This document shows positions 1-45,615 of a stretch of DNA of 45,615 nucleotides, piece by piece. This DNA comes from Candidatus Gastranaerophilales bacterium. Lineage in GTDB: Bacteria; Cyanobacteriota; Vampirovibrionia; Gastranaerophilales; Gastranaerophilaceae. The notes under the pieces are model-generated. The model was not told the DNA's origin, made no database searches, and was given only the letters and a program-made list of their open reading frames with translations. The DNA lies in NCBI GenBank assembly GCA_944323725.1, contig CALUTP010000042.1, positions 1 through 45,615 of the forward strand, written 5' to 3'. Both the position numbers and the translations under genes were made by a program. How positions within the stretch are numbered: the stretch's first letter is position 1; the number at the start of each line of letters is the position of its first letter.

Positions 1-4
1 CAAA

Positions 5-1648
5 TTACACCACTTCCATAGGTTCAACCGTAAAATCTATTACAGCAGGGCCGTCTATGGCGAAAGCCTTTTCTAATGCTGGAAAAATCGAATCTATAGA
101 ATTAACTCTTTCAGCCCAAATACCATAACTTTCTGCTAACTTTACAAAATCTGGATTGGAAATTTTGGTCTCGTAAAATCTTCCAGAACATAATTTTTGC
201 TGTAGTTGTCTGACCATACCTAAATAACCATTATTTAAAATAAACAATTTGACAGGAATATCATAATCTATGCAAGTTGCAAGTTCTTGAAAATTCATCT
301 GGAAAGAACCATCTCCAGAAATACAAATTACAGGTTCCCTGCCTTTTGCAATACAAGCACCAACTGCTGCAGGTAAACCAAATCCCATTGTACCTGACCC
401 GCCTGAAGTCAAAAATCTACGAGGTGTATTAAATTTATAATTTTGTGCAGTAAATAGCTGATGCTGACCCACTTCTGTAGATATTATTATATCCATATCT
501 TTTGTATAATCATATATCGCGCGTATTACTTCAAAAGAATGCAGATTATTTGAAATCTTTTTTGGAATTAAATTTTTGTCTTTTAACCTTTGGGCATATT
601 TTAACCATTCTACAAAATTAGATTCATATGAATTATTTTGATATTCTTTTACTATTTCGTTAAGTATTTCTTTTGCATCACCAATTAATGACATAAAAAC
701 TGGAATCACTCTAGAAATTTCATGCTCATTAATATCCAGCTGAATAAATTTCCTTTCTAGCTCATTATTTTGGAAACAGCAGGTAATTCTATCATTAAAT
801 CTTGCTCCAATTGAAAAAATCAAATCACTATCACGTAAAATCTGATTTGCAGCTATTTGTCCAAAAATACCAATCATCCCTAGATAATTTTCGTCATTCT
901 GCGGAAAAGCTCCAATAGCCATCATCGTATTTACAACAGGAATACCTAACAATTTAGCTAAACAAAAAAGTTCATATGAAGCTTCGGAATGAACGACTCC
1001 ACCTCCAGCAACAATTACGGGTTTTTTAGCCGAACAAATTTCTTCTAACACATCCTTTATATTATTGTTATGAGATATGCTTATATCTTTAGCTTTTAAA
1101 TTTTCTATAGGAACAAATTCATAATTTTCAGTAAATATATTTTTGGTAAGGTCAACAACAACAGGCCCTTTCTTACCAGAAACAGCTGTCTTAAAAGCTT
1201 CAACTAGCGTACTTTCTAAATCTTTTACATCTCTTACTTGATAGTTAGCTTTTGTACAAGATTTTGTAATATCAATTATATCAACTTCTTGAAAAGCATC
1301 TTTTCCTATTAAAGAAGAATTGACCTGACCTGTAAGCACAACAATAGGATAACCATCAAGATAAGCATTCGCAATACCAGAAATAGTATTAGTAGCACCA
1401 GGACCAGAGGTAACTAGTACTACACCGCACTTACCACTAACCCTTGCATAACCTTCAGCAGCATGCACTGCGGATTGCTCATGTCTCACTAAATAATGTT
1501 TTATATCATTTTGTTTAAATAATTCATCATATACATTTAATACGATTCCACCAGGATAACCAAAGATACATTCAACCCCTAAACTTTTAAGGGTTTCTAC
1601 AAGGATTTGAGCTCCGGTAAGAGTTTTTAGCCCGGTATTTATTACCAC
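5..1648 (-). CDS. ilvB: Acetolactate synthase, large (catalytic) subunit
   Basis: TPP-dependent enzyme that condenses two pyruvates to acetolactate (or pyruvate with 2-oxobutyrate), the first common step of valine, leucine and isoleucine synthesis in the cytoplasm. The 547-residue product has the three-domain layout and length of the family: an N-terminal TPP pyrimidine-binding domain with FGYPGG and the catalytic-Glu motif RHEQSA, a central domain, and a C-terminal TPP/Mg site GDGSFQMNFQEL followed by NN. The start is GTG, eight bases after TAGGAG. It is the last gene on this strand inside the window; a regulatory subunit (ilvN) would lie beyond the left edge and is not visible. A terminator for the preceding operon stands upstream, so ilvB probably has its own promoter in the roughly 55 bases between. 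Assignment of large subunit rather than another TPP decarboxylase rests on overall similarity and is firm. Confidence 0.95.
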   Translation of the reverse strand: MVINTGLKTLTGAQILVETLKSLGVECIFGYPGGIVLNVYDELFKQNDIKHYLVRHEQSAVHAAEGYARVSGKCGVVLVTSGPGATNTISGIANAYLDGYPIVVLTGQVNSSLIGKDAFQEVDIIDITKSCTKANYQVRDVKDLESTLVEAFKTAVSGKKGPVVVDLTKNIFTENYEFVPIENLKAKDISISHNNNIKDVLEEICSAKKPVIVAGGGVVHSEASYELFCLAKLLGIPVVNTMMAIGAFPQNDENYLGMIGIFGQIAANQILRDSDLIFSIGARFNDRITCCFQNNELERKFIQLDINEHEISRVIPVFMSLIGDAKEILNEIVKEYQNNSYESNFVEWLKYAQRLKDKNLIPKKISNNLHSFEVIRAIYDYTKDMDIIISTEVGQHQLFTAQNYKFNTPRRFLTSGGSGTMGFGLPAAVGACIAKGREPVICISGDGSFQMNFQELATCIDYDIPVKLFILNNGYLGMVRQLQQKLCSGRFYETKISNPDFVKLAESYGIWAERVNSIDSIFPALEKAFAIDGPAVIDFTVEPMEVV

Positions 1649-1703
1649 AATTGATTCTCCTACGTTCTTTTTTGGATAATAACATAGAGATAGTTTTGTT
1701 TCA

Positions 1704-1744
1704 AGTAAAAATTAGCGGTGATAAAAACACCGCTAATTTTTACT
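1704..1744 (-). terminator. Rho-independent terminator after the rph/small secreted protein operon
   Basis: A perfect 17-bp inverted repeat (1704-1720 with 1728-1744) around a 7-base loop; the core pairs TTAGCGGTG with CACCGCTAA. A T-rich flank is part of the stem on both sides, so it may work in both directions. It begins six bases after the stop codon of the leftward gene ending at 1750. Confidence 0.85.
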
Positions 1745-1749
1745 TTTGT

Positions 1750-2073
1750 CTAATCAATATTAAAAAGTTCTCTCCACTGTCGTTTTTTGGCTTCAACCTT
1801 TTTTTTTCTTTCTGCTTCTTTTCGCTTAGCTTCAGCTTTCTTGGCTGCAGCTTTTCGTTGTTTTTCTAATCTTTTTTGACGTGCTTTTTCTCTCTTTTCA
1901 GCCTCTTTCCGCTGTCTTTCCTGAGCTTTTTGCGCTGCATTCTGTTCACTTCTTGAAACTTTACTAGTTACATTATTAAGCCACCTGCTTATAGGTCCTG
2001 CTGATTCTGCAGCCTGAGCAGTTCCCATTGATAAAACTGACGCTGCTAAGAGCATTACTATAACTTTTTTCAT
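1750..2073 (-). CDS. Small secreted Lys/Arg/Ala/Glu-rich helical protein (paralogue 1)
   Basis: Function unknown. The product (107 residues from the ATG) has a signal peptide (KKVIVMLLAASVLSMGTAQA, predicted cut after AQA). After a short linker containing SRWLNN comes a run of about 70 residues made almost only of K, R, E, A and Q, expected to be one long charged helix or coiled coil. It ends in QWRELFNID. A GTG two codons upstream overlaps the Shine-Dalgarno (AAAGGAG), so the ATG at 2073 with five-base spacing is the better start. It lies 10 bases downstream of a homologous gene (2084-2380) that shares the signal peptide, charged helix and an aromatic C-terminal tail, indicating a tandem duplication. 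A periplasmic or surface-associated structural or nucleic-acid-binding role is possible but not shown. Confidence 0.75.
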   Translation of the reverse strand: MKKVIVMLLAASVLSMGTAQAAESAGPISRWLNNVTSKVSRSEQNAAQKAQERQRKEAEKREKARQKRLEKQRKAAAKKAEAKRKEAERKKKVEAKKRQWRELFNID

Positions 2074-2083
2074 ATTCACTCCT

Positions 2084-2380
2084 TTATTCTGAAATTAATT
2101 GATTCCAAAGCTGTTTTTTCTTTTCAATTTTTTCTTGTCTAGCTTTTTGTCTTTCTGCAGCCTCTTTTTTTTGTTTTTCTATAGCTTCCTGTCTTGCCTT
2201 TTGTCTAGCCTCTGCGGCTTCCTGATTAGCCTTTTGCTGTTCCTGCAGTTGTTTTTCTTTGTCAACTATTTTTTGCGTATGTTTTTGGATAAATTTTTCA
2301 GTGTAAGTTGTTGTTTCTGCAAATGATGCTGGAGCTAAAATCACAGCAGCTAAAAGAGTTCCTAACAATATTTTTTTCAT
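2084..2380 (-). CDS. Small secreted charged helical protein (paralogue 2)
   Basis: Function unknown. 98 residues: a signal peptide (MKKILLGTLLAAVILAPASFA, cut after SFA), then a Gln/Lys/Glu/Ala/Arg-rich helix with an internal repeat of the type RQKARQE (twice, about 20 residues apart), ending in LWNQLISE. The same plan, including the tryptophan near the C-terminus, is found in the neighbour at 1750-2073, so the two are tandem paralogues. A Shine-Dalgarno (AAAGGGG-like, from the CCCCTTTC on the plus strand) precedes the ATG. It is transcribed after rph with a 36-base gap and probably belongs to that operon. Low-complexity composition makes any database match outside the lineage unreliable. Confidence 0.75.
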   Translation of the reverse strand: MKKILLGTLLAAVILAPASFAETTTYTEKFIQKHTQKIVDKEKQLQEQQKANQEAAEARQKARQEAIEKQKKEAAERQKARQEKIEKKKQLWNQLISE

Positions 2381-2416
2381 AATTCATTCCCCTTTCTTTT
2401 TAGTACAGACATTATA

Positions 2417-3121
2417 CTAAATTAAATTATACATTTCAATAATTTTTTGAATACCGCTTTCGGCAATATCGAAAATATCAAGCATTTGCTCATAATCATA
2501 AGGTTCGCCTTCCGCTGTTGTCTGAAATTCAATAATTTTCCCTGACTTTGTAAGAACAACATTACTATCTACCTGAGCCCTTGAATCCTCTTCATAATCC
2601 AAATCAAGCCTTACTTCGCCATCAATAATACCTGCTGATACAGCAGCAATAGGTTCAATAATAGGATTTTTCTTTAATTTACCTATTTCCATAAGTCTTT
2701 CTATTGCAATAGATAGTGCTACAAAACCACCACAAATACTAGCAGTTCTAGTTCCTCCATCAGCTTGGATAACATCAGCATCAATTGTAATTGTTATTTC
2801 AGACATTTTTTCTAAATCAACACAAGCTCTAAGACTACGACCTATCAATCTTTGTATTTCCTGAGTTCTTCCTGAAATTTTTGTTCTTTCTCTTTGACAT
2901 CTTACGTTAGTAGAAGATGGTAAAAGTGAATATTCTGCTGTTATCCAGCCTCTATTATCATCTGGGGACATCCATTTTGGCTTACCTACTTCTACTGACG
3001 CTGTTGTGATTACTTTAGTATCTCCAAATTCTACCAGTACTGAGCCTAGTGCATTTTTTGTAAAATCCGGCGTAAACTTAATTCGTCTTAATTCGTTATT
3101 TTTTCTTCCTTTTCTAATCAT
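2417..3121 (-). CDS. rph: Ribonuclease PH (tRNA 3'-processing phosphorolytic exonuclease)
   Basis: Phosphorolytic 3'-5' exoribonuclease that trims tRNA precursors and some other RNAs; a hexameric cytoplasmic enzyme of the PNPase/RNase PH fold. The family start is recognised as IRKGRKNNELRRIKF, so the ATG at 3121 (Shine-Dalgarno AAGGA, four bases after the previous stop) is chosen over an upstream in-frame ATG at 3190 that would overlap the zinc-ribbon gene. Seen motifs: EFGDTKVI, the substrate-binding region with GRSLRACVDL, and QADGGTRTASICGG, where the family places its phosphate and RNA contacts. Length from this start is 234 residues, close to the usual 235-260. It is translated closely behind the zinc-ribbon protein, suggesting coupling. 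Confidence 0.95.
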   Translation of the reverse strand: MIRKGRKNNELRRIKFTPDFTKNALGSVLVEFGDTKVITTASVEVGKPKWMSPDDNRGWITAEYSLLPSSTNVRCQRERTKISGRTQEIQRLIGRSLRACVDLEKMSEITITIDADVIQADGGTRTASICGGFVALSIAIERLMEIGKLKKNPIIEPIAAVSAGIIDGEVRLDLDYEEDSRAQVDSNVVLTKSGKIIEFQTTAEGEPYDYEQMLDIFDIAESGIQKIIEMYNLI

Positions 3122-3125
3122 AGCT

Positions 3126-3350
3126 TTATCCTTTATAATCGTAGTCCCACATATAAATTTGTCCGCAATAACGGCATACTGCATGTTCATTCATAAATTG
3201 TAAATCTGGAATGAATGTATAGCCATCTACTGTAATTTCTATTTCATTTTTTTCATTATATCTCTGCTCAAAATGTCTTGGTCCTTTATAATCCGGAGAA
3301 AACATTAGTTCAAATTTATCTGAAGATTTGCAAGCCTTACAAATAAACAT
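3126..3350 (-). CDS. Small zinc-ribbon protein of unknown function
   Basis: 74 residues with two Cys pairs: CKAC at residues 4-7 and CRYCG near residue 60, a spacing typical of a treble-clef or zinc-ribbon knuckle split by a beta-rich core (EIEITVDGYTFIPDL). No membrane segment or signal peptide. It sits between a membrane protein (10-base gap) and rph (4-base gap), so it is very likely in the same transcript. I do not recognise a named family. A metal-binding RNA- or protein-interaction role would fit both the fold and the neighbour, but that is inference. Confidence 0.7.
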   Translation of the reverse strand: MFICKACKSSDKFELMFSPDYKGPRHFEQRYNEKNEIEITVDGYTFIPDLQFMNEHAVCRYCGQIYMWDYDYKG

Positions 3351-3360
3351 GATAAAATCC

Positions 3361-4356
3361 TTAATAATCTTCTTCTCTGGTTGCTCTATCTAATATATTT
3401 TTATCTAATTTTTTAACTTTCTTGTATCCTTTAGTTGAAGATTTTTTTCCTTTTATGCTTGAACTATTTTCACTTAAAACTTTATACCATAAAGTCCAGC
3501 AAATACTTCTTATTGGTAGTGTAAAACTTATTACTATAAATCCAACAACCAGATAAGCAAGAAACTGTGAAATATTTAAAGGGGTTAATATTATAGCTCC
3601 ATGATTCACATTAATAAGACATTCATTAATAGAGTCTAACGGAATTTGTGTTACCCAATTTTCAAAAAAACCGACAGTTAAATCTGTAAGCTTTGTAAAA
3701 TCAAAAAATACAGAAAATCCCTCAACAAAGAGAAAATGGGTAAAAACACCTATTACAAACATTATTATAAATGTTCTTGCAAAATTTCCCTTTATAAGCT
3801 CAAAACTTCTTTTAAAACACCCTGTAATTGATATATCAGATTCGAATGTAAAAACCTGAAAAATTAAAATGAAATAAATAAAAAATATTCCGCCTAGAAC
3901 CCATAAAAGCGGATTTATTGCAAGTAGTCCAAATATACCATATAAACACCAAAGACCAACATATTTAATTGTTTTTTGAGTAATCAATGAGTTATGTGCT
4001 GGAAAATCATATACCTTACCTGTACTAATAGCACTTTCAGTCATTGAGTTCAATGCTCCATAGGCAACTAAATAATCCCAGAACGCTTTCATCCAAACAA
4101 TCATTCCTGGTACAACTATTAAAATTACACAAAAAACAATGGTAGAAAAATCATTAAATGCCGGAAACTCTTCTATTAAAAGCGGTAAATTATTAGTATA
4201 GATATTTGCCATACCAAAAATCCAAGCAAGACCAATTACCTGACCTAAAACAGGGAATAACATATATTTAGCAAACTGTGGAAAATTAACACAATACAAT
4301 TTTACCGTCTCTGATAAAATTGAAAATATACTGTTATTAAGTTTTGCTTTTGCCAT
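3361..4356 (-). CDS. Polytopic membrane protein of unknown function
   Basis: 331 residues with about six hydrophobic segments (around residues 35-55, 72-92, 130-165 as a pair, 195-215 and 265-290) and a basic, Lys/Ser-rich C-terminal tail (KGKKSSTKGYKKVKK). The Shine-Dalgarno region reads AAAGGAG before the ATG. The repeated membrane layout, with an amphipathic start and the region ITGCFKRSFELIKGN before a helix, resembles the loosely defined family of glycerophosphodiester-phosphodiesterase membrane domains and DUF975-like proteins, but no catalytic residue is evident. It heads the leftward operon containing the zinc ribbon and rph and is divergent from the PHP gene. Confidence 0.65.
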   Translation of the reverse strand: MAKAKLNNSIFSILSETVKLYCVNFPQFAKYMLFPVLGQVIGLAWIFGMANIYTNNLPLLIEEFPAFNDFSTIVFCVILIVVPGMIVWMKAFWDYLVAYGALNSMTESAISTGKVYDFPAHNSLITQKTIKYVGLWCLYGIFGLLAINPLLWVLGGIFFIYFILIFQVFTFESDISITGCFKRSFELIKGNFARTFIIMFVIGVFTHFLFVEGFSVFFDFTKLTDLTVGFFENWVTQIPLDSINECLINVNHGAIILTPLNISQFLAYLVVGFIVISFTLPIRSICWTLWYKVLSENSSSIKGKKSSTKGYKKVKKLDKNILDRATREEDY

Positions 4357-4410
4357 ATTTACTCCTTTATCTATTCAATGATCAATAATAGAAATTTTCC
4401 AGATTTATTG

Positions 4411-4416
4411 TATAAT
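4411..4416 (+). promoter_or_regulatory. Candidate -10 element for the PHP-domain gene
   Basis: TATAAT preceded by TTG, 33 bases before the ATG at 4450. No convincing -35. It lies inside the 5' extension of the open frame, which supports the internal ATG as the true start. Confidence 0.4.
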
Positions 4417-4449
4417 AATTTTATTACAAATAAATTTAAAAAAACAATA

Positions 4450-5076
4450 ATGAACTATAAAGAATTAATAAAAAATTTTACAACAGAAGATTATGAAAAA
4501 GGAAGAGTAAATCTACACATTCACTCAACCTACTCTGATGGTAAAGGAGATTTTAAAACATTAATTAAACAAGCGCATCAAAAAGGTTATAAATATATTG
4601 CCATTTCAGACCATAACACTTGTAACGGATATATAGAGAACGAAATCCCAGATTACGTAATACCTGCAATTGAATTTGATGTTTGGTGTGGATATATTTT
4701 TATGCATCTTTTAGGTTATGGAATTGATGTTAAAAATACAGAATTGCAAAAATTCTGTGCTAAATCAAAAAGAGAGACTGAACTTGATATAATAAGAATT
4801 TTCTCTACCAGAAATATAAAAGACTTAATTACAGCTATACACAATGCAGGAGGCATAGCTGTACTTGCACATCCAGCCTGCTGTTGGGCACTTAGCCATG
4901 ATCATTTTGTTAAAAAACTTATTTCATATGGGCTTGATGGAATTGAAGTATTTTATCCTTACAAAAGACATAGAGGAATTGTTAAATTTACAACTGTGCA
5001 TAATATAGAAAAAATAGCTGACAAATACGGACTCATAAAAACTGGCGGTACGGATTTACATGATGATAATTTATAA
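4450..5076 (+). CDS. PHP-domain phosphoesterase, probably shortened at the C-terminus
   Basis: Member of the PHP metal-dependent phosphoesterase superfamily (YciV/RNase AM-like group, which acts on nucleotide 3',5'-bisphosphates or short RNAs). Visible metal-site motifs: NLHIHSTYSDG at residues 21-31, ISDHNTC about 30 residues later, AIEFD, VLAHPACCW, and GGTDLH at the end. The frame opens at 4378, but a TATAAT lies between 4378 and 4450, and the codons before 4450 are unlike the family, so ATG 4450 is preferred (208 residues). Relatives usually continue 20-70 residues beyond the last motif (GGSDFHG... type); here the protein stops six codons after GGT with HDDNL, followed by two further stops. 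It may be recently truncated. The next stretch holds a decayed regulator. Confidence 0.7.
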   Translation: MNYKELIKNFTTEDYEKGRVNLHIHSTYSDGKGDFKTLIKQAHQKGYKYIAISDHNTCNGYIENEIPDYVIPAIEFDVWCGYIFMHLLGYGIDVKNTELQKFCAKSKRETELDIIRIFSTRNIKDLITAIHNAGGIAVLAHPACCWALSHDHFVKKLISYGLDGIEVFYPYKRHRGIVKFTTVHNIEKIADKYGLIKTGGTDLHDDNL

Positions 5077-5230
5077 TGATAATCCTCTTTAACTACTTAC
5101 CACTAAATTGAAATAACGCAAATTAACATTCAGCTAAGTTTCATATATCACGGGTTCATATAGCATTGCTTTTAAATATATATACTGCGTCAAAATATTT
5201 TTTATACGTAAATTAAGAATAATTATTTAC
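5077..5230. other. AT-rich stretch with no recognisable gene
   Basis: Stops occur in all frames, and I see no hairpin with a T-run, no tRNA and no repeat. One frame is open from 5138 into the Xre remnant, but it has no ATG, GTG or TTG start and the residues before about 5231 do not resemble the family. Confidence 0.4.
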
Positions 5231-5413
5231 AGAAAAAACTTTAAAAAATATATAAAAAAAGGCATGACTCAAGACAACCTCGCTTCTGAGAAAATTTCAA
5301 GGCCAATAATTAGCTTAATTGAAATAGCAAAAACAGATCTCACTGTATCTAAAGTCAAAATAATTGCCGACACTTTGAATGTACTTCCTAAAGATTTATT
5401 TGACTTTGATTAA
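5231..5413 (+). pseudogene. Decayed Xre/Cro-type helix-turn-helix regulator
   Basis: The frame reads RKNFKKYIKKGMTQDNLASE, then KISRPIISLIEIAKTD, then LTVSKVKIIADTLNVLPKD and LFDFD. This is a clear HTH_3 pattern: KK..KGMTQ as helix 1, LASE.. as helix 2, SR..ISLIE as the recognition helix, and KIIADTLNV as helix 4. Two or three residues are missing in the turn, and there is no ATG, GTG or TTG start before the domain; the first ATG (5264) falls inside helix 1 and would leave 49 residues. It is therefore probably a remnant or uses a rare start. Its TAA overlaps the stop of prfB on the other strand within one TTAA. Confidence 0.55.
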
Positions 5414-6496
5414 TGATTTTGTTTTAAATAAGCCTCAATAAAGCCATCCAAATCGCCGTCCATAACAGCATCTACATTTCCAACCTCATATCCTGTTCTG
5501 TGATCTTTTACCATTTTATAGGGATGGAATACGTAAGAACGAATTTGAGAACCGAAATTTATATCAACATTTTCACCTTTTAATTCAGCTAATTTTTTTT
5601 CATGCTCAGCCTGTCTTATAGCTAACAATTTTGAGGCCAAAATTTGCATGGCATTTTCTTTATTTTGTAACTGCGAACGCTCCTGTTGGCATTTTACAAC
5701 AATACCTGTAGGCTTATGCAAAATTCTCACAGCAGTCTCTACTTTATTAACATTCTGTCCACCAGCCCCGCCTGAACGCATTGTATCTATTTCCAAATCT
5801 TCTGGAGGAATTGTAATAGTTTTTTCGAAATCCGCAATAATAGGAGAAACTTCTAAGGAGGCAAAACTTGTCTGACGCTTTCCATTAGCATTAAATGGCG
5901 ATATTCTAACTAATCGATGGACTCCTTTTTCAGCTTTTGCATAACCAAAAGCATATTTTCCTGTAATTTTTATTGTAGCTGATTTTATTCCAGCTTCATC
6001 TCCATCTAATTTATCCAACAAATCAACATGCCAGCCTCTACTTTCAGCCCAGCGAATATACATTCGCAAAAGCATACTAGCCCAATCCTGAGCATCAGTT
6101 CCGCCAGCCCCTGCATTTATAGTTAAAATAGCATCAGCCTCGTCATACTCACCGCTCAACATTAATTTTATTTCAAACTTATCTAGCTCTTTTGAAATTG
6201 TCTTTAATGTTTCATAACTTTCAGAAATTAAATCTTCATCTTGAATTTCAATAGCAACCATTGCATCATCAACAGCAGAACACCAATTATTAACTAATAC
6301 AATGTTTTCCTTAATTTCTTTTATGTCAGAACCAAGCTTTGATACTTTGCTTTTATCTGACCAAATATCAGGAGCTTGCATTTCAGCTTCTAGAGTCGCT
6401 AATTTTTCATTCAAACTAGCAAAGTCAAAGACACTCCTTAATACTATTAATACGAGGCTGCAATATATTGATTAATTGTTTTAATTCAGTTTCCAT
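5410..6496 (-). CDS. prfB: Peptide chain release factor 2, with programmed +1 frameshift
   Basis: RF2 recognises UGA and UAA at the ribosomal A site and triggers peptide release. The long frame contains the tripeptide anticodon motif SPF (in [11 protein letters not shown]) and the catalytic GGQ ([13 protein letters not shown]). The first 23 codons lie in another frame: ATG at 6496 reads [13 protein letters not shown] and continues to CTT followed by an in-frame TGA at 6427-6425. A +1 slip on CTT TGA C continues as DFASLNEKL. The full protein is about 361 residues, matching the family. It starts 24 bases after the nucleotidase stop, without a Shine-Dalgarno but with a -10 box six bases before the ATG. 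Annotating only the long frame would lose the N-terminus. Confidence 0.95.
6424..6439 (-). promoter_or_regulatory. prfB autoregulatory +1 frameshift site
   Basis: On the minus strand: AAGGAG, TGT, CTT TGA C. An internal Shine-Dalgarno-like AAGGAG stands three bases before the CTT slip codon, then the in-frame UGA and a C, the same arrangement as in E. coli prfB. Low RF2 favours slipping, so RF2 controls its own synthesis (established mechanism). Confidence 0.95.
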
Positions 6497-6502
6497 AGTT
6501 AA

Positions 6503-6530
6503 ATTATATTACAAAAATCTTAATCAACAA
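6503..6530 (-). promoter_or_regulatory. Candidate promoter for prfB (leaderless)
   Basis: TTGTTG at 6530-6525, 16-base spacer, TATAAT at 6508-6503. The -10 ends six bases before the ATG, so transcription should begin at or within a base of the start codon. Confidence 0.5.
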
Positions 6531-8091
6531 TCCTTATTCTACCATCATCGACCATATCAACCGGACCATTGGTATTTTTGATTTTATATTCTATACATTC
6601 ATTCAAATCATAATCATACCGAGCTGTTGCTTGGTCTATTTTATTAAGCATTGCTAAATCATCATTACCCGAAGAATAATAATCATTTATTGCAACTGAG
6701 TATATTTTATCTTTTCTTGGATTTACAATATTTATATCTTCTTCAATACCATTTTTATTTATGTATTTTAAATCGTAAATTTGACCATTTTGCGAAATTG
6801 TATATTTCATTCCAGAAACATACATGATTCCAGGCTTATTATTTCTATTCACAAATGATTTTGCACCAAATTTTAAAGCATCTACAATCTCTTTTTCGGT
6901 ATAGTTTATTTTAAGTATTTTATTTTTGAAAGGAGAAATTTCTTCTATTGTCCTTGTATCAATTTTTCCTTTTTCAACATAACCTCTAATATTTGCCGCA
7001 CCAACTATAGCTATATCAGCACCTGTACGTTCTCTTATAGCATCTAAACCATAATAAGCTAGAGGATTAGGCTGGATTAAATCATTAGTCAATACAGGAG
7101 GAGCAGTTCTTATTTCACCAATAACCTCTGGTTTACCTAAAATTTTCTCAAATATATGGCGCGCAAATACATTCCTTGTAAACTTACGAGTTGTTGCAAC
7201 ATTATTTTGAACCTTCTTAATTATACCATTTTCATCAAATTCAAGATTTAATATACCAAAATTCTTTCCATCGCGTCCAGCCTGAGTAATTACCACAGGC
7301 TCTCCGCTTTTTGAATATAAAAGATTTTCACCTTCTTTTATACCTTCAATTAAGTTATGGGAATGACCGCCTAAAATTATATCAACACCATCTGTTTCTC
7401 TTGCTATTTTTCTATCATAACCATATCCGCTATGTGAAAGCAATATTATCTTATTTACTCCCTGACTTTTTAATTTATTAACTTCTGTTTGAATATCTTT
7501 TATTGTTTCTTCGATACTTACAGGATCTATCTGCTGATCTTGTAAAACTTTTCCATATTTAACCCTCGATAGTAAGTCAGTAGGGAGAACACCAATAATA
7601 CCGTATTTATGGCCATTATGTTCTTCTATAATAGATTTTTCAACTTTTTGAGCAAGAGGATTTTGATTATTAACTGGTTTTAAATTACATGCTAAAAGTT
7701 TAAAACTAAATTCTGGTATTATTGTCTTAAAAATAGAAGATTTCATATCACATTCATGGTTTCCCACTGCAGAAGCACTTACTCCAATTAATTTTAAAAA
7801 TGTTGCAGCAACATGATTTACCTGAGGATTTTCTCCTAATAAAATATCGCCTGATGAAAGTTTTAATTTATCTACTTCTTCAGACGATACATATTTATCA
7901 AACTCGTTGGAGGCTGTAACTGTACGCTCCATATTCATTGCTTTTCCATGATAATCATTTACATAAAATATACTGGTCTTTATATTATTAGTTAATGATT
8001 TATTAGACTGGTCTGACAGCAATTTTTGTCGCTGTCGCCTATATTTTTCTAACATATTTGTCGATTGCAAATTGTTTACAGGATTAATCAT
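6520..8091 (-). CDS. UshA-like 5'-nucleotidase / metallophosphoesterase without signal peptide
   Basis: Two-domain calcineurin-like enzyme of the 5'-nucleotidase family, which hydrolyses nucleotides or UDP-sugars. The N-terminal metal domain shows FYVNDYHG (family NDxHG), SSGDILLG, AVGNHECD, ILLSHSGYG and ILGGHSHN in order. The C-terminal substrate domain (about residues 330-520) shows IVGAANIRGYV, SPFKN and the AINDYYSSGNDD region. Length is 523 residues, normal for the family. Homologues are usually exported, but here the N-terminus (MINPVNNLQSTNMLEKYRR) has no hydrophobic segment. That Asn-rich polar start resembles those of the M16 peptidase and FTG proteins in this window. AAAGAG precedes the ATG. 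It lies between the deiminase-like gene and prfB on the same strand. Substrate is not predictable from the sequence. Confidence 0.85.
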   Translation of the reverse strand: MINPVNNLQSTNMLEKYRRQRQKLLSDQSNKSLTNNIKTSIFYVNDYHGKAMNMERTVTASNEFDKYVSSEEVDKLKLSSGDILLGENPQVNHVAATFLKLIGVSASAVGNHECDMKSSIFKTIIPEFSFKLLACNLKPVNNQNPLAQKVEKSIIEEHNGHKYGIIGVLPTDLLSRVKYGKVLQDQQIDPVSIEETIKDIQTEVNKLKSQGVNKIILLSHSGYGYDRKIARETDGVDIILGGHSHNLIEGIKEGENLLYSKSGEPVVITQAGRDGKNFGILNLEFDENGIIKKVQNNVATTRKFTRNVFARHIFEKILGKPEVIGEIRTAPPVLTNDLIQPNPLAYYGLDAIRERTGADIAIVGAANIRGYVEKGKIDTRTIEEISPFKNKILKINYTEKEIVDALKFGAKSFVNRNNKPGIMYVSGMKYTISQNGQIYDLKYINKNGIEEDINIVNPRKDKIYSVAINDYYSSGNDDLAMLNKIDQATARYDYDLNECIEYKIKNTNGPVDMVDDGRIRIVD

Positions 8092-8169
8092 CTCTTTAGA
8101 TCCCTTTAACTTAAATATCTGTAAAAATCCATTTTTGCTATTAGAAATTAAAAGTGTTACATATCTTTA

Positions 8170-9258
8170 CTATAGAGGAATCTCTGATACTAAACAATGA
8201 ATTCCACCCATATATTCTTGTAAATATTGTGCAATTAAATTGTTTTCTCCTTTTATGAAATATATATTCTCCCTTGGTATATATTGTGAAACTACATCTA
8301 TAAATGAACTCTCAAAACTAAAACCTATTTCTTTGGCAATTTTTGGGGTAATTCCTACTTTTGAATCGAATTGTGATTTATTTGTTATATATACTAGTTT
8401 TCCCAAGGTATCTTTTAAAACAATTGAATTCATATAATTTATCTCATGTCTTAAATCTCTCAAACAATCAACATTATATAATCTTCCAGGAACCTTTATT
8501 GGATTAAATCCATTTTCTTTAAGTATCGATACAGTTTCCTGAGTAGTCGCCATTTTATTTAACTTTACAGCACGCCTAAACGACTTTAAAGCATCTTTCA
8601 ATCGCAATAATATTAGCCTGTATCGAATTGATTTAGGAAAACTTGTATTGCATTCTTTTAAATATTTATTAATTGACTTAATACCATTAATTAAAACTTG
8701 CTCAGTCATATCATCATCTGCAACAAAAATTCTTTTTTTATCCAGTGGCCTTACAGCTAAATCAATATGAAAATCCATTTGTGGTATTACATGAATACGC
8801 TCTACACCAAGTTTTTTTAAAACTTTTGAATTAGAATCATCAATAGAACTTTTACCAATTAAAATATCATTATTACCTCTGCTGTTCTTTATAAAAAACA
8901 TATTACCGCCTTGAAAATCATCAGAAAACTTTAATGTTGAAATAAAATTCATAGATTTTGACAAAAGTTCTGCAAAACTAGAATAAGATTTTTGTGTAAT
9001 TATATTCTTCTTATCAGGCATAACAACAGCTATATCTTGAGCCCAACATGACATTGTCCTATTATTTGAAAATTGACTTACTTGTAATGGATCATAAAAA
9101 ACATTACCAGATGCAACTTTAACCTTAAAACCTACTTTTTCACCAACAATTGCCAGTTCTTTAGGAACTTTACCAAAATTTGCACTCATAATAAGTGTAC
9201 TTATGCGTCTAGCATCATATCCAGTAAAATTTATTCGTTTGTTTAATCCTTCAGTCAT
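8170..9258 (-). CDS. Agmatine-deiminase/peptidyl-arginine-deiminase-like enzyme
   Basis: I place this in the guanidino-group-modifying superfamily (agmatine deiminase/PAD_porph branch) from its ordered motifs. These are CWAQDIAVV (residues 71-79, the WxRD position), GGN (117-119), HID (164-166, catalytic His and Asp), INYMNSIVL (about 273-281, matching the S/NYxNF segment) and GGIHCLVSEIP at the C-terminus with Cys355 as nucleophile. Agmatine deiminases convert agmatine to N-carbamoylputrescine; the exact substrate here is unknown, and the WAQD replacement of WxRD together with a helical insert (about residues 185-245) suggests divergence. Length is 362, like the family. The N-terminus carries INFTGYDARR, a short motif also seen on unrelated proteins in this window, and there is no signal peptide. 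It starts 38 bases after the TM1266-like gene. Confidence 0.65.
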   Translation of the reverse strand: MTEGLNKRINFTGYDARRISTLIMSANFGKVPKELAIVGEKVGFKVKVASGNVFYDPLQVSQFSNNRTMSCWAQDIAVVMPDKKNIITQKSYSSFAELLSKSMNFISTLKFSDDFQGGNMFFIKNSRGNNDILIGKSSIDDSNSKVLKKLGVERIHVIPQMDFHIDLAVRPLDKKRIFVADDDMTEQVLINGIKSINKYLKECNTSFPKSIRYRLILLRLKDALKSFRRAVKLNKMATTQETVSILKENGFNPIKVPGRLYNVDCLRDLRHEINYMNSIVLKDTLGKLVYITNKSQFDSKVGITPKIAKEIGFSFESSFIDVVSQYIPRENIYFIKGENNLIAQYLQEYMGGIHCLVSEIPL

Positions 9259-9296
9259 AGGTTAGTAAAAACTCAAACAAATGTTTTTTTGCCAAA

Positions 9297-9530
9297 TCAT
9301 TTAAATCGCATAGTTTGAACTTCCCAAGATTTTGATAATTCAGCGATTAAGCTCTCGCCATCATCACTTAACTCTAATAGTACAATACCATTATTACTAC
9401 ATTCATTTTCTTTAGAATGATGAAGACCTATTCTTGTTCTAATTGAACAGCCATATTTTGTAAGTATTTGTTGAAATTCAGTAGAACATTCTGCTCTATT
9501 TGTTAAGTTTACTCCTATGATTGTTGTCAT
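9297..9530 (-). CDS. TM1266-like (iron-only hydrogenase system) regulator, ACT-like fold
   Basis: 77 residues with the beta-alpha-beta-beta-alpha-beta pattern of the TM1266 family: IIGVNLTNR, EFQQILTKYGCSIRTRIGL, then GIVLLELSDDGESLIAEL and a closing strand. In other anaerobes such proteins are often encoded with [FeFe]-hydrogenase maturation genes and are annotated as hydrogenase system regulators; no hydrogenase gene is in this window. The start has a good Shine-Dalgarno (AAAGGAG, seven bases from ATG). It follows a terminator and so should begin a transcript, which continues into the deiminase-like gene. Without a search, the family call is moderate. Confidence 0.6.
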   Translation of the reverse strand: MTTIIGVNLTNRAECSTEFQQILTKYGCSIRTRIGLHHSKENECSNNGIVLLELSDDGESLIAELSKSWEVQTMRFK

Positions 9531-9597
9531 AATAAACTCCTTTAATTTAGCTACATATTTAAATTAATTTAATCTAATAAATTATATATATTTTTAC

Positions 9598-9636
9598 AAA
9601 AAAAATAACACCCACTATGGGGTATTATTTTCTTTT
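9598..9636 (-). terminator. Rho-independent terminator
   Basis: AAAATAACACCC (9602-9613) pairs with GGGGTATTATTTT (9619-9631) with one mismatch. Read on the minus strand it is followed by a run of T. It closes the leftward transcript that contains the gene at 9670-9984. Confidence 0.75.
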
Positions 9637-9669
9637 TACAATTGGAGTATATTTCTCCTTTTTCCTGAC

Positions 9670-9984
9670 CTATTCTATATCAAGGTCTTCAGTGGCTTGA
9701 AGCTGTTTTTTCTTTAAATTGTGCATTACTGCATCAACAAGAAGTTCATAGGATTTCATATTCTCGATATTCGGGAACTCTTCCTTTAGTTGTTCTCTGA
9801 CCATTGCTTCCAGCCTGCGTTCGTCAGAATTTGTTTGTATATCTTCAACTCCACTAATCATTTTAATATATTCAGGTGAAGATTTATCAATATTTTGTTT
9901 TTCAAACATTAACCATCTTAATCTAGGACTGATTTCATTTTTCAGCTTTCTTACAATCTTTAGATTTTTAAATCTGTTTAACAT
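9670..9984 (-). CDS. Small helical protein of unknown function
   Basis: 104 residues, mostly charged and predicted helical, with no signal peptide, membrane segment or cysteine. The N-terminus is basic (NRFKNLKIVRKLK) and the C-terminus acidic (TEDLDIE). GTAGAGG precedes the ATG at a suitable distance. It is placed between glyS upstream (131 bases away, same strand) and a terminator downstream. I do not recognise the family and see no catalytic motif. Confidence 0.6.
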   Translation of the reverse strand: MLNRFKNLKIVRKLKNEISPRLRWLMFEKQNIDKSSPEYIKMISGVEDIQTNSDERRLEAMVREQLKEEFPNIENMKSYELLVDAVMHNLKKKQLQATEDLDIE

Positions 9985-10115
9985 AAGAACCTCTACTTTT
10001 GATTAGTTGAATTGGAATTCACTACCTTATTGTACTATTTTAAAGTAACCTGAAAAAAATAATTTACTCTTTTTAGATGATTATTTACAATTCTTTATAA
10101 TATAGTAAAAATCAA

Positions 10116-12185
10116 CTACAGCTTACTAAAATCAGCTAAGTAATCATATTTTTTCTTCAACAAAGTTAATAAAGCTAACCTATTCTCCTTAACTTTTTCA
10201 TCATTATCCATAACTAGAACATCTTCAAAGAATTTTTCAACAGCTGGATTGATTGCAATTAATTGACTTAAATAGGTCTGATAATCAGCACTTGCATCTA
10301 CTGTTTGAATCTCTTTATAAAGCATGCCCTCTGATGGTTCTTTAAATAAATCTCTATTAACTTGAGATTTTGAATCTGATTTTAATATTCTGATAACTCT
10401 ATTCGCACATTCAAGAAGTGCTGAACTATCAAGTTTTTGAACGACTTTAACTCTTTCAAGATAATCAGCAAGATTTTCCATTGGATTTTTATTAGCAGAG
10501 CATGCTTCTAGAACATTTTTGCTGTACTTATCGCTCAATAATATGATTAGTCTTTGGATAAAAAACTCATTAATTTCCGCTAAACATTTATCTGGAACTA
10601 TTCTTGCAACATTTTTCTTAACTGTATCTGCAATTTTTTGAAGAGCATTTTTTTCAGAAGAAGTCTCTACTGATACTGGAAGTAATAGTAAATCTTTCTG
10701 AATTAAATTACTCAAATTTATTGACAAATTATTGTTCAAAACTGTCCTAATAATACCTAAAGCAGCACGTCTTACCCCTAGTGGATCTGATGAACCTGTA
10801 GGTTTTTTACCGTCAGCAAACACAGCACAAATTGTATCTAGTTTATCAGCGATACCAACGATTTGACCCTCAATTCCTTTAGCAGTCTCACTTTCTGCAT
10901 TAAGCGGGTAATAATGCTCTTTAATTCCATCTACCACTTTTGCATCTTCACCTGAAACCCTTGCATAATCAGATCCTATATACCCTTGCAATTCAGTAAA
11001 CTCAAATACTAACTGAGTAACTAAGTCTGCTTTACACAATAAAGCAGTTCTTTCAATTTCTTGTGATGAAACATTTAATTCTTTTGCTATATCTTTAGAA
11101 AGGGTAATTAATCTTTGTGTTTTATCATAAACTGAGCCCATGCCCTTCTGGAAAGTTACACCTTTTAAGTCTTCTACATATGCTTCTAATGGTTTTTTAG
11201 TATCTTCATTAAAGAAGAACACTGCATCGTCTAAACGGGCTTTTATTACTCTTAAATTACCTGCTTTAATATTAGCAAATTCATCACCAATATAATTTGT
11301 CATTGTAATAAATTTATTAATCAATTTACCATCTTTATATAAAGCAAAATATCTTTGGTGTACAGCCATCACTGTAACAACAAGCTCTTCTGGAAGTTTA
11401 AGATACTCCTCAGAAAATTCACAAGTCGCAGGTACAGGATACTCTGTAATAAAAGTTACTTCATCAAGTAAATCTTCAGTATAATAAGGCTCAGCACCCA
11501 GTTTTGCAGCCTCTTCTTTCGCTTTATCAATAATTATCTGTTTACGCTCATTCTGATCTACAATCACGCAACAATTGCGCATTATTTCAACATAATCATC
11601 TGGATGACCAATTATAACATTTTGCTGAGCAAATCTATGACCACGAGATATGTTTGAGGATTCTTTATCTATAATTTTAACTTTTACTTCATCTTTATCC
11701 AATAAAGATACAATCCATTTTATAGGACGTGAAAATTTCTGGTCATTATAACCCCATCTCATGAAGTGTGAACCTTGAAGTTTTGCAAATATTACAGGAA
11801 CATTTTCCTGCAAAAGTTCTACAATAGACTTGCCTTTAATAACAATTTTTGCATGAACATAATCATTTTCCACATACAAATCTTCTGGGGCAAGCCCGTT
11901 TTTCTTTGCAAAGCCTTCACCAGCTTTAGTTAAATTTCCATTCTCATCATAAGCAACTTTTGCGATAGGTCCTTTTATTATCTTTATTTCATCTGAAGTC
12001 TGAGTCTCTAATCCGCCTATTATAACAGCTAGCCTTCGTGGAGTAGCATACACCTCAACTTTTTCAAAGCCAACTTTATTTTCTTTTAAAAATTTTTCAA
12101 AACCATCCTTCAATTGGGCAATTGCCTGCGGAATAAACCTATAAGGCAATTCCTCTGTTCCTATTTCCAATAAATATTTGCTCAT
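10116..12185 (-). CDS. glyS: Glycyl-tRNA synthetase, beta subunit
   Basis: Beta chain of the bacterial alpha2beta2 glycyl-tRNA synthetase, which charges tRNA-Gly and contributes tRNA recognition. The 689-residue protein starts with the family signature LLEIGTEELPYRFIPQA. It contains ATPRRLAV near residue 50, TEYPVPATCEF, the HQRYFAL segment, VIKARLDDAVFFF, an HD-type core (CKADLVTQLVFEFTELQG) and SSDPLGVRRAALGI in the second half. Length agrees with the usual 680-700. AAGGTGAG precedes the ATG. The alpha subunit gene (glyQ), often adjacent, is not in the window. It is divergent from the electron-transfer operon, sharing a 140-base promoter region. Confidence 0.97.
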   Translation of the reverse strand: MSKYLLEIGTEELPYRFIPQAIAQLKDGFEKFLKENKVGFEKVEVYATPRRLAVIIGGLETQTSDEIKIIKGPIAKVAYDENGNLTKAGEGFAKKNGLAPEDLYVENDYVHAKIVIKGKSIVELLQENVPVIFAKLQGSHFMRWGYNDQKFSRPIKWIVSLLDKDEVKVKIIDKESSNISRGHRFAQQNVIIGHPDDYVEIMRNCCVIVDQNERKQIIIDKAKEEAAKLGAEPYYTEDLLDEVTFITEYPVPATCEFSEEYLKLPEELVVTVMAVHQRYFALYKDGKLINKFITMTNYIGDEFANIKAGNLRVIKARLDDAVFFFNEDTKKPLEAYVEDLKGVTFQKGMGSVYDKTQRLITLSKDIAKELNVSSQEIERTALLCKADLVTQLVFEFTELQGYIGSDYARVSGEDAKVVDGIKEHYYPLNAESETAKGIEGQIVGIADKLDTICAVFADGKKPTGSSDPLGVRRAALGIIRTVLNNNLSINLSNLIQKDLLLLPVSVETSSEKNALQKIADTVKKNVARIVPDKCLAEINEFFIQRLIILLSDKYSKNVLEACSANKNPMENLADYLERVKVVQKLDSSALLECANRVIRILKSDSKSQVNRDLFKEPSEGMLYKEIQTVDASADYQTYLSQLIAINPAVEKFFEDVLVMDNDEKVKENRLALLTLLKKKYDYLADFSKL

Positions 12186-12261
12186 ATCTCACCTTGTCCT
12201 AACAATTCAATGTAAGAAAATTATAGTTAAAGCAAAAATCATTGTAAAGTAATTATTAATC

Positions 12262-12290
12262 TTGATTAATTTTTTCTATTTGGTTATAAT
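12262..12290 (+). promoter_or_regulatory. Promoter of the NfnA-like/etfBA operon
   Basis: TTGATT at 12262-12267, a 17-base spacer and a perfect TATAAT at 12285-12290, followed by a roughly 28-base leader with AAGGAGAG at 12310-12317. Confidence 0.7.
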
Positions 12291-12325
12291 ATTCATAGAT
12301 TTTGAAATTAAGGAGAGATAAATAT

Positions 12326-13171
12326 ATGGGATATAAGATTTTATCAAAAAAAGAAATTTGCCCTAACCAGTACGAAATAACTATTGATGCCCCTTATGTA
12401 GTAAGGAATGCTCAAGCAGGACAATTTATTATATTCAGAGCTGACGAAAACGGAGAAAGAGTCCCTTTAACAATCGCTGATGTTGACAAAAAAAATGGGG
12501 CACTTACTTTGGTATTTATGGCTGTGGGTTACTCTACAAAAAAATTGGCAGCATTAGGTGTAGGTGATGAGATTGCTGACATAGTTGGACCTTTAGGCAA
12601 ACCTACTCATATTAAAAAATATGGGACTGTAGTTTGTCTTGCTGGCGGATATGGAGCTGCACCTTGTTATTTAATTGCAAAAGCTTTTAAAGAAGCCGGT
12701 AATAAAGTTTACATGATTATGGGCGCAAGAAATAAAGACCTCATTTTCTGGGCTGATAAAATGAAAAATGCATGTACTGAATTATTTATTACAACTGATG
12801 ATGGCTCTTTGGGTGAAAAAGGTTTTGTAACTCAGGTTATGGAAAGATTAATGAATCAGGAAAAAATTGATTACGCTATTGCAGTAGGTCCTATGCCTAT
12901 GATGAGAGCAGTCGCAAATTTGACTAGAGATAAAGGCATATATACAGAAGCCAGCATGAATCCTATTATGGTAGATGGTACAGGTATGTGCGGAGCCTGC
13001 AGAGTTACTGTAGGCGGGGAAGTAAAATTTGCCTGTGTAGATGGTCCTGATTTTGATGCTCACAAAATTGATTTTGATGAAGTAATCAATAGAACGAAAA
13101 TTTACAAAGATCAGGAAAGAAAACGTGATGAAAATTGCAACTTGTTAAAACAAGCTGAAGCTAAAGTATAA
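12326..13171 (+). CDS. FAD/NAD-binding oxidoreductase subunit, NfnA/PyrK-like, with [2Fe-2S] site
   Basis: Flavoprotein that passes electrons between NAD(P)H, FAD and an iron-sulfur centre; the family includes the small subunit of the ferredoxin-NADP transhydrogenase (NfnA/SudB) and PyrK. A ferredoxin-reductase-like beta barrel occupies residues 1-95, with RVPLTIADVD as the flavin motif. An NAD-binding domain follows (CLAGGYGAAPCYLIAKA, GARNKDLIFW, AVGPMPMMRAV). The C-terminal Cys cluster is GTGMCGACRVTVGGEVKFAC then VDGPDFDAHKIDFD, more like NfnA/SudB than PyrK. ATG 12326 has AAGGAGAG; an upstream TTG (12302) lacks a site and overlaps the leader. Nfn normally needs a glutamate-synthase-like large subunit, which is absent here; instead etfB and etfA follow. 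The partner is therefore open. Confidence 0.85.
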   Translation: MGYKILSKKEICPNQYEITIDAPYVVRNAQAGQFIIFRADENGERVPLTIADVDKKNGALTLVFMAVGYSTKKLAALGVGDEIADIVGPLGKPTHIKKYGTVVCLAGGYGAAPCYLIAKAFKEAGNKVYMIMGARNKDLIFWADKMKNACTELFITTDDGSLGEKGFVTQVMERLMNQEKIDYAIAVGPMPMMRAVANLTRDKGIYTEASMNPIMVDGTGMCGACRVTVGGEVKFACVDGPDFDAHKIDFDEVINRTKIYKDQERKRDENCNLLKQAEAKV

Positions 13172-13199
13172 AAGACTTATACAACTAGGAGAATTCAAA

Positions 13200-13388
13200 A
13201 TGGCTGAAAAGAAAGAAAATATTCCATACTGCCCGCTAATGAGTGCTGGCTGTGACATTGATAAAGTATGCACTCAAGATAGATGTGCATGGTATGTTCC
13301 TAACATCAGAAAATGTGCATTATATATTATTGCATATGATGCCCTATTGGATGCGAACACTAGACAAGTGCCTAAAAAACGTATTTAA
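13200..13388 (+). CDS. Small cysteine-rich protein, possible metal or Fe-S binder
   Basis: 62 residues with five cysteines in the first 40: YCPLMSAGC, VCTQDRCAWY, RKCALY. The pattern CPLMS-x(n)-C-x(4)-CAWY-x(n)-CAL matches a widespread kind of tiny conserved bacterial protein without known role. Shine-Dalgarno TAGGAGA is well spaced to the ATG. It sits between the NfnA-like gene (28 bases) and etfB (44 bases), so it likely belongs to the electron-transfer operon. A metal or Fe-S centre is suggested by the Cys spacing but not proven. Confidence 0.65.
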   Translation: MAEKKENIPYCPLMSAGCDIDKVCTQDRCAWYVPNIRKCALYIIAYDALLDANTRQVPKKRI

Positions 13389-13432
13389 TTATATAATGAA
13401 TATATTATAAATTAATTAAGAGAATAATTAAA

Positions 13433-14218
13433 ATGAAAATAATTTTATGCGTAAAACAAGTACCAGACACTTCTGATATAAAATGGACTGAGAATAATAC
13501 TATCCAAAGAGAAGGTTTGGAAAGCATAATAAATCCTTATGATATATATGCTATTGAAACTGCACTAAAATTAAAAAAGGCTTATGATAATATCGAAATA
13601 ACGGCTCTCACTATGGGACCGTTTCAAGCTAAGGAAATGCTAAAGAAGACAATTGCACTTGGGGTAGATACTGGGATATTGCTTTCTGATAAAAAATTTG
13701 CAGCAGCTGACACATATGCAACAGGCAAAACAATAGGGATTGCAATTAAAGAAAAATTTTCTGATTTTGATTTAATTATTTGTGGACAATTTGCTATTGA
13801 CGGAGATACAGCTCAGACTGGGCCTAGTATTGCAAATACCCTAAATATTCCACAAGTAACTTATGTGAAAGAAATTCTCGCATATGAAAGTAACACAATT
13901 ACAGTCAAAAGAGAACTTGATGACGGGACAGAAATTGTAAAAGTAAAATTACCAGCTTTAATATGCGTACTAAAAGATTTTTATGAACCAACTCGTGCTA
14001 AAATAAATGGAATTAAAAAAGCTCAAAATACTAAAATTGAAACTTATGGTTTTGAAGATTTAGGACTTAACCCAGAAGAAGTTGGCTTGAAAGGCTCTCC
14101 TACCTATGTAAGCAAAGCATTTCGTCCAGAACCTAGAGGTAATAACTGTGAATTTTTAAAAAACCTTGTGCAACTAGTTGAAAAAATTCAAATCTGCATA
14201 GGAGATAAAAATGACTAA
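13433..14218 (+). CDS. etfB: Electron transfer flavoprotein, beta subunit
   Basis: One half of the ETF heterodimer, which carries electrons between dehydrogenases and a quinone or ferredoxin acceptor. 261 residues with the family start KIILCVKQVPDTSDIKW, the AMP/FAD-binding pattern INPYDIYAIETAL, LTMGPFQAKEML, and IICGQFAIDGDTAQTGPSIA. The wording of these motifs (REGLESIINPYD, GVDTGILLSD, FAAADTYATG) is closer to clostridial, potentially electron-bifurcating ETFs than to mitochondrial-type ones; that is inference. Its end overlaps etfA by eight bases, so the two are translationally coupled. AAGAGAAT lies upstream of the ATG. Confidence 0.93.
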   Translation: MKIILCVKQVPDTSDIKWTENNTIQREGLESIINPYDIYAIETALKLKKAYDNIEITALTMGPFQAKEMLKKTIALGVDTGILLSDKKFAAADTYATGKTIGIAIKEKFSDFDLIICGQFAIDGDTAQTGPSIANTLNIPQVTYVKEILAYESNTITVKRELDDGTEIVKVKLPALICVLKDFYEPTRAKINGIKKAQNTKIETYGFEDLGLNPEEVGLKGSPTYVSKAFRPEPRGNNCEFLKNLVQLVEKIQICIGDKND

Positions 14219-15209
14219 AAAAATACTTATTTATGCAGAAGTTACAAGAGAAAATTATATTCACACTGTATTTTTTGAACTTGCAAACAAAGCTCAGGAA
14301 TTAGCAGAAAAACTTAATAATGCTGAAGTTAATGCCCTTTTGATTTCTAAATCTGGACTTGCTGAAGAATATAAAGAAGCTTTTGTAAATAGCGGAATAA
14401 ATAAAATTTATGCAGTTGAAGATGATAGATTTCAGCCATACTGCACAGATTATTACCAAAAAGCTGCTTTGGAAATTATAAAAGAAATAAAACCAGAAAT
14501 ATTTCTTATAGGCGCAACAAATCAGGGAAGAGATTTAGCTCCAAGAATTTCAACAGCATTACACACAGGATTGACTGCTGACTGCACAGGGTTAGATATC
14601 AATGAAAAAGGGCAACTTGCTGCAACTCGTCCAACATTTGGCGGACAATTGATGGCAACTATACTTTGTAAAAATATGCCTCAAATGGCTACAGTACGCC
14701 CAAAAGTTTTTAAACCCGCAGAAAAAGATAACAAAAAATCTACTGAAATTATATATAAAAATATAAATTTAGATGATGTTCCAAAACATGTTGAAATAAT
14801 AGAATTTCATAAAAAACTACAAAATACTATAAATGAGCTTGACAGTGCAGAAATTATAGTTGCTGGCGGACGTGGAATGAAAAATTCTGAAGGGTTTCAG
14901 CTATTAAAAGATTTTGCTGATAAAATTGGCGGTGTAGTTGGAGCTAGTCGTGTTGCCGTAGAAATGGGCTTAGCTTCGCATGATATACAAATCGGTCAAA
15001 CTGGAAAAACAGTTACTCCTAAATTATATATTGCTTGCGGAATTTCAGGAGCAATCCAACATACAATAGGAATGAAAAATTCAAATAAAATTATTGCAAT
15101 TAATACAGATGCAAAAGCCCCTATATTTGAAATCGCGGATTATGGATATATAGGTGATGCTTTTGAAATTTTGCCTGAATTAATAATCTTATCAGAACAA
15201 TTTAAATAA
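14211..15209 (+). CDS. etfA: Electron transfer flavoprotein, alpha subunit
   Basis: Partner of EtfB. 332 residues: N-terminal alpha/beta domain with PEIFLIGATNQGRDLAPRIS and LTADCTGLDI, and a C-terminal FAD domain with IIVAGGRGM, GASRVAVEMGLASHDIQIGQ, TGKTVTPKLYIACGISGA and HTIGMKNSNKIIAINTDAKAPIF. No extra N-terminal ferredoxin domain. The start overlaps etfB by eight bases with an AGGAGAT site. No acyl-CoA dehydrogenase, lactate dehydrogenase or FixC-type gene is next to it, so its redox partner lies elsewhere or is the NfnA-like protein in the same operon. Confidence 0.95.
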   Translation: MTKKILIYAEVTRENYIHTVFFELANKAQELAEKLNNAEVNALLISKSGLAEEYKEAFVNSGINKIYAVEDDRFQPYCTDYYQKAALEIIKEIKPEIFLIGATNQGRDLAPRISTALHTGLTADCTGLDINEKGQLAATRPTFGGQLMATILCKNMPQMATVRPKVFKPAEKDNKKSTEIIYKNINLDDVPKHVEIIEFHKKLQNTINELDSAEIIVAGGRGMKNSEGFQLLKDFADKIGGVVGASRVAVEMGLASHDIQIGQTGKTVTPKLYIACGISGAIQHTIGMKNSNKIIAINTDAKAPIFEIADYGYIGDAFEILPELIILSEQFK

Positions 15210-15225
15210 TAAATTATTTCCACTC

Positions 15226-15253
15226 TTGATATTTATAAAAAATAGTTTATAAT
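15226..15253 (+). promoter_or_regulatory. Promoter of poly-G pilin gene, copy 1
   Basis: TTGATA at 15226-15231, 16-base spacer with a 6-A run, TATAAT at 15248-15253, then the site TTGGAGG before a GTG start. Copy 2 has the same elements with a 17-base spacer and a 9-A run. Confidence 0.65.
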
Positions 15254-15407
15254 AAATATATAAGATTGGAGGTACAACGTGAAAACTCAATATACAACTA
15301 GCTTTCAGATAGGGGGGGGGGGGCTATTGCTTCCATAAAGGCTTTACTTTAGCAGAAGTTTTAATTACTCTCGGTATTATTGGTATTATTGCGGCTATGA
15401 CTTTGCC
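15237..15407 (+). repeat. Direct repeat, copy 1 (-10 box, RBS, leader, prepilin motif)
   Basis: 171 bases, matching 16108-16276 except for the G-tract length (12 versus 10) and one T/C change (15375 versus 16244). It covers the -10 box, Shine-Dalgarno, GTG, leader codons and the conserved hydrophobic pilin N-terminus, and ends sharply where the two proteins diverge. Confidence 0.9.
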
Positions 15408-16029
15408 TAATATTGTTGGGAATTACAAAAAAAAAGTTATAGAAACAAGATTACAAAGATTTTATTCTGTTGCTAATAATGCACTTAAAGCTTCCGAATC
15501 TGAAAATGAAAGTTGGGATTTTTGGTACTTTGAACCAAGCAATACTGGTGAAAATACTAAAAAATGGTACGATACTTACCTAGCAAAATATTGGAAAACT
15601 GCTAAAGTAGAAACAATTAATGATGGATTCGTTGTAGCATATTTTCCTGATGGAAGTCTTGTTGTCATTAAATCTGGAATGGATTATTTTTATTATCCTG
15701 ATGCTAAAAAATTTAACAAAAATACTTTTGCAACTAAAAGGATGTCTCAATATGGAAAGGATATTTTTGTATTTGCATTTAGACCACTATTAAAAGGTTA
15801 TTATAACCAATTCTATAAAAAAGGAATTCAGCCTTATCTAGCAGTAAAATCAACTATTGATGATGATGGTAATGTAAAATGGGAAGGTAGCTTAACTGAA
15901 GCAGATTTATATACTGATCCTGTTTATGGTTGTTATAAAAATAATAAGTATGGAGGAGCTGTTTATTGTACTCAAATCATTTTCCTAAATGGCTGGAAAA
16001 TTCCAGATGATTATCCTTTTAGATTTTAA
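15279..16029 (+). CDS. Type IV pilin-like protein, frame interrupted at a 12-G tract (copy 1)
   Basis: Starts at GTG 15279, seven bases after GGAGG, and reads MKTQYTTSFQI before 12 consecutive G. With 12 G the frame meets TAA at 15336-15338. With 11 G it would continue as GGGG, YCFHK, then the prepilin cleavage motif GFTLAEVLITLGIIGI and reach the stop at 16029 as 249 residues. The mature part has Trp/Tyr-rich sequence, a DGSLVVIKSGMDYF strand, the family segment QYGKDIFVFAF, a CYKNNKYGGAVYC cysteine pair and a GWKIPDDYPF end. It should be an inner-membrane/pilus-assembled surface subunit. A later in-frame ATG (15397) would drop the cleavage motif and is unlikely to be functional. Either the gene is phase-OFF or the tract is mis-assembled. 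Confidence 0.8.
15312..15323 (+). repeat. Poly-G homopolymer, 12 G, in pilin leader (copy 1)
   Basis: Twelve consecutive G in a very AT-rich context, between codon 11 and the prepilin cleavage site. 12 G is out of frame and 11 G is in frame. Typical form of a slipped-strand phase-variation tract. Confidence 0.9.
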
Positions 16030-16095
16030 ATTATATAGCTACAAAAGTAACTAAAATTATTTTTATATAAAAATCTTATATATTTAACTAAATTA

Positions 16096-16124
16096 TTGAT
16101 AAATAAAAAAAAATAGTTTATAAT
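16096..16124 (+). promoter_or_regulatory. Promoter of poly-G pilin gene, copy 2
   Basis: TTGATA at 16096-16101, 17-base spacer, TATAAT at 16119-16124, the same layout as copy 1. Confidence 0.65.
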
Positions 16125-16276
16125 AAATATATAAGATTGGAGGTACAACGTGAAAACTCAATATACAACTAGCTTTCAGATAGGGGGGGGGGCTATTGCT
16201 TCCATAAAGGCTTTACTTTAGCAGAAGTTTTAATTACTCTCGGCATTATTGGTATTATTGCGGCTATGACTTTGCC
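16108..16276 (+). repeat. Direct repeat, copy 2
   Basis: 169 bases, the partner of 15237-15407, in the same orientation about 870 bases away. Recombination between the copies could delete or swap the intervening pilin body. Confidence 0.9.
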
Positions 16277-16904
16277 AAGCATTATTCAAAGCACTAGAAA
16301 CAAAGAACTCCACGCTCAACTTTTAAAAGCTTATTCTGCATTAGGTCAGGCTATTAATATGTATCAGGCTGAAAATGGTTTACCTATAAATCGAACTGAT
16401 TTGGGTGGAAGACAAATAAAAAATATTTTAATGAAATATTTAAAAACAGTTAAAGATTGTGGCATGGGTGATGTTGATGCAGAGACAGCTTGCATTCCTA
16501 ATAAAGGATACCTTGAAAACCCAAATAAAGTTGAAGATATTTATAAACCATATGTTGGTAATACTAATATTTTAACAAGCCGAATAGATGATGGTCAATT
16601 TATTTTAAACGATGGCATGCTAATATTGATTGAAGATCCTATGACTAACTCGACCAGTAGCTTATATATTTCTGTAGATGTAAATGGATTTAATAAGAGA
16701 CCAAATAGATTAGGTCAAGATTTATTTATGTTTCAACTACACAAAAGCAATGGGAAACTACTTCCAATGGGAGCTGTTGACACAGATTATTATGATAAAA
16801 ATAATAAATATTGCACTACTACTCGAAATGGGGAATTTATGAATGGAGCCGGTTGTACAGCAAAAGCACTCTACGATAAAAACTTTTGGAAAAATTTACC
16901 ATAG
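16150..16904 (+). CDS. Type IV pilin-like protein, frame interrupted at a 10-G tract (copy 2)
   Basis: Same GTG start, Shine-Dalgarno and first codons as copy 1. With 10 G the frame reads through GCTATTGCTTCC and stops at a TAG within the would-be FTLAEV codons. With 11 G it would run GGGG, YCFHK, GFTLAEVLITLGIIGI to the stop at 16904 (251 residues). After the repeat the body is unrelated in detail to copy 1: ARNKELHAQLLKAYSALGQ-type helix, a Cys pair (DCGMGDVDAETAC), DGQFILNDGMLILIEDP, the family segment VDVNGFNKRPNRLGQDLF, then a CTTTRNGEFMNGAGC loop. This layout is the common pilin-like one of the group. An in-frame ATG at 16266 exists but lacks the cleavage motif. Confidence 0.8.
16183..16192 (+). 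repeat. Poly-G homopolymer, 10 G, in pilin leader (copy 2)
   Basis: Ten consecutive G at the same place as the 12-G tract of copy 1. One G short of the in-frame length. Confidence 0.9.
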
Positions 16905-16912
16905 CTTAGTTT

Positions 16913-17197
16913 TTGCCTTGTGAAAATAAACCCGCAAAATCTTTATTAAATGGGTTTAAAAAAACAAATCAATATGGAAGAGATGTATTTACATTTACAA
17001 TTCAACCTGAAAAAAGATTTGTCCCTGCTGGGGTAGGGTATACTGCTGATATAAGCGGATCTAGTGGTTTTGACAGAGATTGGTTTATTAACGGGGGGAA
17101 CTCTAGAGGTTGTAATAAATCTCAAAATGGATTTTATTGTGCTGCCTTAATTATGATAGATGGCTGGGAAATTAAAGACGATTATCCTTGGAAATAA
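16913..17197 (+). pseudogene. Headless C-terminal pilin fragment
   Basis: The open frame begins three bases after an in-frame TAG (16907-16909) and has only a TTG as possible start. It encodes NGFKKTNQYGRDVFTF, a loop, CNKSQNGFYC and the end DGWEIKDDYPWK. These match the C-terminal third of copy 1 (QYGKDIFVFAF, CYKNNKYGGAVYC, NGWKIPDDYPF) but differ in most residues. There is no prepilin N-terminus, ribosome binding site or promoter. It looks like a truncated third pilin, or a silent donor for recombination, left directly behind copy 2. Confidence 0.7.
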
Positions 17198-17297
17198 GAT
17201 ATTTTTTTACTTTTATGCTAAAATAAATCAGTAAAAAGTTTCATTAAAATAAATATTTTTACAATAAAAAATAAATTATAGAGAGGATATGTGCAAC

Positions 17298-18569
17298 ATG
17301 AATAAAGTAGTTGTCGGAGCCCAATGGGGTGATGAAGGAAAAGCTAAGATTACTGATTTATTAGCTCAAAAAGCTGATTTGATTATCCGCTATCAAGGAG
17401 GGTGTAATGCAGGACATACGGTTGTCGCAAATAATAAAACCTTTAAATTTCACCTAATTCCTTCTGGAATTCTTTATGGGAATAAAACTTGTTTTATTGG
17501 AGCTGGAACTGTTATTTTACCTGAAGCATTTGATAAGGAAGTAAAAGAGCTTATTAATCAGGGAATTGATGTTTCTGGATTAAAGGTAAGTCCGCTTGCT
17601 TCAATTACAATGCCTTATCATACAGAAGTCGACGGATATAGCGAAGATAACGCCCAAAAAGGTAAAATTGGCACAACTAAAAAAGGGATAGGCCCTACTT
17701 ATACTGATAAAATGGCTAGAATAGGGCTGAAAATTGAAGATTTATATTCTCAAGAAGCTCTGAATGAAAAACTTGATATCATACTACCTTTAAAAAATAA
17801 AACTCTAGAAAAAGTCTATGGACTTGAAGCATATAAAAAAGAATGTATCTTAGCACTTTGTGAAAAATATGCTGAAATATTTAGACCTTATGTATGTTTT
17901 GATTGGCAGGATATGCTTAATTCATCAAAGAAAAAACAAATACTTTTTGAAGGTGCTCAAGGGGTAATGCTTGATATTGATTATGGTACATATCCGTTTG
18001 TAACTTCTTCAAATCCTATAGGAGGAGGCGCTTGTACTGGCTCTGGTTATGGCCCAAAAATGATTGATGAAGTTATTGGAGTTGCAAAAGCATATGTCAC
18101 AAGAGTAGGGGAAGGGCCATTTGTCACTGAACTTACAGATTCTGTCGGAGATAGAATTAGAGAAATAGGTCATGAATTTGGTGTTACAACAGGGCGTCCT
18201 AGAAGATGCGGCTGGTTTGATGCTGTTACTATGAAATATTCAGTTCTCGTCGGCGGATTAACTTCAATTGCACTAACTAAAATTGATGTTTTTGATACAT
18301 TTGATGAAATAAAAGTTTGTACAGCATATAAAGATACAAGAGATGGTAAAATATATAAATCATACCCGACAAATGTATTTATTCATAAGTATCTTGAACC
18401 AATTTATGAAACTTACGACGGGTGGAATGAAGACGTTTCAGACATTCGTGAATATGATAAGTTACCAGAAAATTGTAAAAAATATCTTGCACGATTAGAA
18501 GAATTGTTAGAAGTTCCGATATCTATCGTTAGTGTTGGACCTGATAGAGAACAAACTATTTTTAAATAA
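17298..18569 (+). CDS. purA: Adenylosuccinate synthetase
   Basis: GTP-dependent ligase that joins IMP and aspartate, the first committed step to AMP. Family start VVVGAQWGDEGKAKITDLL, where the usual GKGK is GKAK. Other motifs: GGCNAGHTVV, GTTKKGIGPTY for IMP contacts, ILFEGAQGVMLDIDYGTYPFVTSS, GPFVTEL, TGRPRRCGWFD and ALTKIDVFD for the guanine pocket. 423 residues from ATG 17298, normal length. An ATG at 17289 is only two bases from GAGAGG, so the second ATG, which matches the family N-terminus, is preferred although its spacing is long. The gene follows the pilin fragment by 100 bases and ends in a strong terminator. Confidence 0.96.
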   Translation: MNKVVVGAQWGDEGKAKITDLLAQKADLIIRYQGGCNAGHTVVANNKTFKFHLIPSGILYGNKTCFIGAGTVILPEAFDKEVKELINQGIDVSGLKVSPLASITMPYHTEVDGYSEDNAQKGKIGTTKKGIGPTYTDKMARIGLKIEDLYSQEALNEKLDIILPLKNKTLEKVYGLEAYKKECILALCEKYAEIFRPYVCFDWQDMLNSSKKKQILFEGAQGVMLDIDYGTYPFVTSSNPIGGGACTGSGYGPKMIDEVIGVAKAYVTRVGEGPFVTELTDSVGDRIREIGHEFGVTTGRPRRCGWFDAVTMKYSVLVGGLTSIALTKIDVFDTFDEIKVCTAYKDTRDGKIYKSYPTNVFIHKYLEPIYETYDGWNEDVSDIREYDKLPENCKKYLARLEELLEVPISIVSVGPDREQTIFK

Positions 18570-18575
18570 TATTTT

Positions 18576-18608
18576 CACGAGGCAATTTTATATTGCCTCG
18601 TGTTTTTA
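18576..18608 (+). terminator. Rho-independent terminator after purA
   Basis: Perfect 11-bp stem CACGAGGCAAT / ATTGCCTCGTG (18576-18586 with 18592-18602), 5-base loop, followed by TTTTT. Confidence 0.92.
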
Positions 18609-18623
18609 TAAATACAGGTAGTT

Positions 18624-21431
18624 ATGTTAAATTTTTATCCCATTAGTAATGTAAATATAAATAGTAATAATATAAATTCTACGACTCATAAAAAAAAGCC
18701 GGCGAATTCTAATGTTCATACAGATACTATTTCAAATGTAACACCTGATTTCAATATAAAAACACCAATAAAATTTTCAAAAATTGGAGAATTTAATTTA
18801 CCATTTGATACAAAAGCATATGTATATAAACTATCAAACGGTCAAAAAATTATAATTGTACCTAATGAGGGTGAAACTGTTGTAAAAACATATGTAAATA
18901 CTGGCTCGATGAACGAACCAGATAAAGTTCGAGGGATAAGTCATTATATTGAACATAACTTATTCAACGGTTCTGATGGACTTGAAGCTGGAGAATTCTT
19001 TAAAACTACAGATAAAATGGGTGCAGAAACTAATGCAAGCACTGGACTTGCTGAAACAAATTATTATATAAGTTCTTATTTATTAAATGATGAAGATTTA
19101 GAAAAAAAAATAAAAATTCACGCGTCTATGCTGGAAACCCCTAGATTTGCTGAAGATATGCTGGAAAAAGAGAAGGGGATAGTCAATTCTGAAATAAATA
19201 TGATTACCTCAAATCCAGATAATATCGCATTTAATAAAACTTTGAAAAATTTATTTAATATTAATACAACTTCTACTGATGTAATTGCTGGAACAACTGA
19301 TAACATAACTAATTTAACTAGAGAAGATGTTGTAGATTATTTTAATAGAAATTACTATCCAGCTAATATGGTCACAGTTATTTCAGGAGATGTTAAGCCT
19401 GATGAGACAATGAGACTTGTCTCTAAATATTTTACATCAAATAAACCTCCAGTTACTAATAGACACTATGAAAATTTGACTGCAACTAATAAACCTATAA
19501 GAGAAGATATTATTTCCGACAAAGCTGTTTCTACAATAATTGCAACAGGTTTTAAAGGTCCAGAAAACAATAATACAAAAGATAGAATTTATATGAAAGC
19601 ACTTGGAATATTGCTCACCGCATCTCCAGCAACAATGAAATGGATAAAACCATTAAATACTCATATATTCTATGAAGATGAAAAAATAAGCACCCAAAAA
19701 GATGCACCAAGAACTATTTTATTTAGCTCGGATACTAGTGAAGAAAACTCAGAAAAAATCCTTAAAATTTTATACCAGCAAATAACAAACAGACAAAATA
19801 TTCTTCCAACTGAAGATGAAATGTTAATTGCCAAAAAGAGATTAATGAAATCTTTTTCGGAAAAATTTGAATACTCTTCACTAATGAATAATCTTATCGG
19901 AGAATCAATTTTGGAAGATGATTTGGACTATATTAACAATTTTGAAAAAATTGTTAATGAAATGAAACCAGAAGACATTATGCATACTGCAAAAAAATAT
20001 CTTGATTTAAATAAAATTGCAATAACTGTCGTCCATCCTTCTTGTTACAATAAAGAAAACATTGAACAAAACTACAATAAAACACAAAAAATCTCATTTA
20101 CAGGAACAATTACTAAAAAAGCGATTAATCTTGAAAATATTAAACAATATGATATGTCAAATAATAATGTTAGAATAATCACAAATAACACAAAAAATAG
20201 AAATGCTTCATTCAAAATAACTTTTCATAATGACATACCAAAAGAAACTCCTAAACCTGCAACAGCATTTATATTAAGTGAATTGCTTAATGAAGGCTCT
20301 TTGTATAGAAAACATGCACAGTTCTCTGTGGATAATGAAAAAAGGGGGATTGAACTTAACTTTGCTTCAGGAGTAAACGTAATTGAATGCAACGCCAACT
20401 TTGACGCTGATGACTTAGATTATGCACTTAAATCAGCAAAAGAAGTCCTATTAACTCCGAGATTTACAGAAAAAACTTTAAATAATGTGAAAGCACATAT
20501 AAAAGATTCAATTCTACGTTCAGAAAAAACTCCATATAAAAAGCTAGATACTGAATTATTCAAAGGTACACTACTTGGATACTCAGAAAAAGAAATCCTA
20601 AACAGCCTTGATGATGTCACTCTTGAAGATGTAAAAACTCTTTATAAATCAATGATAAATGATGCTAATGCTTCAATAACAATTTCAGCACCATTTGAGA
20701 AAAAACCAGAATTAAAAACTATACTATTTAATAATGCTGCACAATTTCCAAAAGTAAAAAGCTTTACACCATTTATATATGAAAATTTTACTCCGGTAAA
20801 AGATACAAAAGTTCTAACTGATACATATAATAAAAATCAAGCAAATATTGTCATGGCATACAAATTTAATATAAACGGCAATTTAAAAGACAGTACCGCA
20901 ATAGAATTATTGAACATAATTTTAGGTGGAGGGCCTTCTTCAAGATTATTCAATGATCTAAGAGAAAAACAAAAACTAGCATATTCGGTGCGTTCAAACC
21001 TTTCTGGCATTGATACTACACGAGTACTTAATCTTTCAATTGGTACTACAACAGAAAATAAAGATACCGGAGAAATTAGCTATGATAATCTTAAAAAATC
21101 TATTGATGGATTTAAGTATCACATTAATAAATTACAAACCGAAAAAGTATCAGAAGAAGAACTTAATAACGCAAAATTATCACTAAAAAACCGCATTCTT
21201 GCCCAGAATGAAAGTAATCTGGGCAAGACAGAAGGTCTTGATTATAATGTATACAGTCTTTATGGAATATCTAGAGAAAATCAATTATTAGAAATGGTAG
21301 ATAAAATAACTGTTGATGATATTTTTAATACAGCAAATTATATCTTTAAAGAAAAACCTACATATTCAATTGTAGCAACTGAAAACACCTTGAAGGCTAA
21401 TGAAGACTACTTAAAATCATTAACTAAATAA
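18624..21431 (+). CDS. M16-family (insulinase-like) zinc peptidase, two-domain
   Basis: 935 residues made of two M16 units. The first (about 55-480) holds the inverted zinc motif HYIEH at 107-111 (HxxEH) with a downstream acidic segment EKEKGIVNSEINMI expected to give the third ligand. The second (about 500-930) lacks HxxEH but has the conserved SSRLFNDLREKQKLAYSV segment used for substrate binding. Families of this shape degrade peptides, in the periplasm or cytoplasm. The N-terminus (MLNFYPISNVNINSNNINST) is Asn-rich and has no signal peptide; an internal ISFTGTITKKAI bridges the two halves. A TATAAA lies about 11 bases before the ATG and CAGGTAG just before it. Substrate unknown. Confidence 0.88.
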   Translation: MLNFYPISNVNINSNNINSTTHKKKPANSNVHTDTISNVTPDFNIKTPIKFSKIGEFNLPFDTKAYVYKLSNGQKIIIVPNEGETVVKTYVNTGSMNEPDKVRGISHYIEHNLFNGSDGLEAGEFFKTTDKMGAETNASTGLAETNYYISSYLLNDEDLEKKIKIHASMLETPRFAEDMLEKEKGIVNSEINMITSNPDNIAFNKTLKNLFNINTTSTDVIAGTTDNITNLTREDVVDYFNRNYYPANMVTVISGDVKPDETMRLVSKYFTSNKPPVTNRHYENLTATNKPIREDIISDKAVSTIIATGFKGPENNNTKDRIYMKALGILLTASPATMKWIKPLNTHIFYEDEKISTQKDAPRTILFSSDTSEENSEKILKILYQQITNRQNILPTEDEMLIAKKRLMKSFSEKFEYSSLMNNLIGESILEDDLDYINNFEKIVNEMKPEDIMHTAKKYLDLNKIAITVVHPSCYNKENIEQNYNKTQKISFTGTITKKAINLENIKQYDMSNNNVRIITNNTKNRNASFKITFHNDIPKETPKPATAFILSELLNEGSLYRKHAQFSVDNEKRGIELNFASGVNVIECNANFDADDLDYALKSAKEVLLTPRFTEKTLNNVKAHIKDSILRSEKTPYKKLDTELFKGTLLGYSEKEILNSLDDVTLEDVKTLYKSMINDANASITISAPFEKKPELKTILFNNAAQFPKVKSFTPFIYENFTPVKDTKVLTDTYNKNQANIVMAYKFNINGNLKDSTAIELLNIILGGGPSSRLFNDLREKQKLAYSVRSNLSGIDTTRVLNLSIGTTTENKDTGEISYDNLKKSIDGFKYHINKLQTEKVSEEELNNAKLSLKNRILAQNESNLGKTEGLDYNVYSLYGISRENQLLEMVDKITVDDIFNTANYIFKEKPTYSIVATENTLKANEDYLKSLTK

Positions 21432-21432
21432 A

Positions 21433-21636
21433 TTACTCATAATATGCAATATCTCTATAACTTGTAATAATGGATAAAATAGCAGATAATCCGACTAGTC
21501 CGTAAACTATTCTTGAAATCAAAGACATTTCACCAAAAAGTAATGCAACTAAGTCAATATTAAATAACCCGACAAGTCCCCAATTTATAGCACCTATAAT
21601 TACTAAAATATAAGAAATAATTTTTAAAGCACGCAT
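21433..21636 (-). CDS. DUF378-family small membrane protein
   Basis: 67 residues with two membrane helices and the DUF378 signature IGAINWGLVGLFNIDLVALLFG between them. GAAAGGAAGG precedes the ATG. It is convergent with the M16 peptidase, with a one-base gap between the two stop codons. Function of the family is unknown; it is short and integral to the inner membrane. Confidence 0.85.
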   Translation of the reverse strand: MRALKIISYILVIIGAINWGLVGLFNIDLVALLFGEMSLISRIVYGLVGLSAILSIITSYRDIAYYE

Positions 21637-21713
21637 AATACCTTCCTTTCAGAAAATATTATTGTTAATATATTATATAATTTAATCCCCCTAAAAGGTA
21701 ATTATAAAGAATA

Positions 21714-21742
21714 AAAGACCTCCTTAATAAAGGAGGTCTTCT
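21714..21742 (-). terminator. Rho-independent terminator
   Basis: 11-bp stem AAGACCTCCTT / AAGGAGGTCTT (21715-21725 with 21730-21740) around a 4-base loop; on the minus strand it runs into TTTTATTC. It ends the gene at 21759-22223. Confidence 0.85.
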
Positions 21743-21758
21743 ATTAATAAGTAAAAAT

Positions 21759-22223
21759 TTATACTTCTTTATACAAAGAATATAATCTTCCTGCTGTTTC
21801 TTCAGTACTTTCAACTAAAGGCTTTCTAAAAGATTCTATAAATTCTGCAATTTTCACCCCTATTTTAAATTTATCTTTTGGCACCTCTTCATCAGCACCT
21901 TTGTAAACATCAAATGTGGTATTCTTTCCTTCATGTTGAACTGGATACATGACTGTATTATTATGGGTTACAGGCATTTCATCAAGCAATTTATACTTAT
22001 CTTTAGTATAACCATCAATAACAAACACATCGGTTCCATCAAAAAGCACATCACTTTTTACTTTTTCTAATGGTTTAACAACCTCTTTTACAAAAGCTTT
22101 TTCTGCAACGACAGGATCACTGAAACTATGGAATTTTTCAGCAAGAGCTTTAGCACCTTTGTAATTGTTAACACGAAAAGCCATACCAAAAGCAGGACTG
22201 CAATTTGTTTTTTGAATATTCAT
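21759..22223 (-). CDS. Small protein of unknown function (AFGM N-terminus)
   Basis: 154 residues, soluble, no signal peptide. It begins MNIQKTNCSPAFGMAFRV, an N-terminal pattern that resembles the FTG-type starts of other proteins in the window. The rest is mixed alpha/beta with VLFDGTDVFVIDGYTKDKYKLLDE and a helical C-terminus. Strong Shine-Dalgarno (AGGAGG) and its own terminator mark it as a real single gene between GAPDH and DUF378. No family recognised. Confidence 0.65.
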   Translation of the reverse strand: MNIQKTNCSPAFGMAFRVNNYKGAKALAEKFHSFSDPVVAEKAFVKEVVKPLEKVKSDVLFDGTDVFVIDGYTKDKYKLLDEMPVTHNNTVMYPVQHEGKNTTFDVYKGADEEVPKDKFKIGVKIAEFIESFRKPLVESTEETAGRLYSLYKEV

Positions 22224-22300
22224 AAAATACCTCCTAAATTAATTTATAAAATAGAAAACGACTAAAAAATTTAACAGAAAACTAAAATATTTTTAAATAG

Positions 22301-22324
22301 AAGACCCCTCATAAGAGGGGTCTT
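22301..22324 (-). terminator. Terminator after gap
   Basis: Perfect 10-bp stem AAGACCCCTC / GAGGGGTCTT with a 4-base loop, 13 bases after the gap stop codon. The better T-run (TCTTTTT) is on the plus strand side, so it may be bidirectional. Confidence 0.8.
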
Positions 22325-22336
22325 TTTATAAGTTAA

Positions 22337-23350
22337 TTATAACTTTTCAGCAACCATCAAAGTAGTTTCAGCTAATCTTGTAGAATAACCCATTTCGTTA
22401 TCATACCAAGAAACAACTTTAACCATATTGTCACCCATTGTCATAGTCAATGCAGCGTCAACTGTTGAAGATTGGTGAGAACCAATGAAGTCAGAAGAAA
22501 CAAGCGGAGTTTCTTCATAGCATAAAATACCTTTCATTTCACCTTCAGCAGCTTCTTTTAAAGCAGCATTAACAGCTTCAGCAGTAACAGGTTTTTCAGT
22601 TTCAAATACAACGTCAACTACAGAAACGTCTGGAGTAGGTACTCTCATAGCAAAACCATTTAATTTTCCTTTTAATTCAGGGATAACTAAAGCAACAGCA
22701 CGAGCAGCACCAGTAGTTGTAGGAACAATATTCAAAGCACCAGCTCTAGCACGACGTGGATCTTTGTGACCAGCATCTAAGATTCTTTGATCACCAGTAT
22801 AAGAGTGGACTGTAGTCATTAAACCTTTTACTATACCGAATTTTTCCATAACAACTTTAGCAACAGGAGCTAAGCAGTTTGTTGTACAAGAAGCCATAGA
22901 AATGATGTTGTGTTTAGCTGGATCATAATCGTTACCATTAACACCAAGAACGATAGTTTTGTCTTCGTTTTTAGCTGGAGCAGAGATGATAACTTTTTTA
23001 GCACCAGCATCTAAGTGAGCTTTAGCTTTAGTTGCATCAGTAAAGAAACCTGTTGATTCAACAACAACTTCAACACCTAAATCTTTCCAAGGCAATTGAG
23101 CTGGATCTTTTTCTGCGAAGAATTTAATTTTTTTACCATTGATAATAATACCTTCTTCGTATGCTTCTACAGTACCGCAGAATTTACCTTGAACTGAATC
23201 ATATTTGAAAATATGAGCAGCTTGTGCAGGGGTAAGACCTGGGTCATTAATTGCTACATAATTAATTTTGTCAAAAATACCTTCTTCGATAGCGGCTCTT
23301 AATGTGTTACGGCCAATTCTACCAAAACCGTTAATTGCTACATTTACCAT
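22337..23350 (-). CDS. gap: Glyceraldehyde-3-phosphate dehydrogenase
   Basis: Oxidises glyceraldehyde-3-phosphate to 1,3-bisphosphoglycerate in glycolysis. 337 residues with the NAD-binding start [16 protein letters not shown], catalytic SCTTNCLAP (Cys about residue 154), the S-loop region [20 protein letters not shown], and the C-terminal [18 protein letters not shown] nine bases before ATG. A residue pattern of INDPG after the first Rossmann strand suggests NAD rather than NADP preference, as inference. Codon use is cleaner than in neighbouring genes, consistent with high expression. Confidence 0.98.
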
Positions 23351-23378
23351 AAGTTTTTACTCCTTCTTATTTTGTAAA

Positions 23379-23408
23379 TCTATAACATGTAATTTATATC
23401 ATTAACAA
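23379..23408 (-). promoter_or_regulatory. Candidate gap promoter
   Basis: On the minus strand TTGTTA (23408-23403), 18-base spacer, TATAGA (23384-23379) with a TGT extension before the -10. Confidence 0.5.
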
Positions 23409-23459
23409 AAAAACTAATCAATAGGTTTAGACAGTTTGAATTATTAAGAAAAAGTTAAA

Positions 23460-24242
23460 TTATTTACAAGTTTTCTTTCCTTGCCAAGATAGACCATCAC
23501 AATATAAATAATCTAAATTATTATTATAAAGTACCCAAGCACTACAACCATATCCTTTACTTGATTTTGAGCAAGTAGAGAATGGCATAACATAATTTTC
23601 TGATTCGCTGCCTGTTGGAATAATACCATATTTTGTCCAATAAAACACAAAAATATCCCGTCCATACGTATTGGGCTTTTGCTGTGCATTAACATCAACC
23701 ATAATCTCAAAACATACACTTTTCAATGCGTTATTAGAACCTCTTCTTATTGAACAATCCATTGCCTGCCCTTCATCCTTATTAGCTCTTATTGTCATTC
23801 CATCAGGTGTTATAATTGACTTATTCCCGGCTCTCCATCCCGAATTACCGTCAATCTGTCCATTCAAATAGTAATATCCTTTTGCCTGACAGTCTGTACA
23901 AAGACCTAATGATTTCAGAGATTCAAGCATAACATTCTGCAGCGTGGCAGAAAGGTCAACACTTCCGCCGTCTTCTTTATACACTTCCGGCCACTGGTCA
24001 GGAGAAACCCCGTATTTTTCCGAGGCAATTGTATAAATTTGGGACAACACAGAATAAGCCTTTTTGAGACGGGTTATAGTCACTTTTTCGTTATACTTAC
24101 CAACAACTGATGGCAGCGTCATGGCAGCCACAACACCGATTATCCCAAGCGTTATTAAAACCTCTGCCAAAGTAAATGCAAATTTACAATTACCGCCGGA
24201 TAGGGGAGCAAAAACTTCTGCTAACGTGAACCTTCTATTCAT
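23460..24242 (-). CDS. Type IV pilin-like protein with a doubled FTLAEV segment
   Basis: 260 residues. The N-terminus reads RRFTLAEVFAPLSGG, then FAFTLAEVLITLGIIGV: the prepilin-like hexamer FTLAEV occurs twice, 18 residues apart, only the second leading into the hydrophobic helix (GIIGVVAAMTLPSVVG). The second motif is preceded by A rather than the canonical G. The body has the group pattern: helix VTITRLKKAYSVLSQIY, a Cys pair LCTDC, SIITPDGMTIRA, VDVNAQQKPNTYGRDIFVFYW and a Cys-containing C-terminal loop. Strong Shine-Dalgarno AAGGAGG with a TATAAT just upstream. It is a likely surface or pseudopilus subunit. It lies at the left end of a segment of raised GC and is divergent from an Xre regulator across a 30-bp palindrome. 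Confidence 0.82.
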   Translation of the reverse strand: MNRRFTLAEVFAPLSGGNCKFAFTLAEVLITLGIIGVVAAMTLPSVVGKYNEKVTITRLKKAYSVLSQIYTIASEKYGVSPDQWPEVYKEDGGSVDLSATLQNVMLESLKSLGLCTDCQAKGYYYLNGQIDGNSGWRAGNKSIITPDGMTIRANKDEGQAMDCSIRRGSNNALKSVCFEIMVDVNAQQKPNTYGRDIFVFYWTKYGIIPTGSESENYVMPFSTCSKSSKGYGCSAWVLYNNNLDYLYCDGLSWQGKKTCK

Positions 24243-24268
24243 AAGTCCTCCTTATTATAGTTCTTTAC

Positions 24269-24298
24269 AATAATATTATATATATATATAATATTATT
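24269..24298. repeat. 30-bp perfect palindrome of A/T only, in divergent promoter region
   Basis: A perfectly self-complementary stretch of 15+15 bases with no loop, centred between the start codons of the pilin-like gene and the Xre gene. Composition makes chance palindromy more likely than usual, but full 30-base symmetry is striking. It could be an operator, a cruciform-prone site, or just (TA)n flanked by symmetric ends. Confidence 0.6.
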
Positions 24299-24352
24299 AT
24301 ATGATTATATAATGAAAAGCAAGCCCATATTAAGAATGCTAAACTTTTTATT

Positions 24353-24562
24353 ATGATAAAAAATAAGCTTTCGATAATGATGGGGATAAGACGAATGAAT
24401 ATGGCAGAAGTCGCCAGAATAGCCGGATTAAGCCATGTAGCAGTTTTCCGCATCTACCACAATAAGACAAAAACAATAGAGCTTGAAACCATAAATAAAC
24501 TGTGCTATGCTCTGAATTGCAGAATTCAGGACATTTTTGAATATATTCCTGACAAAGATTAG
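24353..24562 (+). CDS. Xre/Cro-type helix-turn-helix regulator (short)
   Basis: 69 residues: MNMAEVARIAGLSHVAVFRIYHNKT forms a clear HTH, followed by ELETINKLCYALNCRIQDIFEYIP, the helix-4/5 segment of the small Cro/C1 (HTH_26, YozG-like) type. No effector domain. It starts 110 bases from the divergent pilin-like gene, with a palindrome between, so it could regulate that gene and itself. The following gene starts seven bases after its stop. The first ATG has no strong Shine-Dalgarno, but the first residues (KNKLSIMMGIRR) fit the domain boundary. Confidence 0.8.
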   Translation: MIKNKLSIMMGIRRMNMAEVARIAGLSHVAVFRIYHNKTKTIELETINKLCYALNCRIQDIFEYIPDKD

Positions 24563-24569
24563 GGACACT

Positions 24570-24896
24570 ATGAAAATTCAAAGTATAGCAAACTACCGAT
24601 TTACAGGGATATCCTCGTCCCAAAGAGAAAGCTGGCTTGACCGGATCCATGAAAAAACAAAAAATTCAGCGGATATGACAGATACAATAGTTGTTCCGCG
24701 TACGATTTTTAAAGGGTATCTCGGGATTATGACCGGCACAACACTTGTAACGCTCGGCGGGCTTGTAAACAGGAAAAAGCAGCCAAAACTCTTTAAAGGC
24801 ACAATGGCAGCGGGGCTTTTGACATCACTATACGGAACCTGGGCATTTGCAAGACCGTTTATCATTAAAGATGCAGAAGGCGTTCAAAAACACTAA
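24570..24896 (+). CDS. Small membrane protein with N-terminal FTG motif
   Basis: 108 residues from ATG 24570 (AGGG six bases ahead); an upstream alternative inside the regulator gene is less likely. It begins MKIQSIANYRFTGISSSQRE. Two hydrophobic helices follow (FKGYLGIMTGTTLVTLGGLV, then MAAGLLTSLYGTWAFA) separated by a basic RKKQPK turn, an alpha-hairpin in the membrane. GC content rises to about 45-50% here (by counting two lines), above the roughly 30% around. Function unknown; context suggests co-transcription with the Xre gene. Confidence 0.6.
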   Translation: MKIQSIANYRFTGISSSQRESWLDRIHEKTKNSADMTDTIVVPRTIFKGYLGIMTGTTLVTLGGLVNRKKQPKLFKGTMAAGLLTSLYGTWAFARPFIIKDAEGVQKH

Positions 24897-24900
24897 CCAC

Positions 24901-25533
24901 CTACATCAAGACCATAGCTGCAACAAGTTCTTCTTCCTGCAGACCATAGACCGTATCCATTAAAATAGGGATTAAATCAGGATCTTCATTATATGTTCCT
25001 TTTACATTAACATCATTTCCAAAAAGATTTTTGTTCTTAATTCTTAAATCAACATTGTCGCCTTCAAGTGCGTAACCGATGAACTTGCTGTTAAGCTTTA
25101 TGTCAATATCTTTATCTTTAAAAGTTCCTTTAATTCTTTTGCCCGCCCAGGTGTCAGTTACTTTCAGATTAACCGTTTTATCGCCGATTGTACCTTCAAT
25201 AACAGAACCAGTAAGCTTTGCTTTAGATTTAAGATTTAATTCTTTATCCCCAACAAAGCCTGTAATAGTATCGGCCTTTAGAAATTTTCCCTGATGGCGT
25301 ATATCAAATTCCACGCCATCTATTGTACCCGTAAGATCCCGGTGTGTTAAGCCTTCGGAAGCTTCAATTGTAAACTTTTTATCAGCGAAAATTCCTGCGC
25401 CTTTTTTAACATTCTTTTTGCTGAGTTCAATAGTATCAACCGGAAAACTTTGAGGTTTTGAAGTAGACTGAACTGCCGCTGCTCCGGTAAAACGGCATGG
25501 AGTATTTGTAATCTGAGAAATATTTAAAGTCAT
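24901..25533 (-). CDS. Repeat-containing beta-rich protein with N-terminal FTG motif
   Basis: 210 residues from ATG 25533 (AAAAGG upstream); the 27 codons before it are hydrophobic and atypical. N-terminus MTLNISQITNTPCRFTGAAA. The centre is built of short beta repeats of about 18-22 residues with the pattern GxIxDxxxxL/F, for example LTGTIDGVEFDIRHQGKF, ITGFVGDKELNLKSKAK, IEGTIGDKTVNLKVTDTW and IKGTFKDKDIDIKLNSKF, suggesting a beta-solenoid or sheet stack. A helical acidic tail (LQEEELVAAMVLM) closes it. No signal peptide. It lies behind radA on the same strand. Role unknown. Confidence 0.6.
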   Translation of the reverse strand: MTLNISQITNTPCRFTGAAAVQSTSKPQSFPVDTIELSKKNVKKGAGIFADKKFTIEASEGLTHRDLTGTIDGVEFDIRHQGKFLKADTITGFVGDKELNLKSKAKLTGSVIEGTIGDKTVNLKVTDTWAGKRIKGTFKDKDIDIKLNSKFIGYALEGDNVDLRIKNKNLFGNDVNVKGTYNEDPDLIPILMDTVYGLQEEELVAAMVLM

Positions 25534-25641
25534 ATTATACCTTTTTATAACTACACTTATATTATTATAAAAAATAAACATAAAAAAATTTGCACATAAC
25601 CACAATCGCTGCATAAGCCCGAAGTGCTGGAGGGAAGCAGA

Positions 25642-27018
25642 CTATTTCCCAGTAGAAACACACGCAGAAATAGCATCAATAAGTCTTTTGACCTTAACAA
25701 TCTCTATTTTATTAAAATCTTTGGGAATATTATTGGCATCAGGAATAATAGCTTTTTTAAATCCAGAAGCAATGGCTTCATTTAGTCTGCGTTCAATATT
25801 ATTTACAGGGTGTATTTCTCCAGATAAGCCTATTTCACCAATAATAACTGTCTGGCTATCTACAACGACATCTCTAGCACAAGTTGCAACAGCAAGAGCA
25901 ATACCTAAATCAGCACTAGGCTCATCTACATCAATTCCACCCATAACATTTACATACACATCCTGCTTTGAAAGGTTAAGCCCTACACGTTTTTCAAGAA
26001 CAGCAAGTATCTGATGAAGCCTGCTTAAATCAACACCATTTGTTACTCTTCTTGGTGCTGGATAAGATGTAGTTCCAACAAGAGCTTGGATTTCAACCAA
26101 TAAAGGTCTTGTACCTTCATTTGTGACAATTATAGCACTACCTGGAGCAGCTACCTGAGAACGTTCATTTAGGAAAAGTTCATTAGGATTACTGACACAA
26201 CGAAGCCCGTCTTGAGCCATTTCAAAAATCCCGACTTCTGCAGTATTTCCAAAACGGTTTTTCATAGAACGCAAAATTCGATAAGACTTATACTTATCAC
26301 CCTCAAAATAAATAACTGTATCTACCATATGTTCAAGAACTTTAGGCCCTGCGATATTACCATCTTTTGTCACATGACCAATCACCACAGTAGTAATATT
26401 TTTACTTTTAGCTATGTGCATCAACATATTACAACATTCTCTAATTTGAGAAACTGAACCAGCAGAACTCGGTATGTTATTAGAATATATAGCCTGAATA
26501 CTATCCACAATAACAAAGTCCGGCATAATTTCTTCAATTTGAGTTTTAATATTTTCCATATTTGTCTGGGGATATATATATAAAGTATTTTCTGTAATAT
26601 TTAACCTTTCAGCTCTCAGCTTAACCTGACTTGAGCTTTCTTCTGCAGAAATATACAAAACTTTTTTTCCATTTTTACACAATTCTCCACAAGTTTGAAG
26701 AGTAATAGTCGATTTTCCAATTCCAGGATCCCCAGCAAGAAGGACAAGTGAACCTTGAACAAAACCGCCGCCTAAAATTCTGTCAAATTCTGAAATATTT
26801 GTAGACACTCGAACTTCTTCACCAATATGTATATCTTTCAAGAGTTCTGGTTTTTCATTGTTAATAAATTCATTAGCAACAGAATTAGGTAATTTTTGAG
26901 AAAATTGAATTTCTTCTATAAAAGAAGCCCAGGAACCACATTCTGGACATTTCCCAAGATAACCCGCTGTTTCATAGCCGCATTCTTTACAAACCCATTT
27001 TGATTTAGTTTTTGCCAT
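25642..27018 (-). CDS. radA: DNA repair protein RadA (Sms)
   Basis: RecA-like ATPase that helps branch migration and processing of recombination intermediates and, in transformable bacteria, extends D-loops from incoming single strands. 458 residues: a C4 zinc finger at the N-terminus (WVCKECGY ... GKCPECGSW, Cys 10, 13, 24, 27), Walker A GDPGIGKST near residue 97, the RadA-specific KNRFG, and a Lon-protease-like C-terminal domain (MGGIDVDEPSADLGIALAVA, IGEIGLSGEIHPV). Length as expected. GGTGGA before ATG. The link with comEC elsewhere in this window is functional only, they are not in one operon. Confidence 0.97.
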   Translation of the reverse strand: MAKTKSKWVCKECGYETAGYLGKCPECGSWASFIEEIQFSQKLPNSVANEFINNEKPELLKDIHIGEEVRVSTNISEFDRILGGGFVQGSLVLLAGDPGIGKSTITLQTCGELCKNGKKVLYISAEESSSQVKLRAERLNITENTLYIYPQTNMENIKTQIEEIMPDFVIVDSIQAIYSNNIPSSAGSVSQIRECCNMLMHIAKSKNITTVVIGHVTKDGNIAGPKVLEHMVDTVIYFEGDKYKSYRILRSMKNRFGNTAEVGIFEMAQDGLRCVSNPNELFLNERSQVAAPGSAIIVTNEGTRPLLVEIQALVGTTSYPAPRRVTNGVDLSRLHQILAVLEKRVGLNLSKQDVYVNVMGGIDVDEPSADLGIALAVATCARDVVVDSQTVIIGEIGLSGEIHPVNNIERRLNEAIASGFKKAIIPDANNIPKDFNKIEIVKVKRLIDAISACVSTGK

Positions 27019-27150
27019 TCATTCCACCCGTCAAGTCTATCAAATATTTTAAATCTTTTTTCATACAAGAATTATATAATATTAACAGAATTAATGCTAT
27101 ACATAATAAATACTTATAATCAATACAATTACATCTATTTTAATTAATAT

Positions 27151-27188
27151 TAACAGATGCCGAAATTATTAAATTTCGGCATCTGTTA
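27151..27188 (-). terminator. Terminator after the serpin-like gene
   Basis: A perfect 17-bp stem (27151-27167 with 27172-27188; core CAGATGCCGAAATT) with a 4-base loop, 11 bases after the stop of the leftward gene. The T-tract is interrupted. Confidence 0.78.
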
Positions 27189-27199
27189 CTTTTATCTTT

Positions 27200-28258
27200 T
27201 TATTTTCTGCCTGTTTTGTTAATTGTTTCAACATCATTAACTCTCATAGCAAAATAAGGTTGATCTTTGCCAGATTCTTGTAAGAAAATTACATAAGTAT
27301 CATCAAAGTAGAATTTTCTTGGTTTCACTTTTACCGGAGACATAATTGCAGACATCTTTGTAGCAATTACAGCTTCGCTTTTTAGTTTTACTCCCTCATT
27401 ATCCATTTTGAAATCTACAGTCTCAAGAGCTTGGTCAATCATGAAATTTGTACCCTTAATCTGACGACCGCAAAGTTCACTAAATGATTGTTCTTTATAA
27501 AGATTTATATTTGGAATTTTCAGTTCATCTTTTTCTGTAAAATCCAAACTGCCTTTATATCCAGCACGTTTCAAAAACATATCAGTATATAATTTGTCAA
27601 AATCTAAATCATCATCTGTCCTATAAAGATATACAACATCTGCACCCATAGTGTTAATTGTTACTGCAAAATCTTTTGATGAGTTATAGAAAAGAACATG
27701 CACAGTATCTCTTAGCACTTTATCACTATCTTCATTTATACCAAAATAATCGACTTTTGTCCTATTAGAACCAAATTTTTCTTGTTTTAGCTTATCAAAA
27801 GCTGTAAGGAATTTAAAATCTTTTTTCAACATCGCATAAACGAGATATTTTTCTGGTGCAGGTGACCAATCGACTGCATTCAAAACATCACTAGTCTCAT
27901 TAAATTTTTCCATAATTGCTTTTTCTATAGAAGTTCTCAAATCAGGAGAAATTTCCCCATATGTTGTGTAATAAGAATCTTCTGAAACATCATCCTTCGT
28001 AAAGGATTGTTTATTTAGGATTTTTGCAGTCTTAGACTTATAACCCTTAAATATAATAGGTCCTTTTACAATACCATCCATTAAATCATTCCAAGCAAGC
28101 TGGAAAGTTCCAACCCAAATTCTATTTGTAGCCATGGATTCTGATTTCATAGTCGGTACTAATGCAATACTTTCTGCTTTCTTACCAAAAGCAAGCGCAG
28201 CAGACATACCACCCATAACTAGTAATGCTGCAAGCGCGGACACCATAACTTTTTTCAT
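27200..28258 (-). CDS. Secreted serpin-like protein
   Basis: 352 residues with a signal peptide (KKVMVSALAALLVMGGMSAALA). I read the C-terminal part as serpin-like. DNEGVKLKSEAVIATK (from about residue 286) resembles the hinge of a reactive-centre loop (NEEGT-A-A-A type). It is followed by a strand, FYFDDTYVIFLQESGKD and YFAMRVND, matching serpin F-F-x-I--- and Gly-Arg-Val-x-x-P ends. Upstream, VLFYNSSKDFAVTINTM and MDNEG fit serpin sheet strands. Serpins inhibit serine proteases in a suicide reaction. The shutter region NxxxSP is not seen, and the hinge has K/L instead of small residues, so it may be non-inhibitory. AAAGGAG precedes the ATG. Single gene with its own terminator. Confidence 0.55.
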   Translation of the reverse strand: MKKVMVSALAALLVMGGMSAALAFGKKAESIALVPTMKSESMATNRIWVGTFQLAWNDLMDGIVKGPIIFKGYKSKTAKILNKQSFTKDDVSEDSYYTTYGEISPDLRTSIEKAIMEKFNETSDVLNAVDWSPAPEKYLVYAMLKKDFKFLTAFDKLKQEKFGSNRTKVDYFGINEDSDKVLRDTVHVLFYNSSKDFAVTINTMGADVVYLYRTDDDLDFDKLYTDMFLKRAGYKGSLDFTEKDELKIPNINLYKEQSFSELCGRQIKGTNFMIDQALETVDFKMDNEGVKLKSEAVIATKMSAIMSPVKVKPRKFYFDDTYVIFLQESGKDQPYFAMRVNDVETINKTGRK

Positions 28259-28277
28259 TCAAATAACTCCTTTTCAA

Positions 28278-28562
28278 TTATTCCAAAATACTTTTAACCA
28301 ATTTTATCTTATCATCATCTAAAACTTTAATCAACAATGTTTTCTCTTTTGATGTCTCACCTTTTATAATTTCAACTGAGGTCTTTGGGATTTTGAATAA
28401 CTTTGAAAGATATTCAATCAAGCACTTATTCGCCTTGCCATCAACTGGAGGTGCTGTAATTTTTATTTTCACCAAATCAGGTGTTTTTATAACCTCATTT
28501 TTTGAAGAATTGGGTGAAATTTTTATTTGAAATATAATGCCATCTTTTGTTTTTTTTATCAT
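28278..28562 (-). CDS. DUF167-family protein
   Basis: 94 residues with the family signature QIKISPNSSKNEV, VKIKITAPPVDGKANKCLIEYL and VEIIKGETSKEKTLLI. Small alpha/beta protein conserved across bacteria, function not settled. AAGGA six bases before ATG. It is divergent from relA/spoT with 73 bases between and leads into the serpin-like gene 19 bases downstream. Confidence 0.88.
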   Translation of the reverse strand: MIKKTKDGIIFQIKISPNSSKNEVIKTPDLVKIKITAPPVDGKANKCLIEYLSKLFKIPKTSVEIIKGETSKEKTLLIKVLDDDKIKLVKSILE

Positions 28563-28597
28563 CTGTAATCCTTATGTATGAAATTTAGTTGTTTTCC

Positions 28598-28626
28598 TTG
28601 AAAATTTAAAATAAAATTCGTATTAT
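28598..28626 (+). promoter_or_regulatory. Candidate promoter of relA/spoT with a very short leader
   Basis: TTGAAA at 28598-28603, 17-base spacer, TATTAT at 28621-28626. The predicted start is about three bases before the ATG; there is no Shine-Dalgarno. Confidence 0.5.
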
Positions 28627-28635
28627 TATTATACC

Positions 28636-30855
28636 ATGTCAGAAGAATCACTTTTTATAGATGTCAAACAAGAATTAATCAATCAGGAACGAAATCCTGA
28701 TGATATAAATAAAATAGAACAAGCTTTTCATTTTGCAGAAAGACTTCACAGCGGTCAATACAGGGTATCAGAAGAGCCATATATCATACATCCAGTTGAA
28801 GTCGCAAAAATTTTAGTTAATCTTAAAGCTGATACACACACCATCATTGCTGCATTTTTACATGATATTTTAGAAGATACTGACACTAAACCTGAAGAAA
28901 TTGAACAACTTTTCGGGAAAGATGTTCTGACTCTAGTACAAGGTGTAACTAAACTAGGGAAACTTCAATTCAAATCAAAAGAAGAACGGCAGGCTGAAAA
29001 TTTCCGCAGACTATTTATAGCAATGGCAAATGATATTAGGATCATTTTCCTCAAATTAGCTGATAGACTGCATAATATGCGCACACTTAATTTTATGGCA
29101 GCCCCAAAACAACAAAAAATAGCAAAAGAAACTCTTGATATTTTTGCACCCCTTGCTAATCGTTTAGGGATGGGAAAAATCAAAGCTGAACTTGAGGATT
29201 TATCACTCAGATATCTTGAACCAGATAAATATTTCGAAATTGCACAACTTGTTTCACAAACAAAAGCAGAAAGAGAAAGTACCGTTCAATTATTGATTGA
29301 TAAAATATCCAAAGATGTAAAAAAAAGCGGGATTAATGCGCAAATCACCGGACGAGCAAAACATTATTACAGTATTTATTCAAAAATGAAAAGACTTAAT
29401 ATAGCTTTTCATGACCTCTATGATATTACAGCAGTTAGAGTAATTGTTGACACTGAAAAAGAATGCTATGAAGTATTAGGACTTATTCACTCTCAATTTA
29501 AACCAATTCCTGGAAGATTTAAAGATTATATTGCAATGCCAAAAGGTAATATGTATCAGTCACTGCATACTTCAGTAATAGGTCCTCGCTCAAAACCTCT
29601 TGAAGTGCAAATTAGAACCTGGGAAATGCATGAAGTTGCTGAATATGGTGTCGCAGCGCACTGGAGATACAAAGAAAAAGGATCTCAAAAGGCAAATAAC
29701 CCTTCTGATATGCAATTTTCTTGGATGAGAAAAATGGCAGAATATGATAAAGATATGACTTCAGCAGAGGACTATGTTAATTCTGTAAAACTAGATTTAT
29801 TTTCAGATCAAGTATTTGCATTCACTCCTAACGGGGATGTATTTGATTTACCAGTTAACGCAACACCTGTAGATTTTGCATATAGAATCCACTCAGAAGT
29901 AGGAAATAAAACAGTAGGAGCTCTTATCAACGGACGCATTGCTCAGCTTGATACAAAATTAAATAATGGAGATATTGTTGAAATTTTAACTTCAAAGACT
30001 CCTGCTCCACGTCTCGATTGGCTAAATTTTGTAGTGACAAAACAAGCTTCATCTAAAATTAAACAATGGTTTAAGAAAAACAACAGAGAAAGCCACTTAG
30101 AAACAGGCAGATCTAACCTTGAACACGAATTAACTAAAGCTGTATTTGATGAATACATAAAACAAGGTGAATTTGAAAAAGTTGCAAAACAAATGAACTA
30201 CCAAAGTGCAGACGATTTATTTGCAGCACTTGGCTATGGTGAAACAACTGTTAATAAAATTATAAACAAACTTAAAAAGCCTCAGCAAAAAACTCCTGAA
30301 AGCAATTTCCATACTTCAAACCGAAAGAAATCCGAAAAAGATATCGTAGGACTGGAAGGTCTAATGTATTCTTTTGCAAGATGCTGTTCCCCAATTCCTG
30401 GAGAACCTATCGTTGGAGTAGTCACCCGCTCAAAAGGAGTCTCAGTGCATCGCATCGATTGCAAAACTCTAGAAAATGTTCCGCCTGAAAGAATGATGGA
30501 TATTCATTGGTCTGGAGTAAATATCAATAAAACTTATTCGACCACCATAAGAATTGAAACCGGCGAAAAAATGGGACTTTTAAAAGATATTATTGCAGCT
30601 GTTTCTGATAATAATATCAATATAAATTACGCAAATGTTAAATCTAAAAATAATAAAATTGGAATTATTGAAATTGGCATGGAACTTGATAATATCGAGA
30701 CTCTAAAAAAAGTTATTAACTGCGTCCAAGCTATTCCAGATGTATATAGCGTAAAAAGAATTCAAACATCCTATGCACCACACCAAAATAATAATCAGCG
30801 ACAAAACAAAAATTATCATAATAAAAATAACAACAAACAACAAAAGAAAAAATAA
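28636..30855 (+). CDS. RelA/SpoT-family (p)ppGpp synthetase/hydrolase
   Basis: Makes and degrades the alarmone (p)ppGpp during starvation. 739 residues: an intact HD hydrolase domain (H52, HDILED at 76-81), a synthetase domain (YSIYSKMKRL, DITAVRVIV, PGRFKDYIAMPKGNMYQSLHTSV), a TGS domain (VFAFTPNGDVFDLPVNATPVDFAY), a conserved CCSPIPG zinc-finger segment and a C-terminal ACT domain (TTIRIETGEKMGLLKDIIAAV). Both catalytic halves carry their key residues, so a bifunctional Rel is likely. The tail is a low-complexity Asn/Lys/Gln stretch of about 25 residues (HQNNNQRQNKNYHNKNNNKQ), unusual for the family. Three bases separate its stop from the convergent gene. Confidence 0.95.
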   Translation: MSEESLFIDVKQELINQERNPDDINKIEQAFHFAERLHSGQYRVSEEPYIIHPVEVAKILVNLKADTHTIIAAFLHDILEDTDTKPEEIEQLFGKDVLTLVQGVTKLGKLQFKSKEERQAENFRRLFIAMANDIRIIFLKLADRLHNMRTLNFMAAPKQQKIAKETLDIFAPLANRLGMGKIKAELEDLSLRYLEPDKYFEIAQLVSQTKAERESTVQLLIDKISKDVKKSGINAQITGRAKHYYSIYSKMKRLNIAFHDLYDITAVRVIVDTEKECYEVLGLIHSQFKPIPGRFKDYIAMPKGNMYQSLHTSVIGPRSKPLEVQIRTWEMHEVAEYGVAAHWRYKEKGSQKANNPSDMQFSWMRKMAEYDKDMTSAEDYVNSVKLDLFSDQVFAFTPNGDVFDLPVNATPVDFAYRIHSEVGNKTVGALINGRIAQLDTKLNNGDIVEILTSKTPAPRLDWLNFVVTKQASSKIKQWFKKNNRESHLETGRSNLEHELTKAVFDEYIKQGEFEKVAKQMNYQSADDLFAALGYGETTVNKIINKLKKPQQKTPESNFHTSNRKKSEKDIVGLEGLMYSFARCCSPIPGEPIVGVVTRSKGVSVHRIDCKTLENVPPERMMDIHWSGVNINKTYSTTIRIETGEKMGLLKDIIAAVSDNNININYANVKSKNNKIGIIEIGMELDNIETLKKVINCVQAIPDVYSVKRIQTSYAPHQNNNQRQNKNYHNKNNNKQQKKK

Positions 30856-30858
30856 TTA

Positions 30859-32565
30859 TTATGAATACAATTTCAAATTTCGTTGAATTGTTTTATCAAT
30901 TATTGACTTAAGCGAATCATACTCAGTTTGTAAAGCATTATGTTCTGTATCAAGGAGCTTAATTTGATTATCTAATTGTTTTTCCTTTGCTTCTAGATCC
31001 TTTAGCACTTTTTGATACTTAGTTTCAGCCTTTGTTATCAACATTTCATCCTGTTCTTCAGAAATATCCGTTGCATTTGTATAAATAATTGAAGTCCAAG
31101 TAACATTAACAAGTCCAGTCCCTTCTTCAGTTGGATCAGTAAAATTAACTCTTTCTAAAGTTACAGAGCCATTTTCCAGTGCATATTTTAACCATTCATC
31201 GCTATTCATTAAACCGTCTTCAAGAACTGTCCACAAAAGTTGTCCTCCATCAGTAAGACCATTCTCTGGACTTTTACCCGTATTTACAGCACCATTTAAA
31301 TCAGCATTGTCAGCATGTCTGCCATTATCAAAACCATTTAATACGACCTTATCATCTTCAGGACCGTTCATCCTGTGCCATAAGTTTACATACCACTGAG
31401 CTTTATCTTCATCTGAATATTTATATACTTTTTCTTCAATAAGTCCCGGTTCTTCAACCACTTCTGGCTCATTATCAAGCCATACTTGATATTCAGGATT
31501 TTCTACTTCCTCTAAAACAGCAGGATGTTCAATAGTTTCAGCTGGGTGCTCTACTTCTGTAGCTTCATCAAGATCGAACTCCACAATATGCCAAAATTTA
31601 GCAATATGTTCAGGATCCGCACCACCTCCTGTAGCTGATCCTAAATCATAATCCTCATGAACCTCCCAAAGTAAATTAATTATTTTTTGATAAACAGAAA
31701 TTCCAGAATTGCAATTATCATCTTTACAATTAACCTGATATATATTACCATGCCAATTTAGATCTACAGTTTCATCATGAGTCTCACCACAAGGATAATG
31801 ATCTTTTAGTTCTTGTATTAAATCAGCTGAAACAGGGTGTCTATCAGTATTCCAGCACCATGTATGCCCATCTTCACAATCTCCTGAAAAAACTTCAAAA
31901 CTATTTCCATCAGTTGTTGTATGGACTCCAGGGCCTAATAAACTTGCCATTACATGCATATAACAATTTGTATTACCCAAAGAACCACTAATACAACCAG
32001 TTTCCATAATCTTTGTCCAAAGCTCACTCGTATGCACTCGTTCAGTCCACGCTGGAGTAGTTTCTGTCCAGGCTGGAGTTTTCTCATTTATTATTGTTTC
32101 TGGAGGTTTTTTATTCAGCCAAATTTGATAATCTTCCAAATACTTATTATACAAAGCCTCGCCAGCTTCATCTTTTACATATATAACTTCACCTGTATCT
32201 ATTTGTTCAATACCATACTTTGCTAAAAATTCATTTATATCAGCACTTGCATAATAATTTGCACCATCTCGCTCACTGACCATAATCTGACCTGCTGTAT
32301 TTATAAGTCCATACTGGTTTTTAAGTTCAGAATATTCAGTCAAACAAATTCCATTTAGTTTTTGAGACATTTTATTGCCACTCGCGTCATATGTAGAAAA
32401 TAATAATTGAGTTTGACTAAGAGCATTATTATACTCCTTTCCTGCATCAGTAGTTTTACAGGAAAGAGACATCTTTTGATTAGCAATTGTCTGAGAACGA
32501 AGTTCATTATCAGATAATCTAGAAGTTATACTTAATAATTTAGCTTGTGAAGCTGCTAAACCCAT
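30859..32565 (-). CDS. Large coiled-coil-ended protein with Cys/His-rich insert, unknown function
   Basis: 568 residues, no signal peptide. N-terminus MGLAASQAKLLSITSRLSDN and a C-terminal coiled coil of about 75 residues (KAETKYQKVLKDLEAKEKQL ... LQTEYDSLKSII) frame the protein, as in self-assembling filament, hook or secretion-needle-type subunits; this comparison is inference. Inside is a repeat-like element, YQIWLNKKP at about 145 and YQVWLDNEP at about 355, each followed by a Pro/Thr/Glu-rich stretch (TPAWTETTPAWTE; EHPAETIEHPA). Between them lies a Cys/His-rich block of eight Cys. I know similar proteins only from this lineage as uncharacterised. AAAGGA precedes the ATG. Convergent with relA/spoT, three bases apart. 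Confidence 0.7.
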   Translation of the reverse strand: MGLAASQAKLLSITSRLSDNELRSQTIANQKMSLSCKTTDAGKEYNNALSQTQLLFSTYDASGNKMSQKLNGICLTEYSELKNQYGLINTAGQIMVSERDGANYYASADINEFLAKYGIEQIDTGEVIYVKDEAGEALYNKYLEDYQIWLNKKPPETIINEKTPAWTETTPAWTERVHTSELWTKIMETGCISGSLGNTNCYMHVMASLLGPGVHTTTDGNSFEVFSGDCEDGHTWCWNTDRHPVSADLIQELKDHYPCGETHDETVDLNWHGNIYQVNCKDDNCNSGISVYQKIINLLWEVHEDYDLGSATGGGADPEHIAKFWHIVEFDLDEATEVEHPAETIEHPAVLEEVENPEYQVWLDNEPEVVEEPGLIEEKVYKYSDEDKAQWYVNLWHRMNGPEDDKVVLNGFDNGRHADNADLNGAVNTGKSPENGLTDGGQLLWTVLEDGLMNSDEWLKYALENGSVTLERVNFTDPTEEGTGLVNVTWTSIIYTNATDISEEQDEMLITKAETKYQKVLKDLEAKEKQLDNQIKLLDTEHNALQTEYDSLKSIIDKTIQRNLKLYS

Positions 32566-32623
32566 ACCAATCCTTTCCGACTAAATACATATCGGGAAAT
32601 AATAATAAAAACTTTAAAATATT

Positions 32624-33949
32624 TTACATATCTTTACAAGTAGATTTTAAAGTTGATGAAAGTATTGCTACCATTGTCCAGAAAACAAATTGAATTTGAG
32701 GCCTAAAAAATACAGTATCAACTAATCCATGAATCATTACAGCAATAACAGAAATAATAGCTGTTGATACAAAAATTACATTTTTTATATTGCCTGATTT
32801 TAATATATAATTAATAGCATTTTTTATCATTACGAATAAGAAACCTAAAAAAGCAATTAGAGCAAAAATTCCACTTTCAACAACAGTTTCAAGAAAAATA
32901 TTATACGCACTTAACGCATCAAACCCAGTTTTCATATACAAACCATATATTTCTCTAAAATTTTTATTTCCTACCCCAATTCCCACTAACCAATTATCCT
33001 TTGCCATTTGCAAAGCTGACTGATATACATTAAATCTAAATGAATTTGATGAATCATGTCTCATCGCAAAAATAGAGAATACTCTTGCTCTCAATGAACT
33101 AACCAGCAACAATGCTGATGTCGACAATACAAAAACAGTTCCCACAATAGATAAATATACATTTCTAAAATTTTTCCATAAATATTTAGCTGAAACTGCA
33201 AAAAACCCAAGCAAAATTACCATACAACCAATATATGAACCTCTACAACCAGTTAAGAACAAAGCTATCACAGAGATTAATGCTAATACTCCTGTAAAAC
33301 AACACAGAATATACTTTCGTTCCACAAGTAAATATCCACATATACCAAATATTGCTGGCAATGAAGCAACAAAATATCCACCTAATAAATTAGGATTATA
33401 AGGTTTTAATGTTCCATATACTCTAGTCATAACCTCTTCTGGATTCAATGAGGATACATCCTGCCAAGTCGAAATTTCCTGCACCTGTGCAAAATTTTGC
33501 AAAAATCCAATAATACTTTCAAAACCGGCACAAATACCTATTATACCAAGCAATAACGGAATTTTATCCCTATTATCTTTAAGGAAATGCACAACTGATA
33601 CATAAAAACCTAAATACGTAACTGTTTTCATAAAACCTTTAAAACTCAACGCAAACAAAGTAGAACCAGCTAAACTTATAAAAACAATCATAAAATATAC
33701 AAGAAGCCAGATTTCAAAATGATTTGGTTCAAACTTTTCACCAGATTTAGTAAAAACTTTAATTGTAGTCAAGAATATTGTAATTAAAGCTATAAACCCT
33801 ATACAATCCGAACTTAAAAATGTTGAAGCTATGAATACAGCAATTATTGATATGAAAATAAGTTTGTCGATATTATGCAAAAACAAACTATTTTCATATA
33901 TATATTTTAATTTTTTTTGACTTAAATTTAATATACTATTGAATATCAT
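32624..33949 (-). CDS. O-antigen ligase/polymerase-like membrane protein
   Basis: 441 residues with about ten to twelve membrane helices. Signature of the Wzy_C/O-antigen ligase family: the helix-flanked GCRGSYIG motif, a long periplasmic loop with GIGVGNKNFREIYGLYM, and a hydrophobic C-terminus. Family members attach or polymerise O-antigen or related glycans at the outer face of the inner membrane. The gene overlaps the DUF4330 gene by 14 bases, so the two are coupled; the heptose kinase gene comes before. This suggests an LPS or capsule biosynthesis operon. Which glycan is made cannot be told. Confidence 0.82.
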   Translation of the reverse strand: MIFNSILNLSQKKLKYIYENSLFLHNIDKLIFISIIAVFIASTFLSSDCIGFIALITIFLTTIKVFTKSGEKFEPNHFEIWLLVYFMIVFISLAGSTLFALSFKGFMKTVTYLGFYVSVVHFLKDNRDKIPLLLGIIGICAGFESIIGFLQNFAQVQEISTWQDVSSLNPEEVMTRVYGTLKPYNPNLLGGYFVASLPAIFGICGYLLVERKYILCCFTGVLALISVIALFLTGCRGSYIGCMVILLGFFAVSAKYLWKNFRNVYLSIVGTVFVLSTSALLLVSSLRARVFSIFAMRHDSSNSFRFNVYQSALQMAKDNWLVGIGVGNKNFREIYGLYMKTGFDALSAYNIFLETVVESGIFALIAFLGFLFVMIKNAINYILKSGNIKNVIFVSTAIISVIAVMIHGLVDTVFFRPQIQFVFWTMVAILSSTLKSTCKDM

Positions 33950-34505
33950 TATTATTGTTTATCTGTGTGTTTAAATCATCATCTGAGTTATAATGAAAAA
34001 CTTTTAAATCAGAAACAGTTCCATTAAATTTGTAATTTTCACCTTCTAAAGTAATAGGCAGACCAATTTTAATTTTATTTCCACCAACAACAGCTCCATC
34101 TTTAGTAATTTTTGCAGTATCAGTAAGTGTCACCAAAATATCATACAAATCCGCCTGAGAAACATCATCTACGACAAGAACATTTTTCTGTACTATTTTA
34201 GAATTCACAAGCATTGGAAGAACTGTTTTCTTTCGTTCCATTCTAACATTTACTATTTCTAAATCTGAATAAGGAACATTTCTTATACTAATAAAAGTTT
34301 TTTCACCAGCTTGCATTAATGGTTCACTACCAGTATAAGTAATTCCTCTAATAAAAACATCAAATGAAATTTGAGATGTTGCTTCAATTTGCTTTGAGGC
34401 AGTTTGTCTGAAATTCTTAAAAGTTAAATAACCGACTACTAAAGCAATAATCACACCAATTACTATAATGAAATCGACAGTTTTCAATTTTTTAAAAGTA
34501 TCCAT
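33936..34505 (-). CDS. DUF4330-family membrane-anchored protein
   Basis: 189 residues: one N-terminal membrane helix (DFIIVIGVIIALVVGYLTF) followed by a soluble beta-rich domain with VFIRGITYTG, IRNVPYSDLEIVNV and a conserved GGNKIKIGLPITLEG close to the end, which matches DUF4330. TAGGAG precedes the ATG. Placed between rfaE1 (14 bases) and the O-antigen ligase (overlap), pointing to a role at the envelope. The tail is Asp/Asn-rich. Biochemical role unknown. Confidence 0.78.
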   Translation of the reverse strand: MDTFKKLKTVDFIIVIGVIIALVVGYLTFKNFRQTASKQIEATSQISFDVFIRGITYTGSEPLMQAGEKTFISIRNVPYSDLEIVNVRMERKKTVLPMLVNSKIVQKNVLVVDDVSQADLYDILVTLTDTAKITKDGAVVGGNKIKIGLPITLEGENYKFNGTVSDLKVFHYNSDDDLNTQINNNNDIQ

Positions 34506-34519
34506 AAATTTCTCCTATT

Positions 34520-35524
34520 TTAGAGTCTTTCAACTGCATCCAATAATTCTTGGATAGTAGTTGTAGCACAGCCATATTGTCTTACTACAATACTAGCTGC
34601 AATATTGCCTATTATTGCGGCATAAGCGTAATCTGCACCAGCAGCTAGTGCAAGAGAATACACAGCAGTTACAGTATCTCCGGCACCTGTCACATCAAAC
34701 ACTTCTGATTTATTAAATACTGGAATTTTTGTATATTTCTTATTCTGTTCTGCCACAAACATTCCATCTGCACCACAGGTGATTAAAACAGCTTTTGCAT
34801 TAGTTTCTGCAAGCAGTTTATCTCCTGCTATTTTCATCATATTTTCATCTTTTATAAAAAAGCCTACTGACTTTTGTGTATCAGGTAAATTAGGTGTCAT
34901 TGAAGTGATATCTTTATAATTAGCTAAATCTTTTTGAGCATCAACAACTATGATTTTATTATATTTATTAGCAAGGTCTATAGCAGTTTTAATTACCTTT
35001 GGAGTTAAAGTACCGATGTGGTAATCAGACAAAATAACTGCATCATTCAAAGGGATAGCTTTTTCAATTTTTTCAAGAACTAACTTTTCTGTTTCCTCTG
35101 ATAAAAATGCATTTGTTTGTCTATCAATTCGAACAATTTGCTGGGTAATTGAAGTAGTTATCGAACCAGATATTCTTGTTTTCGTTGTAGTCTTTCTTGT
35201 TTTATCTTTAATTACATAATCACAATTAACACCAGCATTTTTAAAAGTTTCGATAAGCTGTCCAGCCTGATAATCATCACCTAACACCCCAATTACACTA
35301 ATTTTACCATCATTAAGTGTTGATACGTTATGGGCAGCATTTGAAGCTCCTCCAAGTATAAGTTTTGTATAAGTATGCTGTAAAATAAGCACTGGAGCTT
35401 CTCGTGATATTCGTTCAGCATCACCATATATCATTTCATCCATTGCCAAATCACCTATTACAAGGATTTTTGGCTGTGATAATTTATTTATATAGGAAAT
35501 AAGTTTTTCTTTATTAATATCCAT
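34520..35524 (-). CDS. rfaE1: D-glycero-beta-D-manno-heptose-7-phosphate kinase domain protein
   Basis: PfkB/ribokinase-type sugar kinase that adds the 1-phosphate to heptose-7-phosphate on the way to ADP-heptose, the core sugar of LPS. 334 residues: VIGDLAMDEMIYGDAERISR, the substrate motif LGGASNAAHN, SVIGVLGDDYQAG, VVDAQKD and the catalytic DVTGAGDTVTAVYSLALAAG. Only the kinase half is present, not the fused nucleotidyltransferase half of HldE, so a separate rfaE2/hldC is needed and is not in the window. ATG 35524 (DINKEKL...) is preferred to TTG 35539. It heads the operon with DUF4330 and the O-antigen ligase. Confidence 0.9.
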   Translation of the reverse strand: MDINKEKLISYINKLSQPKILVIGDLAMDEMIYGDAERISREAPVLILQHTYTKLILGGASNAAHNVSTLNDGKISVIGVLGDDYQAGQLIETFKNAGVNCDYVIKDKTRKTTTKTRISGSITTSITQQIVRIDRQTNAFLSEETEKLVLEKIEKAIPLNDAVILSDYHIGTLTPKVIKTAIDLANKYNKIIVVDAQKDLANYKDITSMTPNLPDTQKSVGFFIKDENMMKIAGDKLLAETNAKAVLITCGADGMFVAEQNKKYTKIPVFNKSEVFDVTGAGDTVTAVYSLALAAGADYAYAAIIGNIAASIVVRQYGCATTTIQELLDAVERL

Positions 35525-35636
35525 AACTTTATAATTCAAATACTAAAATAGTCCTTACGGGCACTACAATATCACAAAAAGAAAAAAAACAAAACTTCTT
35601 ATTTTACAAATCAAAATCAAGTATAATATAAGCCTA

Positions 35637-36374
35637 TTACAGATGCCTTAAAACAGGAACAAGTAACTGATCTGCAATTTGTTCACATCCTTCAAATCCT
35701 CTTTCTCGCATAATTTGAGCAGCAGTCTCACAATCGTATTCGACTTCTTTATGAGTGACTGTAAAAGTGCCTCTATCAAATTCAAAAACCGCATAATTTG
35801 CTTTTGGAATACCTGTCATTGGTCTTCCTACACTACCTACATTAACCACTGTTTTCTTTGTAAGTGTCTGATACCCACATGGAACATGAGTATGCCCGCA
35901 AAGAATTAAATCAGCAAGTTCACCCTCAATCATTTCTTCAACTTCAGACAGTTTCATATTAGGAAGAATATCTTCATTCATTCTCCTTGGAGATCCATGC
36001 ACCATCAAAACAGAAACGCCCTCTAACATTATCTCTTTTCTTGGAGGCAAGCTCCCTAAATATTTTTTTAATTCACCTTCCATAATATTTGCATCGTCTA
36101 AAAGTGCATTTGCCATAACTGGATATACTTTTTGCATTTTATTATAAATATCAAGCGAAAAATCAGCTATCAATTTATCTGTATTACCTTGAATAATAAT
36201 CCAATCAGTACAATTGCGCATAATAAAATCAACAGTCGTAACTGGAAGTGGACCTGCCATAGCCAAATCCCCCAAACAAAGCACTTTTTCGCATTTTTCT
36301 TTTTCAATATCGGCCATAACGCTCTGGAGAGCCATCAAATTACCATGTATATCTGATAAAACTGCAACTTTCAT
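35637..36374 (-). CDS. Calcineurin-like metallophosphoesterase (YfcE/YvnB-type)
   Basis: 245 residues with the ordered metal motifs: VAVLSDIHGNLMAL at the start, CLGDLAMAGP, IIQGNTD, MVHGSPR, LCGHTHVP and NVGSVGRP. This order matches single-domain phosphodiesterases of the YfcE/MJ0936 group that cleave phosphodiester bonds in nucleotides or phospholipids; substrate unknown. GAGGAG precedes the ATG. It is divergent from ispG with 43 bases between start codons and lies 110 bases before the rfaE1 start on the same strand. Confidence 0.88.
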   Translation of the reverse strand: MKVAVLSDIHGNLMALQSVMADIEKEKCEKVLCLGDLAMAGPLPVTTVDFIMRNCTDWIIIQGNTDKLIADFSLDIYNKMQKVYPVMANALLDDANIMEGELKKYLGSLPPRKEIMLEGVSVLMVHGSPRRMNEDILPNMKLSEVEEMIEGELADLILCGHTHVPCGYQTLTKKTVVNVGSVGRPMTGIPKANYAVFEFDRGTFTVTHKEVEYDCETAAQIMRERGFEGCEQIADQLLVPVLRHL

Positions 36375-36402
36375 AAAATATACTCCTCTCTCTTTGTTTT
36401 TA

Positions 36403-36411
36403 TGTTATCAT
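36403..36411 (+). promoter_or_regulatory. Extended -10 promoter of ispG (leaderless)
   Basis: TGTTATCAT with extended TG, ending six bases before the ATG at 36418. No -35 or Shine-Dalgarno. Transcription is expected to begin at the A of the ATG. Confidence 0.5.
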
Positions 36412-36417
36412 AAAATT

Positions 36418-37473
36418 ATGATAAAAAGAAGAGACGCAAAACAAATTTCAATAGGAAATATTAAAATTGGTGCTAATACCCCAATCAGTATTCAATCAAT
36501 GTGTAATACTGATACAAGAGATACAAAAAAAACATTAAAGCAAATACATGAACTTGCTGATGCAGGATGTGATATTGTAAGATTAGCTGTATTAAATAAA
36601 GATGCAGCTGAAAATATTAAAGAAATCGTAAAAAATTCTCCAATACCGCTCGTTGCTGATATTCATTTTGATTATAGACTCGCAATACAATGTATTAATA
36701 ATGGAATCCATGCATTGAGACTTAATCCTGGTAATATTGGAAAAAAAGAAAATGTTGAAAAAGTTGTTTCACTTGCCAAACAACAAAAAATTCCGATAAG
36801 AATCGGAGTTAATGCAGGCTCTTTAGAAAAAGATCTTCTAAATAAAAATATTCCACTTTCAGAAAAAATGGTTATCAGTGCAATGAAACATATTAAAATT
36901 CTAGAAGATTTAGATTTTGATTTAATCAAAGTTTCATTAAAATCCTCTGATGTCCTAACCACAATAGAAGCATACCGGTCTATTGCCACAAAAATTCCAT
37001 ATCCGCTTCATCTTGGAATAACAGAAGCTGGAACTTTAAAAGGCGGGATAATTAAATCCTCCATAGGCATAGGCACACTCCTTGCTGAAGGTATAGGAGA
37101 TACAATTAGAGTTTCTCTTACAGAAAATCCGATAGAAGAAGTATATGCTGGAATTGAAATTTTAAAATGTCTTGGATTAAAAGAACAGGGCGTAAATTTT
37201 GTATCATGCCCTACTTGTGGAAGAACCCAAATTGATTTAATAGGTTTAGCTAAAAAAGTAGAAGAAAAATTTAAAAACTTACCATACCCGATAACAATTG
37301 CTACAATGGGATGCGCAGTTAACGGGCCTGGTGAAGCTAGAAATGCTGATTTTGGGATTGCTGGGGGAATTGGTGAAGGCTATGTCTTTAAAAAAGGTGA
37401 AATCATTGCTAGAGTTCCTGAAAATCAACTTTTAGACAAACTAGACGAAATTATTAGAAAATCATACGAATAA
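36418..37473 (+). CDS. ispG: 4-hydroxy-3-methylbut-2-en-1-yl diphosphate synthase
   Basis: [4Fe-4S] enzyme of the non-mevalonate (MEP) isoprenoid pathway, converting MEcPP to HMBPP. 351 residues: IQSMCNTDTRD, DIVRLAVLNKDAAE, LVADIHFDYRLA, the GITEAGTLKGG segment, and cluster Cys motifs SCPTCGRTQ and GCAVNGPGEA. The open frame extends 68 codons further (from 36214) across the divergent phosphoesterase gene; those codons are a shadow, and MIKRRDAKQISIGNIKIG is the family start. Length agrees with compact GcpE enzymes without the plant/chlamydial insert. The ATG lacks a Shine-Dalgarno and is predicted to be leaderless. Confidence 0.96.
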   Translation: MIKRRDAKQISIGNIKIGANTPISIQSMCNTDTRDTKKTLKQIHELADAGCDIVRLAVLNKDAAENIKEIVKNSPIPLVADIHFDYRLAIQCINNGIHALRLNPGNIGKKENVEKVVSLAKQQKIPIRIGVNAGSLEKDLLNKNIPLSEKMVISAMKHIKILEDLDFDLIKVSLKSSDVLTTIEAYRSIATKIPYPLHLGITEAGTLKGGIIKSSIGIGTLLAEGIGDTIRVSLTENPIEEVYAGIEILKCLGLKEQGVNFVSCPTCGRTQIDLIGLAKKVEEKFKNLPYPITIATMGCAVNGPGEARNADFGIAGGIGEGYVFKKGEIIARVPENQLLDKLDEIIRKSYE

Positions 37474-37509
37474 TTCATTTTCTTTTTTTGTAAAGAATTT
37501 ATAATACTG

Positions 37510-37538
37510 TTGTAAACTCAGTAAAAAAATATTATAAT
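37510..37538 (+). promoter_or_regulatory. Promoter of the secreted protein/GHL10 operon
   Basis: TTGTAA at 37510-37515, 17-base spacer, perfect TATAAT at 37533-37538. The Shine-Dalgarno GAGGTG follows, five bases before the ATG at 37559. Confidence 0.75.
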
Positions 37539-37558
37539 TAATAATAATGAGGTGTATT

Positions 37559-37888
37559 ATGAAAAGAAATTTATTATTAGGTATTTTAGCATTAGCTACA
37601 CTCCCTGCATTTGCTAGTATGGATGTCAAAGAATCAACAACTCCTGAAACGTTAAGAAATGGTAACTACTCCGAAGAGTGTATCCGATTAATTCAGCTTA
37701 ATAAAGCATATGCCAACGCTGTGCCATACAAAGAACCTGATTATAATCGTGTAAAAATAGGAAATAAAGTTTTTGATACAACAAGTGATGTTGTTCGTAA
37801 TATTTTTATTTATTTAGATCCATCGTATGATGATCATAAATTCTTTACTCGTGATATTAGAATGAATACAGGCTTTGAAGATCTATAA
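37559..37888 (+). CDS. Small secreted protein of unknown function
   Basis: 109 residues from ATG 37559 (GAGGTG ahead; an ATG at 37547 overlaps that site). Signal peptide KRNLLLGILALATLPAFA, then a soluble domain with a single Cys, NRVKIGNKVFDTTSDVVRNI and an acidic end. No family recognised. It overlaps the TPR gene by 14 bases, implying coupled translation, and stands first in a probable four-gene exported-protein operon. Its position suggests a periplasmic partner of the GHL10 protein. Confidence 0.65.
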   Translation: MKRNLLLGILALATLPAFASMDVKESTTPETLRNGNYSEECIRLIQLNKAYANAVPYKEPDYNRVKIGNKVFDTTSDVVRNIFIYLDPSYDDHKFFTRDIRMNTGFEDL

Positions 37889-38537
37889 TCTGAAATTAAA
37901 TTTATTTTTAATACTCATAATCACCTCTTTGTTAAATACTTCAGTTTATGCTATTCAAAAAGGGCTATTGGAGTATGATGATAATCGCGTAGATTATTCT
38001 TTAATGAATCCAGAACCAATACAAATTGAAGCAGATTATTATCTTGACACAGCTTTAGCGACTCAAGATTTCAAAATTCAAAAACAGTTATTGGAGGTTG
38101 CTTCAGGAAAATATTTTCTTTTATCTAAAATAAATCCTCAAGCAATTACACCTTATGTACAACTTGCAAGAATTTATGATATAACTAAACATGACAAATA
38201 TGCTAAAGAGTATTTTTATAAAGCAACTAATCTAGAGTATTTAAATCCGTTTGCAAATTTTTATTTTGGCGAATATTATTTTAAACGAAATGATTTTAGA
38301 AGAGCATTAAAATATTATCAAATAGCATATCAAAATGGATACAATGAGATTTATGAATTAAACATCAGACTTGCTATGATATACGAAAAACTAGGTGATT
38401 TAGAAAATGCACGAAAATATTATAACACGGCAATTACAATAGATTCAAGCAATAGTAATATAATAAATAAAATAGAACAATTAAACCAGCTAAATTATGA
38501 CAGTTCAGAATATTATCATAATTTCATCAGGGAGTAG
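37875..38537 (+). CDS. Exported TPR protein
   Basis: 220 residues. TTG start at 37875 within the previous gene. Signal peptide or signal anchor LNLFLILIITSLLNTSVYA, then three to four tetratricopeptide-like helical pairs (PQAITPYVQLARIYDITKHD, YAKEYFYKATNL, FRRALKYYQIAYQNGYNEIY, AMIYEKLGDLENARKYYNTA). TPR units mediate protein-protein contacts, so it may be an adaptor at the periplasmic face. It ends two bases before the GHL10 gene. The TTG start is not backed by a strong site and rests on coupling. Confidence 0.68.
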   Translation: MKIYNLKLNLFLILIITSLLNTSVYAIQKGLLEYDDNRVDYSLMNPEPIQIEADYYLDTALATQDFKIQKQLLEVASGKYFLLSKINPQAITPYVQLARIYDITKHDKYAKEYFYKATNLEYLNPFANFYFGEYYFKRNDFRRALKYYQIAYQNGYNEIYELNIRLAMIYEKLGDLENARKYYNTAITIDSSNSNIINKIEQLNQLNYDSSEYYHNFIRE

Positions 38538-38539
38538 CA

Positions 38540-40387
38540 ATGAAATTTAAAAACCTAATAATAATATTATTAACAATAATAACAAGCACAATGACATCTA
38601 TGGCGGAGGAAACAAGAAAAAATCCTGAATTTTATTCTCCATACACTCTTAAAAAAGGAGAAATTCTCATTAATCAATCAAAAAGAGTTATTGACAAAGT
38701 CAATCCTACCATATACTCAAATAGCGCAGGAAGTATTTTCCCTGGAGCACGGGGCACTAACCAGCTTATTTTATATACCAGTGAATATGGAGACAGAACA
38801 AATACTAACGAATTTGGGACAGAAGCCATTATTGAAGGAAATACTGTAACTGAACTCAGTGGAGCTGATTCTTTCATACCTAAAAATGGAGCTGTAATAA
38901 GCGGTCATGGAATTGCTAAAAATTGGATTACTTCAAATATTACAGTAGGAACAAAAATTTATTATGATGAAAAAGCAAAAGTAATTACTACATTCACAAC
39001 ATCTGAAAGTCTTTTATTTGAAGCTGGGAAAAAAATTGATGAAGCAAGAAATATGGTTAATTATTACAAAAATACCAATCAGGATTATGATTGGAAAGAA
39101 CCGGAAAACCATATAAAAGATGCTGATAATTACTTAAAAAAAGCTGCCAAAAATCCAGAAGAATCCGAAAAATACTCTCATCTTGCAATAAATGCAGCTA
39201 ATTCAGCGTTAAAAAGTGTTATTCCATATAAAAACACCGAATTTAAAGGTGTATGGCTAAGACCAACTGAGACAACCGAAAACGAAATTATACAATCAAT
39301 CCAAAAACTGAAAAAGGCTGGAATTGATAATATAATTTTAGAAACATATTTTCATGGAAGAACTATTTTCCCAAGTAAAACAATGGCAAAATATGGTTTT
39401 ATTGAACAAAATGAAAAGTTTAATGGAATAGATCCATTAAAAATATGGATTAAAGAAGCACATAAAAATAATATAAAAGTACATATCTGGTTTGAGACAT
39501 TCTATGTAGGAAATCAACCGCCAAATTCAAATCCAAATAATATATTAGCAGTAAAACCTCAATGGGGGAATAAAACTAGACAATTTTACGAATCTGGGAA
39601 TGCTACACCATCTCTATCTGAGCATAACGGCTATTTTCTAGATCCTGCAAATCCGGAAGTACAACAATTTTTACAAGCACTTATAACTGAGATAATCACA
39701 ACATACAAACCTGATGGGATAAATCTTGATTATATAAGATATCCTCAATCTATTTCAACATCAGCAGCTAACAGCTGGGGATTTACTGAGTATGCAAGAA
39801 CTGATTTTTATAAGAGATATGGCATTGACCCAATAAAATTAAACAATACAGACCCATTATGGGAATATTGGAATATATACAGAAGAACTCAGGTCACAAA
39901 TTTTGTTGAAAAAATAGGTAAACTTGGAAAAGCCAATAACGTTTATATTAGTGCAGCAATATTTCCGGATATAAAAAATGCTAGAGCTTATAAACAGCAA
40001 GACTGGCAGACTTGGTCAACTAATAATTATGTAAACGGCTTTACTCCACTATTTTTGACGTGCAATGCTAAAACACTTAATTCAATGATTACAAGTATTC
40101 TTTCACATAAAGCGCCCAATACGGATCTTTATGCTGGTCTATTTGTAACTTTTATGGGTGGAAGTGAAGAAGATTTAATAAGAGAAATTCATGAAACCAG
40201 AAAACTAGATATTGGTGGAGTAATTCTTTTTGACTTTGCGCATCTGGATAATAAATATATACATACTCTGGGAACTAGAGTTTTTAAGCCTAAAAATCCT
40301 ACAAGTACAATAATAATGCCAGCTCAACAATCAGCTCAGCCTATACTTACTGTTCCTAAAAAGAAGAAAAAAAGCTGGTTCAATTAA
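38540..40387 (+). CDS. Secreted GHL10/DUF187-type glycosyl-hydrolase-like protein
   Basis: 615 residues with a signal peptide (MKFKNLIIILLTIITSTMTS). The N-terminal third (about 30-165) is a beta-rich domain with GARGTNQLILYT, ITELSGADSFIP-like and GAVISGHGIAKNWI. A helical spacer follows, then a TIM-barrel-like domain of GHL10 type from about 230. It shows FKGVWLRPTET, IILETYFHGRTIF, VHIWFETFYVGN, GYFLDPANPEVQQF, PDGINLDYIRYP and GGVILFDFAHLD. Members are thought to act on envelope or extracellular glycans; catalytic activity is not established for the family. The Shine-Dalgarno AGGGAG is good. It ends with a lysine-rich KKKKKSWFN. Third gene in the operon with the TPR protein. Confidence 0.82.
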   Translation: MKFKNLIIILLTIITSTMTSMAEETRKNPEFYSPYTLKKGEILINQSKRVIDKVNPTIYSNSAGSIFPGARGTNQLILYTSEYGDRTNTNEFGTEAIIEGNTVTELSGADSFIPKNGAVISGHGIAKNWITSNITVGTKIYYDEKAKVITTFTTSESLLFEAGKKIDEARNMVNYYKNTNQDYDWKEPENHIKDADNYLKKAAKNPEESEKYSHLAINAANSALKSVIPYKNTEFKGVWLRPTETTENEIIQSIQKLKKAGIDNIILETYFHGRTIFPSKTMAKYGFIEQNEKFNGIDPLKIWIKEAHKNNIKVHIWFETFYVGNQPPNSNPNNILAVKPQWGNKTRQFYESGNATPSLSEHNGYFLDPANPEVQQFLQALITEIITTYKPDGINLDYIRYPQSISTSAANSWGFTEYARTDFYKRYGIDPIKLNNTDPLWEYWNIYRRTQVTNFVEKIGKLGKANNVYISAAIFPDIKNARAYKQQDWQTWSTNNYVNGFTPLFLTCNAKTLNSMITSILSHKAPNTDLYAGLFVTFMGGSEEDLIREIHETRKLDIGGVILFDFAHLDNKYIHTLGTRVFKPKNPTSTIIMPAQQSAQPILTVPKKKKKSWFN

Positions 40388-40395
40388 TTTATTTA

Positions 40396-40404
40396 TGCTA
40401 ATAT
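40396..40404 (+). promoter_or_regulatory. Extended -10 promoter of comEC (leaderless)
   Basis: TGCTAATAT, with TG one base before a TAATAT hexamer, ends six bases before the ATG at 40411. No Shine-Dalgarno lies in the 23-base gap after the GHL10 gene. Confidence 0.5.
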
Positions 40405-40410
40405 CACCCT

Positions 40411-42807
40411 ATGATTAGGGAACTTTTAGCGGAAGTAAGTCAAAATAAAAATATGGTAATGTTTATTACAGTTATAATTTTTATGGCTGGAATATTATCT
40501 TATTTTAATAATTTTGCAATCACAGCTTCTGCAATAATTACAATAACAGCATTAGTAGTCTCTTTCAAAAAATATATGCCGAGAAAATATATAATTTTAT
40601 GGATTTTAATATTTTATATTGGATTTTTTAACGCATATTTTAGAATACAACAATCTGATGCACTGTATGAAAAAGCTCCCCTAAATACTGAAATAACTGG
40701 TCAAATTGTTTCCATACCAAATAGCAACACTCCTGATAAAACAAAATTTTTCTTTAATGTAAAAGAAATAAACAACGAAAAACTTACAGGAAAAACTCTA
40801 GTCACAATATCATCAAAAGACAATGATTTTAGTAATTTCAATATTGGCAACACATACAAAATGAAAGGAAAATTAAGAACACCTTTTAAAGCATCTAATC
40901 CATCCCAGTTTGATTACGGGAAATACTTAAGAAACTTCAATACTTACACAGTATTTTATGCAGATAAATCAGACTGCATAGAAATTAAGGAAAAGTTGTC
41001 ATTAAAATGGAAATTCTTGCAAGGGCTAAATAATATACGAAATCGAATTATAAACACTCATGCAAAATACCTTCAAAGTCCAAACTTAGAAATATTAGGA
41101 GGCATCGTTTTCGGTGATGATGCAGTAGCACCACCTGATTATATAAAAACATCTTTTGCAAATTCAGGACTTTTGCATATATTAGCTGCATCAGGTATGA
41201 ATGTCGCATTTATATATGGGTTTTGGTATTTTATATTAAGAAGATTAAGAATTCCATTTCGTTTTACAGTAATAAGCGGTATGGGAGTTGTAGTTTTATA
41301 TACACTAATGACAGGGCTTGGCCCCTCTGTAATCAGAGCAGCATTAATGCTAATATTTATTCTTGCGGGGAAATTAATTGATAGAGATGCTCATAGTGTA
41401 GCACTTTTAGCCCTCGTAGGCGGACTAATGCTGATATATAATCCTGCATATATTAATGATGTTGGTTTCCAGCTATCCTTTATTGTAACTTTTGGCTTAT
41501 TAACAACTGCCGGAGCAGTCATGAGTAAGTTTAAAAACTCCAAAATTCCAGACTGGTTACTAGGTGGAACATTAATTCCAATAATTGCTCAAATATGGGT
41601 AATCCCTATACAAATGTTCTACTTTAATACAATAAGTACCTATTCTGTTTTTGCAAACATTTCCATAATGCCATTTTTGAGTATTATTAGCTTTGGAGGT
41701 TTTGTAAGTTCAGTTCTGGCAATTTTTACCCCAATAGCAAAATGGATTTGTTTAATAACCGATTTTATACTAAAATACCTACTTGATATACTTGTTGCAA
41801 TATCAAATTTCTTTTCACATCTTCCAGCTTCTACGATTGAAGCCCCGCATCCTTCAATATTACAAATATTTTTATATTATTCAATAGTACTCATAATAAC
41901 ATACGCTTTCAAAAGAGGCTTTAATAAAAAGTGTCTTATATTTTTAGGGATTATCACTGCACTTTTATTAGGAACAATAATCAGAATACCTAATAATAAT
42001 CTTAATATAATCACTTTTGATGTAGAAAATGCTGATGCATTTTTAATAAAAACACCTCAAAATAAATACTTTATCATTGATACAGGAAAGGCTCCATATA
42101 AAAATGGCTCTTCTCAGGCAAAATTTATAATACTAAAATACTTGAAAGACAGAAGAATCAAAAACATCGAAGGACTCCTCATAACTCACTTTGACAATGA
42201 CCACTCCGGAGGAGCTTTCGATATTCTTAACAGTAGAAAAGTTAAATCAGCATACATTAATTCATTTAATAATAAATCCTACACCTCATATAAAATTTAT
42301 AAGACTCTAAAAGATAAAAATATTAACACCATTATACCTAAAAACAATTCAATAATTTATGAAGAAAAAGATTTTATAATAAAGACTTATATAGCAAATC
42401 TTGACAATGACAATGATAATTCAATAATTACACTTGTAAAATACAAGGATTTCGAAACCCTATTTATGGCAGATGCAGGGATAAATGCTTTCAACAAAAT
42501 TAAAAAAGATATACCTGAAAATATTGAAGTTATAAAAGTAGGTCATCATGGCGCTAAAAATGTTGTCAATGATGATATGTTAAACAAATTAAATGCTGAA
42601 GTCTCAATAATTTCAACAGGTACAAATCATTTTGGACATCCGGCAAAAGTGACTTTATACACCCTAAGACATACTGATATCTATAGAACTGACCAGCATA
42701 ATTCAATCCAAATAACATCCGACGGGCATCAATATAAAGTTATGACATATGATAAATTGAAAAATAAATATGAACTTAACAAGAACTTTCATAGCCTAAC
42801 TCCTTAG
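40411..42807 (+). CDS. comEC: ComEC/Rec2-type DNA uptake channel
   Basis: Inner-membrane channel that brings single-stranded DNA into the cytoplasm during natural transformation. 798 residues with three parts. An N-terminal membrane/OB-like region (DUF4131, about 15-190) has GQIVSIPNS and KLRTPFKASNPSQFDYGKYL. A Competence domain (about 215-500) has the signature LLHILAASGMNVAFIYG, GLGPSVIRAALM and DVGFQLSFIVTFGL. A metallo-beta-lactamase-like domain (about 525-790) has THFDNDHSGG and KVGHHGAKN, probably a nuclease-type fold. Length as expected. It begins with its own extended -10, and its 3' end overlaps the convergent TPR gene by 32 bases. radA elsewhere in the window could act with it. Confidence 0.95.
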   Translation: MIRELLAEVSQNKNMVMFITVIIFMAGILSYFNNFAITASAIITITALVVSFKKYMPRKYIILWILIFYIGFFNAYFRIQQSDALYEKAPLNTEITGQIVSIPNSNTPDKTKFFFNVKEINNEKLTGKTLVTISSKDNDFSNFNIGNTYKMKGKLRTPFKASNPSQFDYGKYLRNFNTYTVFYADKSDCIEIKEKLSLKWKFLQGLNNIRNRIINTHAKYLQSPNLEILGGIVFGDDAVAPPDYIKTSFANSGLLHILAASGMNVAFIYGFWYFILRRLRIPFRFTVISGMGVVVLYTLMTGLGPSVIRAALMLIFILAGKLIDRDAHSVALLALVGGLMLIYNPAYINDVGFQLSFIVTFGLLTTAGAVMSKFKNSKIPDWLLGGTLIPIIAQIWVIPIQMFYFNTISTYSVFANISIMPFLSIISFGGFVSSVLAIFTPIAKWICLITDFILKYLLDILVAISNFFSHLPASTIEAPHPSILQIFLYYSIVLIITYAFKRGFNKKCLIFLGIITALLLGTIIRIPNNNLNIITFDVENADAFLIKTPQNKYFIIDTGKAPYKNGSSQAKFIILKYLKDRRIKNIEGLLITHFDNDHSGGAFDILNSRKVKSAYINSFNNKSYTSYKIYKTLKDKNINTIIPKNNSIIYEEKDFIIKTYIANLDNDNDNSIITLVKYKDFETLFMADAGINAFNKIKKDIPENIEVIKVGHHGAKNVVNDDMLNKLNAEVSIISTGTNHFGHPAKVTLYTLRHTDIYRTDQHNSIQITSDGHQYKVMTYDKLKNKYELNKNFHSLTP

Positions 42808-44536
42808 CTTTTGCAAAAACGACTTCTGCCTCTTTGGTCTTACCAAGATTGCTTAGAGCAACGCTTTTTAAGTAATAAGCCCCAGCACAGGCACTATCTA
42901 CAAGAATAGCTTTATTAGCAAACTTTAATGCCGAGATATTAGCCTGAGTATTTAGTGAAACACTTGCCATTCCTAGATAATTATATACATCAGCCGGATC
43001 AAGTTCAATTGCAGTAGTATAAAAATCCATTGCTTCATTAAACTTACCAAGCTCTTGAAGAGCCCAAGCCTTTCTATAGTGAGCGTAAGAATAATCCTTA
43101 TCAATCATCATCGCTTTATTTGCCCATAGAACTGAATGATTATAATCCTTTAATTTTGAATAACAATAAGAAATATTTGCATAAGCATCTACATATTGAT
43201 TATCATACTCAATACATTTTTGATAAACTTCAATAGCTGCATTATATTTACTTAGTTCCTGTAAAGCCCAAGCTTTTCTAAAATATGAATAAGCATCCTC
43301 AGTATTTAACAAAATTGCTCTATTCGCAAATTCTAATGATTTTTCATGCTGGTCAGTTTTAGAATAAGCATAAGAAATCCACTGATAAAAATCTACATCC
43401 TCAGGATCAATTTCTAATCCTTGCATAAATGCATCTATAGCCTCTTCATAGTGATCTATATCGAGTAATATTTTACCTTTTCTAAAATACACGTATGAAG
43501 ATTTACTATCTAATGCAATAGCTAAATCAGCATATTTTTCAGCTAGTTTATAGTCACCGATTTTTGAATAACAAAAAGATAAACCAAGAATGATATCTTC
43601 ATCTTTCCTATCATATTTGCGAGCTTTTTTATAATAGTCTATTGCAGAATAGTAATCCTTTAAATTTTCATAAGTTTCAGCAAGCTTATAATAAAGGAAT
43701 AAAGATGGTTTTGTAGTGTATTCAGCAAAACGCAGATATTTTAGCGCTTTTTTATACTCCTGTTTTGCATTAAAGACTTTGGAAATAAAGCCTAGAATAA
43801 TTTGTTTATTATCACTATTACGATATAAAGTCCTTAAAATATTAAGCGCCTTATCATAATCTTCTGAATATATATAACACAATGCTAAACGTTGCTGTAA
43901 ATCATTACTATCTTTGATTTCTACACATTTATTTATATACAAAATAGTATTTTCAGCATCACCAATAGATCCATAGCATTCAAGCATCTTAGTATAAAGA
44001 TTATACTCATCACGATATTGATATTCTTCAGCCAGCTTGAAATACTCAATAGCTTTGTTATAATCCTCAGGAGTTGTTGAATAATTAATAAATCCCATAT
44101 TATAAAAATAAGCAGGGGAGCATTCAACAAGATTTTCTAATTTATCATATAAAATCTTGGCTCTTTCTTCTTCTCCGCAATATTTGTATAAATGGACAAG
44201 AAAAGCCTGTATAAGCCAATTATCAGGATCTAACTCTTCAGCTTTCAAAGCATTAGAACGACATTCTGCCTTATGGGCAAGTCGTCCCTCTACAAAAGCT
44301 AACCTAATATATCCATAAGCGTATTCTTTATCAAGTTTCACAGCAAGCTTTGCATATTTGAGAGCTTTTTTATCATCTCCAGCAAAAATGCAAGCTTTTG
44401 AAAGATAAGCACACTTTTCCGCTGTAGCTTTATTTTTTTTAATATCCAATTCCAGTTTTTTCATAACATCCTCAGCAGTAACAATATTTATCATTTCTTC
44501 TGCTGATTCATACTTGGTAAATATATTATCGTACAA
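42776..44536 (-). CDS. Large tetratricopeptide-repeat protein
   Basis: 586 residues, almost entirely TPR: about 15 helical-pair units with the usual pattern, for example YGYIRLAFVEGRLAHKAECR, AIDYYKKARKYDRKDEDI, YVYFRKGKILLDIDHYEEAI and YNYLGMASVSLNTQA. No signal peptide or membrane helix, so it should be a cytoplasmic scaffold. Start is TTG at 44536, four to five bases after GAGGTG; a Met is available at residue 15. An inverted repeat (44557-44581) lies just upstream. It may share a transcript with pyrF (103-base gap). Partner proteins are unknown. Confidence 0.8.
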   Translation of the reverse strand: MYDNIFTKYESAEEMINIVTAEDVMKKLELDIKKNKATAEKCAYLSKACIFAGDDKKALKYAKLAVKLDKEYAYGYIRLAFVEGRLAHKAECRSNALKAEELDPDNWLIQAFLVHLYKYCGEEERAKILYDKLENLVECSPAYFYNMGFINYSTTPEDYNKAIEYFKLAEEYQYRDEYNLYTKMLECYGSIGDAENTILYINKCVEIKDSNDLQQRLALCYIYSEDYDKALNILRTLYRNSDNKQIILGFISKVFNAKQEYKKALKYLRFAEYTTKPSLFLYYKLAETYENLKDYYSAIDYYKKARKYDRKDEDIILGLSFCYSKIGDYKLAEKYADLAIALDSKSSYVYFRKGKILLDIDHYEEAIDAFMQGLEIDPEDVDFYQWISYAYSKTDQHEKSLEFANRAILLNTEDAYSYFRKAWALQELSKYNAAIEVYQKCIEYDNQYVDAYANISYCYSKLKDYNHSVLWANKAMMIDKDYSYAHYRKAWALQELGKFNEAMDFYTTAIELDPADVYNYLGMASVSLNTQANISALKFANKAILVDSACAGAYYLKSVALSNLGKTKEAEVVFAKAKELGYESSC

Positions 44537-44556
44537 AATACACCTCTAACATTTCA

Positions 44557-44581
44557 CAAATACCAATACGACCGGTATTTG
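44557..44581. repeat. Short inverted repeat upstream of the TPR gene
   Basis: CAAATACC / GGTATTTG, 8-bp arms and a 9-base loop, with no T-run. Could be an operator or an mRNA hairpin in the leader of the leftward TPR gene; also possibly chance. Confidence 0.35.
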
Positions 44582-44638
44582 AGAAAACTTTAGAGATTTA
44601 AGTAAAAATTTTACATTACGTAAACATCTACAAAAAAT

Positions 44639-45400
44639 CTATACTAAAGAAGCTTCCTTATCTTCAATAGCAGTAGTAATCTCATCTAAAATAAGCTTAG
44701 CAGCTGCAACTCTATCATCAGCAGTGGTAATAGGTCTGCCTATCACCATATAATCAACACCTGAAAGAATTGCATCTCTAGGGGTATCGACTCTAACCTG
44801 ATCATTAACCGAAGCCCAAGTAGGCCTTGTCGCAGGACAAACTATAATAAAATCCTTATTATCAATTTGTTTTCTAATTCTTTTTGCCTCTTCAGCGCTT
44901 GCGACAACACCATCAAGACCGGCTTCATAAGCAACCTTGGCAAGCTGGAGGACATAATCTTCAATACTTTTTTCTACACATAATTCTTCTGTAAGAGTCC
45001 TTTGTCCAAAACTTGAAAGAAGAGTTACTCCTAAAATAACGGGAGGTTCTTTTTCAAGACGCTTTGCGGCAGCTTTAACCGCCTTTACAGTCCCTGCAAT
45101 CATTTTTGAACCACCTTGTATATGAATATTGAATAGGTGAATATTATTTTTTACCAGATTAATACAAGCCTTTTGCACTGTATTTGGAATATCGTGGAAT
45201 TTACTGTCATAATAGCATCTACCGCCAAGTTCTTCAATCAGTCTGACAGCTTCAAACCCATAACTTACAATTAAAGGCAGACCAATTTTAAAATATCCTA
45301 CATAATCTTTTAATTCAATTACAAGCTCACGAACTTCTTCAAGAGTATCAACATCTAGAGCGAGAATAATTCTATCTTTTGGACATCCTGGTTTTATCAT
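44639..45400 (-). CDS. pyrF: Orotidine 5'-phosphate decarboxylase
   Basis: Last step of UMP synthesis: removes CO2 from OMP. 253 residues, TIM barrel. Family signature ILALDVDTLEEV at the start, catalytic Asp-Lys-x-x-Asp cluster in YYDSKFHDIPNTV (DSKFHD, fitting DxKxxD), GVTLLSSFG, DGVVASAEEA, CPATRPTWASVNDQVRV and YMVIGRPIT near the end for the phosphate. GAGGTGGGA ahead of the ATG. Length fits the bacterial type. It may be co-transcribed with the TPR gene downstream. No other pyrimidine gene is nearby. Confidence 0.96.
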   Translation of the reverse strand: MIKPGCPKDRIILALDVDTLEEVRELVIELKDYVGYFKIGLPLIVSYGFEAVRLIEELGGRCYYDSKFHDIPNTVQKACINLVKNNIHLFNIHIQGGSKMIAGTVKAVKAAAKRLEKEPPVILGVTLLSSFGQRTLTEELCVEKSIEDYVLQLAKVAYEAGLDGVVASAEEAKRIRKQIDNKDFIIVCPATRPTWASVNDQVRVDTPRDAILSGVDYMVIGRPITTADDRVAAAKLILDEITTAIEDKEASLV

Positions 45401-45461
45401 CTTAATCCCACCTCACAATACATAAACAGCTTAACATGTAAAATTTTCAAAATCAATAAGC

Positions 45462-45492
45462 AAAAAAAGGCGGAAACTCATAGCTTCCGCAG
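45462..45492 (-). terminator. Terminator of a leftward gene beyond the right edge
   Basis: GCGGAA (45470-45475) pairs with TTCCGC (45485-45490); on the minus strand the hairpin is followed by CTTTTTTTG. Short stem but with a good T-run. Confidence 0.65.
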
Positions 45493-45587
45493 ATTATAAC
45501 AAAAAGATTTATTTGGTTTTACTTCATTTAAGAAGTAACTTATTTTTAAAGCTTATTTTAATTAATAACTATTAATTCTAAGCTCAA

Positions 45588-45615
45588 TTATTTTCCAGCT
45601 CCATAGAGAACTGCT
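45588..45615 (-). CDS. Possible C-terminus of a gene cut by the window edge
   Basis: On the minus strand the last bases can be read as AVLYGAGK followed by TAA. A gene must end near here because a terminator follows about 100 bases later, but this frame is only one of several open ones over such a short length, and the product cannot be named. Confidence 0.25.

Follow-up and report, generated by a model that had tools for sequence, protein, structure and literature searches.

Campylobacter, Helicobacter and Neisseria have phasomes in which many G/C homopolymer tracts lie in surface genes and slippage within a tract sets the reading frame. The tracts of these phasomes are found in genes of many kinds, among them genes for glycans, restriction and adhesins. 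The known system closest to the genes considered here is Neisseria pilC, which is pilus-associated and undergoes poly-G phase variation, being switched by an in-frame run of 9-20 G, as related in PMC5953494, citing Jonsson 1991. Neisseria also has the pilE/pilS system, in which silent pilS copies are donors to one expressed locus (PMC5953494), and in Listeria inlA a poly-A tract at the 5' end of the gene truncates the protein after a few residues, and an insertion restores the frame (PMC2831843).

The genes described here were recognised in DNA of a Candidatus Gastranaerophilales bacterium, within a stretch of 45,615 nucleotides that was analysed as a whole and is referred to as the window, and were then followed through its source genome and related genomes. 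As in pilC, a G-run within the reading frame of a pilus-related gene would set the ON or OFF state. Whereas pilC encodes an assembly/retraction protein and is present in one or two copies, the run is here found in subunit-like genes, up to 76 of them, and sits before the prepilin cleavage motif. The varied pilin repertoire in one genome and the signs of copying between pilin genes resemble pilE/pilS, although each gene here has a promoter-like box, a ribosome site, a start codon and a poly-G tract, in place of silent donors and one expressed locus. Many G tracts per genome in surface genes also recall the phasomes, but 37 of the 41 tracts in the source genome serve one gene family at one position. 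With inlA there is in common a 5' homopolymer in a surface-protein gene and a frame-dependent truncation, whereas inlA is a single gene with a poly-A tract and no repertoire. The mechanism is already known; the target, the scale, the off-by-one bias and the possible coupling to an attenuator are not. No report of phase-variable pilins in the Gastranaerophilales group was found in the literature searched, which is weak evidence of novelty since this covered open-licence papers only.

The pilin-like pair between etfA and purA

The interval between etfA and purA in the window holds two pilin-like genes, copy 1 and copy 2 (Table 1). An earlier note on this DNA had claimed that both have GTG leaders put out of frame by runs of 12 and 10 G, and on recheck the positions, lengths and frames were all correct. 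At 12 G the product of copy 1 is VKTQYTTSFQIGGGGLLLP followed by TAA (19 aa), and at 10 G that of copy 2 is 23 aa with a TAG stop, which are the stop codons that had been named. Recomputation also agrees with the rule that the ON lengths in both copies are of the type 3n+2 (11 or 14 G) and that 11 G opens both, giving 21 + 228 = 249 residues for copy 1 and 21 + 230 = 251 residues for copy 2. The 75 nt 5' of the tract are identical in the two copies and the first 84 nt 3' of it contain one difference, so that the tract itself is the main difference between them. The body of copy 2 has a syntenic counterpart without a G-run in a sister species (G426), and the leader was therefore probably copied onto copy 2 in the lineage of the window.

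Table 1. Features of the etfA-purA interval, in positions of the window
Feature	Position	Strand	Basis or remark
etfA end	15209		flanks the pilin-like pair on one side
Copy 1 promoter-like sequence, TTGATA, 16 nt, TATAAT	15226..15253	+	sequence; consensus match only
Copy 1 Shine-Dalgarno, GGAGG	15268..15272	+	sequence
Copy 1 leader, GTG start, VKTQYTTSFQI	15279..15311	+	sequence; leader of this type also in sister species G426 and G430
Copy 1 poly-G tract, 12 G, OFF (ON number 11 plus one)	15312..15323	+	sequence
Copy 1 pilin-like body, GFTLAEV to stop, 229 codons	15340..16029	+	Pfam DUF6613 after the N-terminal motif; purifying selection against orthologs; model with long N-terminal helix
Copy 2 promoter-like sequence, TTGATA, 17 nt, TATAAT	16096..16124	+	sequence; consensus match only
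Copy 2 Shine-Dalgarno, GGAGG	16139..16143	+	sequence
Copy 2 leader, GTG at 16150, same as copy 1 leader	16150..16182	+	75 nt upstream of tract identical
Copy 2 poly-G tract, 10 G, OFF (ON number 11 minus one)	16183..16192	+	sequence
Copy 2 pilin-like body, GFTLAEV to stop, 231 codons	16209..16904	+	sequence; syntenic G426 counterpart without poly-G leader
purA start	17289		flanks the pilin-like pair on the other side

Right after copy 2 (16916-17197, + strand) a pilin-like gene is represented by its 3' end only, with no promoter (..NGFKKTNQYGRDVFTF..GWEIKDDYPWK and a stop); this is probably the remnant of an earlier gene at the etfA-purA locus. Elsewhere in the window (23460-24242, - strand) a pilin-like protein has its FTLAEV motif doubled (MNRRFTLAEVFAPLSGGNCKFAFTLAEVLITL..). 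A similar doubled motif is present in locus L175, and isolated FTLAE decoys occur in L342 and L352. Searching the window and a subset of the tract loci against Rfam gave no matches.

Several observations bear on the nature of the products. Both copies have the class III signal, consisting of G or A, FTLxE and a hydrophobic stretch (GFTLAEVLITLGIIG), while the Pfam N_methyl match is below its cut-off (17 vs 21 bits). A prepilin peptidase is present in the source genome, with PF01478 above its cut-off at C3. The predicted model of copy 1 (mean pLDDT 78) has a long N-terminal helix, residues 4-55, and a beta part. Foldseek found no significant match for this model, and in VIA-align a PAK pilin row was weak (Z 4.2, rmsd 3.7, 110 aligned), with unrelated rows scoring higher (Z 5.5). 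In published genomes of the group the set of pilus genes is reported as partial; pilA, B, C, D and T are present in a member from the termite gut (PMC5877343). The products of the poly-G genes may be assembled into pili.

Poly-G leaders in the source genome and the family

The source genome (1.91 Mb) contains 41 G-runs of at least 9, and the DNA around all of them was examined. About 0.5 G/C runs of this length would be expected in the genome under a first-order model of the window (31.6% GC), which rules out a chance origin. Thirty-seven of the runs are in pilin leaders, on the coding strand and ~30 nt past the start codon, and the pilin genes with a poly-G leader number 36. Two layouts are distinguished. 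In class A (25 tracts representing 24 genes, one being split over two contig ends) the leader could be fused in frame with the pilin: a start codon is followed by ~30 nt, the G-run, a spacer and G/A-FTLAEV in an open frame. In class B (12 tracts) a short leader ORF contains the run and terminates ahead of a pilin that has a start of its own, the contig ending before the pilin in three of the 12. A hand count of class A gave six genes ON, 16 at one G too many (+1) and two at one too few (-1), and a stricter automatic count (n=20) gave four, 14 and two, respectively. Two of the 12 class B tracts have the G number at which the leader reaches a hairpin (see below) and ten are one above it. Other FTLAE motifs were sampled in the source genome, and for 18 of the 21 the start is in frame and the leader has 3-9 residues.

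The remaining four G-runs are in non-pilin genes, two of them of glycan type. These are an RgpF-type rhamnan gene (L083:4002, G12) and a GT-D-like gene (L088:3997, G13), both OFF, and genes for a membrane protein (L090:3997, G13) and a large protein (L084:3999, G11), both ON. It is possible that these four genes are phase-variable too.

Poly-G followed by FTLAEV codons within ~70 nt is present in 46 of 146 genomes of the family. In a sample of 386 genomes over the phylum 64 had the arrangement, all of them in the family of the window, where a reversed control pattern gave no matches. Gene numbers per genome reach 76 (G188), 57 (G123), 46 (G367), 44 (G042) and 40 (G022). Named records among the matches listed are Candidatus Gastranaerophilales, Candidatus Scatousia, Melainabacteria and 'Fusobacterium sp. 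CAG:439', the loci of which match G188. The 'Fusobacterium' records (L138, L145, L146, L193, L220, L225, L228; FR9004xx) are ~88-92% identical over kilobases to the Gastranaerophilales genome BRZ_EH__bin71 and are probably misnamed. Leader swapping between G188 and CAG:439 at L138/L133 was considered and is not claimed, as the differences are largely those of one diverged syntenic region.

A Shine-Dalgarno sequence and a start codon are present in nearly all leaders surveyed. Between the tract and FTLAEV the pilin frame is open at 110 of 112 loci, compared with 16 and 11 of 112 for the other two frames, which indicates that the leader is kept as coding sequence even though in the assembly the majority of the genes are out of frame. 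Tract lengths differ both between species at the same locus and between paralogs, these being the two kinds of comparison covered. The earlier note had proposed a search of relatives for the same leader with other G numbers. At the etfA-pilin-purA locus of the sister species G426 the GTG leader is a related one and has 10 G, leaving a frame of 251 codons open (ON); in G430, also a sister species, there are 13 G and the frame is closed (OFF), and G010 has a short ATG leader and no G-run. In G042 the leaders are near-constant in length and have 9, 10 or 11 G; 14 of 33 are ON, 13 are at +1 and six at -1. Sixty-one of the 76 genes of G188 were read: 59 are one short, with 10 G, and both of those with 11 G are exactly ON. 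A +1/ON minority that appeared in G188 with a short start window was gone once the window for starts was widened to 140 nt upstream.

ON and OFF genes coexist within the same genomes, and ON-length alleles are found in most genomes. Over eight genomes 32 of 196 genes are ON, which is rarer than one third, and the fraction per genome ranges from 3% to 42%; since paralogs share ancestry, tests against one third each overstate significance. The direction of OFF is nearly constant, at -1 in G188, CAG:439 and G022, and at +1 in Scatousia and in the two genomes of the window's genus. Changes in the tract and in its flanks were also counted among close paralogs, of which there are few pairs.

Decay of the pilin bodies, which would make these dead genes, was another outcome that had been foreseen. 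Where enough sequence is present, the body reaches 180 codons or more in 170 of 175 OFF genes. Compared with orthologs, dN/dS is 0.09, 0.15 and 0.18 for copy 1 and 0.25 for copy 2, values that are rough because synonymous sites are near saturation. With bodies intact and under purifying selection, the OFF genes are not dead, and this explanation is ruled out.

Hairpins behind the class B leaders

In the pyrBI attenuator of enterobacteria a leader ORF runs into a hairpin like that of an intrinsic terminator, translation can prevent termination, and the level of UTP is sensed. Class B, and class B only, resembles pyrBI in that a leader ORF overlaps a terminator-like hairpin ahead of the structural gene. 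It differs in that the outcome would depend on the frame set by the G number, and not on UTP. A hairpin with a T run behind it is found ~40-90 nt 3' of the tract at 11 of the 12 class B loci, and is stronger than in at least 39 of 40 shuffles; a simpler hairpin scan reported it for L095 and not for L080. At the ON number the leader ORF has 35-46 residues and extends into or through the hairpin, and in the main family of class B it stops at GGC TGA TTTTTT on the 3' arm. At the other two numbers the stop is 7-22 nt past the tract, and only the ON number reaches the hairpin. It is possible, as a hypothesis, that class B represents a putative translation-coupled attenuator with a phase-variable leader; we word this cautiously because most of the loci share one ancestor and at least one of them (L094) has a promoter-like box past the hairpin.

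A longer-gap layout, in which a poly-G leader ORF is followed by a pilin, is found in 34 of 146 family genomes. Several of the spacers carry a promoter-like box, and so not all of these loci are attenuators. In G068 and G058 a TTGACA-TATAAT-like box lies in the spacer that separates the leader from the pilin, as though what follows the leader were an entire pilin gene, promoter included.

Probable slippage in DNA and the alternatives

We consider it probable that these genes form a very large prepilin repertoire, mostly OFF by one G, that undergoes slipped-strand phase variation at the DNA level. The leader of each prepilin-like gene has a run of ~9-13 G, to which replication slippage would add, or from which it would remove, a G. 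One length in three brings start codon and pilin into one reading frame (ON) and the remaining two give a peptide of ~15-25 residues (OFF), and the Gastranaerophilales family would have expanded this switch to repertoires of up to 76 genes per genome. The evidence consists of the anatomy of the leaders, their frames, their breadth, the length differences among paralogs and sister species, and selection on the bodies. It is further suggested that the tract differences arose by reversible slippage within a population, and that ON genes, but not OFF genes, are expressed. A phase-variable pilin system was also the reading offered in the earlier note, and it gains support from the other tract lengths in relatives and the intact OFF bodies, the scale being larger than the pair (36 genes here, up to 76 in relatives). 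Since a minority of genes is ON in the assembled genome, each cell could display few of its pilins at a time, and not always the same ones.

These data are not what free random switching would produce, because ON genes make up less than one third and the direction of OFF is near-constant in some genera. MutS (MutS_I) was found in 144 of 146 family genomes, which rules out its loss as a driver and means that slippage should be damped. The scarcity of ON genes might reflect either biased slippage together with a favoured OFF state, in which few pilins are ON per cell, or expression that depends in part on slippage at the RNA level. A more speculative extension, which we hold only tentatively, is that whole repertoires across the family are a device for sparse expression, kept one G off in a direction specific to the lineage, from which each cell turns on a few genes. 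Two couplings would be used, fusion of leader and pilin in class A and entry of ribosomes into a terminator in class B, the latter amounting to a phase-variable transcription attenuator.

It could also be argued that recoding takes place at the RNA level, with RNA polymerase or the ribosome slipping on the G-run, so that genes one G off are expressed at a low, set level and the constant offset is itself the functional state. Such an offset is seen in the 59 of 61 G188 genes that are one short, with the tract in each of its three possible phases to the frame, in seven of seven CAG:439 genes (one short) and in 16 of 19 G122 genes (one over), and purifying selection on genes that are OFF in the DNA would fit as well. 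This nevertheless seems unlikely, as the offset direction differs among genera, for all of which one ribosomal shift would be insufficient, ON-length alleles are present in most genomes and at the orthologous locus, and lengths differ among the near-identical leaders of G042. We regard as more doubtful still the idea that OFF bodies are kept as donors for recombination into a few expressed loci, with the poly-G leader incidental or serving only to damp expression. Signs of copying are not lacking: the leader of copy 2 appears to derive from copy 1 and is missing from the G426 counterpart, a promoterless pilin fragment follows copy 2, and L103 and L105 share 161 nt at 98.8% identity from the tract onward but differ in their leaders. 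Silent cassettes as in pilE/pilS, however, are donors without promoter and start that serve one expressed locus, whereas both window copies have their own promoter-like box, Shine-Dalgarno sequence and start codon, and an unbroken G-run has been retained in dozens of genes with the leader frame kept open. The least probable account, to which we give very little weight, is that errors of assembly or sequencing in G homopolymers make open genes appear closed. The genomes are all metagenome or draft assemblies, long homopolymers are prone to error, and SIG30 contigs have only ~5x coverage. Error would not, however, yield one exact length in 59 of 61 G188 genes and the opposite offset in other genera, nor could it create the runs or their placement (37 of 41), and separate records of related genomes (G188 and CAG:439) agree. 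The earlier note had named this source of error; it was tested as far as possible, and is hard to invoke because tract-length patterns within a genus match across separate assemblies.

If slipped-strand phase variation in DNA is the correct explanation, a widespread and mostly uncultured gut lineage next to the cyanobacteria would have a very large phase-variable surface repertoire drawn from a single gene family, and the annotation of Gastranaerophilales genomes would miss or truncate many pilins. It would then become a testable matter why such a repertoire is kept almost wholly OFF and one step from ON, and whether slippage can drive a transcription attenuator.
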